From NCBI GenBank assembly GCA_021780115.1, contig JAJXZI010000047.1, positions 1 through 55,542 on the forward strand: 55,542 nt of DNA, written 5' to 3'. Positions 1-55,542 of this stretch are shown one piece after another. A program made the translations under genes and the position numbers. The number at the start of each line of letters is the position of its first letter. Position 1 is the stretch's first letter. The notes under the pieces are model-generated. The model had not been told where the DNA came from. It was given only the letters and a program-made list of their open reading frames with translations, and did no database searches. This stretch comes from a bacterium. GTDB lineage: Bacteria; Verrucomicrobiota; Verrucomicrobiia; Limisphaerales; JAJXZI01.

Positions 1-606
1 CTCAGCCCCGGCGTCTGCCCCACATTGACCCCAACCAGCGAAACATAGCTCGACCCCTGAAACACCACCACATCGCCCACAGCGTAATTTCCCGCGGAGC
101 TATACGTCCCCCGATACACCAGCCCCGGACTTCCCGCAGCACCAGCAGGCCCCGCGGGGCCAGCCAGCCCCATCGGCCCTGCTGGTCCCGCTGGCCCCTG
201 GACACTCACCCCCGCGGGCCCCTGCAATCCCTGTGCTCCCGTGGCTCCCACCGGCCCCTGAGCTCCCTGCGCGGCCAACAGCCCCCACGCCGTCGGCGAC
301 GTCCCCGGCAAATTCCCCACATTGGGCCCCACCAGCGAAACCCAGCTCGACCCGTTCCACTGCACCACCGCCCCCACAGCATAGCTCGTCGTCGCAGCAT
401 AGCTTCCCAGGTAATCCAGCCCCGCGCCCGAGCCGGCCTTGGCGCGCCCGCTCCCCGCTCCCGTCCCCGAGCCCGCCGGAAACCAGGGCGGGCGCCGACA
501 GGAGAGCCGCCACCAGCAGGTTCGCCCGGTACCGTAACGCGTAAACGCGGCGACCCGGCCGGCCTGCGCCGACGGGCCGCTGCTCAACTAATTTGCTCCC
601 CAGCAT
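1..606 (-). CDS. Collagen-like secreted protein, N-terminal part, apparently frameshifted and cut by the window edge
   Basis: On the minus strand, a frame missing from the ORF track (open to the window edge, no ATG) reads as collagen-like Gly-X-Y runs such as GPAGPAGPMGLAGPAGPAG. These are flanked by two copies of a module resembling small carbohydrate-binding repeats (YAVGAVVQWNGSSWVSLVG and YAVGDVVVFQGSSYVSLVG). The only convincing start and signal peptide (LLVAALLSAPALVSG) lies in a different frame, from the ATG whose first base is 606. The frames would have to switch around 430-490, a G-rich stretch. So this is either a frameshifted gene or a sequence error. Collagen-like repeats usually form surface or extracellular stalks; the binding role of the flanking modules is inferred. 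The 3' end lies outside the window. Confidence 0.6.
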
Positions 607-722
607 ATCCGATGAACCCCCACCTTCTCTCCTGGACCGCGCCGGCCGCCGACAACTCGTTGCGGGGGAAGAAAAATTCAACTCCGGCCCCGACTGGCAC
701 AGCGAACGCTTTTGATCCGGCC

Positions 723-1202
723 ATGCCCAACAGAATCCTGATTGTGGACGATGACGCGGCCGTGCGCGAGATGCTGGCCCGCGTCCTGACGGAGGAAGGT
801 TATCAGACCGCGGCCGTCGCCAACGGGGACGAGGTGTTGGAAGCCAGCGCGGACCCGCGGATCGATTTGGTGCTGCTGGACCTCAACCTGCCGGTGAGCC
901 GGGCCTGGGACACGTTCTCGAATCTGACCATCGAAAACCCGCACCTCGCCGTCATCGTTCTCACCACCATGCCGAAGCGCCTCGTCAGCTCGTTGGGGCG
1001 CGGCATCGGGGCGGTGCTGGAGAAACCCCTCGACATTCCGCAGTTGCTTCGGACCATCCGCGACCTGCTCGCCGAACGGGCCGAAACCCGGCGGGGTGTG
1101 GAACCCGCCAGAATCCGGCGGTCACAGGATCCCGTCCCGCCGGAGAGCGGCCTTGCGGCAAGTTCACGGGCAACCGCCGGGTCGGAATGGACTCGCTCGT
1201 GA
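723..1202 (+). CDS. Stand-alone response regulator receiver protein
   Basis: A single CheY-like receiver domain fills residues 2-120. The acidic pocket (VDDD), the phospho-acceptor Asp in LVLLDLNLP, the switch Thr in VIVLTTMP and the Lys in LEKPLD are all present, so it should accept phosphate normally. The last 35-40 residues are Arg/Pro/Ser-rich and carry no recognisable output domain. I chose the ATG at 723 because the receiver fold begins right there; the track's ATG at 612 would add a composition-biased leader. No kinase is adjacent: the next gene upstream is divergent and the next downstream is an efflux adaptor. The partner is unknown; the protein could act by protein-protein contact or as a phosphate sink. 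Confidence 0.8.
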   Translation: MPNRILIVDDDAAVREMLARVLTEEGYQTAAVANGDEVLEASADPRIDLVLLDLNLPVSRAWDTFSNLTIENPHLAVIVLTTMPKRLVSSLGRGIGAVLEKPLDIPQLLRTIRDLLAERAETRRGVEPARIRRSQDPVPPESGLAASSRATAGSEWTRS

Positions 1203-1588
1203 GCCTGGATCCCGGTTCGGAACGCGGGATTTCAGAAACAGGCGGTTTTCCGCGGGATTCGCGGCCAAAGATTCTCCCCCAACCACGGCCCGGGAAACCA
1301 GGCCGCCCGCGACCGCCACCCACGTCCAAACCGTGAACTTCCGGGCTGAACCGGCCCAAGCGGCTTCGGGGAGCGTCCGCAAACAGGGAGACAGTTCAGA
1401 TTGCGAATCTCCCCCCGACGACGCACACTGGCACCCATGAATGGCTCGAAATATGTACCAGAATCCAGGGAGTTCTCCGCCCAGGAGCGGCGGGCTCCGG
1501 CCGGCCGCCGGAAAGAAGATTGGTATTTTCCCGTCCGGCTGTTCGATCCCCCTTCCGGCGGTCCGGAGTTGGGGAGCACGCTGACCTC
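1203..1588. other. Non-coding spacer upstream of the efflux operon
   Basis: About 385 bases with no convincing gene. Short overlapping ORFs on both strands are arginine- and proline-rich and match nothing I recognise. The spacer presumably contains the promoter for the RND operon, but I see no clear -35/-10 pair. A GGGGAG at about 1570 could serve as a distant ribosome binding site for the adaptor. Confidence 0.4.
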
Positions 1589-2887
1589 ATGCACACGCCG
1601 ATGAACGATCAGATCGAAAGCCAAAAGGTCTTGTCCCAGCCGGGCAAATTCCGCGAGCCGGATTCGCTGCCCGCCTTCGCGCCGCCGCCGGGAGCACCCT
1701 CGAAGCGGAAGCGGGTGGGCGTCGCCCTTCTGGGCGTTGTGCTCGTGCTGGGCGCGCTGTGGTTGGCCAAGAACCGTTGGGCGGCGGCCGCGAAGAAGCC
1801 GGCCGCGAACGCCCGGGCGGAGTCGTTCCCCGTGCCGGTGGTGGCTGGGACGGTGGCCCAGCGGGACGTGCCCATTTATCTCGACGGCCTCGGCACGGTC
1901 CAGGCCTTCAACACGGTGACGGTCCACGTCCGGGTGGACGGGCAGTTGGAGAAGCTGTTGTTCAAGGAAGGGCAGGACGTGCATGTCGGCGACCTGCTCG
2001 CCCAGATTGATCCGTCCCCGTTTCAGGCCCAACTCGACCAGGCGCTGGCGAAGCGCGGCCAGGATGAGGCGCAACTGAATCTGCAGCGGGTGGAGTTGAA
2101 GCGGGAAGCCGCTTTGCTCGCCGCCAAGATTGATTCCCAGGACGCCTACGATCAGGTCGCGGCCCAAGTCAAGGCGTTGGAGGCGGCGGTGAACGCCGAC
2201 CAAGCGGCGATCGAGAGCGCGAACGTGCAACTCGGCTACACGCGGATCACCTCGCCCATCGAGGGCCGGGTGGGCATTCAGTTGGTGGACGTCGGCAACA
2301 TCGTCCACGCCACCGACGCCACCGGGTTGGTGGTCATCACCCAGTTGCGGCCCATCGAGGTCATCTTCACGTTGCCGGAGCAGACGCTGGGCGAAATCCA
2401 GAAACAGGAGATCCAAGGCGCGCCGGCCGTGCTGGCCGTGGACCGCGACAACCGCACGGTCCTGGACGAGGGCAAACTGGCCGTGATTGACAACCAGATT
2501 GATCCCACCACCGGCACGATCAAACTCAAGGCGGTGTTCCCGAACCCAGACCTGCGGCTCTGGCCGGGCCAGTTCGTCAACGCCCGGCTGCTGGTGACCA
2601 CGCGCAAAGCCGGCATCGTGGTCCCCGCCCCCGTCATTCAGCGCGGGCCGGAAGGCCCGTACGCTTTTGTGATCAAGCCCGACGCGACCGTGGAAATCCG
2701 TCCGGTGAAGGTGGCGCAGATTCAGGATGGACTGGCGCTGATTGACGACGGTCTGAGCGCCGGCGAACAGGTCGTCGTGGATGGACAGTACAAGCTCCAG
2801 GCCCATTCGCGGGTCAAGGTGGCCGGGGCCGGGAAGGCGGGTCCGGCGGCGGGCGAGGATTCGAAAGTCCAGGCCTCCGCGCCATGA
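1589..2887 (+). CDS. RND efflux periplasmic adaptor (membrane fusion protein), MdtA-like
   Basis: A membrane fusion protein of the HlyD/AcrA type that would link the inner-membrane RND pumps encoded next to an outer-membrane channel. From the start used here there is a basic stretch and one membrane segment (VGVALLGVVLVLGALWLAK, about residues 43-61). The N-terminal barrel/lipoyl half (GLGTVQAFNTVTVHVRVDG), a helical hairpin rich in Ala, Gln and Glu, and the second lipoyl half (ITSPIEGRVGIQLVDVG) follow. The C-terminal beta-barrel and membrane-proximal domain run to about residue 410. Two in-frame ATGs (1589 and 1601) are both plausible; the track start at 1520 lacks support. The stop overlaps the next gene (ATGA), showing translational coupling to the first pump. 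The domain order fits MdtA better than AcrA. Confidence 0.9.
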   Translation: MHTPMNDQIESQKVLSQPGKFREPDSLPAFAPPPGAPSKRKRVGVALLGVVLVLGALWLAKNRWAAAAKKPAANARAESFPVPVVAGTVAQRDVPIYLDGLGTVQAFNTVTVHVRVDGQLEKLLFKEGQDVHVGDLLAQIDPSPFQAQLDQALAKRGQDEAQLNLQRVELKREAALLAAKIDSQDAYDQVAAQVKALEAAVNADQAAIESANVQLGYTRITSPIEGRVGIQLVDVGNIVHATDATGLVVITQLRPIEVIFTLPEQTLGEIQKQEIQGAPAVLAVDRDNRTVLDEGKLAVIDNQIDPTTGTIKLKAVFPNPDLRLWPGQFVNARLLVTTRKAGIVVPAPVIQRGPEGPYAFVIKPDATVEIRPVKVAQIQDGLALIDDGLSAGEQVVVDGQYKLQAHSRVKVAGAGKAGPAAGEDSKVQASAP

Positions 2888-5800
2888 GCATTTCCGAGCC
2901 GTTCATCCGCCGACCGATTGCCACGTCGCTTCTGATGGCGGGGGTCGTGTTGATGGGTCTGCTCGGCTATTCCCTGCTGCCCATCTCGGCGCTGCCATCG
3001 GTGGATTTTCCCACGATCCAGGTGGCGGCGCAGTATCCGGGCGCCAGTCCGGAGGTCATGGTTTCCTCCGTCACCACGCCGCTGGAGCGCCAGTTCGGCC
3101 AGATCAGCGGCCTGGCCTTGATGACCTCCGCGAGCGCCTTCGGCAACGCCGGCATCACCCTGCAATTCGCGCTCGACCGCGACATTGACGCGGCGGCGCA
3201 GGACGTGCAGGCGGCGATGAACGCGGCCAACGGCGTGCTGCCGCGGGACATGCCCAACCCGCCGACCTACAGCAAGGTCAACCCCGCCGACACGCCCATC
3301 GTCACGCTCCAGGTCACCTCTGACACGCTGCCGCTGGAAAAAGTCAACGACCTCGCCGACACGGTGCTGGCGCAAAAACTCAGCGAGATCAGCGGCGTCG
3401 GGCTGGTCACCATCGAGGGCAATCAGAAACCCGCCGTGCGCGTCCGGGTCAACCCGGCGGCGCTGGCCGCGCTGGGCCTCGGCCTGGAGGACGTCCGCAC
3501 GGCGCTGATGCAGAACAACATCAACGCGCCGAAAGGCAGCTTCGACGGCCAGCGGCAGGCGTATTCCATCGGCGCGAACGACCAGATTTTTTCCGCCGCG
3601 GATTATCGGACGGTCATCATCGCCTACAAGAACGGTTCGCCGATCCGGCTCGGCGACATCGGCCAGGTGGTGGACGACGTGGAGAACACGCGCCTGGCCG
3701 GCTGGGTGGGCAACACACCGGCCGTCATCCTCGACATCCAGCGCCAGCCCGGCGCGAACATCATTCAGACCGCCGACCGAGTGAAGGCGCTGTTGCCCAA
3801 ACTCAAGGCGTCCATCCCGCCGTCGGTCAAGGTGTCCATCCTCACCGACCGCACCGAAACCATCCGTGCCTCGGTGGCCGACGTGCAATTCACGCTGCTG
3901 CTCACCGTGGCGCTGGTGGTGATGGTGATTTTCGTCTTCCTGCGCAAGCTGTGGGCGACGGTCATTCCCAGCGTCGCCCTGCCGCTGGCGGTGATCGGCA
4001 CGTTCGGCATCATGAAGCTGATCGGCTTCAGCCTCGACAACCTCTCGCTGATGGCGCTGACGATTTCCACCGGGTTCGTGGTGGACGACGCCATCGTGAT
4101 GATCGAGAACATCGTCCGCTTCATCGAGGCCGGCGACGCGCCGCTGGACGCCGCCCTCAAAGGCGCGAAGCAGATCGGCTTCACGGTCGTCTCGCTGAGC
4201 GTCTCGCTGATCGCTGTCTTCATCCCGCTGCTGTTCATGACAGGCATCGTGGGCCGGCTGTTCCGCGAATTTGCCATCACCTTGAGCATCGCCGTCGCCG
4301 TCTCGGCCATCGTCTCCCTGACGCTCACGCCGATGATGTGCGCCCGCCTGCTGCGCTCGGAAAAAGACGAGCGGCACGGCCGCCTGTTTCACCTCACCGA
4401 ACGGCTGTTCCAAGCCCTGCTCGACGCTTATGACCGCAGTCTGCGGTGGGTGCTGCGCCACCAACCGCTGACGTTGGGCGTGGCCTTCGTGACCCTGATC
4501 AGCACGATTTGGCTGTATATCATCGTGCCCAAGGGCCTGCTGCCGCAACAGGACACCGGCCTGATCATCGGCGTCACGGACTCGGCGCAATCCACCTCGT
4601 TCCAGGCGATGGTCGCCCGCCAGCACGCCGTCGCCGACCTCGTCCGCAAGGATCCCGACGTGGTCAGCGTGGCGTCGTTTGTCGGCACCGGCTCCATCAA
4701 CCCGACGGTGAACACCGGCCGCATTTACATCGGCCTGAAGCCGCGCGACCAGCGCTTGGCCAGCGCCACGGAGATCATTGACCGGCTGCGCGAGGCGACG
4801 CGGAACGTGGAGGGGATTTCGCTCTTCATGCAGGCGGTGCAGGACGTGCAGATCGACAGCCGCGTCAGCCGTACCCAGTACCAATACACGTTGCAGGACG
4901 CGGACGAGGCGGAGCTGGCCGCCTGGGCGCCGAAGCTCCTCGAACACCTGCGTCAGCAACCGGAAATGGTGGACGTGGCCTCCGACCAGCAGATCGGCGG
5001 GTTGCAGGTGATGGTGGACGTGGACCGCGACGCGGCCTCGCGGCTGAACGTCCTGCCGGCGGCGATTGACAGCACGCTGTATGACGCCTTCGGCCAGCGG
5101 CAGGTCTCGATCATCTTCACGCAGCTCAGCCAGTATCGCGTCATCCTCGAAGCCGAGCCGCATTACCAGCTCACGCCGACGTCGCTGGCCCAGATTTACG
5201 TCAAGTCCTCCACCGGGCAGATGGTGCCGTTGAGCGCGTTCAGCAAATTGAAGACGACCACCGCGCCGCTGGCGATCACGCACCAGGGCCAGTTCCCGTC
5301 GGTGACGCTCTCCTTCAACCTCAGCCCCGGCAGCTCGCTGGGCGCGGCGGTGGAAGCGATCCAGCGGGCGGAGAAGGAAATCCGCCTGCCCGAAACCATC
5401 GTGACGACCTTTTCCGGCAGCGCGGCGGAGTTCCGGGCGTCGTTGAAGAGTGAGCCGTTCCTCATCCTGGCGGCCATCGTGGTGATCTACATCGTCCTCG
5501 GCGTGCTCTACGAAAGCTACATCCATCCGATCACGATTCTCTCCAGCCTGCCCTCGGCCGGCGTGGGCGCGTTGGTGGCGATGATGATCTTCCACGTCGA
5601 GCTGTCGCTGATCGCGCTCATCGGGATCATCCTGCTCATCGGCATCGTGAAGAAGAACGCGATCATGATGATTGATTTCGCGCTGGACGCCGAGCGCAAC
5701 GAGGGGTTGCCGCCGGAACAATCCATTTACCGCGCCTGCCTGCTGCGCTTCCGGCCGATCATGATGACGACCTTCGCCGCGCTGCTGGGCGCGCTGCCGC

Positions 5801-6018
5801 TGGCCTGGGAGCAAGGCACCGGCTCGGAGTTGCGGCGGCCGTTGGGCATCTCCATTGTCGGCGGGCTGCTGCTGTCCCAATTCATCACGCTCTACACGAC
5901 GCCGGTGATTTACCTGTATCTGGACCGGTTTGGAAACTGGGTCCGGCGCTGGCGCGCGGCGGCGCATTTGCCGGACGCCAATGCGCCCGGCGCCGTCCCG
6001 ACTGGAGTTTCGTCGTGA
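2884..6018 (+). CDS. RND multidrug efflux pump subunit, MdtB-like
   Basis: A 1044-residue inner-membrane proton/drug antiporter of the HAE-1 RND family. It opens with the family signature ISEPFIRRPIATSLLMAG (TM1). A first periplasmic porter/docking loop follows, then a membrane block (about residues 335-540) that contains the proton-relay pair in GFVVDDAIVMIEN. A second large loop and a second membrane block carry LIGIVKKNAIMMIDFAL and the conserved LRFRPIMMTTFAALLG. Length is normal for the family. The start overlaps the adaptor stop by four bases. A second pump gene follows, as in the E. coli mdtABC operon, where two different RND subunits form one heterotrimer. The substrate cannot be read from the sequence. 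Confidence 0.92.
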   Translation: MSISEPFIRRPIATSLLMAGVVLMGLLGYSLLPISALPSVDFPTIQVAAQYPGASPEVMVSSVTTPLERQFGQISGLALMTSASAFGNAGITLQFALDRDIDAAAQDVQAAMNAANGVLPRDMPNPPTYSKVNPADTPIVTLQVTSDTLPLEKVNDLADTVLAQKLSEISGVGLVTIEGNQKPAVRVRVNPAALAALGLGLEDVRTALMQNNINAPKGSFDGQRQAYSIGANDQIFSAADYRTVIIAYKNGSPIRLGDIGQVVDDVENTRLAGWVGNTPAVILDIQRQPGANIIQTADRVKALLPKLKASIPPSVKVSILTDRTETIRASVADVQFTLLLTVALVVMVIFVFLRKLWATVIPSVALPLAVIGTFGIMKLIGFSLDNLSLMALTISTGFVVDDAIVMIENIVRFIEAGDAPLDAALKGAKQIGFTVVSLSVSLIAVFIPLLFMTGIVGRLFREFAITLSIAVAVSAIVSLTLTPMMCARLLRSEKDERHGRLFHLTERLFQALLDAYDRSLRWVLRHQPLTLGVAFVTLISTIWLYIIVPKGLLPQQDTGLIIGVTDSAQSTSFQAMVARQHAVADLVRKDPDVVSVASFVGTGSINPTVNTGRIYIGLKPRDQRLASATEIIDRLREATRNVEGISLFMQAVQDVQIDSRVSRTQYQYTLQDADEAELAAWAPKLLEHLRQQPEMVDVASDQQIGGLQVMVDVDRDAASRLNVLPAAIDSTLYDAFGQRQVSIIFTQLSQYRVILEAEPHYQLTPTSLAQIYVKSSTGQMVPLSAFSKLKTTTAPLAITHQGQFPSVTLSFNLSPGSSLGAAVEAIQRAEKEIRLPETIVTTFSGSAAEFRASLKSEPFLILAAIVVIYIVLGVLYESYIHPITILSSLPSAGVGALVAMMIFHVELSLIALIGIILLIGIVKKNAIMMIDFALDAERNEGLPPEQSIYRACLLRFRPIMMTTFAALLGALPLAWEQGTGSELRRPLGISIVGGLLLSQFITLYTTPVIYLYLDRFGNWVRRWRAAAHLPDANAPGAVPTGVSS

Positions 6019-6199
6019 TAACGGCTGGTGAAAGCGCGTTACCTGGGGGGCACCCGCCCCGGTTGCGAGTCCGTCAGCCGTCCCCGCCCGGTAGCGCCAA
6101 GGCGCAGACTGTCCTCGGCCATCGGCTCGCGCTTTTGGCGTGGCCCACCCCACCCCCAGGCAGGCGTGGCCCCCTGCCGCTGCGGAGTGCGCCCAAGTC
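6019..6199. other. Spacer between the two RND pump genes
   Basis: About 180 bases separate two pump genes that would normally abut. The sequence includes a 'ggtagcgccaaggcgc' segment of the kind seen in other spacers here. The track extends the second pump upstream through part of it, but that translation (MAHPTPRQAWPP...) does not resemble an RND N-terminus, so I treat it as non-coding. Confidence 0.45.
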
Positions 6200-9100
6200 G
6201 TGAGCGTCTCCGAGCCTTTCATCCGCCGGCCGGTCGGCACGTCGCTGCTGGCCTTCGGGCTGTTCATCCTCGGCGCCGTGGCGTACCGGTTTCTGCCGGT
6301 GGCGCCGATTCCGCGCGTGGATTTCCCGGTGATTTCGGTGTACGCCGGGCTGCCGGGCGCCGATCCGGCGACGATGGCCTCCGCCGTGGCCGCGCCGCTG
6401 GAGCGCCGGCTGGGCCAGATTTCCGGCGTCTCCGAACTGACTTCGATCAGCACGCTGGGCGGCACGTCGGTCACGATCCAGTTTGACCTGAACCGCAACA
6501 TTGACGGCGCGGCGCGCGACGTGCAGGCCGCCATCAACGCCGCCGCCAGCGATCTGCCCCTCGATCTGCCCGGCCCGCCGACCTACCACAAGGTCAATCC
6601 CGCCGACGCGCCGATCATGGTGCTGGCGATGACCTCCGACACGCTCTCGCCCACCGCGGTGTTTGAAGCCGCCGACGAAATCGTCGGCCAGCGGCTCAGC
6701 CAGGTGGAGGGCGTCAGCCAGGCGATCATCAGCGGCGCGGAAAAATCGGCCGTCCGGGTGCAGGTGGATCCGGTCGCGCTCGCCTCGATCGGCTTCAGCC
6801 TGGAAGACGTTCGTTCGTTACTGGGTCAGGTCAACATGGACTCGCCGAAGGGCAGCTTCGACGGCACGCACCATTCCTACACGATTGCGAGCAACGACCA
6901 GCTTTTCGACGCGCGCAAATACCAGTCGCTTATCCTGACCCAAAAGAACGGCGTGCCCATCAAGCTCAGCGCGCTTGGCCGGGTCATCGAAGGCGTGGAG
7001 AACGCGCGGATCGCCGGCTGGGCCGGCACGAAACCGGCCGTGCTGGTGATCATCTTCAAGCAGGCCGGCGCGAACGTGATCGAAACCGTGGGCCGCATCC
7101 GCGCGGTGATGCCCCAGATTCAGACGTGGATCCCGCCGGCCATCAGGATTTCGCAGATCAGCGACCGCACCACGACCATCCGCGCCTCGTTCCACGACGT
7201 GCAAGTCTCGCTGGCGGTGACGGTCGTCCTGGTGGTGATGGTGATTTTCCTGTTCCTGCGCCGCTTCTGGCCGACGTTCATCGCCAGCATCACCGTGCCG
7301 CTGGCGCTGGCGGGCACGCTGGGCATCATGTACCTGCTGCACTACAGCCTGGACAACCTTTCGCTGATGGCCCTGACCATCTGCGTCGGCTTCGTGGTGG
7401 ACGACGCAATCGTGGTGATCGAGAACGTGTTCCGCTTCATCGAGAAGGGCGACCCGCCGATGCAGGCGGCGCTCCAGGGCGCACGGCAGATCGGCTTCAC
7501 CGTGGTTTCAATGAGCACCTCGCTGGTGGCGGTGTTCATCCCGTTGTTGTTCATGGGCGGTTTGATCGGGCGGATGTTCCACGAGTTTGCCGTGACACTG
7601 AGCGCCGCGATTCTCGTGTCCGGCGTGCTGGCGCTGACGCTCACGCCAATGCTGTGCTCGCGTTTTCTGCGGGCCGAGACGACGTACGGGCAACCCGGCG
7701 CGTTTTACCGGGCGTGCGAAGGCGCCTACAACTGGCTGCTCGGCCACTACGCGCGGGGACTCCGGTGGGTCTTGGTCCACCAGGGCCTCATGCTGGTCGT
7801 GGCCCTGGGGACGTTCGTCGCCACGCTCTGGCTCTACGCGGTCGTGCCGAAGGGCTTCTTCCCGCAGCAGGACACCGGCATGATGATCGGGATCACCGAG
7901 GCGCGGCAGGATGTTTCCTTCATCGCGATGGCCCAGCTTCAGGAGAAAGTGGCGGGCGTGGTGCTGGCCGATCCGGCGGTGGCCACGCTGGGATCGTTCA
8001 TCGGCGCGGGCGGCGGCGGCACGATGAATAACGGCCGCATGTTCATCGCCCTCAAACCGTTCGCCGAACGGAAGGTGGACGTGGGCGAGGTGATCAACCG
8101 GCTGCGCCGCAAACTGGCGGGCGTCGAGGGCATCACGCTGTTCTTGCAGCCGATCCAGGACATCCGGGTCGGCGGCCGTCTCAGCAAGGGCCAGTTCCAA
8201 TATGCCTTGCAGTGCGCCGACCTGAACGAGCTGAACGACTGGTCCGTGCGCTTCGTGGACAAGCTGCGCACCATCCCACAGCTCAAGGACGTCACCAGCG
8301 ACCAGTTGACCGCCGGCCTCCAGGCCAACGTCGTCATTGATCGCGACGCCGCCGCGCGCCTGGGCGTCTCGCCGGCGGTCATCGACAACACGCTGTACGA
8401 CGCCTTTGGCCAGCGCCAGGTATCCACGCTCTACAAGCGCTACAACCAGCACCACGTCATCCTCGAAGTGGACCCGCGGTTCCAGTTGGACCCCGAATCG
8501 CTGCGCCGCATCTACGTCAAGTCCTTCGGCGGCCAGCAGGTCCCGCTGGCGAGCGTGGCGAAATTCGAGCCGGGCAACGCCTACCTCTCCGTCAACCACC
8601 AGGGCCAGTTTCCCGCCGTCACGCTCTCGTTCAACCTGGCGCCGGGCGTCTCGCTGGGCGAAGCCACGGAGCTGATCGAAAACGCGAAGGAAGAATTGCG
8701 GATGCCCTCCAGCGTGCAAGGCAGCTTCCAGGGCACCGCCCAGGTGTTCAAGGCCTCGCTGGCCAACATGCCGATGCTCTTCGCCGCCGCCCTGATCACG
8801 GTGTACGTCGTCCTCGGCATGCTCTATGAGAGCTTGATCCACCCAATCACCATTCTGTCCACCCTGCCGTCGGCGGGCGTCGGCGCGCTGCTCGCGCTCA
8901 TGACGTTCGGCTACGATCTGTCGCTGGTCTCGTTCATCGGCATCATCCTCCTGATGGGCATCGTCAAGAAGAACGCCATCATGATGGTGGACTTCGCCGT
9001 GGACGCGGAGCGGCGCGAGCATCTCACCCCCGAGGCGGCGATCTACAAGGCCTGCGTCATCCGTTTCCGGCCGATCATGATGACCACCATGGCGGCGCTG

Positions 9101-9307
9101 CTGGGCACGCTGCCGCTGGCGCTGGGCCTGGGGACCGGCTCCGAATTGCGCCGGCCGATGGGCATCGCCGTCGTCGGCGGCCTGTGCCTCTCCCAAGTGC
9201 TGACGCTCTACACGACGCCGGTGGTTTATCTCGCCTTCGAACACGCCCGGGAACGCGTGCGCCTGTGGCGCCGACGCCCGACGCCCCGGTTGGCGACGGC
9301 CGGATAG
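6200..9307 (+). CDS. RND multidrug efflux pump subunit, MdtC-like
   Basis: The second HAE-1 RND pump of the operon, 1035 residues from the GTG at 6200. That start gives the family N-terminus VSVSEPFIRRPVGTSLLAFG; the track's longer start adds a Pro/Ala-rich leader that does not fit. It has the same plan as the preceding gene: two membrane blocks, each preceded by a large periplasmic loop, the acidic pair in GFVVDDAIVVIEN, and LLMGIVKKNAIMMVDFAV near the end. It is clearly a paralogue of the upstream gene (for example DNTLYDAFGQRQVS against DSTLYDAFGQRQVS) but diverged throughout, which fits subunits of a mixed trimer. No TolC-type gene follows, so the outer channel must be encoded elsewhere. 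Confidence 0.9.
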   Translation: MSVSEPFIRRPVGTSLLAFGLFILGAVAYRFLPVAPIPRVDFPVISVYAGLPGADPATMASAVAAPLERRLGQISGVSELTSISTLGGTSVTIQFDLNRNIDGAARDVQAAINAAASDLPLDLPGPPTYHKVNPADAPIMVLAMTSDTLSPTAVFEAADEIVGQRLSQVEGVSQAIISGAEKSAVRVQVDPVALASIGFSLEDVRSLLGQVNMDSPKGSFDGTHHSYTIASNDQLFDARKYQSLILTQKNGVPIKLSALGRVIEGVENARIAGWAGTKPAVLVIIFKQAGANVIETVGRIRAVMPQIQTWIPPAIRISQISDRTTTIRASFHDVQVSLAVTVVLVVMVIFLFLRRFWPTFIASITVPLALAGTLGIMYLLHYSLDNLSLMALTICVGFVVDDAIVVIENVFRFIEKGDPPMQAALQGARQIGFTVVSMSTSLVAVFIPLLFMGGLIGRMFHEFAVTLSAAILVSGVLALTLTPMLCSRFLRAETTYGQPGAFYRACEGAYNWLLGHYARGLRWVLVHQGLMLVVALGTFVATLWLYAVVPKGFFPQQDTGMMIGITEARQDVSFIAMAQLQEKVAGVVLADPAVATLGSFIGAGGGGTMNNGRMFIALKPFAERKVDVGEVINRLRRKLAGVEGITLFLQPIQDIRVGGRLSKGQFQYALQCADLNELNDWSVRFVDKLRTIPQLKDVTSDQLTAGLQANVVIDRDAAARLGVSPAVIDNTLYDAFGQRQVSTLYKRYNQHHVILEVDPRFQLDPESLRRIYVKSFGGQQVPLASVAKFEPGNAYLSVNHQGQFPAVTLSFNLAPGVSLGEATELIENAKEELRMPSSVQGSFQGTAQVFKASLANMPMLFAAALITVYVVLGMLYESLIHPITILSTLPSAGVGALLALMTFGYDLSLVSFIGIILLMGIVKKNAIMMVDFAVDAERREHLTPEAAIYKACVIRFRPIMMTTMAALLGTLPLALGLGTGSELRRPMGIAVVGGLCLSQVLTLYTTPVVYLAFEHARERVRLWRRRPTPRLATAG

Positions 9308-9371
9308 CCCGCCGGCTCCAAACGCTGCGCTGGGTCAGGGAAGCCGGCGCTACGACCCGCCGTAAAAGGAT

Positions 9372-9399
9372 TTGCCTTCGGCCCGGCACCGGCTAGAAA
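9372..9399 (+). promoter_or_regulatory. Possible sigma70-type promoter upstream of lspA
   Basis: TTGCCT and TAGAAA are separated by 16 bases about 125 bases before the lspA start, in the spacer after the pump gene. Both hexamers are imperfect, so this is only a candidate. Confidence 0.3.
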
Positions 9400-9523
9400 C
9401 TGGCGCCCAATTCATGGATTCCACCTGCCACAGCAGCGGCGACGGCCGGCGGCGCGGGCCGGCCCCTCAGGCGCCCGGACCGACGCCGCGCCGCCGCGGC
9501 GCTTCGTAGGCGGTGTTCGCGCG

Positions 9524-10063
9524 ATGGACGCCCGCAACCACTTGACGATCTGGCTCTCCGGCTCGCCCAAACGCCGGATCACCGCCTTGGCGCTGGCCGT
9601 GGTGGCGCTGGACCAACTGACCAAGGCGCTGGTGCTGCGGCTCCTGGGCTACGCGGAGGAACGGGTCATCCTGGCCGGCTTCTTCAAGTTCGTCCACTGG
9701 ACCAACACCGGCGCGGCGTGGAGCCTGTTCCGGGGCAACAACGGCCTGCTGGCAGGCATCGCCCTGGCGGCGCTCCTGGCGCTGTACCTGAGCCGGCACC
9801 ACTTCGACTCGCACAGCCGCCTCGGACAAATCGCCTTCGGCCTGATCTTTGGCGGCATCACGGGGAACCTGCTCGACCGCGTCTTTCGCGGCCACGTGGT
9901 GGACTTCCTCTATTTCTACGTGGACCAGCGCGGCGGCGGCGAGGCGGGTTTCCCCGCCTTCAACGTCGCCGACAGCGCCATCTGCGTGGGCGTCGCGTTG
10001 GTGTTCTTCAACACCTGGCGCGGCGAACATCCCCGTCGCACCGCGACGCCGACGCCGGGTTAG
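9524..10063 (+). CDS. lspA: Lipoprotein signal peptidase (signal peptidase II)
   Basis: An integral inner-membrane aspartic protease that removes the signal peptide from diacylglyceryl-modified prolipoproteins. It has 179 residues, slightly longer than usual, with four predicted membrane segments. Family signatures are VVALDQLTKALVL in TM1, NTGAAWSLF, GGITGNLLDR and FPAFNVADSAI. The Asp residues of the last two motifs correspond to the catalytic dyad known for E. coli LspA. The insert FYVDQRGGGEAGFPAF before the second Asp is a little long. The ATG at 9524 gives a normal short cytoplasmic N-terminus. Its substrates would include the small lipoprotein encoded at 32045. Confidence 0.93.
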   Translation: MDARNHLTIWLSGSPKRRITALALAVVALDQLTKALVLRLLGYAEERVILAGFFKFVHWTNTGAAWSLFRGNNGLLAGIALAALLALYLSRHHFDSHSRLGQIAFGLIFGGITGNLLDRVFRGHVVDFLYFYVDQRGGGEAGFPAFNVADSAICVGVALVFFNTWRGEHPRRTATPTPG

Positions 10064-10107
10064 CCACCCCGTTTGAAAGCCGACCAGCGATCACCGACGG
10101 CCGTGAA

Positions 10108-10145
10108 CGGGCCGAAACCCGGAACCCGAAACCCGGCGGAGGTCC
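10108..10145 (+). repeat. Degenerate heptamer-type repeat (GAAACCC series)
   Basis: A short run of the type gccgaaacccggaacccg lies between lspA and the pseudouridine synthase gene. Units vary around GAAACCC. The same motif family recurs at about 16984, 28550, 39645 and 41155 in this window. Confidence 0.45.
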
Positions 10146-10179
10146 GCCGGCTCTCGGCGCGCGGCGGGCGGCTTTTCGC

Positions 10180-11130
10180 ATGAATGCGCCGCGCACCGTG
10201 CGGTTGACGGTGGAGTTTTCGCGGCCGTCCCAGCGGCTCGACGTTTTCCTGCGGGACCAATTCCCCGCCGTCTCCCGCGGCGCCCTCCAGCGGCTGATCG
10301 AAGACGGCCACATCCTCGTCAACGGCCGGTCCGTCAAACCGACCCACCATCCGCAGGCCGGGGAAGTCATCGAAGTGCGCTGGCCGGAGGCGCGCCCCGC
10401 GGAGGCGCAACCGGAGGCCATGCCGCTCGACCTGCTGTTCGAGGACGACTTACTCCTCGTGCTGAACAAGCCGCCGGGACTGGTGGTGCATCCGGCGGCG
10501 GGGCACGAGGCCCACACGCTGGTCAACGCGCTGCTGCATCATTGCGCCGGGCAACTCAGCGGCATCGGCGGCGTGGCGCGGCCGGGCATTGTCCACCGGC
10601 TCGACAAGGACACCAGCGGCTGCCTGGTCGTCGCCAAGACGGATGCCGCGCATCTGGCCCTGTCGGCGCAGTTCGCCGCCCGGCGCGTTGAGAAGATTTA
10701 CCACGCGGTGGTCTGCGGCGAACTGCCGCGCGAGCACGGGGAGATTCACGCGGCGATCGCGCGGCATCCGTCGCACCGCAAACGGATGGCGGTGACTGAG
10801 GAGCGCGGCCGGGCGGCGCGCACCAGTTTTCGCGTGCTCCAGCGGTTGCGCGAGGCGACGCTCGTCGAAGCGATCCTGCACACCGGCCGCACCCACCAGA
10901 TCCGCGTCCACTTCCAGCACCTGGGCTTCCCGATTGTCGGCGACCTGACTTATGGGAACCGGCAGAACCTGCGCCTGGAGGAACTGACGCATTACGCCGC
11001 GCCGCGCCAGATGCTCCACGCGCGGTACCTCTCCTTCATCCACCCGCGTACCGGACGGCCAGTCGTTTGCGAAGCGCCCTGGCCGGAGGATTTTCGGGAG
11101 GCGCTGAAGGCGCTGCAACGCGTCACGTGA
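10180..11130 (+). CDS. rluD: RluD-type 23S rRNA pseudouridine synthase with S4 domain
   Basis: A 316-residue RluA/RluD-family enzyme that isomerises uridines in large-subunit rRNA. An S4 RNA-binding domain spans about residues 14-75 (RLDVFLRDQFPAVSRGALQ). The catalytic domain carries the family motif GIVHRLDKDTSGCLVVAKT with its invariant Asp. Downstream conserved blocks are ILHTGRTHQIRVHFQHLG and GDLTYG. The ATG at 10180 starts just before the S4 domain; the track's earlier start overlaps lspA. The lspA-rluD order is common in bacteria. Assignment to RluD rather than RluA/RluC rests on the S4 domain and length, so the exact target uridines are inferred. Confidence 0.88.
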   Translation: MNAPRTVRLTVEFSRPSQRLDVFLRDQFPAVSRGALQRLIEDGHILVNGRSVKPTHHPQAGEVIEVRWPEARPAEAQPEAMPLDLLFEDDLLLVLNKPPGLVVHPAAGHEAHTLVNALLHHCAGQLSGIGGVARPGIVHRLDKDTSGCLVVAKTDAAHLALSAQFAARRVEKIYHAVVCGELPREHGEIHAAIARHPSHRKRMAVTEERGRAARTSFRVLQRLREATLVEAILHTGRTHQIRVHFQHLGFPIVGDLTYGNRQNLRLEELTHYAAPRQMLHARYLSFIHPRTGRPVVCEAPWPEDFREALKALQRVT

Positions 11131-11172
11131 GCCGCGGCGTGGCGCGGGTGCCGCCCTGCTACCGGACCTGGG

Positions 11173-12465
11173 CTACTCTTGCAACGCCGCGCCGCCCAGC
11201 GTGAGGTACTGTGGTGTGGCGGTAAGCGGGATCGTCAGCGCGCCGGCCTGCGGCCGCACCATGCCCACCACCCCGGCGCTGACCGTGACCGGAATCGTGG
11301 CGGCCGCCGGCCCGTCCAGGCGGAGGACGGCCGGATGCGGTTCCCCGGTGGTCCAAGCCGCGACCTTGCTCTGCCCCGCCTCGTTCCGCAGCAGCAGCAC
11401 GAAGTCCGCGGCGTTGTCCGTTGGCTGGCGGCGGACGATGCGGAAGCCACGCAACTCGTGCGTCATGGTCTGGATCGCGCGGTAGGCCGGCTTCGGGGTC
11501 AGGTCCGGCCGCACGGTGCCGAAATTGTGCTCGCGCTCGGCCGGGTCGTCGCCGTCGTTCTTCCAATCGTACCAAATCGACAGCGGCACGCCGGCGAGCA
11601 GGTTGGCCAGTTGCTGCCGGACGAGGAAGCCTGCCTGGGTTTCCAGCGAGACGCCCTGGGTGTGGGTCGCGTAACCCCATTCGCCGCTGATGATCGGGAG
11701 CTTTCCCTGCTTGGCCGGGGGCGCGTAACGGTCGATCAACTGGTGGAGTTTCTCGTAGTCCGCCGCCGCCGTTTCCGGGGAGCGCTTGTAATCGCGGTAC
11801 GGATGAACGCTGACGCCATCCAGGTATTCCAGCACGCCGGCCTGGAAGAGCGTCTCGAGGAATTCCCACGGAAACCCGGAAGACGCCGGCGCGAGGATCG
11901 TCGCCTGCGGGTCGGCCTCGCGGACGGCCTTGGCGGCGGCGACCGCCAGCGCCGCGTACTGGTGGGCGTCGGGCTTCGGCCGCCAGAAGAAGATGTTCGG
12001 CTCGTTCCAAATCTCCCAGATGATGCGCCGCCCCTGGAAGTGCTTGGCCGCCGCGGCGGCCCACCGCGCGTAGGCCGCCACGCTGGCCGGATGCTGCGGC
12101 GAGGCGGTGACGCGCTCCTCCGGCCGGCCGTTGATCGGGTTCTTGGCCGACACCGTCTCCTCGTAAAGCGGATTCGAGTAATCGAGGATGTACACCGCCC
12201 GCAGGCCGCGTGTCGCCAGGGCGCCGGCCAGCGCGTCGTAGTCCGACCAATCATACTCGCCTTCTTTGCGCTCGATCCCCTGCCAGCCAAAGTCCATGCG
12301 GACGAACCGGAATCCCGCCCCGGCGATCAGGTCGAGATCGCGCTCGTGACCCGTGACGAAATGGATGTTCACGCCCACGCCGGCGGGCAGCACCAGCGGC
12401 GGCAGGTCGGCGGCGGACAACGCCAGTGGCAGCAGGCCGGTGAGGAGAACGAGTTGGTTTTTCAT
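11173..12465 (-). CDS. Exported glycoside hydrolase of clan GH-A (GH5/GH39-like)
   Basis: A 430-residue protein with a signal peptide (LVLLTGLLPLALSAA) and a single TIM-barrel domain. Clan GH-A marks are visible: GVNIHFVTG near the first strand, IWEIWNEPNIFFW with the likely acid/base Glu at the end of strand 4, and LPIISGEWGY with the likely nucleophile Glu at strand 7. FRFVRMDFGWQGIERKEGEYDW is also typical of this clan. The C-terminal ~80 residues look like a small beta domain. The protein acts outside the cytoplasm, probably on plant or algal beta-linked polysaccharide. The family (GH5, GH39 or a relative) and the substrate cannot be settled by eye. Confidence 0.8.
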   Translation of the reverse strand: MKNQLVLLTGLLPLALSAADLPPLVLPAGVGVNIHFVTGHERDLDLIAGAGFRFVRMDFGWQGIERKEGEYDWSDYDALAGALATRGLRAVYILDYSNPLYEETVSAKNPINGRPEERVTASPQHPASVAAYARWAAAAAKHFQGRRIIWEIWNEPNIFFWRPKPDAHQYAALAVAAAKAVREADPQATILAPASSGFPWEFLETLFQAGVLEYLDGVSVHPYRDYKRSPETAAADYEKLHQLIDRYAPPAKQGKLPIISGEWGYATHTQGVSLETQAGFLVRQQLANLLAGVPLSIWYDWKNDGDDPAEREHNFGTVRPDLTPKPAYRAIQTMTHELRGFRIVRRQPTDNAADFVLLLRNEAGQSKVAAWTTGEPHPAVLRLDGPAAATIPVTVSAGVVGMVRPQAGALTIPLTATPQYLTLGGAALQE

Positions 12466-12648
12466 GCGCGTTGGTTTTGACGGACGGTATCTAACGGCTT
12501 CACCCGCGAAAAATCGAGAGCGCAGTCACTCGGCGCGACGCCCCGCCGGATCGCGCTCCCCCCTGCGCTTGGCGCCGCTTCGCAAGCTGTTGCCGCTCGT
12601 ACCCGATGATCGTCCGGCACCGGTGGTGCGCCACCGCGGCGCCCCCGT

Positions 12649-14067
12649 TCACTCGCCGGCGTGGAACGTCGTCCACGGTTCGCGGGGCCGGTCCTTCAGC
12701 AGGCCCGTCATCCAGTCGAACTGCGGATGCGCCTCGAGAAACCGGTGCGCCCGGAACGGCGTGCCGCAGGCGGAACCCCAGCGCGCGGCGAAGGCCATCC
12801 GCTGCGCCAGCGCCGCGTCCACGACTTTGGCATCCACGGTGCCGGAACAGCCGTACGGCACGCCCGGCCACGAGCCCGCCGGGTCGGGATCCAGATCGAA
12901 ATGGCCGCAGAGCGTCCGGCCGCCCGGCTGGACCTTGCCGCGCCAGGTGTCGAAGTGATCGGCCTCGAACCGCTCGGCCCGCGCCAGGTCGATCTGCCCG
13001 GCGTATTGCTTCATCAACTGCTTCCAGCGCACCCGGCGGGCGATGGACGACGCCCGGATGTCGGTTTCCTTCGAGTCGGTCTCGAAGCGCAGGATCTTCG
13101 GATCTTCGGCCACGTTGGAGCCGATGAAGTAGCCGTCGCATTTCTTCTCATAGCCGACGTACTTCAGGCCCAGCTCGAGCCGGGCGATCTCCTTGGTGTT
13201 CACGTCGCCGAGCAGCCAGGCGTTGGCGTAGCCGCCGTTGTTGCCACGCTTCATCCCCGCGCACCACTCGTCCATCGAGCCGGCGTCCTGGGTGGCGCGC
13301 CGCATCCGCACGAACTCCGGCACGCCGTTGGTGTCGAAGCCATCAAACTCGCCAATCGTCGTTTCCGAGCCGACGAGGCCGGCGTCGGTGATGAAGAAGT
13401 CCGTCCCGCTGTGAATCCAGCCTGGCGACGTCTGCCACAGAATGCGGTGGCCGTGCGCCGGGACGATATCCTCGATGATCCGGGGCAGCACGTCCTCGTA
13501 ACCCTGCATCGTGTTGTGGCCCAGGACGACGTTGCCGTCCTTGGTCCAGCGGCCGGTGGCGATGAAGGAGCTGCACGATTGCCGGCCTTCCGGGACGGGC
13601 TGGTCCTTGATCTTCTTCAACTCCGCGGGCCACCAGTAATCGCTCAGCTCGATGATCCCGTTGTAGGCGATGATCTCGTCCCGCGAAACCTGGACGCCGG
13701 CGGCGCGAGCGCCCTCGGCGATGCCGTCCAATTCCGCCAGATTCTCCGCGTCGATCTTCGGAACGAACATCGCGGTGGCCCGCCGCACCAGCCACGGCCA
13801 TTCCATCGCGCTGTGGTACTCCCAGGTGACGCGCGTCGCGCGGAGGCCCTCGGCGATTTCCGGCGCGAGCAGGTAGCCGTGTTGAAATCCGCGCTCGCGT
13901 GGCTCGCCTTCGGTGTGCAGGTAAATCCAGCCGGCACGCTCGAAACGCCGGGCCGCAGACAGCCAGGCCTGTTGTTCCGGTGCCAAGGAGGACGGGGAAG
14001 CGCCCAGACACGAGAGGGCGCACAGACCGGAGAGGGCCGCCACGAGCGCACATCGATGGTGAGTCAT
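12649..14067 (-). CDS. Exported C45-like Ntn hydrolase / phospholipase B-like protein
   Basis: A 472-residue protein with an N-terminal signal peptide ending around LSCLGAS. It has the pattern of the acyl-CoA:6-aminopenicillanate acyltransferase (peptidase C45) and phospholipase B-like group. An N-terminal section with EPRERGFQHGYLLAPEI is followed by RQSCSSFIATGRWTKDG and VVLGHNTM. In this family the Cys of such a CSS/CT motif becomes the N-terminal nucleophile after self-cleavage; here that is the Cys of RQSCSSF. Later blocks (SPGWIHSGTDFFITDAGLVGSETTI, GNNGGYANAWLLGDVNT) also fit. The substrate, an acyl amide or peptide, is unknown. It lies on the same strand as the glycosidase and the CotH protein with ordinary spacers. 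Confidence 0.72.
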   Translation of the reverse strand: MTHHRCALVAALSGLCALSCLGASPSSLAPEQQAWLSAARRFERAGWIYLHTEGEPRERGFQHGYLLAPEIAEGLRATRVTWEYHSAMEWPWLVRRATAMFVPKIDAENLAELDGIAEGARAAGVQVSRDEIIAYNGIIELSDYWWPAELKKIKDQPVPEGRQSCSSFIATGRWTKDGNVVLGHNTMQGYEDVLPRIIEDIVPAHGHRILWQTSPGWIHSGTDFFITDAGLVGSETTIGEFDGFDTNGVPEFVRMRRATQDAGSMDEWCAGMKRGNNGGYANAWLLGDVNTKEIARLELGLKYVGYEKKCDGYFIGSNVAEDPKILRFETDSKETDIRASSIARRVRWKQLMKQYAGQIDLARAERFEADHFDTWRGKVQPGGRTLCGHFDLDPDPAGSWPGVPYGCSGTVDAKVVDAALAQRMAFAARWGSACGTPFRAHRFLEAHPQFDWMTGLLKDRPREPWTTFHAGE

Positions 14068-14211
14068 GCGCGCATCACTAGCACAAGTGCTCGCGCCCCC
14101 ACAAGTGCGGCGTGCGGCTTCTTGCCCGCGCCCGGAGCCAGGATGGCCGCTGCCCGGCCGGTGGTCGCAGCCGTCCAGCCTTCGTGGCGCCTCCGCGCAG
14201 GCGACGCGGCG

Positions 14212-15822
14212 TCAGCGGCGCGGCGTGCGCTTCAGCACGACTCCTTCAGCCCGGCCCTCCAGTTGGTCGCTCACGGCGGCGGCGCGGGCGTTGAAGAAAT
14301 GCTTGAGCGAGAACCCGACCGGGCCGGGGCCGGGAGGTTTCCCGTCGCGCGGGCCGTCGGGCCGGCGCCCGGCCACAACGCGTTCGAACTTCGCCAGCCG
14401 GTCGGCGGATTCCTCGGCGACGAACGGCCGGACCGTGGCCGCCAGCGCGTCGGTCCGCGCACTCAGGCGCTCAGGCAGGAACAAGGTCTTCCGCAGCCGC
14501 CCCAACTCCCGGCGGTAACGCTCGTGGACGGCCGGGACCGCGAGCATCCGCTCTAGGAAACGGTTCTCGCCCACCCAGGGATGCCAGAGGCTCGCCTGCT
14601 CGCGCTGCGCTATGGTGCCGATGTGCGGAAACTCGCCCCAGCAATGGTCCAGGTCCCACGGAATGAATCCGAACCGGTCGGTGCGCGGATCGAGATAGAG
14701 CAGGAAGTTCTGGCCGTTGCTCAGGATGCTGTCGTAGTTGGACAACAAGGCCTCACCCGCGAGGAAGCGGGCGAACTCGGCGACGTCGATGAACTCGTCG
14801 ATCCGCGCCGCGAAGTCGGCGTCGCTGGCCAGCGTGACGAGCCGCGCCAGTTCGATGACGCGGCGTTGGTGTCGCGCCTTCACTTTGGTCTTCGGAGCAT
14901 AGATGGGTTCGTAGGCGGCCCAGGCGTCGCCGAGATCTTTGAACAACTCGTAGGTGACCGGCTTGAACAGGGCCACGCCCTCCGCGCCGAACTCTTCCCG
15001 CGCCCATTCCGCGTCCGGATTCTCCACCACCACGTAGAGACCCAGCAGGCGTCCCGTGAACCGGCCGTCAATGGTCAACCGCATCCGGGCGAAGGCGGTG
15101 CGCGGCGCCGGCACGCCGGCCTCCCGGAAGAACTCGTAGGCCAGGGTGTCGCTCAGGCACGAGGCGTCGGCGACGAGGTTGTGGAAATTCAGCGTCGTCC
15201 GTCCGGCGAGTTGCTGGGACTTGACGCGTTTGTTCAGGTTGATTTTGAACGGCCGTTTGTGGGTGCGCAACGCTTCAATGAAGGTGCCGTTGCCCTTGAA
15301 CCGCGCGCCGACGTCCCGGAAGTCCGCGCCGCCGAACTCCAGTTCCCCCGCCGACCAGGGCTGGTCGATGCCCAGCACGCCGGCGAGGCCGGGGCGCGCG
15401 GCCTTCGGGTTGCGCAGGATCACCGAGCCGTCCGAGCGCATGAACCCCAGAACCGGCGGCACGGAGTTCGGTCCGAGCGCGGCCCATTGCGCGGCGCTGA
15501 ACTTCAGGTGAACGTCCCACACGTTCGTCGGACGAAACAGCTCGTCGGCAAAGCGCAGCGCGGCCGCGTTGGTGGCCAGCGTCGCCGCGGCCGCGGCCGG
15601 CAACGACGGTTCGGGGGGCGTGTCCAGCGGTTGGCGGGCCTGGTGGGTGAGCATCGTGATCCAAACCCACGACTGCACCTGCGGAACCTGCCACAAGAGG
15701 ACGCCGCCGATCACTGACAGCAGCAACTGACGCAGCACCAGGAAACCGAGGCCGACGACCGCCAGCAGCCGCCACCTCCAAGGCATCCTTGGGGCCCGGG
15801 CGGGAACTTCGCGCATGTCCAT
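14212..15822 (-). CDS. Membrane-anchored CotH-kinase family protein
   Basis: About 536 residues from the ATG at 15822; the track's extra N-terminus is Arg-rich and unlikely. One membrane segment near the start (LLAVVGLGFLVLRQLLLSVIGG) places the rest outside the membrane. The CotH-type atypical kinase fold is indicated by FKGNGTFIEALRTHKRPFKI, LNFHNLVADASCLSDTLAYE, LLGLYVVVENPD and FGFIPWDLDHCWGEF; the last supplies the metal-binding Asp pair. Bacillus CotH phosphorylates spore coat proteins. In Verrucomicrobia and Planctomycetes such proteins are numerous and their targets are unknown. The C-terminal ~70 residues are basic. Confidence 0.8.
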   Translation of the reverse strand: MDMREVPARAPRMPWRWRLLAVVGLGFLVLRQLLLSVIGGVLLWQVPQVQSWVWITMLTHQARQPLDTPPEPSLPAAAAATLATNAAALRFADELFRPTNVWDVHLKFSAAQWAALGPNSVPPVLGFMRSDGSVILRNPKAARPGLAGVLGIDQPWSAGELEFGGADFRDVGARFKGNGTFIEALRTHKRPFKINLNKRVKSQQLAGRTTLNFHNLVADASCLSDTLAYEFFREAGVPAPRTAFARMRLTIDGRFTGRLLGLYVVVENPDAEWAREEFGAEGVALFKPVTYELFKDLGDAWAAYEPIYAPKTKVKARHQRRVIELARLVTLASDADFAARIDEFIDVAEFARFLAGEALLSNYDSILSNGQNFLLYLDPRTDRFGFIPWDLDHCWGEFPHIGTIAQREQASLWHPWVGENRFLERMLAVPAVHERYRRELGRLRKTLFLPERLSARTDALAATVRPFVAEESADRLAKFERVVAGRRPDGPRDGKPPGPGPVGFSLKHFFNARAAAVSDQLEGRAEGVVLKRTPRR

Positions 15823-15955
15823 GGTGTAACCCCGCCCGGAAGTCCAAGACAAGGGACATCTGCTCCGCCACCGCGCGCGCCTCCGAATCCGGCCTTCGCG
15901 CGTCAAGAAAGACGGGCCGCAGGCGTTACCCGATTTGCCGCCAACCCGGCATGGG

Positions 15956-18940
<2,985 letters not shown>

Positions 18941-19071
18941 GGCGGGAGGTTACAAGTTGCCGGTGGAGCGATGCAAGTTGGCGGGCGGTCACCAGGCGGC
19001 ACCCACAACCGGCCTCCGCCGGGCCGGCCACGGTTGAGAATCAGCCCCGCCGCGGCGGCCGCGGGCGGGCC

Positions 19072-20244
19072 TTACAGACTGCCGTAAAATTCCTCCACCA
19101 CCTGGCGGAAGTTGTTTTCCGGCACGTTGATGATGCCCATTTCGCGCCGGGCGTTCTCCTCCGAATCGCTGGCGTGCGCGGCGTTGACCATGATGCTCTG
19201 GCCAAACTCGCGCCGGATCGAACCGGGCGGCGCCTTGGACGGATCGGTCGGCCCGAGCACGTCGCGGATTTTCCGCACGGCCTCCACGCCTTCATAGACC
19301 AGCGCGATGCATTTCTGGGTGCCGGAGGCCTCGAGCTCGCCGGGCGGGCATTCCGACGGGGCACGCCCGGCCATGAAGCGGACGATGTTGTCGAACTGGT
19401 GGTCGCCGAAAATGGGGCCGAGGAGATCGCCCAATTGCTGTTCCGCCGCGGGCGGAATGGGGAAGCCCAGTTCCTTTTCGATGCCGGTCTTGGCCTTGGC
19501 GGCCACGACGTCCTTCAACTTGGTGCGCAGCGTTTCGCGCACCGGGCCGTAGAACTCCTGCGCCTGGGCCGTGCTCATGCGGTGGACCTTGATGCCCACA
19601 ATGAACAGGCCGGTGCGCGAGAAGAAGTCGATCATGTTGCCTGGCCGGCCGGTCGGAAAGCGGAAGTTGTCCGGTTTGATGAGCACCAGCGTGCGCTGGG
19701 GCCACTCGCCGGGCTGGTAGGTGATCACGTTTTCCAGCAGCCCGCCGTCCGTGTCCGAATACTTGGCCCAGAGCCGCAGTTTGTCGGCGGCCTCCTCCGG
19801 ATTGGGCGCCGCCAGCACCGCCGGTTCGAAGTAGCGCACCTGGCCCTCGCTGTCGAGAACGAGGTCGCCGTAGGTGTCCCGGATGCTCTCGCCGCCGCGG
19901 CGCTCGGAACTGAAGCTGCCGACGACCGACCGCGTCTTGCGGACCGCGTCGTCGCCCCGGAACAGCAGCAGCATCACCCGGCGGCGGCGCCCGGTTTTCG
20001 CGTCCGGCAACAGGTTTTGCAGGATGTATTGGCGGATCAACTCCTGGATCTTGCGGTCCTGCGGGTCGTTGGTCGAGATGATGCGTTCGGCGTATTGCGT
20101 CACCAACTCCGCGCTCGGCGCGTACATCCGGGCCGCCGCCAAGTCCAGTCCGGTGCGGGTGATGAGCCGGCTCAGAATGCCGCCGGTGCGGGACTTGTAG
20201 AGCGAGTACGGCGTGAGGATGACGTAAGCGAGTTGCTCAGACAT
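19072..20244 (-). CDS. ndk: Tandem nucleoside diphosphate kinase: degenerate N-terminal copy plus active-looking C-terminal copy
   Basis: A 390-residue protein with two NDK folds; ordinary NDK is about 140 residues. The C-terminal copy (from about residue 185) keeps RTLVLIKPDNF with the nucleotide-binding Lys, EFYGPVR with the Tyr, PPGSIRREFG, and NAAHASDSEENARREMG with the phospho-acceptor His. It also carries an extra ~45-residue insert (GIEKELGFPIPPAAEQQL). The N-terminal copy (AYVILTPYSLYKSRTGGILS ... SIRDTYGD ... EPAVLAAPNPEEA) has the same layout but lacks both the Lys and the catalytic His, so it is a pseudo-NDK. The enzyme would balance NTP/dNTP pools in the cytoplasm. It lies between a zinc-ribbon gene 9 bases upstream and alaS downstream. 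Confidence 0.85.
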   Translation of the reverse strand: MSEQLAYVILTPYSLYKSRTGGILSRLITRTGLDLAAARMYAPSAELVTQYAERIISTNDPQDRKIQELIRQYILQNLLPDAKTGRRRRVMLLLFRGDDAVRKTRSVVGSFSSERRGGESIRDTYGDLVLDSEGQVRYFEPAVLAAPNPEEAADKLRLWAKYSDTDGGLLENVITYQPGEWPQRTLVLIKPDNFRFPTGRPGNMIDFFSRTGLFIVGIKVHRMSTAQAQEFYGPVRETLRTKLKDVVAAKAKTGIEKELGFPIPPAAEQQLGDLLGPIFGDHQFDNIVRFMAGRAPSECPPGELEASGTQKCIALVYEGVEAVRKIRDVLGPTDPSKAPPGSIRREFGQSIMVNAAHASDSEENARREMGIINVPENNFRQVVEEFYGSL

Positions 20245-20253
20245 AGCGGGACA

Positions 20254-20451
20254 TCAACCGGGCGGTTGGGCGGGTGGGGTTGGGGTGGAGGCGGGCGGCA
20301 CGGTGGCCTTGCCGCCAAGGATCTTGAACATCACGGTGCCGCATGTCGGGCATTTGCCTTTAATGGCTTTGCGCCCGTTCTTCATGACTTCTTCGACGGC
20401 ATCCGCGATTTCCTTCTTGGCCTTGCATTTGACGCAGTAACCTTCAGCCAT
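20254..20451 (-). CDS. Small zinc-ribbon protein (DUF5679-like)
   Basis: A 65-residue protein with two CxxC knuckles (YCVKCKAKKEI and KCPTCGTVMFKILG) that should bind one zinc ion, followed by a Pro/Thr-rich tail. The first two-thirds match the DUF5679 pattern: GYCVKC...K.EI.........NGR.AIKG.CP.CGT. The start is supported by a good ribosome binding site, AAGGAG, seven bases before the ATG on the minus strand. The function of the family is unknown. Its tight linkage to ndk suggests co-transcription. Confidence 0.85.
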   Translation of the reverse strand: MAEGYCVKCKAKKEIADAVEEVMKNGRKAIKGKCPTCGTVMFKILGGKATVPPASTPTPPAQPPG

Positions 20452-20612
20452 ATAAAGCTCCTTCCAACAACGCTTCGGGCGTTTTGAAAACCGGCTCCAG
20501 CTTACCGGGCCGCCGTCGCCAGCGTCAACTGAGAAAGCCGCCGCATGGACAACTTGCTGGTAATCAGTTGGATGGCGTGGCCGCTTCCCCCCACCCGCCG
20601 GGGGCGGGCGGC

Positions 20613-22115
20613 TCAGGAAGACTGGATTTCTCCGCTCGCCATCGCCCGCAACGAGGTCTTCAAAATCTTCCCGGTGGAGTTCCGCGGCAGCGTGGGCAGC
20701 ACCATGATTTGCCGCGGCACCTTGTAATCGGCCAGGCGGCTGCGGAGAAAATGGATCAACGCCTGCTCATCCACTTGCGCGCCGTCGTTCGGCGAGAGGT
20801 ACGCCACCGGCTGCTCGCCTTTGCGCGAGTCCGGCACGCCGATGACCGCCGTCTCCTTGACGCCGGGGAACTGGTAAATGACTTCCTCGATTTCGCGCGG
20901 ATAGACGTTCAGGCCGTTGACCAGGAGCATGTCCTTCTTCCGGTCCGTGATGTAGAAATAGCCGTCGCTGTCCCGGTAGCCGATGTCGCCGGTCAAGAGC
21001 CAGCCGCGGCGCAGGGTGCGCGCCGTTTCCTCCGGCTGGTTCCAGTAACCCTGCATCACGTTGCCGCCGCGCACGCAGATCTCGCCCACTTCTCCCGGCG
21101 GCAGGCACTCGCCGGCGTCGTTCTGCACGCTCATTTCCACGTGCGGGATGGGCTTGCCGATGGAGCCGGGCTTGGACGGCAAACCCAGCGGATTCATCGA
21201 CACGACCGGGCTGGCCTCGCTCAGACCGTACCCTTCCAGCAACGGCACGGTGAACTTCCGGCCCCACTCGGTCAGCACCTGCATCGGCAACGGCGCCGCG
21301 CCGCTGAAACACGCCCGCAGCGGCAACTCCGGCCCGAGCGGCGCGTGGACCATGCTGCGGAAGAACTGCGGAATGGCCGGCAGGATCGACGCCCGCCGGC
21401 CGACGATCTCCTGCACCAGGTTTTTCAGCGGATGCAGTGACTTGACCAGCACGATCGAGCCGCCGACCAGCAGCGGCAGGAACAGCCCGACGCACAGCAT
21501 GAAACTGTGAAACAGCGGCAGGATCACCGCGAACCGGTCGTCTCCGACTGCCCGCAACACGATCCGGCAGCTCTCGACGTTGTGCAGCAGATTGCCGTGC
21601 GAGAGCATCGCCCCTTTGGGCCGGCCGGTGGTGCCGGAGGTGTAGATGATCACCGCCAAGTCAGATTGACTCCGGTGGGGAAAGGAGGGTGTGTCCGCCT
21701 TCGCGCCCGCCGCTCCTGAGTTGATTTGCGCGATGTCGGAGATCCTCAGCGTGGGTCGCAGCCCGGTCAGCGCGTGTTGATGCTCCGCCAGGGTGGCGTC
21801 GGTGATCAGCGCCTCGATTCCGGCGTCGTTGAGGATGAAGCCCACCTCGTCCGGCTTGAGAAAATTGTTGATCGGCACCACTACGCCGCCGGCCAGCAGC
21901 ACGCCGAACACCGCTGGAATGTATTCCGGGCAGTTCTTGAGCCAGAGACCCACCCGGTCGCCGATCCCCACGCCCATATCCCGCTGCAGAGCGGTGGCCA
22001 CGCGGAAGGACTGGTCTTCCAGCGCGGCGTAGGTGAACTCCTGCTCGCCCCAAAACAGGGCGTGTTTGTGGGGGTGCGCTTTGGCGGAGGCCCGGAACGC
22101 AGTCGCTAAGTTCAT
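20613..22115 (-). CDS. Long-chain acyl-CoA synthetase / AMP-binding ligase
   Basis: A 500-residue adenylate-forming enzyme that would activate a fatty acid to acyl-AMP and transfer it to CoA. Motifs appear in order: the phosphate loop IYTSGTTGRPKGAMLSHGN, the A5 motif LLEGYGLSEASPVV, the ATP-binding LLTGDIGYRDSDGYFYITDR, the hinge KDMLLVNGLNVYPREIEE, and the catalytic Lys in PRNSTGKILKTSLR. FADD-type long-chain ligases have this order and length. Medium-chain or aromatic acids cannot be excluded. The gene is monocistronic-looking, with about 115 bases before the upstream phosphoesterase gene's stop. Confidence 0.88.
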   Translation of the reverse strand: MNLATAFRASAKAHPHKHALFWGEQEFTYAALEDQSFRVATALQRDMGVGIGDRVGLWLKNCPEYIPAVFGVLLAGGVVVPINNFLKPDEVGFILNDAGIEALITDATLAEHQHALTGLRPTLRISDIAQINSGAAGAKADTPSFPHRSQSDLAVIIYTSGTTGRPKGAMLSHGNLLHNVESCRIVLRAVGDDRFAVILPLFHSFMLCVGLFLPLLVGGSIVLVKSLHPLKNLVQEIVGRRASILPAIPQFFRSMVHAPLGPELPLRACFSGAAPLPMQVLTEWGRKFTVPLLEGYGLSEASPVVSMNPLGLPSKPGSIGKPIPHVEMSVQNDAGECLPPGEVGEICVRGGNVMQGYWNQPEETARTLRRGWLLTGDIGYRDSDGYFYITDRKKDMLLVNGLNVYPREIEEVIYQFPGVKETAVIGVPDSRKGEQPVAYLSPNDGAQVDEQALIHFLRSRLADYKVPRQIMVLPTLPRNSTGKILKTSLRAMASGEIQSS

Positions 22116-22203
22116 CGCCCGCAGACTAGCCGTTCATCCGGCAAATGAAAACCCCGAATGAACGCCTGGGCCGTCCTGGCCAACGACCAAAGCGCGGGCG
22201 CCA

Positions 22204-22224
22204 CCGGCGGCCGGGATCCGCCGG
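22204..22224. repeat. GC-rich inverted repeat between the phosphoesterase and ligase genes
   Basis: CCGGCGG and CCGCCGG form a perfect 7-base stem with a 7-base loop just downstream of the metallophosphoesterase stop. It could help end that transcript, but there is no T-run, so a rho-independent terminator is not shown. The flanking 'ggctacaac' recalls short elements in other spacers. Confidence 0.4.
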
Positions 22225-22230
22225 CTACAA

Positions 22231-23892
22231 CTACTTCTTCGCCGCTTCGGCGGCGTCGGAGGAAAGGCGGCTCTTGGCGCCGTAGGCGGTGGTCTCGCCG
22301 TCGGCGGCTTTGACGTTGGCCTGGAAGAGGAGCGGAGGCGAAAGGTTGTGGTTCTTGTCCTGAGTGACCTTCGCCGGGCCGGTCGCGCGCACCTTGGCCC
22401 AAACGCTGGCCGGCGCGCCGGGGTCGGGCGTCGTCACCCGCAGCGGCCCGTTCTCCAGTTCGTAGTTCATGGCGGACTCCGGCGTGAGGCTGATTTCCAG
22501 GGCCGCCGGCGGAGCGCCGTTCTTGCGGGGCGCAACCCGCAGCAGGACCGGGGCAGCCTCGTTCCGGCCGGGCAGCGCCGCCGCCTGGCCCGCCAGGCTG
22601 GGCATGGTCTCCACGGCCAGTTCCACCGATTCTTCGGGATACACTTGGGCCAGATACTCCTGGGCCGGCCGCCGATGCACCTTCCGGATTTCAAAGCGGT
22701 CCAAGAGCGAGCCATCGTCCCGGATGGCCTCGCCGTGCAGTGTGTCCCGGGTGGCCTCGAACACCATGAAGTGGTGGACGGCCTCGTACACGACCAGCGC
22801 GGGATTGGGCAGCGAAACGTGCAGCGGGGCCCCGCCGCCCCCGGTGGTGGCGTAGGTGATGGGCCATTCGGAGGGATGCGCTGCCGAGGCGAGCGGCCGG
22901 AACCGCTCGTACAGGTGTGAATGCCCCGCGAGCACCAGGTCCACCTTGGCTTGGTGAAAGAGCGGCAGGTAACTCTCGTGGCCCCAGGCCGAGGCATGGC
23001 CGCCGACGTTGAACACCGGCGGGTGCAGGAACACGATCTTCCACGGCGCGCGGCTGGCCAGCAGATCGCGGCGGGCGAATTGGAACTGCTCGTCCGTGGC
23101 TTTCTCGTAGTGAAAGTCCAGCCCCAGCACATGCACCGGGCCGGCGTCGAACGAGTACCACCGCTTCCGGCCGGGCAGGTCCAGCAGGGCCAGGTAGTTG
23201 GTGCAGTCGTGCTCGTGGTTGCCGATGATCGGGAAGATCGGCACCTGATCGATGACGTGCGCCAACGGTCCGAAGAATTCTCTCGACCACAGAGCGTAGT
23301 CATCGCCGCGTGCCACCAGGTCGCCGTTGTGCAGGATGAACTCCGGCTGGTAGTCCAGGAAGCGCCGCGTCAGCGCCGCGTGGATCTCGGGATGGGTGCG
23401 GTCGTCGCCGTAGGCAATGAAGCGGACGCTCCGCGCCTTGGGATTCAGCGTGCGGAACCGGCGGGGGGGCGTCTGCGTGCCGTCCAGTTCGACGGTGTAA
23501 GAATATGTCGCGCCCGGCTTCAGACCCTTGAGTGTGGCGGAGTAGAGGTAAAACACGTTGGTCTCGCGGCGGGTCGAAAGCCAGGCGGTCGCGGAGGCGT
23601 CGGCGTCGGTCGCCAGCGTGCCGGAAACGCCCGTGATCGGGCGCGCCGTCACGGGAGCCACCGTCCGATCCAGTTGGCCGTCGCGGCCAAAGCGTACCAA
23701 CCCCGGATGATCACTGGGCGATTCCCACAGGACCGCGACGGTTTTCGGCGCCGGCACCTGGAGGTAAGGTCCTTTGGAAAAAGGCGATCCTTCCTGGGCG
23801 GCCGCAGCCAGCGCCGCGCCGAAGCACAACGCCGCCCAGGCCCGGAGCTTTCCGGTGCCCGGAGGACAAACTCGCGATAACATTCGATTCAT
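22231..23892 (-). CDS. Exported metallophosphoesterase, purple acid phosphatase-like
   Basis: A 553-residue protein with a signal peptide (WAALCFGAALAAAA). A fibronectin-like N-terminal domain follows (GPYLQVPAPKTVAVLWES ... TYSYTVELDG), as in purple acid phosphatases. The calcineurin-type metal site is seen as FIAYGDDRTHPE, ILHNGDLV, IIGNHEHDC, and LAGHSHLYERF, with a His in KIVFLHPPVF. A C-terminal beta-rich domain of about 130 residues follows. It probably cleaves phosphoesters in the periplasm or outside. Its upstream neighbour is the MFS gene on the same strand, about 110 bases away. Confidence 0.85.
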   Translation of the reverse strand: MNRMLSRVCPPGTGKLRAWAALCFGAALAAAAQEGSPFSKGPYLQVPAPKTVAVLWESPSDHPGLVRFGRDGQLDRTVAPVTARPITGVSGTLATDADASATAWLSTRRETNVFYLYSATLKGLKPGATYSYTVELDGTQTPPRRFRTLNPKARSVRFIAYGDDRTHPEIHAALTRRFLDYQPEFILHNGDLVARGDDYALWSREFFGPLAHVIDQVPIFPIIGNHEHDCTNYLALLDLPGRKRWYSFDAGPVHVLGLDFHYEKATDEQFQFARRDLLASRAPWKIVFLHPPVFNVGGHASAWGHESYLPLFHQAKVDLVLAGHSHLYERFRPLASAAHPSEWPITYATTGGGGAPLHVSLPNPALVVYEAVHHFMVFEATRDTLHGEAIRDDGSLLDRFEIRKVHRRPAQEYLAQVYPEESVELAVETMPSLAGQAAALPGRNEAAPVLLRVAPRKNGAPPAALEISLTPESAMNYELENGPLRVTTPDPGAPASVWAKVRATGPAKVTQDKNHNLSPPLLFQANVKAADGETTAYGAKSRLSSDAAEAAKK

Positions 23893-24004
23893 GGCTCTCA
23901 GGAGATGGTTGGCCGTGCGACCTTCCCGCAGCCGAAGGGTGCGAAGGCCAAGCCGCTGCCGCCCTGGCGCCGGCTCGCTCGCGGTCTGCTGCGGAGCCCC
24001 GCGA

Positions 24005-25285
24005 TCAAGCGCACGGAACGCTGGCCCCGACGGCGGGTTGGACCGGGCGGCAGAGCCGTTGCGTCACCAGGGCGCCGGTGGCCACGGCCACGGCGGCGCA
24101 GGTGAGATACGGCAGCGCGGGGTGGTGGGTGAAGAGCGTCGCCGCATAGATCGGCCCCAGGATGCGCGCCAAGCTGCCCGCGCCCTGGGCCACGCCGATG
24201 GTCGCGCCCTGCTCGTGGTCCGGCGTCAGGTTCGACAGCAGCCCGAACAACGGCGGCCGCGTGAGCGCCGAGCCGACCGACAGGACCGCCAACATGCCGT
24301 AGAGGTACAGCCAAGGCACGCCGCCGGCTTGAAACAAGGCCTTCCAGGCGAACGTCCGCGGGCCGGAAATGAAAGGCAGAATCGCCAGGCTGACGCCGGT
24401 CAGCACCAGGCTCACCGCGATGAGCCGGGGTTCGCCCAGGGCTTTGACGAGCCGGCCGATGGCGCCGCCTTGGACGAACGCGCCGATGATGCCGCAAAAC
24501 GCAAAGAGATAAACCACGATCACCGCCGAACGCTCGTCGGCCTGGATGTTGAGATGGAAGTTGTCACTGACCAGCAGCGGCAGCGTGGTCTCGAAGCAAC
24601 TGAAGCAGAACGTGGCGAGGAAGAAGACGATGACCAGCAGGCCCACCTTGGGCTGCGTCAGCGTGTGCTGCCACTGGGCCAGGTGCGGGCGCGGCGCGGC
24701 GTGTTCGGAGGTGGGCTTGCGGCTCTCGGGCAGAATGAAAAAGGCCAGGAGGAAGTTCGCGGCGCACAACGCCGAGGCCACCCAGCCGGGGCCGGTGCTG
24801 CCGAGGTATTTCAGGCTCAACCCGCCGATGATCGGGCCGAAGATGAAGCCCAGCCCGAACGCCATCCCGATCAGCCCCATCCGGCGCGAACGCTGGTCCG
24901 GCGGCGTGATGTCGGCGATGTAGGCCTGCGCGACGGTGATGTTGCCGCCGCACAGGCCGGCGAAGAGCCGGGAGGCGAAGAGCGTCCACAGCGCGGCGGC
25001 GTGGTTCTCCAGTCCCGAACCGACGGCGAAAATGGCGTAGGCGAAGATCGCGCCCGCCGTGCTGATCAACAGGACCGGCCGCCGCCCGATGCGGTCAGAC
25101 AACCGCCCCCACACCGGGGCGAAGAGGAACTGCATGGCGGAAAACGCGGCGATGATGGCGCCGATCACGAAGCCCGACGCGCCCATGTGCCGGCTATAGA
25201 CCGGCACCAGTGGCACGACGATCCCGAAGCCGATCAGGTCAATGAAGACCGTGAGGAAAACGATGAAGACGGAGGGGCGCTTCAT
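24005..25285 (-). CDS. Major facilitator superfamily transporter, TetA/multidrug-like
   Basis: A 426-residue inner-membrane transporter from the ATG at 25285; the track's upstream 57 residues are not membrane-like. Twelve hydrophobic segments can be traced. The MFS motif A (GRLSDRIGRRPVLL) falls between TM2 and TM3, and the TetA-like opening (FIVFLTVFIDLIGFGIVVPLVP) and GFIFGPIIGGL in TM5 place it near the DHA1/TetA group. The cargo is not identifiable. The gene diverges from the sensor kinase gene across 235 bases that must hold both promoters. Confidence 0.85.
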   Translation of the reverse strand: MKRPSVFIVFLTVFIDLIGFGIVVPLVPVYSRHMGASGFVIGAIIAAFSAMQFLFAPVWGRLSDRIGRRPVLLISTAGAIFAYAIFAVGSGLENHAAALWTLFASRLFAGLCGGNITVAQAYIADITPPDQRSRRMGLIGMAFGLGFIFGPIIGGLSLKYLGSTGPGWVASALCAANFLLAFFILPESRKPTSEHAAPRPHLAQWQHTLTQPKVGLLVIVFFLATFCFSCFETTLPLLVSDNFHLNIQADERSAVIVVYLFAFCGIIGAFVQGGAIGRLVKALGEPRLIAVSLVLTGVSLAILPFISGPRTFAWKALFQAGGVPWLYLYGMLAVLSVGSALTRPPLFGLLSNLTPDHEQGATIGVAQGAGSLARILGPIYAATLFTHHPALPYLTCAAVAVATGALVTQRLCRPVQPAVGASVPCA

Positions 25286-25520
25286 GCCGGGCGGGCCGGC
25301 GCGCTGCGCTGGGTCCAGTGTCGAATGGCGAACATGGAGTGGGAATTTACGGGCCAGGCCGGGTGAGTCAAGCAACCGCCTCCGGTCAGTTGCGGCAACC
25401 GTTCGGCCGGATCCGCCGACCCGCTGCGGGCGCGCTTGCTTCAAGCGGCGGGCCACGCCAACCTGCGGTCGGTTCGGCCCGGCTGTTCCGGCCGGGCGTC
25501 GGAACCACGAACGACCGGAT

Positions 25521-28500
25521 ATGCCGAAGAACCGCTGGCTGCTTTGCGCCGCAGGGCTGGGATTGCTCTGCGGCGCCGGCTCCGATCTGCGGGCGGCGTC
25601 CCCGTCCGGCCCGCACCCCGGCTCGCCTTATATCATCGACGTCTGGGGCACCGAGGATGGGCTGAGCGCGGTGACGTCGATCATCCAGACGCACGACGGC
25701 TATCTGTGGCTGGGAACGCTCTATGGCTTGGTGCGTTTCGACGGTGTGCGCTTCACGGTGTTTGACGAGAACAACACGCCCGGACTGAAGAGCAGCCAAA
25801 TCGTCCATCTCTTTGAAGACAGCCAGAGCAACCTGTGGGTCGGCACCGAGAGCGCCGGCGTGGCGCTGATCCGCGACGGCCAGGTCAAGAGCCTGGACAT
25901 CGGACAGGGCAGCCGCGCCGGGCGCCTGATGTCCGCCTGCGAGGATGCGCGCGGCGCGGTGTGGCTCTACACCGCCGACGGCCAACTCTGCCGGTACCGC
26001 CACGGGACCGTGCAAGTCCGGCCCTTCGGGGCGCAGTATTCCAGCAACTGCCGGGCGCTGGCGGTGGAGAAATCCGGCCTGCTGTGGGTGGGAGTGGACT
26101 GGGGGCTCTTCGGCATCGGCCCGACGGCGGGGAACGACCCGAACGACTTTCCCTTGCAGCAGTTCTTCCAGGTCAACAAACTCGATTTCCTCCTGGCCAG
26201 TCCCGGCGGCGGCTACTGGCGGCTGGCCGACGGGCGCGTCCAGAAGTGGACCACCAACCGCCTCGAACGCGACCTCGGCCCCTACCCGTGGAGCCAGAAC
26301 GTGCCGGTCACGGCTGCCTGTGAAGACCGGGAGGGCAACCTCGTGGTCGGCACCTACGGGGCGGGGGTCTTCTGGTCGGACGCGGCCGGTCACTTTACCC
26401 AGCTTGCCAGCGAGCAGGGGCTCTCGCACATGTACATCCTGGCGCTGTGCGTGGACCGCGAGGGCGATCTGTGGGTCGGGACCAACGGCGGGGGCCTGAA
26501 CCGGGTGAAGAAAGCGGTGTTCCACGTCCTGGAGCCGACCCGGGGCTTGACCGTCCAGTCGGTGTGCGAAGACGGCCAGGGCGGACTGTGGATCGGCTAC
26601 AACGGCGACCGGGTGGACCACTGGACCGGCGGCGGCCCGCAGCGGTTCGCGGTGGCTCCCGGCTCCAACGTCAAGGCCGTGTTCGCCGACCGACAGCAGC
26701 GGCTCTGGGTCGGCCTGTGGAGCGCCCTGGGGCCGGGCCTGTTCCAGTGGCAGGCGGACCGGTTCCAACCGGCGATCGGTTTTGACGCTTACGACCGACA
26801 GGTCTCGGCCGTCTATCAGGACCGCCACGGCCGGCTGTGGGTGGGCACGCAAGGCGGCTTGGCGCGCCGGGACGAGCACGGCTGGAACCTGTTCACGAAG
26901 CGGAACGGGCTGGCATCCGATGCGGTCCGGGCCATCGTGGAAGATCGCGAAGGAAATCTCTGGATCGGAACCGGCGGCGGCCTGAGCCGGCTGCAGGACG
27001 GCAAGTTCACCTCGTATCACAAGGCCGACGGGCTGCCGAGTGACAACGTCTCCGCGCTGTGGGTGGACGCCGAAGGCGCGCTCTGGGTCGGCACCAGCGG
27101 CGGTCTGGCGCGGTTCCACCACGACCAATGGCGGAGTTACACGACGCGCGACGGGCTGATCAGCAACAGCATCGGCTACTTGGTGGAGGACGGCCGGGGC
27201 GCCTTGTGGATTGGGTCGAACGCCGGCCTCATGCGCGTGCCGATGCCGGCGCTGAACGACTCTGCGCGGGGACCGACCAACCCCCTGCCGTGCCGGGCCT
27301 ACGGGAAAGCCGACGGTCTGCCGACGCGCGAATGCAGTTCCGGCTCGCAACCGGCGGCCTGCCGCGCCCCGGATGGGACGCTGTGGTTTCCAACCATCAA
27401 CGGTCTGGTTTCCGTGAACCCGGCCCACCTCAGCCCCAACACCAATCCGCCGCCCGTCGTGATCGAGTCAGTGCGCGTTGACGGCCAGGAGCAGAGCACC
27501 AACGGCCTCCGGGGGCCGGTGCCGCAGAGTGTCACCGTTCCGGCGGGCAAAGAGCGCCTGGATATCCAGTTCACTTGTCTCAATCTCTCCGCGCCGGAGC
27601 GGGCACGCTTTCAGTACCGGCTGGAAAACCACGAGGCCGCCTGGCATGATCTGCCGGCGCCGACGGGGGGCATCGCTGCCGTGGCCAGCTACAGCAGTCT
27701 GCCGCCGGGCCGCTACCGCTTTCAAGTGACTGCCAGCAACGAAGACGGCGTGTGGAACCGGACCGGCAGCACGCTCGCCGTCGTGGTGCTGCCGCCGTTT
27801 TGGCGGACGGGATGGTTCCTGGGCGTCACCACGGCGGGCTTGCTGGGCCTGGTGGTGACGGTGGTGCATTACCTCTCGACGCAGAAGCTCGCCCGCCAGC
27901 TCGAAGGCATGCGGCAAAAGGAGGCGCTGGAAAAAGAGCGCGCCCGAATCGCGCGGGACATCCACGACCAGTTGGGCGCCAGTCTCACCCAAGTCTCGCT
28001 GCTGGGCGAGTTGGTGGAGAGCGACAAACACGCGCCGGACGAAGTCGCGGCCCACGCCCGGCAGATTTCCCAGACGGCCCGCGACACCACGCGCGTCCTC
28101 GACGAGATCGTGTGGACGGTCAATCCCTCGAACGACACGCTGGACGGCTTGATCACTTACGTCTGCAACTACGCCCAGGAATATCTCGCCGTGGCGGGGT
28201 TGCACTACCGGTTGGAGGTGCCTACCCAGTTGCCCGGAACGCCGATCTCCCCGGAGGTGCGGCACAACGTGTTTCTCGCGGCCAAGGAAGCGGTGACGAA
28301 TGTGGTCCGCCACGCCCACGCCACCGAGGTCCACCTTCGGCTCCACCTGCAACCCGGCGCGTTCACGCTGGAGATCCAGGACAACGGCCGCGGTCCCGCC
28401 GGCTTGGCGGAAAAGGCGGCCCAGTCCAGAAATGGATTGCGCAACATGCGCAATCGCATGGAGGATGTCGGCGGCAGCTTCTTCCTCGGGCCGGCGCCGG

Positions 28501-28547
28501 ACGGCGGCACGGTCGTGCGGTTGACGGCGCCCGGAGGGGAATCATGA
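25521..28547 (+). CDS. Propeller-sensing histidine kinase (two-component regulator propeller, Y_Y_Y, HisKA_3)
   Basis: A 1008-residue membrane sensor. The start at 25521 gives a signal peptide (WLLCAAGLGLLCGAGSDLRA). Thirteen or so repeats of the form DxxGxLWxGTxxGL (for example DREGNLWIGTGGGL) would form two seven-bladed propellers in the periplasm. A Y_Y_Y domain (FQYRLENHEAAWHDL ... LPPGRYRFQVTASNEDG) and one membrane helix (GWFLGVTTAGLLGLVVTVVHYL) follow. The kinase is of the NarX/HisKA_3 type: RIARDIHDQLGASLTQVSLL holds the phospho-His, and ATP-binding boxes are VVRHAHA, IQDNGRG and NGLRNMRNRMEDVGG. The NarL-type regulator directly downstream is its obvious partner. Such sensors often detect sugars; the ligand is unknown here. 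Confidence 0.9.
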   Translation: MPKNRWLLCAAGLGLLCGAGSDLRAASPSGPHPGSPYIIDVWGTEDGLSAVTSIIQTHDGYLWLGTLYGLVRFDGVRFTVFDENNTPGLKSSQIVHLFEDSQSNLWVGTESAGVALIRDGQVKSLDIGQGSRAGRLMSACEDARGAVWLYTADGQLCRYRHGTVQVRPFGAQYSSNCRALAVEKSGLLWVGVDWGLFGIGPTAGNDPNDFPLQQFFQVNKLDFLLASPGGGYWRLADGRVQKWTTNRLERDLGPYPWSQNVPVTAACEDREGNLVVGTYGAGVFWSDAAGHFTQLASEQGLSHMYILALCVDREGDLWVGTNGGGLNRVKKAVFHVLEPTRGLTVQSVCEDGQGGLWIGYNGDRVDHWTGGGPQRFAVAPGSNVKAVFADRQQRLWVGLWSALGPGLFQWQADRFQPAIGFDAYDRQVSAVYQDRHGRLWVGTQGGLARRDEHGWNLFTKRNGLASDAVRAIVEDREGNLWIGTGGGLSRLQDGKFTSYHKADGLPSDNVSALWVDAEGALWVGTSGGLARFHHDQWRSYTTRDGLISNSIGYLVEDGRGALWIGSNAGLMRVPMPALNDSARGPTNPLPCRAYGKADGLPTRECSSGSQPAACRAPDGTLWFPTINGLVSVNPAHLSPNTNPPPVVIESVRVDGQEQSTNGLRGPVPQSVTVPAGKERLDIQFTCLNLSAPERARFQYRLENHEAAWHDLPAPTGGIAAVASYSSLPPGRYRFQVTASNEDGVWNRTGSTLAVVVLPPFWRTGWFLGVTTAGLLGLVVTVVHYLSTQKLARQLEGMRQKEALEKERARIARDIHDQLGASLTQVSLLGELVESDKHAPDEVAAHARQISQTARDTTRVLDEIVWTVNPSNDTLDGLITYVCNYAQEYLAVAGLHYRLEVPTQLPGTPISPEVRHNVFLAAKEAVTNVVRHAHATEVHLRLHLQPGAFTLEIQDNGRGPAGLAEKAAQSRNGLRNMRNRMEDVGGSFFLGPAPDGGTVVRLTAPGGES

Positions 28548-28712
28548 GATGGACCGCTGAAATCCAAATGCCGAAAGCCGGATCGAATTCGAGACTCAAA
28601 AGTTGGCCGCGCCGGACCTTGGACGCTCGCCCGGGGTCGGATTGGGGGGTGAGGGCGCTGGGTTTCGTCCGGGCTTCGACCTGCGGATTTCGGATTCCCG
28701 GCTGATAACGCC
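28548..28712. repeat. Inverted heptamer-repeat element before the response regulator gene
   Basis: The left end has GAAATCCAAATGCCGAAAGC; the right end has CTGCGGATTTCGGATTCCC about 110 bases later. These are short inverted tracts of the GAAATCC/GGATTTC type. The right end stops about 10 bases before the ATG of the regulator. The layout matches the elements at 39643 and 41155. Confidence 0.6.
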
Positions 28713-29339
28713 ATGCCCATCACCGTTTCCATCGTCGAGGATAACGACCAGTTGCGCGGTACCTTGGCCCGCGTGATCAGCCGCGCGGAAGGTTTCCGGT
28801 GCGTGAGCCAGTACCCCAGCGCCGAGGCCGCGCTGGAATCCATTCCGCAAGAACGCCCGAACGTCGTGTTGATGGACATCAACCTGCCGGGGATGAACGG
28901 CGTGGAATGCGTCCGACGCTTGAAGGAGCGGGTGGAGGGCATCCAGATCGTCATGCTCACGGTTTATGAGGACACGGAGAACATCTTCAACGCGCTGGCC
29001 GCAGGGGCGTCCGGTTACCTGTTGAAGCGAACGACGAGCGCCGAGTTGCTGGCGGCCCTGCGCGAGGTGGTGCGGGGCGGTTCGCCGATGACGACCCACA
29101 TCGCGCGCAAGGTGGTGCAGTCGTTCCAAAAGACCGGCCCATCGTCCCAGCCCACCGAGAACCTGTCGGAGCGCGAGCAGCAAGTGCTCGACTGCCTCAG
29201 CCAGGGCTTCCTTTACAAAGAGATCGCGGACAAGCTTGGCATCAGCTACGAAACCGTCCACACCTACATCCGCCGCATTTACGAAAAGCTCCAGGTCCGC
29301 ACCCGCACGGAGGCCGTCGCCAAGTTCCTGCGGCGGTAG
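28713..29339 (+). CDS. NarL/LuxR-family response regulator
   Basis: A 208-residue transcription factor. The receiver domain (residues 1-120) has VEDND, the phospho-acceptor Asp in VVLMDINLPGMNG, Thr in VMLTVYED and Lys in YLLKRTTSAE. The C-terminal HTH (about 145-205) has the LuxR signature LSEREQQVLDCLSQGFLYKEIADKLGISYETVHTYIRRIYEKL. It should be phosphorylated by the propeller kinase encoded just upstream and bind DNA as a dimer. The start ATG at 28713 fits the domain. A spacer element of inverted heptamer repeats separates the pair, so they may not be tightly coupled in translation. Confidence 0.92.
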   Translation: MPITVSIVEDNDQLRGTLARVISRAEGFRCVSQYPSAEAALESIPQERPNVVLMDINLPGMNGVECVRRLKERVEGIQIVMLTVYEDTENIFNALAAGASGYLLKRTTSAELLAALREVVRGGSPMTTHIARKVVQSFQKTGPSSQPTENLSEREQQVLDCLSQGFLYKEIADKLGISYETVHTYIRRIYEKLQVRTRTEAVAKFLRR

Positions 29340-29618
29340 CGGCGAAACCGGAAACCCGGATTCCCAAGTCCAGCACCCCACGGCAAGGTTAAGACCGGAT
29401 GCCCCGGTCGCTCGGAGTCGCAAAAGGTTTCGCTCTTGGGAGCGGCGCCGGGGGAAATGGTTTCGGATTTCCCGTCCGGGGTGCGTGTCCCCAGAACTGG
29501 TGACTGGCAGGGGACCGGGGATGGAGTAAAGTGACGGCGTGCTGAAGATGCAGAAACGCAGTGTTCCGTGTGTGATGGTTAAGGCGTATGTCTGCGGCGC
29601 CGCGTCGGAAGGCATTTG

Positions 29619-29641
29619 TTCGTAGCCAGCGCAGCTACGAA
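29619..29641. ncRNA. Perfect hairpin, possible small RNA or terminator element
   Basis: TTCGTAGC and GCTACGAA form a perfect 8-base stem with a 7-base loop. It stands 30 bases before a second, longer GC-rich stem. Together they could belong to a structured RNA or to a bidirectional transcription stop. No T-tract follows. Confidence 0.3.
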
Positions 29642-29671
29642 GCCATTTTAAGCGCTTTGTTCTCATTGTTG

Positions 29672-29703
29672 CGGAAGGGCCGGGCGAAAGCCCGGCCTTT
29701 CCG
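29672..29703. terminator. Long GC-rich stem with GAAA loop, probable transcription terminator
   Basis: CGGAAGGGCCGGGC, loop GAAA, GCCCGGCCTTTCCG: a 14-base stem with a single G-T wobble and a stable GNRA tetraloop, between two convergent genes. It is followed by a weak T-rich tract (TTTCCGTTTG). It may stop transcripts from either side. Confidence 0.5.
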
Positions 29704-29863
29704 TTTGTACGAAGTGTCCGCGAGGGGGGCGCTGACGAAAACGACCGTCTCTGGCTTCGCTTTCGGACAAGCGGCTGCTTCCATCGGGCCGACCCAACGC
29801 GCGGGAGCACGCCGGCCGGGCCCTGTCCGGAGTATCCGCCGCGCTCGGGTTTCGCCGCGAGGC

Positions 29864-31045
29864 TCAGCTTTCGCTCAACCGCTTCACTGGGGCTTCGAAG
29901 AGCATCTGATGAGCTTCCTTGAGGATCGCCGGAATGCGCGCGGCGAACGGGCTGCGGCCTAAGCACGGGCGAAGATCGAGGCCGTCCGCTTTCGCGGCGT
30001 TTTCGCCGGGGAACCAGTGGTCAGCCTGACCCAGCAGGTTGTAGCGCATCTTGCCCCATGCCACCAAGTCGAGCGACTGCGCGTAAGTCCACAGCCGGAG
30101 GATTTCCAGCAGATTGACCTGGCCCGGCACGTCCACGTATTGCGGCAGCCCCTCGAACCAGCGCGCGCACCAGTCCGCGCCCAGCGCCCGCTCCATTTCG
30201 GCCCGCAGCCGCCGCTCGGTCGGCTCGACGACGGACGGGATGCGGTCGTAGTGGTCCAGGGCGCGGACATGCTCGTCGAAGTCGCCCGGCCTGGCGGCGC
30301 CGATGCTCAGGGTGTGGACCTCCGGACGCGCCAGGCAATAGAGGTCGTTGAATTGCATCGGGGTGAGCGGCGCGCACAGGCCGGTGAGCTTGGACGGCGC
30401 TTCGTAGAGTTTGCCGCCTTTGTCGTTGGGGCTGATGATGAACACGCCCAGGTCCAGCCGGTGGGCCGCCACGATGGCAGGCCAGTTCAGGTCGTTGACG
30501 AAATACCAGTGCAGGTTGACGTAATCGAACTCACCGGTGTTGACCGCCTCGAGAATGAGGTCCGTCGTCGCGTGCGTCGAGAACCCGATGAACCGGACGC
30601 GGCCTTCCTTCTGGAGTCGGCGCGCGGCATCCAAGCAGCCGCCTTTTTGGAGGGACCAGTCCAGCAATTGGCGGTTGTTGATGCCGTGCAGCGCCAGCAA
30701 GTCCACATGGTCAAGCCCCAGGTAGCCCAGCGAAGTTTCAAAGATGTTCAGAAATTCCACGGCTGTCTCCTTCGGCGCGACTTTCGTCTGCACGAGGATT
30801 CGGTCGCGCGGCAGCGTGGGCAGGAGGCGTCCCAACTGCATCTCCGAGGTGCCGTAGCCGCGCGCGGTTTCAATGTGGTGGATACCCAGCTCGAGCGCGC
30901 GCCGGATGCAGGCCTCCAGGTTGGCCTGGTTGTCGGGCGGGATCTCCTGCGGCGCCACGTCCTGCCATTTGTGCTGATACCGCATGCCGCCGCAACTCAA
31001 GACAGGCATCTGGAGTCCGGTGCGGCCAAAGCGGCGATAGTTCAT
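29864..31045 (-). CDS. Aldo/keto reductase family protein
   Basis: About 393 residues from the ATG at 31045, which starts the family N-terminus [20 protein letters not shown]; the track's longer start adds Pro-rich sequence. It has a TIM barrel with [21 protein letters not shown] (the Tyr and its surroundings; the usual Asp is Glu here), [11 protein letters not shown] (Lys) and LLALHGINN (His). This is the catalytic tetrad region of NADPH-dependent reductases. The C-terminal ~100 residues extend past a minimal AKR and lack the Cys cluster of the ferredoxin-fused subgroup. Substrate unknown. Divergent from the coiled-coil gene, sharing about 240 bases of upstream DNA. Confidence 0.82.
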
Positions 31046-31224
31046 CGGCGGGAAGATAGGCAGCGACGGTGACCGAGGCAACGGCGGAGGCGGGGCCGGA
31101 CCCATTGACGGCGGGGAGCCTGAAACCTGGCCAGTCTCGCGCCACCGCCTTCGGCCGGCAGCCTGGGAGACAGCGACCCCGCCGGATTGGGTTGGCGGCG
31201 GCGTTTCCGTTCCAGAAACCAGCG

Positions 31225-31253
31225 TTGACACGTCGCCGACCGCGGCTTAGTCT
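31225..31253 (+). promoter_or_regulatory. Sigma70-type promoter for the coiled-coil/lipoprotein pair
   Basis: A perfect -35 hexamer TTGACA (31225-31230) and TAGTCT as -10 (31248-31253) are separated by exactly 17 bases and stand about 30 bases before the ATG at 31284. It is the best promoter match I found in the window. Confidence 0.7.
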
Positions 31254-31283
31254 GCCCCTCGGATTTTTAACAAAAGCAAGACC

Positions 31284-32048
31284 ATGTTACTCCGTATTGC
31301 TCTGGCGGTCGCCATTCTGGCTGGGATTGGCGCGACGGTGCTCAACCTCGTCAAGGTCAAGCCGGAGGTCACGCGCATCATCGGCGAACGCGAGGACTTC
31401 AAGAACAAGTACCAGACGACGCAGGCCGCGTTGGGCAAAACCCAAAAGGAACTCACCCAGACCAAGGCGAGCCTCGACCAGACCAAGAAGCAACTGGACA
31501 CCACCAAGACCGAGCGGGACACCGCCGTGGCCGACGCCGACAAGCAGCGCAAGGAAGTCGCCCGCCTCAAGGACCAAGTGGAGAAGGCCACCAGCGACAA
31601 GGTCGAGGCCCAGCGCGACCTCGCCGCCTGGAAGGCGTTGGGTTTCTCCGTCGATCAGATCAAGATGGTCATCACCGATTTGCGGCAGGCCCAGAAGGAT
31701 CTCGGCGCGCTCACCAATCAAGTGGGGGATCTGGGCCACGAGCTGGCGGAGGTGAAGAACCGGCTGCTCAAATACGAGAACCCCAACTACGTCGTCCACG
31801 AGCCCAATGTCGCCGCCCGCGTCGTGGCCGTCGATCCCAAGTTTGACTTCGTCGTGCTGGACGTCGGCCAGGACAAGGGGATGTTGCGGGACGGCGACAT
31901 GCTGGTCAGCCGCGCCGGCAAGCTGGTCGCCAAGGTCCGCATCCGCACGGTGGACCGGAACACTTGTGTCGCCAACGTCCTGCCCGGCTGGAAGTTCTCC
32001 GAGTTGATGGAAGGCGACGCCGCGGTACCCGAAATGCCCAAGTTATGA
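31284..32048 (+). CDS. Membrane-anchored coiled-coil protein of unknown function
   Basis: A 254-residue protein. An N-terminal hydrophobic helix (LLRIALAVAILAGIGATVLNLV) acts as anchor or uncleaved signal. A long coiled coil of about 120 residues follows, with regular TQKELTQTKASLDQTKKQLD heptads. The C-terminal globular domain of about 90 residues is beta-rich (AARVVAVDPKFDFVVLDVGQ, LVSRAGKLVAKVRIRTVDRN) and recalls the C-terminal fold of cell-shape or adaptor proteins, though I cannot assign a family. A strong promoter precedes it. Its stop overlaps the start of the small lipoprotein gene by ATGA, so the two are coupled and probably act together in the envelope. Confidence 0.75.
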   Translation: MLLRIALAVAILAGIGATVLNLVKVKPEVTRIIGEREDFKNKYQTTQAALGKTQKELTQTKASLDQTKKQLDTTKTERDTAVADADKQRKEVARLKDQVEKATSDKVEAQRDLAAWKALGFSVDQIKMVITDLRQAQKDLGALTNQVGDLGHELAEVKNRLLKYENPNYVVHEPNVAARVVAVDPKFDFVVLDVGQDKGMLRDGDMLVSRAGKLVAKVRIRTVDRNTCVANVLPGWKFSELMEGDAAVPEMPKL

Positions 32049-32233
32049 ACCGCCATTTTTGGCAAAGCCCCCGGCTGTGGCTCTGGCTGTTTCTCGTCGT
32101 CGTCGCCCTCCTCGGCGCCGCTGGGTGCGCCACGTCGAGCGACAACCAGAACTCCTCCGAGCGCCCGTGGAACGCGCCCCAGGATTGGGAGAACGGCATG
32201 CCGCCGGGCATGTATCAGCAGCGGCCGTACTGA
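32045..32233 (+). CDS. Small lipoprotein
   Basis: A 62-residue protein starting at the ATG that overlaps the upstream stop. A basic/aromatic N-terminus and hydrophobic core (LWLWLFLVVVALLGAAGC) end in a lipobox LGAAGC, so the mature protein would be about 36 residues anchored by lipid at the Cys. The mature part is polar and Pro/Gln/Trp-rich (PWNAPQDWENGMPPGMYQQR). Small lipoproteins of this kind may help anchor or position the coiled-coil partner; that is inference from linkage only. Confidence 0.75.
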   Translation: MNRHFWQSPRLWLWLFLVVVALLGAAGCATSSDNQNSSERPWNAPQDWENGMPPGMYQQRPY

Positions 32234-32262
32234 GCCGCGACTGAGCTGGCGGATGAACGTTT

Positions 32263-32835
32263 TCAGCCCGGCGGTTGAATCCAGCGCGCCGGCGTGACCA
32301 AAGCGTCCATCCGCGCGTCGTGGGGTTTGCCCGGCAGGGCGGGCAAGACTTGTTGCTCGAACGCGACGCCGCAGCGTCTTCCTCGAATCTCCAACAACAA
32401 GCGGTCATAGTAACCCTTCCCCCGGCCGAGCCGGCCGCCTTGCACATCGAACGCCAGCCCGGGCACGAGAATCCAGTCGGCGCGGGACGGTTCCAGCTTC
32501 GGGCAGCGCGCGGGCGGTTCACGAACCCCGAACGGGCCGGCCACCACGCCGGCGGCGCTGTCCAAGACGCGCGCCTCGTACCGGCCGGTCGCCGCGTCGA
32601 ACCGCGGCAAGGCGACCGTCAGGCCCGACGCCAGCGCCTGTTCCAACACGGGCCACACGTCCACCTCCCCCGGCAGCGGCGCGTAGAACAGCAACGTCCT
32701 CGCAGCAGGGAGCACCCTTTCCCGCAGGCACTGGCAGACCGCGGTGGACGCCCCGCGGCGCTGCGCCTCGCTCATTGCCCGGAGCGAGGCCCGGACTTGG
32801 GCCCGGAGCGCCGCCTTGGCGCGTTCGACACTCAC
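32263..32835 (-). CDS. 5-formyltetrahydrofolate cyclo-ligase
   Basis: A 190-residue cytoplasmic enzyme (YgfA/MTHFS family) that converts 5-formyl-THF to 5,10-methenyl-THF using ATP, returning folate to the active pool. The diagnostic block near the C-terminus is present: ILVPGLAFDVQGGRLGRGKGYYDRLL. An N-terminal basic helix and FYAPLPGEVDVWPVL also fit. It begins with GTG at 32835, overlapping the rarA stop (GTGA), so rarA and this gene form a translationally coupled pair. In gammaproteobacteria the homologue ygfA lies directly downstream of the 6S RNA gene, which is relevant to the spacer at 34242. Confidence 0.9.
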   Translation of the reverse strand: MSVERAKAALRAQVRASLRAMSEAQRRGASTAVCQCLRERVLPAARTLLFYAPLPGEVDVWPVLEQALASGLTVALPRFDAATGRYEARVLDSAAGVVAGPFGVREPPARCPKLEPSRADWILVPGLAFDVQGGRLGRGKGYYDRLLLEIRGRRCGVAFEQQVLPALPGKPHDARMDALVTPARWIQPPG

Positions 32836-34241
32836 GCGCCTCCCTCAGACTCAGGCCTGGCGGCCGCGGGCTTGGGAGCGTGAACTTTGGACCGATCGAG
32901 CAGCGCCCGCCACTTCTCGACGCGCTCCTTGATCTTCTTTTCCACGCCCTGGTCGGTCGGCTCGTAATAGTGCCGCAGCGCGCCGAGGTAATCCTGCGCC
33001 ACAAAATGCTCCGGATGTTCGTGGGCGTATTGGTAGCCGGCGCCGTGGCCGAGCCGCTGAGCGCCCCGGTAATTCGCATCCTGCAGGTGCGCCGGCACCG
33101 CCAGCGTGCGGCCGGAGCGCACGTCCTCCAGCGCGGCGTCGATGGCGGTGATGGTGCTGTTGCTCTTGTTCGCGGTGGCGACGTAGAGTGCCGCCTCGGC
33201 AATGGGAATCCGCGCCTCCGGCCAGCCGATGAACTCCGCCGCCTGGTGCGCCGCCTGCGCCAGCACCAGCGCCATCGGGTCGGCCAATCCGACGTCCTCC
33301 GCCGCGCAAATCACGATGCGCCGGGTGAGGAACCGCGGGTCTTCGCCAGCGTGGATCATCTTGGCCAGCCAGTAGAGCGTCGCGTCCGGATCGCTGCCGC
33401 GCATGGACTTGATGAACGCCGAGATCGTGTCGTAGTGCGCGTCTTCGTCGCCGTCGTAAACCACCGCCTTGCGCTGGATGCTCTGCTCCGCCGTCGCCAG
33501 GCCGATACGGATGACGCCGTCGGGGCCGGGTTCAGTGGTGAGCGCGGCGACCTCCAACGAGTTGAGCGCCTTGCGGGCGTCGCCGTCGGAGAGTTTGGCC
33601 AGGTGTCGCAGCGCCGCCTCGTCGGCTTCGACCTTGAGGTAGCCCAGTCCGCGTTCGGCGTCGGAGCGCGCCCGCTGGAGCAATTGGTAAAGCTCCTCCT
33701 CGCTGAGTGGTTTCAACTCAAAGATCTGGGAGCGCGACACCAGCGGGGAGTTGACGAAGAAAAAGGGATTGTGCGTGGTGGCGCCGATCAGCCGGATGAC
33801 GCCGCTCTCGACGTCCGGCAACAGCACGTCCTGCTGGGCCTTGTTGAAGCGATGGATTTCGTCAATGAACAGGATGGTGGGCCGGCCGGTGTTCTCCAGC
33901 CGGTTGGCGGCGGCAGCCAGCACGCGGCGCAGGTCCGCGACGTTCGATTCCACGCCGCTGAGCCGCTCGAACTTGCTGCGCGTCTGCCGGGCGATGATTT
34001 GCGCGAGCGAGGTTTTGCCCGTGCCCGGCGGGCCGAAGAAGATCAGCGACTGGATGCGGTCGGCCTCGATGGCGCGGCGGAGCAGTTGGCCCGGCGCCAG
34101 GATGTGCGTCTGCCCGGCGAACTCGTCCAGCGTGCGCGGCCGCATCCGCGCCGCCAGCGGCTGGTGCCACGCAGACGCGGGTTCCGATGGGATCTCCGGT
34201 TTCGCGTCGGTCGCCGCGGCAAACAAATCATCACGCGCCAT
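32832..34241 (-). CDS. rarA: Replication-associated recombination protein A (RarA/MgsA AAA ATPase)
   Basis: A 469-residue clamp-loader-like AAA+ ATPase that acts at stalled replication forks. Walker A is FFGPPGTGKTSLAQ, Walker B is PTILFIDEIHRFNKAQQD, and sensor 1 is GATTHNPFFFVNSPLVSR, identical in style to E. coli RarA. The C-terminal half carries SAFIKSMRGSDPDATLYWLAKMI and the tail YLGALRHYYEPTDQGVEKKIKERVEKW typical of the family. The start ATG at 34241 precedes PLAARMRPRTLDEFAGQTHI by about 28 residues. It is co-translated with the folate cyclo-ligase and divergent from recF. Confidence 0.93.
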   Translation of the reverse strand: MARDDLFAAATDAKPEIPSEPASAWHQPLAARMRPRTLDEFAGQTHILAPGQLLRRAIEADRIQSLIFFGPPGTGKTSLAQIIARQTRSKFERLSGVESNVADLRRVLAAAANRLENTGRPTILFIDEIHRFNKAQQDVLLPDVESGVIRLIGATTHNPFFFVNSPLVSRSQIFELKPLSEEELYQLLQRARSDAERGLGYLKVEADEAALRHLAKLSDGDARKALNSLEVAALTTEPGPDGVIRIGLATAEQSIQRKAVVYDGDEDAHYDTISAFIKSMRGSDPDATLYWLAKMIHAGEDPRFLTRRIVICAAEDVGLADPMALVLAQAAHQAAEFIGWPEARIPIAEAALYVATANKSNSTITAIDAALEDVRSGRTLAVPAHLQDANYRGAQRLGHGAGYQYAHEHPEHFVAQDYLGALRHYYEPTDQGVEKKIKERVEKWRALLDRSKVHAPKPAAARPESEGGA

Positions 34242-34709
34242 GGGGAATAACTAGCAGCTTGAAGATGACTTTCCCAAAGGAAAAAGGCCGTGCCCCAGCC
34301 CCCGAAATCACGAGGCTTGGTTTAGAAGTCCCAGGGCAAAAAAAGACCCCACCGATGCCGTGTGTAACTGTTCCTTTGAACATTAAGCAACAAAAGGAAC
34401 CGGCCCGGAAGCTTCCGACGTCCAGTGAAGGCCTGTCGTCCACTCCCCGCAGCTAAGGCTCCCGCTTTTCTCATTTACCGTTCAAGGACTTAGTTGCTGA
34501 TCACGCGCATGGCAGGGTAAATCGTGCGTCCTGCTTTTCCAAAGAACCGTCGCGGGGCGTTGCTTCCCTCGCAACTTGCTGGTTTCCTATTGCCACAATG
34601 CGGCGGGGTTCTCAAGTGATTTTTCGGAAATTCTTTCGGGCCCTCCCGCCGGCGGGCGCGCAGCCAAATAATCTCGCCTGCCACCAACCGCCCCATCATC
34701 TTCCACCCG
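34242..34709. other. Less GC-rich divergent spacer between rarA and recF, candidate RNA-coding region
   Basis: About 470 bases, visibly richer in A and T than neighbouring genes. It carries several hairpins: GTTCCTTT/AAAGGAAC with a 15-base loop (34370-34400), the 12-base palindrome CGGAAGCTTCCG (34406-34417) and a terminator-like stem at 34281-34300. Both genes leave from this region, so it holds two promoters. The short ORFs on each strand have no coding character that I can defend. See the finding on a possible 6S-type RNA. Confidence 0.5.
34281..34300 (-). terminator. Terminator-like hairpin with T5 tail, upstream of rarA
   Basis: On the minus strand GGCTG, loop GGGCA, CGGCC is followed directly by TTTTT. 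It ends about 40 bases before the rarA start, so it would stop a transcript that begins inside the spacer: a small RNA, or an attenuated rarA leader. The stem is short (5 pairs, one G-T). Confidence 0.4.
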
Positions 34710-35792
34710 ATGCACCTGGCCCGCTTGCGCCTCCGCGATTTCCGCAACTACGCGCGGCTGGACGTGGACTTCGCGCCGGGCTTCCATCTGCTGCTCGGTG
34801 GCAACGCGCAGGGAAAAACCAACATCCTCGAAGCGATTTATCTCATGGCCACGCTGCGCTCGTTCCGCGGCGTCGGTGGCGCGCCGATGGTGCGCCACGG
34901 GCAAAAGGGGTACTTCGTCGGCGGCACCGTCGTCGGCCAGGGCGAGCGCGAAATCAAGATGTATTGGTCGCCGCGCGAGCGGAAACTGAGCCTCGACGGC
35001 CAGCCGGTGAAACGGTGGAGCGACTACCTCGGCGTGCTCCGGGCGGTGGTGTTTTGCACGGAGGATTTGCAGCTCATCAAAGGTACGGGCCGCGTCCGCC
35101 GCCGCTTCCTGGATCTGCTGCTCTCGCAGACGCACCGCGCCTACCTGCCCCTGCTCCAGCGTTACGCCCAGGCCCTGCGCTCCCGCAACGCACTGCTCCG
35201 GCAGCCGATCCTCGACCCGGCCGCGCTGGACAGCTTCTCCCAGGAACTCGTCAAACACGGCGGGGAAATCATCCGTCAGCGGCGCGAACTGGCGCCCCGG
35301 CTTGCGCCGCTGGTGGACCGGGCCTACCGCCGCATCGCCGGCGACGCCGAGGAGCTGCGGATGGAATACCTGCCGGCCGTGAAACAGGACTTCGCGGTGG
35401 AACTGGCGCAGTCCGGTCCGCGCGAACGCGGCTACGGCGCGACGCTCGTCGGCCCGCACCGCGACGACGTGCAACTGCTGCTCAACGACCGCGCGGCCGC
35501 GCAGTTCGGCAGCGAGGGCCAGAAACGCACGCTCGCCCTCGCGCTCAAGATGGCCCAGGCCGAATACCTCACCACCCTCCACGGCGCTCCGCCGATCCTG
35601 CTCCTCGACGACGTCATGGGCGAACTGGACCTGCGGCGCCGCAGCGCGTTCCTGCCGCTGCTCGAAGCGGCGCGCCAGGCCCAGGGCCAGGTGTTCCTGA
35701 CCGCCAACGAGGAGAGTTGGCCGCGCGAGTTGGCCCGCGACCTGCGGCGCTGGGAAATCAAGCAGGGCACGCTCACGGCGGCCGTTGCGTAG
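34710..35792 (+). CDS. recF: DNA replication and repair protein RecF
   Basis: A 360-residue SMC-like ATPase that helps load RecA at gaps. The N-terminus MHLARLRLRDFRNYARLDVDF and Walker A GGNAQGKTNILEAIY are typical. The Q-loop-like ATLRSFRG, GPHRDDVQLLL, the signature motif GSEGQKRTLALALKMAQAEYL and Walker B ILLLDDVMGELDLRRR complete the family set. Length and domain order are normal. In many bacteria recF sits near dnaA-dnaN-gyrB; here it lies at the head of the envelope cluster and no such genes are visible, so it is relocated relative to that arrangement. Confidence 0.95.
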   Translation: MHLARLRLRDFRNYARLDVDFAPGFHLLLGGNAQGKTNILEAIYLMATLRSFRGVGGAPMVRHGQKGYFVGGTVVGQGEREIKMYWSPRERKLSLDGQPVKRWSDYLGVLRAVVFCTEDLQLIKGTGRVRRRFLDLLLSQTHRAYLPLLQRYAQALRSRNALLRQPILDPAALDSFSQELVKHGGEIIRQRRELAPRLAPLVDRAYRRIAGDAEELRMEYLPAVKQDFAVELAQSGPRERGYGATLVGPHRDDVQLLLNDRAAAQFGSEGQKRTLALALKMAQAEYLTTLHGAPPILLLDDVMGELDLRRRSAFLPLLEAARQAQGQVFLTANEESWPRELARDLRRWEIKQGTLTAAVA

Positions 35793-35942
35793 CCCGGAGC
35801 GTTCACCCGCCGCGGAAAAGAGCACCGGGCTGCCGACGACGACGTGAGGACTCGGTCTCCGCGCTCCGGTCGTGCGCTTGTAACCGCGCCCAGCCGCGGA
35901 TCGTCGTTGGCAAACGATGCCGTTGCCGCAAACCTGTCGCCC

Positions 35943-38009
35943 ATGCCGCGTGGCTTGACATTTCGCCGGGCGGGGCTGGCCGCCGGACTGGCCGTCGTCA
36001 CTTGGGCGGCGCCCTCGGCCGCGCAATCCTGGGCCGACGCGTCGGCGCCCTACCGGCTGCGCATCGAGAAAAGCGCCGGCGCGTCGTGGCCCGCCGCCGC
36101 CGGCTTCGTGCGCGTCTGGCCGTGTGGTCTGAACGCGGCGCAGGGCCGGGCCCGCGTCTTCACCGCCGGAGGCCGCGCGGTGCGCTCGCAGCTCCTCTGG
36201 ATCAAACCAGGCGATCCATGGAAAATCCTGTTCGACACTTCGGGAGGCGAAACGACCTACGTCATTTACCTCGACGAGCAACCCCCGCTGGCGGTGAGTT
36301 GGCGGCCCGAGGCGGGGCTGATCTGGGAAACGCGCGAACTCAAATCCGGCACGCCCGACGACTGGGCGCAGGCGGTGCGGTTGTGGGACACCGCGCCCGG
36401 CATCCTCGGCCGCGGCCCGGTGGCGCACGTGTTCAACGGCATCCACCTGCACGGCCCCACCCTGAATTTCGCGGGCCGGTTCACCGGCTATTTCCAAGTC
36501 AAAGATCCCGGCGAGTACGCGTTCGCCGTCGTCTCCACCGATCCGGCGTTCCTGCGGATTGACGGACGCTTTGTTGCGACCCGGCCGCTCCGGGCGAACA
36601 ACCCCGGGCGCCACGGCCAGTTCAGCGGCACGGTGACGTTGCCGGCAGGACGCCACCAGTTGGACTACCTCCATTTCCACCGCGAGGGGCCGCTGGCGGC
36701 GGAAGTGGCCTGGAAACCGCCCGGCAAGAACGGATGGGAAGTGATGCCGCCGGAGGCGTTCGTTCCGCTGGCCGACTTTCACACCGTTGCCTTCGAGCCT
36801 TCGCCCGCGCAGCCCCGCCGGCTTTATTTTGAGTGGGAAGCCCGCGACAGCAACCTGGTGGATGACCTCGCGCTGGTGGACGTGCAGTTCCGCCTCCTGC
36901 CGCCGCTGAGCGGACGGCCCTGCCGTTGGCGGTTCGACGACGGCACCGAGGGCGCGAACAGCCTCCGGGCACACCTTTTCCCGCGCACCGGTTATCGGCA
37001 GGTACGGTTGGAGGTGTCCGGGCGGGGCCAGCCCCCGGCGGTGCTGACGCAGCTCATCGACGTCGAACCGCGCTGGGCGCAGCGCGACCAATGGCGCGAC
37101 CCGCTCTGGGCCGAGCAGCGGAATGAGCTGCTGGCCCGCGATTTCTCCGCCGTCCCCCCGGACGATCTGGCGGCGCTCGTGCGGCTGGCGGCGTACCTCG
37201 ACGAGCCGCCGTTGCTCGATCGTCTCGGCGCGGTGTGCCTCCGGCGGCAGTCGGAGTTCCGGGCCGGGCAGGCGGAGGCGTTCTTCGATTTGGGCCGGCA
37301 TTATCAGAGCGCCGCCGGGCACCGAAGCGCGCTCGCGGAACGGGCGTTCCGGGCGGCGGTGGGCCTGGGCGGGGCGGAGTCTTCCGCCGCCGAGCGGGCG
37401 CGGCTGCGCCTGGCGGGGCTGCTGATTGACGACGCCGACCAGCCCGATCAATGCCTGGCGCTGCTGCGCGAGGTCCACGCGGAGAGCCTGCCGGCAGACG
37501 ACCGGCGGCGGGCGCAACTGTTCGAAGGCGACGCGCGGCTGGCGAAGGGCGAGGTGGAAGCGGCCCGCGACTGTTACCGGGCGGCGGGGGACATGGCGCC
37601 AGGCGGCGTGGGCGCGGCCGTCCGCGCGGCGGCCCGGCTGGAGAGCGTGCGCCACTTCCTGGCGGCGGGCGCCTGGGACGAGGCGGACGAACTGCTGCGC
37701 CAGGTCGAGTGGGAATCGCCGTTGGAGCGGATGTCGATGGAAGCGGGCCTCGCGCGCATCCGGATTTGTCTGGGGCGCAAGGAACCGGCCCAGGCGCTGG
37801 CGTGGTGCCATCGGTTGCAGCCCGTGGCGGCCAACGACACCCAGCGCGCGGACCTGCTCTACGCGCGGATCGAGGCGGCCGAGGCCCTGGGGCAGCGCGC
37901 CGAGGCCCGCGCCGCTTACGCGCAGCTCCTGAAGGACCATCCGTACAGCGAGGCCAGCGCCCGGGCGAAAGACCGGTGGGGTCCGCAGTTGAGCCAGGCG
38001 GGAAAATGA
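35943..38009 (+). CDS. Exported PA14-like / tetratricopeptide-like protein of the MoxR-VWA cluster
   Basis: About 688 residues from the ATG at 35943, which yields a signal peptide (AGLAAGLAVVTWAAPSAAQ); the track's 33 extra residues are unlikely. The N-terminal 120 residues form a DUF2341-like sandwich. A PA14-like module follows (NFAGRFTGYFQVKDPGEYAF, FLRIDGRFVAT, LPAGRHQLDYLHFHREGP), then a PKD-like domain (WRFDDGTEGANS ... HLFPRTGYRQVRL). The C-terminal half is helical and Ala/Arg/Glu-rich in TPR-like pairs (AFFDLGRHYQSAAG ... AEARAAYAQLLKDHPYSEAS). The role is unknown; it lies immediately before the DUF4159 gene and is probably part of that envelope system. Confidence 0.75.
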   Translation: MPRGLTFRRAGLAAGLAVVTWAAPSAAQSWADASAPYRLRIEKSAGASWPAAAGFVRVWPCGLNAAQGRARVFTAGGRAVRSQLLWIKPGDPWKILFDTSGGETTYVIYLDEQPPLAVSWRPEAGLIWETRELKSGTPDDWAQAVRLWDTAPGILGRGPVAHVFNGIHLHGPTLNFAGRFTGYFQVKDPGEYAFAVVSTDPAFLRIDGRFVATRPLRANNPGRHGQFSGTVTLPAGRHQLDYLHFHREGPLAAEVAWKPPGKNGWEVMPPEAFVPLADFHTVAFEPSPAQPRRLYFEWEARDSNLVDDLALVDVQFRLLPPLSGRPCRWRFDDGTEGANSLRAHLFPRTGYRQVRLEVSGRGQPPAVLTQLIDVEPRWAQRDQWRDPLWAEQRNELLARDFSAVPPDDLAALVRLAAYLDEPPLLDRLGAVCLRRQSEFRAGQAEAFFDLGRHYQSAAGHRSALAERAFRAAVGLGGAESSAAERARLRLAGLLIDDADQPDQCLALLREVHAESLPADDRRRAQLFEGDARLAKGEVEAARDCYRAAGDMAPGGVGAAVRAAARLESVRHFLAAGAWDEADELLRQVEWESPLERMSMEAGLARIRICLGRKEPAQALAWCHRLQPVAANDTQRADLLYARIEAAEALGQRAEARAAYAQLLKDHPYSEASARAKDRWGPQLSQAGK

Positions 38010-38125
38010 GCGGCGGGCGTAACTCCGCTTTTCCGCGAAGCGTCCTTCCTCGCGGCGGGAGCGGCCGCGCCGCGCGCCGTGAGTTCGCGGTTCCCAGACG
38101 CGGGCATTGCGGCTAACTTCTGGAA

Positions 38126-39634
38126 ATGATGAGAATCGTTTTGGCGGGTTTGCTGGTTGGGGCGGCCGTCGCCGCCCAGGCCGGCGAACGGGATTGGTTC
38201 GTCCCGCTGGGGGCGCCGCCGCAGGCCGCGCCGCGCCGCATCTCCGGCGGCGAGGGGTTTCCCCCGCTGCCGCTGCCGGCCACCCCGCTGCGCCGCACCG
38301 AACGGAAGCGCGAGCCGAGCCCGGCCAAGATCGTCGCCAAGGTCGTCTGGGGTGAGACGGCGGAGTTCAAATACCAGGGCGGCGAGACCGCGGAGGTGGC
38401 CGATTGGAACCAGTGCCCCGCGGACCTGCAGCAAATCCTGCGCAAGACCAGCGGCGCCCTCGGCACGCCCTACGGCGGCGACGCCCTGCCGCTGTCGGCG
38501 TTCAGTTGGGATCCCGTCCGCTGCCCGGTCCTGTTCTTCAGCGGCAGCCGGACGATCAAGTTCGATCCCAAAACGCTGGCGCAACTCCACGATTACGTGG
38601 TGCGCGGCGGCATGATCGTGGCCGACGACGTGGCCGGCGCGCCGTACTTTTACGCTTCCATCAAGCAGGCCATGGAGGCGGCCTTCCCCGAACTGAGCTT
38701 CCGGGTGATTCCTTTGGACCACCCGCTTTACCACATGGTGGCCGACGTGGACGAGGTGAAGTATCCGAAGAACAACCCGTCCACCCAACCGTTCCTCGAA
38801 GGCATGTACGTCTTTTCCCGCGTCGGCGTGCTGGTTTCCAAATACGGTCTCGGCTGCGGCTGGGACGACCACGCGGTGCCGTTGCTGCCGGAGGCGGTCT
38901 ATTACGACGTGCCGAGCGCGAGCAAGATCGGGATGGACCTCATCGCCTACGCCATCGGCTACGCCAACGTCGCGCGCGAATCCGCCAAGCCCGAACTCTT
39001 CGGCACGCTCGACGAGAAGCGGCCCACCGACGAATTTGTGTTTGGTCAGATCAAGCACGACGGCGCGTGGAACGTCCACGCCGGCGGCGCGGCGGCGTTG
39101 TTGCGGGCGCTGCGGCAGAACTCGGCGGTGCGCGTCAGCCTCAAGCGCGTGCCGGTGTCGCCGGGCCGGGACGACCTCTCCGGCTTCACGTTCCTGTACC
39201 TGACCGGCCTGGACGATTTCCAGCTCGATGCCGCGGCGGTGTCGGCGCTGCGGGCCTTCCTGAATCGCGGCGGGACGCTGTTCATCAACAACGGACTCGG
39301 CCTGAAAACCTTTGACGCCGCCGCGCGCCGCGAAGTGAAGCGCATCCTCCCGGACGCGGAACTGGCGCCGATCCCGTTGAGCCATCCGCTTTACAGTTCC
39401 GTCTTCAAAGTCACCCAGGCGCGCTACACGCCCGCGGTCGCCAAGGCGGAGCCGGGCCGGAAGGCGCCCGATTTCGAAGGCATCTCGATCGGCGGCGACC
39501 TGCGCGTCATCTACAGTCCGCTCGACTTGGAAGTCGGCTGGACCGGCCTGGACCATCCGCTGGCCCGGGGCTACGAACCGGAGTCCGCGCTGGAGTTGGG
39601 CGTGAACACGGTCGTCTATGCCATGACCCACTGA
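38126..39634 (+). CDS. Exported protein with two DUF4159 domains
   Basis: A 502-residue protein with a short signal peptide (IVLAGLLVGAAVAAQA). Two related domains follow. The first (about residues 70-290) has PVLFFSGSRTIKFDPKTL, YVVRGGMIVADDVAG, and VIPLDHPLYHM. The second (about 300-500) has TFLYLTGLDDFQLDAAAV, FLNRGGTLFINNGLG, and PIPLSHPLYSSVF. These are the DUF4159 landmarks and resemble a ThuA/glutamine amidotransferase-like Rossmann fold. DUF4159 genes accompany MoxR-DUF58-VWA clusters in several phyla, but their function is not established. The duplication within one chain is noted. An ATG pair (38126 and 38129) starts the gene. Confidence 0.85.
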   Translation: MMRIVLAGLLVGAAVAAQAGERDWFVPLGAPPQAAPRRISGGEGFPPLPLPATPLRRTERKREPSPAKIVAKVVWGETAEFKYQGGETAEVADWNQCPADLQQILRKTSGALGTPYGGDALPLSAFSWDPVRCPVLFFSGSRTIKFDPKTLAQLHDYVVRGGMIVADDVAGAPYFYASIKQAMEAAFPELSFRVIPLDHPLYHMVADVDEVKYPKNNPSTQPFLEGMYVFSRVGVLVSKYGLGCGWDDHAVPLLPEAVYYDVPSASKIGMDLIAYAIGYANVARESAKPELFGTLDEKRPTDEFVFGQIKHDGAWNVHAGGAAALLRALRQNSAVRVSLKRVPVSPGRDDLSGFTFLYLTGLDDFQLDAAAVSALRAFLNRGGTLFINNGLGLKTFDAAARREVKRILPDAELAPIPLSHPLYSSVFKVTQARYTPAVAKAEPGRKAPDFEGISIGGDLRVIYSPLDLEVGWTGLDHPLARGYEPESALELGVNTVVYAMTH

Positions 39635-39642
39635 GCGCGAGC

Positions 39643-39815
39643 GCGGAAACCCAAATGTCGAACGCCGCTACCTACAGCAGTTCCGAAGCTGGACGCCCGC
39701 CCGCTGGTCCGCGGCGCCGCGACCTGGCTCCGGCAACCGGCCACAGGTTCGATTTCGGCTCCCGGCTTTCGGACTTCCTTTGGACTTCGGCTTTCGGCTT
39801 TCAGCTTCCCCCCCC
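39643..39815. repeat. Inverted heptamer-repeat element directly before the FHA-MoxR gene
   Basis: The left end reads GGAAACCCAAATGTCGAACG; the right end is a run of TTTCGGC/TTTCGGA/CTTCGGC units up to the ATG at 39816. The left end closely resembles that at 28556 (CCAAATGCCGAAAGCCG). The right-hand run ends six bases before the start codon, where a ribosome binding site would normally sit. Confidence 0.65.
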
Positions 39816-41153
<1,338 letters not shown>

Positions 41154-41154
41154 C

Positions 41155-41289
41155 CCATCTGAACGCCGCAGTCCGAAGTCGAAAGGCCGGCCGAAGGCCG
41201 CAATCCAGGCGTGCCGGAACCGGCGGCCTCGTTTCCGATTTCCGCGTCCGGTTTTGCGCCGGGCTTCGGCTTTCGTTTTTCGGATTTCG
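41155..41289. repeat. Inverted heptamer-repeat element between FHA-MoxR and DUF58 genes
   Basis: The left part has GAACGCCGCAGTCCGAAGTC and the right part GGCTTCGGCTTTCGTTTTTC followed by GGATTTCGG, which runs into the GTG start of the DUF58 gene. Same arrangement as the copies at 28548 and 39643. Parts are translated in overlapping track ORFs as FGFRFSDFG, an artefact of the repeat. Confidence 0.65.
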
Positions 41290-42177
41290 GTGAAAGCGGC
41301 CGCCTACAAATTCCTCCCGCCCGAGCTGGCCGACCGCCTGGGCAACCTCGGCGTCTCGGTGCGCCGTCCCGTCGAGGGCGGTCTGCAGGGCCTGCACCAA
41401 TCGCCGCACCACGGCGCGTCGGTCGAGTTTTCCGACTACCGCGAATACGTCCGCGGCGACCCGCCCCACCTCATTGACTGGGCCGTTTTTGCCCGTTCGG
41501 ATCGCTACGTGATCCGCCGGTACCAGGAGGAGACGAACCTGCGCGCCTTCCTCCTGCTTGACACGTCGGAGAGCATGGCCTTCCACGAGCAGGGGCTGCA
41601 TTCCAAGATGGATTACGCCGCGTTCCTCGCCGCCGGATTGATGTACATCCTCGCGCGCCAGAGCGATTCCGCCGGACTGGTCCTGTTCAGCGACAAAGTC
41701 CACCGCCAGCTTCCGCCCGCCGGCAGCCTCGAAGGTCTGCGCCCGTTGCTGCGGGCGCTCGAAGCTATCCGGCCCGCCGGCCGCAGTGGCATCGAAGCGG
41801 CCCTGCACGCCGTCGCCGAACAGGTCAAGCGCCGCAGCCTCTTCCTCCTCCTCTCCGACTGCCTGTGCGACCCGGCGGAGATTTTGCGCGGCGTCCGGCA
41901 TCTCCACCACAACGGCCATGAGGTGACGATCCTGCACGTCCTGGACCCCGCCGAGATGCGTCTGACGTTCACCGGCCTCGTCGAACTCAAGGAACTGGAG
42001 ACGGGCGCGAAACTGCTCCTCCAGACCGAAGAATTCCGCGACGCCTACGCCGCCGAGGTCCAGCGCCACATCGACACGCTCCGCAAAGGCTGCGCGGACT
42101 GCCTCGCGGAATACCATCTGGTGGATACGCGCCAACCCGTCGAGGAGGCGCTGCACCTGCGGGTGAGGAGAGAGTGA
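41290..42177 (+). CDS. DUF58 / VWA-domain protein
   Basis: A 295-residue cytoplasmic protein from the GTG at 41290 (VKAAAYKFLPPELADRL); the track start lies inside the repeat element. It has the DUF58 core VEFSDYREYVRGDPPHLIDW and ARSDRYVIRRYQEETNLRAF, then a von Willebrand fold with the metal-ion site LLLDTSESMAF (DxSxS). The C-terminal part (SLFLLLSDCLCDPAEILRGV, HHNGHEVTILHVLDPAE) completes the fold. DUF58 proteins are the regular partners of MoxR ATPases. Its stop overlaps the next gene's GTG start, showing coupling. Confidence 0.92.
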   Translation: MKAAAYKFLPPELADRLGNLGVSVRRPVEGGLQGLHQSPHHGASVEFSDYREYVRGDPPHLIDWAVFARSDRYVIRRYQEETNLRAFLLLDTSESMAFHEQGLHSKMDYAAFLAAGLMYILARQSDSAGLVLFSDKVHRQLPPAGSLEGLRPLLRALEAIRPAGRSGIEAALHAVAEQVKRRSLFLLLSDCLCDPAEILRGVRHLHHNGHEVTILHVLDPAEMRLTFTGLVELKELETGAKLLLQTEEFRDAYAAEVQRHIDTLRKGCADCLAEYHLVDTRQPVEEALHLRVRRE

Positions 42178-44303
42178 CCTTCACCCTCGTCCACCCACTC
42201 TTCGCCTGGCTCCTGCCGCTCGCCGCGGCTCCGGTCCTCTTCCATCTCTTTTTCCGCATCAAGAAGCGTCCGCGCCCGTTCTCGACGCTGATGTTCTTTC
42301 ACCGCATTGATCCGCGGCTCAGCGCCCGGCGCAAGCTCATGGAATGGATCATCCTCGCCCTCCGCACGCTGGCGATCCTCTTCCTGCTCCTCGCGCTGGC
42401 GCGGCCAGTCTGGTTCGGCGCGGGCACCCGCGGCAGCGTCGCGCGGGTCATCGTCCTCGACAACTCCGGCTCGATGACGGCCAAGGGCCGGAGCAACCAG
42501 ACCAAGCTCCAGACCGCCCTGGGCGCCGCCGACGCGCTCCTCGCCCACCTGAAGCCGGAAGACTCCGCGGCCGTCGTGCTCACGGTGGACGACCCCGCGG
42601 TGCCGCTCCCGCGGGGGCTGGTCTCCGACCAGGCCGCGCTGCGCGCCGCCGTCGCGCACGTCAAGGAGACCGAGGCCACCGGTCTGGCCGGCAATGCCCT
42701 GGCCCGCGCCCTCGCGCTCCTCGATGCCGCCGTCGCCACCCGCTACGAGCTGCACGTCCTCACCGACTTGCAGGAAGTTGAGTGGAACAAGGCGGCAGAG
42801 CCGAAAACGCCACGCCCCGGCACGCTGATCTTCGTGCATCGCCTCCCCACGCCCGCCGACCCGGCCGCCAACGTCGCGCTGCTCGGCGCGGACCTGCCCC
42901 GGCGAAAAATCCTCGCCGGCCGCCGCTTCGCGCTCTCCGTCGCGCTGGCGAACACGACCGACCTCGACGCGCGCGGCCGCCTCAACTGGACCGACGACGC
43001 CGGCACCAAGGGCCTGGTCGAGGTTTCCGTCCCCCGGCGCGGGGAGAGCCGCGCCGCCGCAGTGCTGGAGCCGCAGGGGCCCGGCCTGCACTGGGCCAAC
43101 CTCTGGTACGAAGGCGACGCTTTCCTGGCCGACAATCGCCTAAGCGTCGCGTTTCTCTGCGCGGACAAACGGCCGGTGCTGTTGGTCAGCCAGCGCGGCG
43201 CCGGCGGGACGCCGACCCCGTCTTCTTCCGGCGATTTCGGACAGTTGCCCTTGGCGCTGTCACCTTCGCTGGACGGCCGACTTTCCGGGCTGGTTCCCGT
43301 TTTCGTCGAGCCGGGCGCCCTGGCGTCGGCCCTTGCGAAAAAAAAGCCCGCGCTGGTCGTGGTCACTTGGGAAACGCTGCCGCAGGCGGGCGGCGACGCG
43401 CTCCGCGCCTTCGTCGAGGCCGGTGGCAACCTGCTCGTCACGTCGTCCGTCGGCGCCGCGCCCGGACCGCAGGAAACGTCGGACGCCGGCGCGCCGCTCC
43501 TGGCCTTCCAGCGGGACGCGGCGCTCTTCAGCGACCTGCGGGACGCGAAGGGCGACGTGGTCCTGCGCAACCTCCGGGCCTTCCAGTTCCAGCCGCTCCG
43601 GCTCGCCGGGCCAACCACCGCGCTGTTCGGCCTGGAGGACGGCCGCGCGCTGCTGGCCGAAAGCCGCCTTGGGAACGGCACCGTTTTCACCAGCGGGCTG
43701 GCCTTCGACACGGCCTGGAGCACGCTGCCGCTCAAGGGCGGCTTCCTCGCCCTGGCGCAAGGCCTGGCGCTGGCCGGCGGGGACGCGCTGGAGGCCTTCC
43801 TCTCCGTCACCGCCGGGGACCGGCCACTGGCGTTGCTGCGCGGCCCCGAGCCGATCGCGATTCAGACCGTCGCGGGCAGCCCGCTCGAGTGGAACGGCGC
43901 GGCGGCGAACCTGCCCGTCTTCCCGCGCTCCGGCGTCTATGCGGTGCGCGTCGGCACCAATACCACCTACGTCTCCGTCCGCTCCTCCGACCAAGAGGCG
44001 CAGCGCCAGTTCATCACGGGCGGCCGCGTCCCGGCGCTCGGCTCGCTGCGCGCGACGGTGGAAGATTTCACCGATGTCGCCACCCTCGCCGCCCAGGCCC
44101 GCCGGACGCAGACCGCGATGGAATTGTTCCTGCCGCTGCTGCTGCTCACGATGCTGTGCCTCGCGCTGGAAGGCTGGCTGGCGAATCCGCCGCCGCGCAA
44201 AGCCAACGGAGCCGCCGACGCCGGGAGGCGCGCTGCTCCTTCGAAATCGGAAGCCGGAAGAAGGTCAGCGCCTGCGCCCGCCGGCTCCGTCGGGTCCGCA
44301 TGA
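42174..44303 (+). CDS. BatA-like membrane protein with VWA domain
   Basis: A 709-residue inner-membrane protein starting at GTG 42174, overlapping the DUF58 stop. The BatA N-terminus has two membrane helices (FAWLLPLAAAPVLFHLFF and WIILALRTLAILFLLLALA) around PRPFSTLMFFHRID. The VWA domain follows with the metal-ion site IVLDNSGSMTAKG. A long extracytoplasmic region includes a domain with GLN-amidotransferase-like strands (KPALVVVTWETLPQAG, GGNLLVTSSVG). A final helix (MELFLPLLLLTMLCLALEGWLA) gives a topology with the bulk in the periplasm. The last 30 residues contain a heptamer-like segment (SKSEAGRR) and overlap the next start. Confidence 0.88.
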   Translation: MTFTLVHPLFAWLLPLAAAPVLFHLFFRIKKRPRPFSTLMFFHRIDPRLSARRKLMEWIILALRTLAILFLLLALARPVWFGAGTRGSVARVIVLDNSGSMTAKGRSNQTKLQTALGAADALLAHLKPEDSAAVVLTVDDPAVPLPRGLVSDQAALRAAVAHVKETEATGLAGNALARALALLDAAVATRYELHVLTDLQEVEWNKAAEPKTPRPGTLIFVHRLPTPADPAANVALLGADLPRRKILAGRRFALSVALANTTDLDARGRLNWTDDAGTKGLVEVSVPRRGESRAAAVLEPQGPGLHWANLWYEGDAFLADNRLSVAFLCADKRPVLLVSQRGAGGTPTPSSSGDFGQLPLALSPSLDGRLSGLVPVFVEPGALASALAKKKPALVVVTWETLPQAGGDALRAFVEAGGNLLVTSSVGAAPGPQETSDAGAPLLAFQRDAALFSDLRDAKGDVVLRNLRAFQFQPLRLAGPTTALFGLEDGRALLAESRLGNGTVFTSGLAFDTAWSTLPLKGGFLALAQGLALAGGDALEAFLSVTAGDRPLALLRGPEPIAIQTVAGSPLEWNGAAANLPVFPRSGVYAVRVGTNTTYVSVRSSDQEAQRQFITGGRVPALGSLRATVEDFTDVATLAAQARRTQTAMELFLPLLLLTMLCLALEGWLANPPPRKANGAADAGRRAAPSKSEAGRRSAPAPAGSVGSA

Positions 44304-46504
44304 CGCTGCTCGCGACGATGCAATGGCGTCCGCACCTGGGGCCGCTCGGGTGCGCGGCGGTCATGGCGGCAGCGGCGGCGTGGTGGTGGTTCGTGTACCA
44401 GCGGCTGCTCACCCGCATGGACCGGCGCCCGGCACTGATCCTGATGGCCCCGCGCACCGCCGTCGTCGCGCTGCTGCTGCTGGCGTTGTTCGAGCCGGTC
44501 TGGATGGTCGAGACGCGCGCGGTCAACCGGGGCCGGTTGCTCGCGCTGCTGGACGTTTCTTCCTCGATGGACGCGCGCGACGACGGCCAGACCACGCGCC
44601 TCGCCCGCGCCCGGGACACGTTGAAGCGATGGGAGAATAGCTTCCCCGCCAGCGTCGCCGTCGAGGAGATGGACTTCGACACGGAACTGCATCCCGCCGG
44701 CCACTCCTCCGGCGAAGTGGTCCGCGGCACGGACCTCGGCGGCGCGCTCGCCGCGCTGGCGGAGCGCCAGGACATTTCCTCGTATCTCGGCGTGGCGCTG
44801 CTGACCGACGGCGGCGATGAGACGCTCGACAATCCGCTCCTGCCCCCGGTGCCGCTCTACCCCATCGGTTTCGGCACCGACCCGGCGACGTGGAATGACG
44901 TGGCCGTGGCGGGGGTCGAATATCCGGCCACGGCCGAGAAGGACGTGGGTTTCGAGATCGCTGTGGACCTCCGCGCGCACATCGGCGGCGGGGGCGGCTT
45001 CGCGCGCAGCCTCACCGGCCTCAAGGTCGCGCTGGACGAAGAACGCGCGGGCCGGTGGTCGCCGCTCGCCGCCCAGCCGGTGGACCTCGCCAACCAGCGG
45101 GCGCGGGTGAAGTTCGCCGCAACGGGGCGCGAACTGGGCCGGCACCGCTACCGCGTCACGCTCGCCACCGTCCCCGGCGAACTGACGCCGCTCAACAATG
45201 TCCGCCACTTCGCCGTGGACGTGCAGAAAAAGTCGCTGCACCTGCTCTTCTTCACCCGCGAGCTGGGGATGGATTTTAAGATGATCCGGGGCGAATTGGC
45301 GCGCGATCCGGGCCTGGCCTTCACCGCGCTGTTCCGGACCGTGGGCGAGAAATTCACGCTGCAAGGCGACCGCCTGCCGGGCGACGAGCAACTCGAAGCG
45401 GGCTTTCCGACGAGCGAGAAGACGCTGCGGCTTTACGATGGCATCCTCCTCGGCTCCTTCCCCGCCGCGGACTGGACCGACGCCCAGATGCGGGCGCTGG
45501 TGAAGTACGTGGAAGACGGCGGCGTGGCGATTTTCCTCGGTGGCACGGATTCATTCGGGCGCGGCCAGTACGCGGCCACGCCGCTGGCGACGCTGTTTCC
45601 CTGGCGGATTTCGAGCGCCGAAGGAGACCTGTGGCTCGGGACGTTTCCCGTGAAGGTGCCGCCCGCCGCGTCGGGCCAGCCGATGCTCAGCGGCGTGGAG
45701 GACGCCCTGGTGCGCGAAGGCGCGTTCGTGGAGAGCCTGAATGCCGTGGGGCCGCTGAAACCGGGCGCCGTTTTGCTCCTCGAAACCCGCCAGGGCGCGC
45801 GCCCGGTCCCGCTCGTGGCCATGCAAACCGTCGGCCAGGGCAAGGTGCTGGCGGTGGCTTCGAACACCCTGTGGAAGTGGGCGACCCGGGGCGAGGGTCT
45901 GCGCGCGGCGTTCGGGTTATTTTGGCGGCAGGCGGTGCGCAACCTCACGGGCAAGGAGGAAGGCGGCCGCGTCTTCACGGTCAAGTGGGACAAGGACGCC
46001 TACCGCCCCGGCGAAGAGGCGCGGCCCGAGATTCATGTGGTCGGGCCAAGCGACGCCGGCGGTCTCCGTTTCACCGGCTCGCTCAGCCGCACCAACGAGA
46101 GCGCGCCGCTCGCCGTCGAGCCGTTGCAGGGCCAGGCCAACACTTACGTCGCGAAGGTCCGCGTGCGCCGCCGCGGGGAATACGTGTTCCGCTTGACCGC
46201 GTCGCGCGGCGACCGCCTCGTGGAGACATACGAGAAGACGTTGAGCGTCGCGCCGCGGGCGGACGAAGGCGCGCGCCTCGAACTGGACGAGGGCCTGCTG
46301 AAGCAGCTCGCCGGGCGCACCGGGGGCCGCTATTTCGCCGAGCGGGACGCCGGCCAGTTCGTCAAGCTGGTCGCGGCCGGCCTGGCGCAAAAGAGCGTGT
46401 TTGTCGAGTCGTCCCTGGTGCAGGCGGGGCCGTGGTTTGCCCTGCTGTTCGTCGCGCTGCTGGTGCTGGAGTGGGTGCTGCGACGGAGAAAGAATTTGGT
46501 TTGA
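44300..46504 (+). CDS. Membrane VWA / glutamine amidotransferase-like protein
   Basis: A 734-residue protein from the ATG at 44300, overlapping the previous stop (ATGA). Two N-terminal helices (LGCAAVMAAAAAWWWFVY, TAVVALLLLALFEPVW) precede a VWA domain with LLALLDVSSSMDARDD as metal-ion site. A beta-sandwich (about 220-330) and a class I amidotransferase-like domain (about 330-560; LRLYDGILLGSFPAADWT, GGVAIFLGGTDSFGRGQY) follow. A second beta-sandwich and a C-terminal helix (PWFALLFVALLVLEWVL) finish it. The amidotransferase-like domain has no visible catalytic Cys, so it is likely structural. It pairs with the preceding BatA-like protein; both would present VWA domains to MoxR. Confidence 0.88.
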   Translation: MTLLATMQWRPHLGPLGCAAVMAAAAAWWWFVYQRLLTRMDRRPALILMAPRTAVVALLLLALFEPVWMVETRAVNRGRLLALLDVSSSMDARDDGQTTRLARARDTLKRWENSFPASVAVEEMDFDTELHPAGHSSGEVVRGTDLGGALAALAERQDISSYLGVALLTDGGDETLDNPLLPPVPLYPIGFGTDPATWNDVAVAGVEYPATAEKDVGFEIAVDLRAHIGGGGGFARSLTGLKVALDEERAGRWSPLAAQPVDLANQRARVKFAATGRELGRHRYRVTLATVPGELTPLNNVRHFAVDVQKKSLHLLFFTRELGMDFKMIRGELARDPGLAFTALFRTVGEKFTLQGDRLPGDEQLEAGFPTSEKTLRLYDGILLGSFPAADWTDAQMRALVKYVEDGGVAIFLGGTDSFGRGQYAATPLATLFPWRISSAEGDLWLGTFPVKVPPAASGQPMLSGVEDALVREGAFVESLNAVGPLKPGAVLLLETRQGARPVPLVAMQTVGQGKVLAVASNTLWKWATRGEGLRAAFGLFWRQAVRNLTGKEEGGRVFTVKWDKDAYRPGEEARPEIHVVGPSDAGGLRFTGSLSRTNESAPLAVEPLQGQANTYVAKVRVRRRGEYVFRLTASRGDRLVETYEKTLSVAPRADEGARLELDEGLLKQLAGRTGGRYFAERDAGQFVKLVAAGLAQKSVFVESSLVQAGPWFALLFVALLVLEWVLRRRKNLV

Positions 46505-46605
46505 CCCCGCCGCGCCGCACCGCCGGGCCGGGAGCCGGATGGCTTTGGCGCTGGCTGGCGGCGGCGCTAGAGTTCGTGAATTATGAAAGTCATCTGGGGT
46601 GGAGC

Positions 46606-47688
46606 ATGAAACTGTTTTCCGCGTCGCCCTGGGCCGCTGCCCTTCTGGCCCTCGGGGTGGCGGCCGGCCCGACGGCCTCCGCCGGAAGCCAGGCGCGCCC
46701 CGGCGCCGTCCAGTTCTCCAACGGCGAAACCATCACCGGCCAGCTCTCCCTCCCCCCGGGCGCGGACCTGCGCCTCCACGTCAACGGCAACCAGATCCGC
46801 GTGCTGGACTTCGACCGCGTCTGCGAAATCCGCCTCGCGCCCGCCGACGAGCAGATGGTCCGGAAATGGCGCTTCCCCGACGCGGGACAGACGAAGAAGG
46901 AGTTTTCCGGCCAGCCGTATCTGGTCCGCAGCCTGCACGCCACGGTGTTCCTCGCCGACGGCGAATCAATCACCGGCCACCTCTACACGACCGTCCTCTA
47001 CGTCGAGCCGGCGGAAGGGCCGGCGCGCAAGGTCATTCTCCCGGCCAAGCAGCGCGGCCAGGAGGGGGAAGGCGCCGACGCGCTGGTCTTTCCGGCGCGC
47101 ATCCGCTTCAGCGATGGCGCCGGCAGCGCCGAGGAAACCATCCGACTGCAGGTGCGCCTGCCGGGCCTGACGGACCGAAGCCGGGTCGCCGCCCTGACGT
47201 GGGGCGCGCTCCTCACGCTGGAGGGCCGGACGGGCGACGCGACCGGCGAGTACCGCCTGCCCTCGCCGTTGGGCCGCGACTTCATTCTGGGCGTCCAGAC
47301 CGGCAACCGCATCGTGGTCGGCTGGCCGGAAAGGGCGGACGCCTCGTTCACCGCGCTGGTCCAGACCAACCTCGCCGGCACCGAGGATTTCTTCGACGAC
47401 CGCAAGCTGCTGGGCGTCTTTTACGACGCGCCGAACCAGGACCTTTACTCGCTGCTGATGCTGGCGCGCCGGGGCCAGACGACGCTTGACGCCGCGAAAT
47501 CCCAACCGTGGCGGCTGGTCGTTCTGCGCTGGAAATACGACCCGGAATCGGGCCGCGTCCTGCTCGCCGGACGCGGGTATCTCTTCCGCGGCCTCGAGGG
47601 GAAAGCGGAAACCCCGCCAGCGGTGACGTTGTCGGACAAGCTGTGGCGACCGAAGCGGCAAGGCGAGGTCTGGGTCGCCGGCGAATGA
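46606..47688 (+). CDS. Exported protein of unknown function in the MoxR-VWA cluster
   Basis: A 360-residue protein from the ATG at 46606, preceded by GGAG. The signal peptide is FSASPWAAALLALGVAAGPTAS-like. Two short repeats of a beta motif appear early (VQFSNGETITGQLSLPPGAD and VFLADGESITGHLYTTVLYV), like small SH3- or Hfq-fold strands. The rest is beta-rich without catalytic motifs I recognise. The track's version starting at 45631 reads through the previous gene in another frame and is a shadow. The position between the VWA and DUF4175 genes indicates a role in the same envelope complex. Confidence 0.72.
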   Translation: MKLFSASPWAAALLALGVAAGPTASAGSQARPGAVQFSNGETITGQLSLPPGADLRLHVNGNQIRVLDFDRVCEIRLAPADEQMVRKWRFPDAGQTKKEFSGQPYLVRSLHATVFLADGESITGHLYTTVLYVEPAEGPARKVILPAKQRGQEGEGADALVFPARIRFSDGAGSAEETIRLQVRLPGLTDRSRVAALTWGALLTLEGRTGDATGEYRLPSPLGRDFILGVQTGNRIVVGWPERADASFTALVQTNLAGTEDFFDDRKLLGVFYDAPNQDLYSLLMLARRGQTTLDAAKSQPWRLVVLRWKYDPESGRVLLAGRGYLFRGLEGKAETPPAVTLSDKLWRPKRQGEVWVAGE

Positions 47689-47739
47689 AAAGCCGGTGGA
47701 GCATTTCCGGGCGATGGCTTATGGTTCCGAACTGAAACC

Positions 47740-50700
47740 ATGAATCACGGCGAGGCCCAGATTCGCACCGCGCTTCGGCAGGCCGGCCGCCGCCTCAAGC
47801 TTTCCGCCATCCTGGTCAATGCCTCGTGGTGGCTCGCCGTGTGTCTGGCGTGGTGGCTGGCGCTGTTCGTCCTGGACAATCTCCTGCGCCTGCCGGCCGG
47901 GCTGCGTTTGCCGCTGGCCCTGGGCGGCGCCGCACTCGTCGGCGTGGGGTTCGTCAAGCGGGTTTATTCCCTCCTCAAGGTCCGGCAGCGACCGGAGCGC
48001 ACGGCGGTGCTGCTGGAGCGGCGGTACGGCATTTCCGACAACGCGCTCATCAACGCCGCGCAGTTCGAGGGGCAGCCGCTGCGGCCCGAGGAACAGGCCT
48101 TCGCGCGGGAGACGGTGGCGCTGGGCGCGAGTTGGGTCGCGCGCATTTCGTTCGCCGACCTCTGGGACCGCCAGGGCCTGGGCGCCTGGGGTACGGCGGC
48201 GGCGGCGCTGGTGATCGTCTGGTTCGGCTACGCGGCGCTGTTCCCGCGCTACGCCCTGAATGCCGGCCTGCGCTTCGCCGTGCCGCTGGCGGACCGCCCG
48301 CCCGCCGCCGCGATCAACTTGAAAATCTCCCCCGCGTCGGACGTGACGGTCGTCGAAGGCGACAACGTCGCCGTCACCCTCGAAGTCCGCGGCGGGACGG
48401 CCGCCGGCACGCCGGTGTTGGTCTGGAAGGAAGGCAGGGAGGCCGTCGAGCCGGTCAAATCCAAATCCGCGGGGGAAATCTTGCCACTGGCCGCGGTCAA
48501 CGCCGCAGGCGTGCCGCCCAACCGCTTTTCCTACCTCTTCACCGATGTCCGCCATCCGTTCGCCTTCCGCGTGTTCGCGGACGACGCTTACTCGCGCAGC
48601 GTGCGGGTCGCGGTGCGAGCGCTGCCGCGCATCACCGAGTCGGTCTTCCACGTCACGCCGCCGAGCTACACCGGGCTGGGCGCGGTCACTTCGCCCGGTC
48701 CGCCGTCGTCGGTGTCCGCCCTGGCGGGTTCCCGGCTGGAGCTGGCGATCGCTTTCGATCCCGCCGTGGAAAGAGCCTTTTGGACGCAGTCGGCCAACAC
48801 GGTGGAGCTGCGGCGCAGCGGCTCGCGGTGGACCGGTTCCGCCCTGCTCACCAACGCCGGCGAATACGAAGTCACCGTGACCGACCCGGCCTTCCAGCGA
48901 TCTGTGACTGTGGCCCAAGGCGCGCTGCGGCTGGACGCCGACAACCCGCCGGAGATTGATTTCCTCACCGACGACCGCAACCGCCTCGTCAGCCTGGGCG
49001 CCACCGTGCAACTCGAAGTGCAGGCGCGCGACGACTTCGGCCTCCAGGACATCGCCATCACCGCGCGCAGCGCCGATGCGGACTCCGCGCCCGCCGCGCC
49101 GCCCACCGTGCTCAAGCACTGGACCTACCTCGGCCCGCCCGGCCACAAAGGGCCACTGAAGGAAACCTTCGCGCTGGCCATCGACCCGGCGCGGTTCCCG
49201 CCCGGCGCCGCGTACCTCCTGGAGGCGGTGGCCCGCGATTTCAACCCGGCCGGCCAGCCGGGCCGGTCGCCGCCGATCCTGCTTCGGGTGAAAGGACTGG
49301 ACGAGTTCGCGCTGGCGCCGGGCGACGCGCTGGCCGGCGCCTTCGCGGCACTGCGCCAAACCATCGCCCAACAGGAAAAGGCCAACGGCCTCACGGTGAA
49401 CCTGAAAACCTACCTCGAAGAAGCGCTGCAAAAGAAGACGCTCCCCGAGCGGCGGAAGTCGCTGGCCGCCCAGCAGCAGGACGCGCAAGGCTCGGGCCGG
49501 CGGGCGCTCGCCGCGTTCCACCAAGCCAAAGACGGCCGGCCCTACGCCACGCGCCTTTCGTCCTTGGTGGACGGGGAAATGAAGTGGGCGCTGGGCGACA
49601 TCGCCCGGATCGAGGCGCAGGATCCTCCAGCCGCGCTGGCCACGCGCCTCGTGGCCGTCGAGCAGCGGCAGACCTTCATCCTCACCGAACTCGTCGCCTT
49701 GCTGGGCGACATCGCTGACCAGGAAGCCGCGTCGCTCCAAACCAACCGCCCCGCCCCGGAGCCGGACACCCCGCCGCCGACGTCCGCCGCCGACGCGGCC
49801 AGCGACCTCAAGGATGACGTAAAAAAGTTCGCCACCGAAGAGGAGCGCATCCTGGACCGCACCCGGACGCTGCTCGACCAAGGCCCGCAGGATTTGACCG
49901 GGCAGGACGAGCGGATTCTCGGCGAACTGGCCCGCGAGGAGGCGCAGTGGGCGAAGTTCTTCGAGGAGAAACTCACCGATTGGAGCAAGCTGCCGGCGCA
50001 GGACTTCGCCGACGCGTCGCTGGCGAAGGAGTTGAACTCGGTCTTCCAGGAAATCAAGGAGGCCGCGAAGGAACTTTACGACCAGAAGGTGGAACTGGCC
50101 GTTCCGGCGGAGCAATCCGGCCTGGAAAACGCCTCCAACCTCGTGCAGAACCTCGAGCGCTGGCTGCCCGACACCCCCGACCACACCAAATGGAACATGG
50201 AGGAGCCGACCACGCCGGCGGACGTGGCGATGGCGGAGCTGCCGGCCGAGTTGGAGGACATCGTCGGCGACCTCCTCGACAAGGAAGAAGACATGAACCA
50301 GGACGTCGAGGACGTCACCAGTCCGTGGATGGATTCGATTGACAAAGGCGCCGGCTGGGGCGCCAGCGACGGCCCGATCTCCAGCATGAGCGCGAAAGGC
50401 GTCACCGGGAATCAGTTGCCCAACAACATGGAAATCGGCGGCCGCAGCGGCGAGGGCCGCAGCGGCCGCAGCAGCGGTCAGATGGTCGCCGACACCGCCG
50501 AAGGCAAAGGCGGACGCGAGACGCCGACGCGCCTGAGTCCGACGCCGTTCGAGCAAGGCAGCGTGAAGGATTCGGCGAAAGGCGATCCGGGCGGCGCCAC
50601 CGGCGGCGGCAAACTGAGCGGCTACGGCGCCGAAGGGTTGCGGGGCCCGACGCCGTCGCAGGATCTCGCGGCGAAAATGCCCCGCCTGGCCGACCGGCAG

Positions 50701-51045
50701 GCCAAAATCCGCCAGCAGGCCGAGGCGCTGGCACTCAAACTGCGCGGCTACCACCTGCCGACGGGCGACCTGGAGCAATCCATCGGCGACATGCAGCGGC
50801 TCGAGGAGGCGGCGCGCAACGTGGACGGTCTCGGCGTGCGCCGCAGTTTCAGCCGGGCCGTGGACGCGCTTGGCGACGCCAAGAAATCCGTCCGCGCGGA
50901 GGTGGGCCTGCACCGCGAGCGCGCCAAGCTGCCGGAATGGATGCGCGATGAGATCAGGACCGGCCTGCAAGACGCGGTGCCGAAGGGTTACGAGGAAATG
51001 ATCGGCGAATATTTCAAGGTGTTGGCGGAGCAGAAGGCCCGATAG
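47740..51045 (+). CDS. DUF4175-type large membrane protein
   Basis: An 1101-residue protein. Two or three N-terminal helices (NASWWLAVCLAWWLALFVLDNLL, LRLPLALGGAALVGVGFV, AAALVIVWFGYAALF) are followed by a long extracytoplasmic region. Ig-like beta domains occupy about 190-520 (VTPPSYTGLG, DNPPEIDFLTDDRNRLVS). Helical, Gln/Glu/Lys-rich coiled stretches run to about 860 (EEERILDRTRTLLDQGPQDL). A Gly/Ser-rich segment (GGRSGEGRSGRSSGQ) and a final helical domain follow. This is the plan of the DUF4175 proteins found beside MoxR-VWA genes in several Gram-negative phyla. It could be the scaffold or the client of the system. Confidence 0.85.
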   Translation: MNHGEAQIRTALRQAGRRLKLSAILVNASWWLAVCLAWWLALFVLDNLLRLPAGLRLPLALGGAALVGVGFVKRVYSLLKVRQRPERTAVLLERRYGISDNALINAAQFEGQPLRPEEQAFARETVALGASWVARISFADLWDRQGLGAWGTAAAALVIVWFGYAALFPRYALNAGLRFAVPLADRPPAAAINLKISPASDVTVVEGDNVAVTLEVRGGTAAGTPVLVWKEGREAVEPVKSKSAGEILPLAAVNAAGVPPNRFSYLFTDVRHPFAFRVFADDAYSRSVRVAVRALPRITESVFHVTPPSYTGLGAVTSPGPPSSVSALAGSRLELAIAFDPAVERAFWTQSANTVELRRSGSRWTGSALLTNAGEYEVTVTDPAFQRSVTVAQGALRLDADNPPEIDFLTDDRNRLVSLGATVQLEVQARDDFGLQDIAITARSADADSAPAAPPTVLKHWTYLGPPGHKGPLKETFALAIDPARFPPGAAYLLEAVARDFNPAGQPGRSPPILLRVKGLDEFALAPGDALAGAFAALRQTIAQQEKANGLTVNLKTYLEEALQKKTLPERRKSLAAQQQDAQGSGRRALAAFHQAKDGRPYATRLSSLVDGEMKWALGDIARIEAQDPPAALATRLVAVEQRQTFILTELVALLGDIADQEAASLQTNRPAPEPDTPPPTSAADAASDLKDDVKKFATEEERILDRTRTLLDQGPQDLTGQDERILGELAREEAQWAKFFEEKLTDWSKLPAQDFADASLAKELNSVFQEIKEAAKELYDQKVELAVPAEQSGLENASNLVQNLERWLPDTPDHTKWNMEEPTTPADVAMAELPAELEDIVGDLLDKEEDMNQDVEDVTSPWMDSIDKGAGWGASDGPISSMSAKGVTGNQLPNNMEIGGRSGEGRSGRSSGQMVADTAEGKGGRETPTRLSPTPFEQGSVKDSAKGDPGGATGGGKLSGYGAEGLRGPTPSQDLAAKMPRLADRQAKIRQQAEALALKLRGYHLPTGDLEQSIGDMQRLEEAARNVDGLGVRRSFSRAVDALGDAKKSVRAEVGLHRERAKLPEWMRDEIRTGLQDAVPKGYEEMIGEYFKVLAEQKAR

Positions 51046-51055
51046 GAAGACCGCC

Positions 51056-51745
51056 ATGCGTGCTTTGATCCTCAGTTGCCTGGTCGCCTCGGGCCTCGGC
51101 GCGCGGGCCGCCGAGTCGCTCCTGCCCGACGGCAATTTTGAGCAGGCCGACCCGGCGAACCCGGCCCAGCCGGCGCATTGGCAAAAGCCCGACGGCCTGG
51201 GCGCGCAGTGGACCAACGCACCCGGCGCCGCGCACGGCCGGGCCATCCGCCTGGACACCGCTGTCACTGAGAAGGCGATGGTGGCGTCGTGGACGCGGGC
51301 CGGTCTGACGCAGTGGATTTTTCCCAACCCGGCGGACAACCCGATCTCCGACACCTACGGTCTGTCGTTCTACTCCGAGGCGATCCCGGTGCAGGCGGGC
51401 CAGCCGTACAAAATCACCTTTGACTACCGCGGCCCCAGCGGCGGCGCGAAGGTGTGGGTGCGCGGCTGGGGCCTATTCCAAGGCGAGAAACGCCGCCGTT
51501 GGGAGACGGCCGTCGAGTGTCGCGTCGCCCACCCCGGCGAGTGGACGACGATCACGCAGGAGTTTTTCCCCACCAAAAGCCGGCCCGAGGTGACGGAGAT
51601 GAAGGTGATGCTGTTCGCCTACCACCCGCCGGGCGTGTACTGGTTCGACAACGTGCGGATCAAGCCGATCACCGGGGCGGAATACGACGCGTTGCGGAAG
51701 ACGCCCGCCCCCGCGGCGCACGGCCGCAACCGGCCCGCGCCGTAG
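51056..51745 (+). CDS. Exported carbohydrate-binding-like beta-sandwich protein
   Basis: A 229-residue protein 10 bases after the DUF4175 stop, so in the same operon. The signal peptide is ALILSCLVASGLGARA. The remaining sequence fits a jelly-roll carbohydrate-binding module: SLLPDGNFEQADPANPAQPA at the start, FDYRGPSGGAKVWVRGWG in the middle, and VYWFDNVRIKPITGAEYDAL at the end. The C-terminal ~20 residues are Pro/Ala/Arg-rich. It may bind a polysaccharide or be a structural subunit. The family cannot be fixed by eye. Confidence 0.7.
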   Translation: MRALILSCLVASGLGARAAESLLPDGNFEQADPANPAQPAHWQKPDGLGAQWTNAPGAAHGRAIRLDTAVTEKAMVASWTRAGLTQWIFPNPADNPISDTYGLSFYSEAIPVQAGQPYKITFDYRGPSGGAKVWVRGWGLFQGEKRRRWETAVECRVAHPGEWTTITQEFFPTKSRPEVTEMKVMLFAYHPPGVYWFDNVRIKPITGAEYDALRKTPAPAAHGRNRPAP

Positions 51746-51777
51746 CCGGGCGACGCCACCCGCGGTCGCGGAACCGC

Positions 51778-52110
51778 TCAGTCCGCCGGCGTGATCCGGA
51801 CCGCCAGTCCACCATTGGCCGCCAGATCCGCGTGGAGGACGGTCGTGGCGTCCACGCGCAGTTCGTCGCCGGCGACTTTCGTGGGCGCGCCGCCTTCCGG
51901 CTGGGCGGCGCGGTAGATCCGGGCGGCGTACGGCTGGATCGGTTCGAGGAAACGCAACGGGACGTGCAGGCCCCGCTAGACCGCGAAATCGACGCACGCC
52001 TTGCCGCCACCAGTGGTGAGGGTGACTTCGCGGAGGACTTCCCCGGCCGGATCCAGGAGATGCCACCCGGCGCTTCGGCGCGGCCACACCTTCGCGAAAA
52101 GGTCTTTGAC
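51778..52110 (-). pseudogene. Remnants of a degraded glycosidase gene (GH97-like C-terminus)
   Basis: A minus-strand frame not in the track, 66 codons ending in TGA at 51778, reads FLEPIQPYAARIYR, then VDATTVLHADLAANGGLAVR. This resembles the C-terminal beta domain of GH97 alpha-glucosidases. It is cut by an in-frame TAG at 51976. The 44 codons upstream in the same frame (GWHLLDPAGEVLREVTLTTGGG) also look protein-like but may come from a different gene, and a TGA at 52111 closes them. There is no start codon or intact domain. I read this as decay or deletion fusion. The family call is from memory of GH97 C-termini. Confidence 0.42.
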
Positions 52111-52114
52111 TCAG

Positions 52115-52987
52115 GTGCGATTGCGGCGAAATTTGCTGCGCTTGCACGCGGTGAACACCAAAGACCCCGACGCGGTGGCGCAGGAAGTCGAAGCCGTATT
52201 GCGACGGAGTTTTCCCGGCGCGGAGGCGGCCTTCGTCCGGCGCGCCTTCGGGTGGGTGCGGGATTGTTTCGGCGGACGCTGCCCCGGTTACCAAGCCATC
52301 GACGCGGGTTATCACGACCTGGAACACACCCTGCAAGGCACGCTCTGCCTGATGCGCCTGCTGGGCCGCCGCCACGAAGCCGGTGTGCCGCCGGTGCTCT
52401 CCGCGTCCCTGTTCGAGCGGGCGCTGCTCGCCATCCTGCTGCACGACACCGGTTACCTCAAAACCACGGGCGACGCCGAAGGCACCGGCGCCAAGTACAC
52501 GCTGACGCACGTGACCCGCAGCGGGGAATTTGCCGCCCAGTTCCTCGCCGCCCGCGGCTACGACCCGGCGCCCGTCCAGTCCGTGCAGAACATGATTCGT
52601 TGCACGGGCGTGAATGCTGATCTCCAGGCGATTCCCTTCGCCGACGACGCGGAGCGCATCGCCGGCTACGCCCTCGGCACCGCGGATTTATTGGGGCAGA
52701 TGGCCGCGGACGATTACCTGGAAAAGCTGCCGGAGTTGTACCAGGAATTCACCGAAGCCGTCCGGTTCAACCCGGGCCGGGCGTTGCCCTCGATCACCTT
52801 CGCCAGCGCCGAGGAGTTGGTGCGCAGCACGCCCGGCTTTTGGGAGCGCTATGTGTGGCCGAAGATCAACCAGGACTTCCGCGGCCTCTTTCGCTTCTTG
52901 AACGATCCGTATCCCGATGGTCCGAACTGGTACGTGCGGCAGGTGGAAGCGAACCTCGCGCGCTTGCGGCTGAAGTTGGCAGCCTGA
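52115..52987 (+). CDS. HD-domain phosphohydrolase-like protein
   Basis: About 290 residues. The HD metal site is seen in GYHDLEHTLQGTLCLMRLL (H and HD pair) and LLAILLHDTGYLKTTGD, with a further His in YTLTHVTRSGEFAAQFL. RIAGYALGTADLLGQMAADD supplies the last Asp. This is the layout of small HD/PDEase-like hydrolases acting on nucleotides or cyclic dinucleotides. The start is uncertain: GTG 52115 (VRLRRNLLRLHAVNTKDPDA) or GTG 52151 (VNTKDPDAVAQEVEAVL). The track's 52001 start overlaps the minus-strand remnant. It is the only intact gene in the stretch from 51746 to 53635. Confidence 0.72.
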   Translation: MRLRRNLLRLHAVNTKDPDAVAQEVEAVLRRSFPGAEAAFVRRAFGWVRDCFGGRCPGYQAIDAGYHDLEHTLQGTLCLMRLLGRRHEAGVPPVLSASLFERALLAILLHDTGYLKTTGDAEGTGAKYTLTHVTRSGEFAAQFLAARGYDPAPVQSVQNMIRCTGVNADLQAIPFADDAERIAGYALGTADLLGQMAADDYLEKLPELYQEFTEAVRFNPGRALPSITFASAEELVRSTPGFWERYVWPKINQDFRGLFRFLNDPYPDGPNWYVRQVEANLARLRLKLAA

Positions 52988-53102
52988 TTGCAGCCGGGCG
53001 CGCGGGTGTTGCCTGGCTGGCGGTGCGTGGCGCCGGCGCCGGTGGCCCCGGTTTGGAGGGCGCGTGTTGCTTCAGCCGCCCGCCGCGTGGTAGCCTCCGG
53101 GC

Positions 53103-53228
53103 GTGGGCACGCTCTATCACGGCGACAATCTCGACATCCTCCGCCGCTACCTCCGGGACGAGTCGCTGGACCCGGCGATTGCTTGGCCGTGGGATTTGAA
53201 CTCAAATGTCCTCGCCAACGTTGGGTGA
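53103..53228 (+). pseudogene. N-terminal remnant of a site-specific DNA methyltransferase
   Basis: Forty-one codons from a GTG read GTLYHGDNLDILRRYLRDES and continue to NSNVLANVG before a TGA. The opening is the usual start of beta-class N6-adenine/N4-cytosine DNA methyltransferases (YxGDNLDVLRRxxxDES). The segment that should be the catalytic DPPFNSN motif is scrambled to WPWDLNSN, and the remaining ~90 percent of the enzyme is absent. The ORF is too short for the track. It is a clear relic of a restriction-modification or orphan methylase gene. Confidence 0.65.
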
Positions 53229-53635
53229 TCCGGGCCTGTGCCCGACGATTGTGTTGTTTTCATCTACCACCAATCAATCTCCAATCGGTGGCCTCTTTTC
53301 AACGGGGCGCGAGTGCATTTCAATTGGCGGTCTGGCGGGCCGTCAACCAGCGCCGCGCCGCGCCGCCTTGGTGCGCCGGACCCGAAAACCGATCCGTCCT
53401 GGAGCCGAATTTATGCCGATCCGGTTCCTTGCCCACGGGACCGCTGCGGCTCACAGAGTCGCGCTCCGGAACGCGGGTCGGCGACCCGCTGCCCATAAAG
53501 GACCGCCCACCGGAGAGGCATAGCCGAATTCAAGGAAAAGGCCGTGGCCCCGGTAGCTTCCGCCCCCACTTCCTTCGGTACGGTCCACCTCACCGGCGCA
53601 CTCGACGCGGCCGCCCGGGGCCGGTAGCGTCCGCC
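53229..53635. other. Non-coding spacer between the methylase remnant and the decarboxylase
   Basis: About 400 bases, partly richer in A and T. It includes a short hairpin (GCGGGT, loop CGGCG, ACCCGC) near 53480 and two 'ccggtagc' segments close to the next gene. Track ORFs here (53206 and 53238) have no coding character I can support. Confidence 0.45.
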
Positions 53636-55072
53636 ATGCCCGATCCGCAGAGCTTCCACATGCCGCCGGACGAATTTCGCCGCTGGGGCCATGCCGTGGT
53701 GGATTGGATCGCCGAGTACCAGCAACGGGTGGAGGCGCTGCCGGTGTTGTCCCCGGTCCAACCCGGACAGGTGCGGGCCGCGCTGCCGCCGCACCCGCCG
53801 CCGCGCGGCGAACCGTTCGACGCCATCCTCGCGGACGTGGAGCGGCTGATCCTGCCGGGCATCACCCACTGGCAGTCGCCGAACTTCTTCGCCTTTTTCC
53901 CGGCGAACACCTCGGGACCGTCCATCCTCGGCGAAATGCTCTCCGCCGGCTTGGGCGTTCAAGGCATGCTCTGGGCCACCAGCCCGGCCTGCACGGAACT
54001 GGAGACGCACGTGCTGGACTGGCTGGCGGACATGCTCGGCCTGCCGGCCGGCTTTCGGTCGAGCGGCCCCGGCGGCGGCGTGATCCAGGATACCGCGTCG
54101 AGCGCGGCGCTCTGCGCCCTGCTGGCGGCCCGCGAACGCGCGACGCGGTTCCGCAGCAACGAGTACGGCTGCGACGGGACGCTCGTGGCCTACGCTTCCA
54201 CCCAGACGCATTCTTCCGTGGAAAAGGCGGTGAAAATCGCCGGCCTGGGCCGGCGGAATCTCCGCTTGATCGAGGTGGACGACCGCTTCGCCCTCCGGCC
54301 CGACGCGCTCGAGCGGCAGATCCACCAGGATCGCCAGGCCGGTCTGACGCCGTGTTTCGTGTGCGCGACGGTCGGCACGACTTCCTCGAACGCCCTCGAT
54401 CCGCTCCCGGAGATCGGCCAGGTTTGCCGCGCGCAGCGGCTCTGGCTGCACGTGGACGCCGCGATGGCCGGGCCGGCGGCGCTCTGTCCGGAGTTCCGGC
54501 ACATTCACCGCGGGCTGGAATTCGCTGATTCCTACGCCTGCAACCCGCACAAGTGGATGTTCACGAACTTCGACTGCGATTGCTTTTAGGTCGCGGACCG
54601 CGCGGCGCTCATCCAGACGCTGAGCGTGTTGCCGGAATACCTGCGCAACCAGGCCACCGAGTCCGGCACCGTCCTCGACTACCGCGACTGGCAGGTCCAA
54701 CTGGGCCGGCGGTTCCGCGCGCTGAAGTTGTGGTTCGTCATCCGCCATTACGGAGTCGAGGGCCTCCGGCACCACCTCCGGCGGCACGTCGCGCTGGCGC
54801 AGGCCTTCGCGGGCTGGGTGGCGGCATCCGCGGAATTTGAACTGGCGGCGCCGGCGCCGTTGAACCTCGTCTGCTTCCGCCACCGCAGCGGCGACGACTA
54901 CAACCGCCGCCTCCTCGACCGGCTGAACCGCAGCGGCGCGCTGTATCTGACGCATACCGTATTGAACAACCGTTTCACCTTGCGCTTCTGCGTCGGGCAG
55001 ACCTGGACGGAGGCGCGCCACGTGGAGGCCGCCTGGCGCCGGATTCAAGAAACGGCGCGCGAGATCGGGTAA
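53636..55072 (+). pseudogene. Aromatic-L-amino-acid decarboxylase gene interrupted by one in-frame TAG
   Basis: A 478-codon reading frame for a PLP-dependent group II decarboxylase. Visible parts are FHMPPDEFRRWGHAVVDWIAEY at the start, HWQSPNFFAFFPANTS, QDTASSAALCALLAARERA, CATVGTTSSNALDP, LHVDAAMAG with the PLP-contacting Asp, and NPHKWMFTNFDCDCF with the PLP lysine. The TAG at 54587 follows at once, where relatives have Trp (CDxFWVADR). After it, VADRAALIQTLSVLPEYLRN continues in the same frame to a normal C-terminus at 55072. One G-to-A change (TGG to TAG) explains everything. Without readthrough the product would lack its C-terminal third. The enzyme would release CO2 from Trp, Tyr or Dopa-like amino acids. 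Confidence 0.85.
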
Positions 55073-55163
55073 TTGCGGAGTGCGGAGTGGCGAACGGCGC
55101 CTCCGCCGTGAAAACGAATCCGCCGCCGCCAGCCGCTACGCCCAATCCGAAGACCACGACGCT

Positions 55164-55277
55164 TTGGTTGACTGGATATCCCTAAGGAGTGTTCCTGTGA
55201 CCGGTGCGACCGTTCAACTCACCGATCCCGGATCGACTAATTCCCCTCGCAGATTCTATCGAGCCATCGTGCGATAG
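55164..55277 (+). pseudogene. C-terminal fragment of a secreted verrucomicrobial protein
   Basis: Thirty-eight codons reading VDWISLRSVPVTGATVQLTD and ending SPRRFYRAIVR, then TAG. This is the tail typical of large secreted beta-rich proteins in Verrucomicrobia (TDP...PRRFYR). Nothing upstream continues the protein, so it is a relic left by a deletion. The stretch is poorer in G and C than its neighbours. The family likeness is from memory. Confidence 0.5.
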
Positions 55278-55509
55278 TCGTAAAGGGCTCAGTTCTTGAT
55301 GTTGACCACTCCGGCAGCGGCCCGTCTCCCGGCAGGGCGTGCCCGCTGAGAGTCGAGTCTCCCGGCGCGAGCTGCCCCGGCCGGAATCGGGGCGACCGGC
55401 GCGAACCATCTTCCCCGACGCCGCGGATCGGTCGCGCTGCGTCGCGCCTGCCGGCCGCGGGCGCGCTTTGGCCTTTGAACTTTTCGCGGCCAATCCTAGC
55501 CTCCCCGCC
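55278..55509. other. Terminal spacer without recognisable gene
   Basis: No credible gene on either strand; the track ORFs here are Arg/Ser/Pro-rich shadows. A TTGAACTTTTCGCG segment near 55474 could be part of a promoter for the next gene, but no -10 stands out. Confidence 0.35.
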
Positions 55510-55542
55510 GTGAGCGAGCACCTGCCGGGCGTGACCATCTTG
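55510..55542 (+). CDS. Possible start of the next gene, cut by the window edge
   Basis: GTG followed by ten open codons (SEHLPGVTIL) to the end of the window. Too short to identify; there is no clear ribosome binding site. Confidence 0.22.
   Translation, partial: MSEHLPGVTIL

Follow-up and report, generated by a model that had tools for sequence, protein, structure and literature searches.

A tandem NDK in Verrucomicrobiota joins a degenerate domain to a putatively active one

In this study, we show that a single open reading frame on the minus strand (20244-19072) of a 55,542-nucleotide stretch of DNA from a bacterium of the Verrucomicrobiota (the whole stretch is referred to here as the window) encodes a 390-residue protein with two NDK domains, and that this double NDK is real, old and widespread in its phylum rather than a local oddity. 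The explanation that we favor, and hold to be fairly probable, is that the protein serves as the housekeeping NDK and forms a pseudo-dimer within one chain, with the dead N-terminal copy as a scaffold. The original prediction, made from the nucleotide sequence, dealt with one gene; beyond it, the double NDK emerges as a clade-wide family that is usually the sole NDK of its genome. The features discussed below are as follows.

19072..20244, minus strand: double NDK gene, 390 aa, single open frame with ATG at 20244 and stop at 19072-19074; start conserved
19705..20244, minus strand: N-terminal pseudo-NDK domain, residues 1-180 (Pfam NDK, 29.2 bits; profile-profile comparison; fold search)
19075..19704, minus strand: C-terminal NDK domain, predicted to be catalytic, residues 181-390 (Pfam NDK, 95.6 bits; catalytic residues invariant in 61 homologues)
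19162..19185, minus strand: active-site motif NAAHASDS, residues 354-361, with putative phospho-His 357 (N354, H357, S359 and D360 invariant)
19675..19677, minus strand: catalytic Lys190, equivalent to K12 of human NDPK (61/61 homologues)
19810..19830, minus strand: dead active-site motif FEPAVLA, residues 139-145, with Pro141 for Asn115 and Leu144 for His118 (E140, P141 and A142 unchanged throughout the 61 aligned homologues)
20179..20196, minus strand: KSRTGG motif, residues 17-22, matching NDK dimer-interface positions (alignment of 61 homologues)
19402..19527, minus strand: helical-hairpin insert of the active copy, about 42 residues (approximately 240-281; DSSP helices 244-259 and 265-292)
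19318..19365, minus strand: second insert, about 16 residues (approximately 294-309), before strand 4 (alignment with single-domain NDKs)
20254..20451, minus strand: DUF5679 zinc-ribbon-like small protein (PF18930, 57 bits)

The claim that the chain holds two NDK folds is borne out by the Pfam scores of both halves, as residues 1-180 alone match NDK (PF00334) at 29.2 bits and residues 182-390 at 95.6 bits, each against a cut-off of 27. When the 390-residue protein was searched against Pfam, the only match besides NDK was a sub-threshold DUF6187, and the curated bacterial NDK equivalog models (NCBIfam PRK00668 and others) do not call the protein, which scores 105.6 against a cut-off of 155. Because the single-sequence score of the N-domain is weak, this domain was tested further by profiles and by structure. 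A profile of 61 N-domains matched 33 single-domain NDKs with 98.3% probability (E=2e-14), compared with 0.3% for the reversed-profile control, and an HMM built from single-domain NDKs matched all 61 N-domains at E<=1e-3. Moreover, the AlphaFold model of the N-domain alone (pLDDT 90, pTM 0.86) found NDKs in all of the best 50 rows of a comparison with the PDB, and the whole-chain model likewise matches PDB NDKs, in keeping with the ferredoxin-like fold of NDK.

The same 61 aligned, diverse homologues are the basis of the residue counts for both domains. The C-domain keeps K12, Y52, R88, T94, R105, N115, H118, S120, D121 and E129 in 61/61 sequences (K190, Y232, R327, T333, R344, N354, H357, S359, D360 and E368 of the 390-residue protein), and with them the complete catalytic set (K12, Y52, R105, N115, H118, S120 and E129), which the N-domain does not have. 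The original observation that the second copy retains the Lys, Tyr and phospho-His and that the first lacks both Lys and His therefore extends to every homologue, since the active-site Lys, Asn and His are gone from all 61 N-domains. There, the K12 position is occupied by T, N or S, the N115 position by P in 61/61, the H118 position mostly by L and otherwise by M, F, I or Y, the S120 position mostly by A, G or P, and the E129 position mostly by K, T or A. At the Tyr52 position Ala predominates, but the residue just before it is a conserved Tyr, so that the alignment may be shifted by one residue here; R88 is found in just 34/61 and T94 in few or none. The sole member of the catalytic set (K12-E129) kept in 61/61 N-domains is R105 (R122). 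In view of these losses across the 61 homologues, the N-terminal copy of every member is not expected to form phosphohistidine.

It is documented that the NDK subunit, prokaryotic ones included, folds over about 140 residues and must dimerize for activity, and that the active NDKs described are all assembled from head-to-tail dimers joined by strand beta2 (review PMC7554756). The full-length AlphaFold model (pLDDT 92.4, pTM 0.90) is a compact two-domain unit that is confident nearly throughout, and over its full length it comes closest in the PDB to NME7/FAP67 of ciliary doublets, at TMq 0.48-0.57 over about 380 columns, compared with TMq of about 0.30 for single-domain NDKs; this gap points to a joint superposition of both domains on the NDK pair of NME7. 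The likeness to NME7 bears on the dimer geometry only indirectly, and the contact between the two domains may be the canonical beta2-beta2 dimer interface. When the published M. tuberculosis NDK interface positions were mapped onto the alignment of homologues, the dimer-interface positions of the N-domain had an entropy of 0.83 against a mean of 1.50, a conservation reached by 0.2% of random sets, whereas the trimer positions were of average conservation (entropy 1.43). The KSRTGG motif, of which K17 and G21 are present in 61, S18 in 59, R19 in 60, T20 in 59 and G22 in 56 of the 61 homologues, falls on the mapped dimer-interface positions, and these conserved positions of the N-domain may form the interface with the active copy.

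In the mechanism that we propose, the C-terminal domain would carry out the usual ping-pong phosphohistidine transfer with His357 as the carrier and with Lys190, Tyr232, Arg327 and Arg344 placed at the nucleotide, while the dead copy, fused in cis, would replace the second subunit of the obligate head-to-tail dimer. One chain would then be a pseudo-dimer with one active site, and it may assemble further into a higher oligomer. The original prediction that the first copy had become either a scaffold or a regulatory domain is best supported in its scaffolding part, by the compact predicted unit resembling that of NME7 and by the conserved dimer-interface patch. Some observations count against this explanation: the dimer-interface positions of the C-domain show no excess of conservation over the rest of that domain, a minority of carriers within the order of the window have a second NDK match, and the genome from which the window derives is just 85.7% complete.

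With regard to the distribution of the double NDK, a scan of GTDB genomes, which used patterns from the window's own protein and so detects close relatives only, returned 40 relatives with identities of 62-80%, almost all of them labelled Verrucomicrobia. In genome groups counted by hand, a full-length double NDK was present in 82 of 194 genomes sampled across the phylum, from 34 families, while 62 genomes had the canonical NDK only and about 45-50 were without any match. Within the order of the window (146 genomes), 99 carry the double NDK and another shows a fragment of it at the end of a contig; in 43 the canonical form occurs alone, and three have neither. No canonical ndk was found in 81 of the 82 carriers of the phylum sample, the exception being G078, which has both; within the order, a second NDK match occurs in 18 of the 99 carriers, and at least 10 of these look canonical. 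A search of the window's own genome for the separate, ordinary ndk that the original prediction suggested looking for found no other PF00334 gene in the 85.7% of the genome represented; this genome does have an adenylate kinase. With no second ndk found in 81 of the 82 carriers or in the window's own genome, the double form most likely supplies their NDK activity. As a separate observation, about 45 of the 194 genomes of the phylum sample (families f22 and f31 and parts of f15 and f20) yielded no NDK at a completeness of at least 90%, some of them with genomes of 5-6 Mb, and in these genomes the NDK is either absent or beyond detection.

In a tree of the domains, the N-domains lie on one side of a branch and the C-domains on the other (support of 100 for N and 89 for C by a quick method), with similar branching inside each group, as would be expected if a single fusion had been inherited vertically. 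Purifying selection acts strongly on both halves: dN/dS of close pairs is 0.01-0.14 in the N-domain and 0.01-0.13 in the C-domain, distant pairs having been set aside as unreliable on account of old divergence and strong GC bias. By these values, selection maintains the dead half as it does the active one. A viral or plasmid origin was considered and rejected, as viral contigs, phages and plasmids contained single-domain NDKs only and no full-length relative.

The active copy carries additional segments that were partly foreseen. The unusual insert of about 45 residues in the original prediction is real, measuring about 42 residues after the Tyr232 helix compared with single-domain NDKs and forming a helical hairpin in the model, and it is accompanied by the insert of about 16 residues before strand 4. 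It is less unusual than supposed, however, as the single-domain archaeal NDK of Pyrobaculum aerophilum (1xqi, 195 aa) carries an insert in the matching position, after the Tyr52 helix and ahead of strand 4, although that insert is about 34 residues long by alignment spacing and has little sequence similarity. Moreover, the hairpin is largely missing from two loci of family f6 (L084 and L085), which retain the double form. The insert was therefore rejected as a unique feature, and is a variable extra that is not key to the fusion.

Among the alternatives, a less likely one than the pseudo-dimer, which we nevertheless take seriously, is that the dead copy acts as a sensor with a regulatory role, in which a nucleotide or another metabolite bound in the altered pocket would tune the active copy allosterically. 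The former active site has not drifted: R122, T124, E140, P141 and A142 are invariant in the 61 homologues, with E140-P141-A142 replacing the NxxH region. A domain that served purely as a scaffold would perhaps not require so much conservation, which suggests a bound ligand or a plug and is the chief argument for the sensor. On the other hand, K12, N115 and H118 are lost in all and R88 and T94 are eroded, so that the classical triphosphate grip of the N-domain is gone, and it is the dimer-interface positions of this domain, not the set of catalytic positions, that are significantly conserved. The nucleotide-sensing part of the original prediction is neither borne out nor contradicted.

It seems doubtful that the chief task of the dead copy is to dock the enzyme onto a different protein, in the manner of domain B of NME7 and the gamma-tubulin complex. 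This reading draws on the precedent of NME7, the nearest architectural analogue, whose domain A is active and whose inactive domain B is required for binding (review PMC13256974), and on the conserved gene neighbors of the double NDK. In its own order, 9 bp separate the end of the upstream DUF5679 gene from the double NDK, and the two genes are neighbors in 38 of the 40 related loci and probably co-transcribed; the genes downstream are not conserved there, unlike the upstream DUF5679. Outside the order, 34 of 44 loci have an aminotransferase as the next gene downstream, in the same orientation and usually some 30 bp from the double NDK, whereas none of 11 canonical ndk loci has an aminotransferase behind ndk. 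These aminotransferases are either aspartate aminotransferase-like (NF041091/PRK06107-like) or PRK09257-type aromatic amino acid transaminases (for example L094:5274-6437, L096:5305-6558 and L084:2657-3841, within loci L055-L100), and the two types share 20% identity over a short stretch (E=0.01). That one operon slot is filled by either of two unrelated enzymes whose predicted activities are similar suggests co-regulation of metabolism, and neighbors that differ between clades, with aminotransferases of two unrelated subfamilies, argue for such co-regulation and against physical docking. Elsewhere in the window, a 6S RNA lies on the minus strand at 34342-34521 (62.8 bits; gathering score 46.4), and a CotH kinase family protein is encoded at 14212-15906 (161 bits), downstream of alaS.

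A bolder proposal, and to us an improbable one, is that the NTP pool of this lineage is run by an obligately asymmetric NDK whose dead domain is an allosteric sensor coupling its output to another pathway, with aspartate metabolism as an example given the transaminase gene beside the double NDK in many families. Finally, a recent or local fusion, a decaying duplicate or an assembly artefact with a functionless first half might explain the missing catalytic residues, but it is refuted for practical purposes by the occurrence of the same fusion in 34 families, the conservation of its motifs and a dN/dS well under 1.

Returning to the pseudo-dimer, we regard the double NDK as a new bacterial variant within a known enzyme family, with a plausible mechanism; a literature search that covered few of the subscription journals turned up no account of a tandem NDK in bacteria. 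In textbooks, NDK is a homo-oligomer, and a lineage in which a dead subunit has been fixed in cis, in what is usually the sole NDK, is a natural experiment on why the enzyme needs a partner and whether the partner must be catalytic. Compared with single-domain bacterial NDKs (PF00334; M. xanthus 2nck, H. pylori 6ay1), the C-domain is alike in fold, in its complete active site and probably in its reaction; those enzymes, however, are about 140 aa long and form homo-dimers that assemble into tetramers or hexamers, whereas the double NDK has a dead NDK domain in front and two inserts in its active copy. The eukaryotic, ciliary Group II protein NME7/FAP67 shares the tandem of one active and one dead NDK domain, but it has an N-terminal DM10 domain, places the active domain first and resides in microtubule doublets. 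Since no DM10 was found by Pfam in the double NDK and its dead domain comes first, in reversed order, the protein is analogous to NME7 in architecture and not a member of that group. By this analogy, each chain of the double NDK probably brings along the partner that its structure needs, as in NME7, and the dead-plus-active tandem of the eukaryotic protein has a bacterial counterpart.
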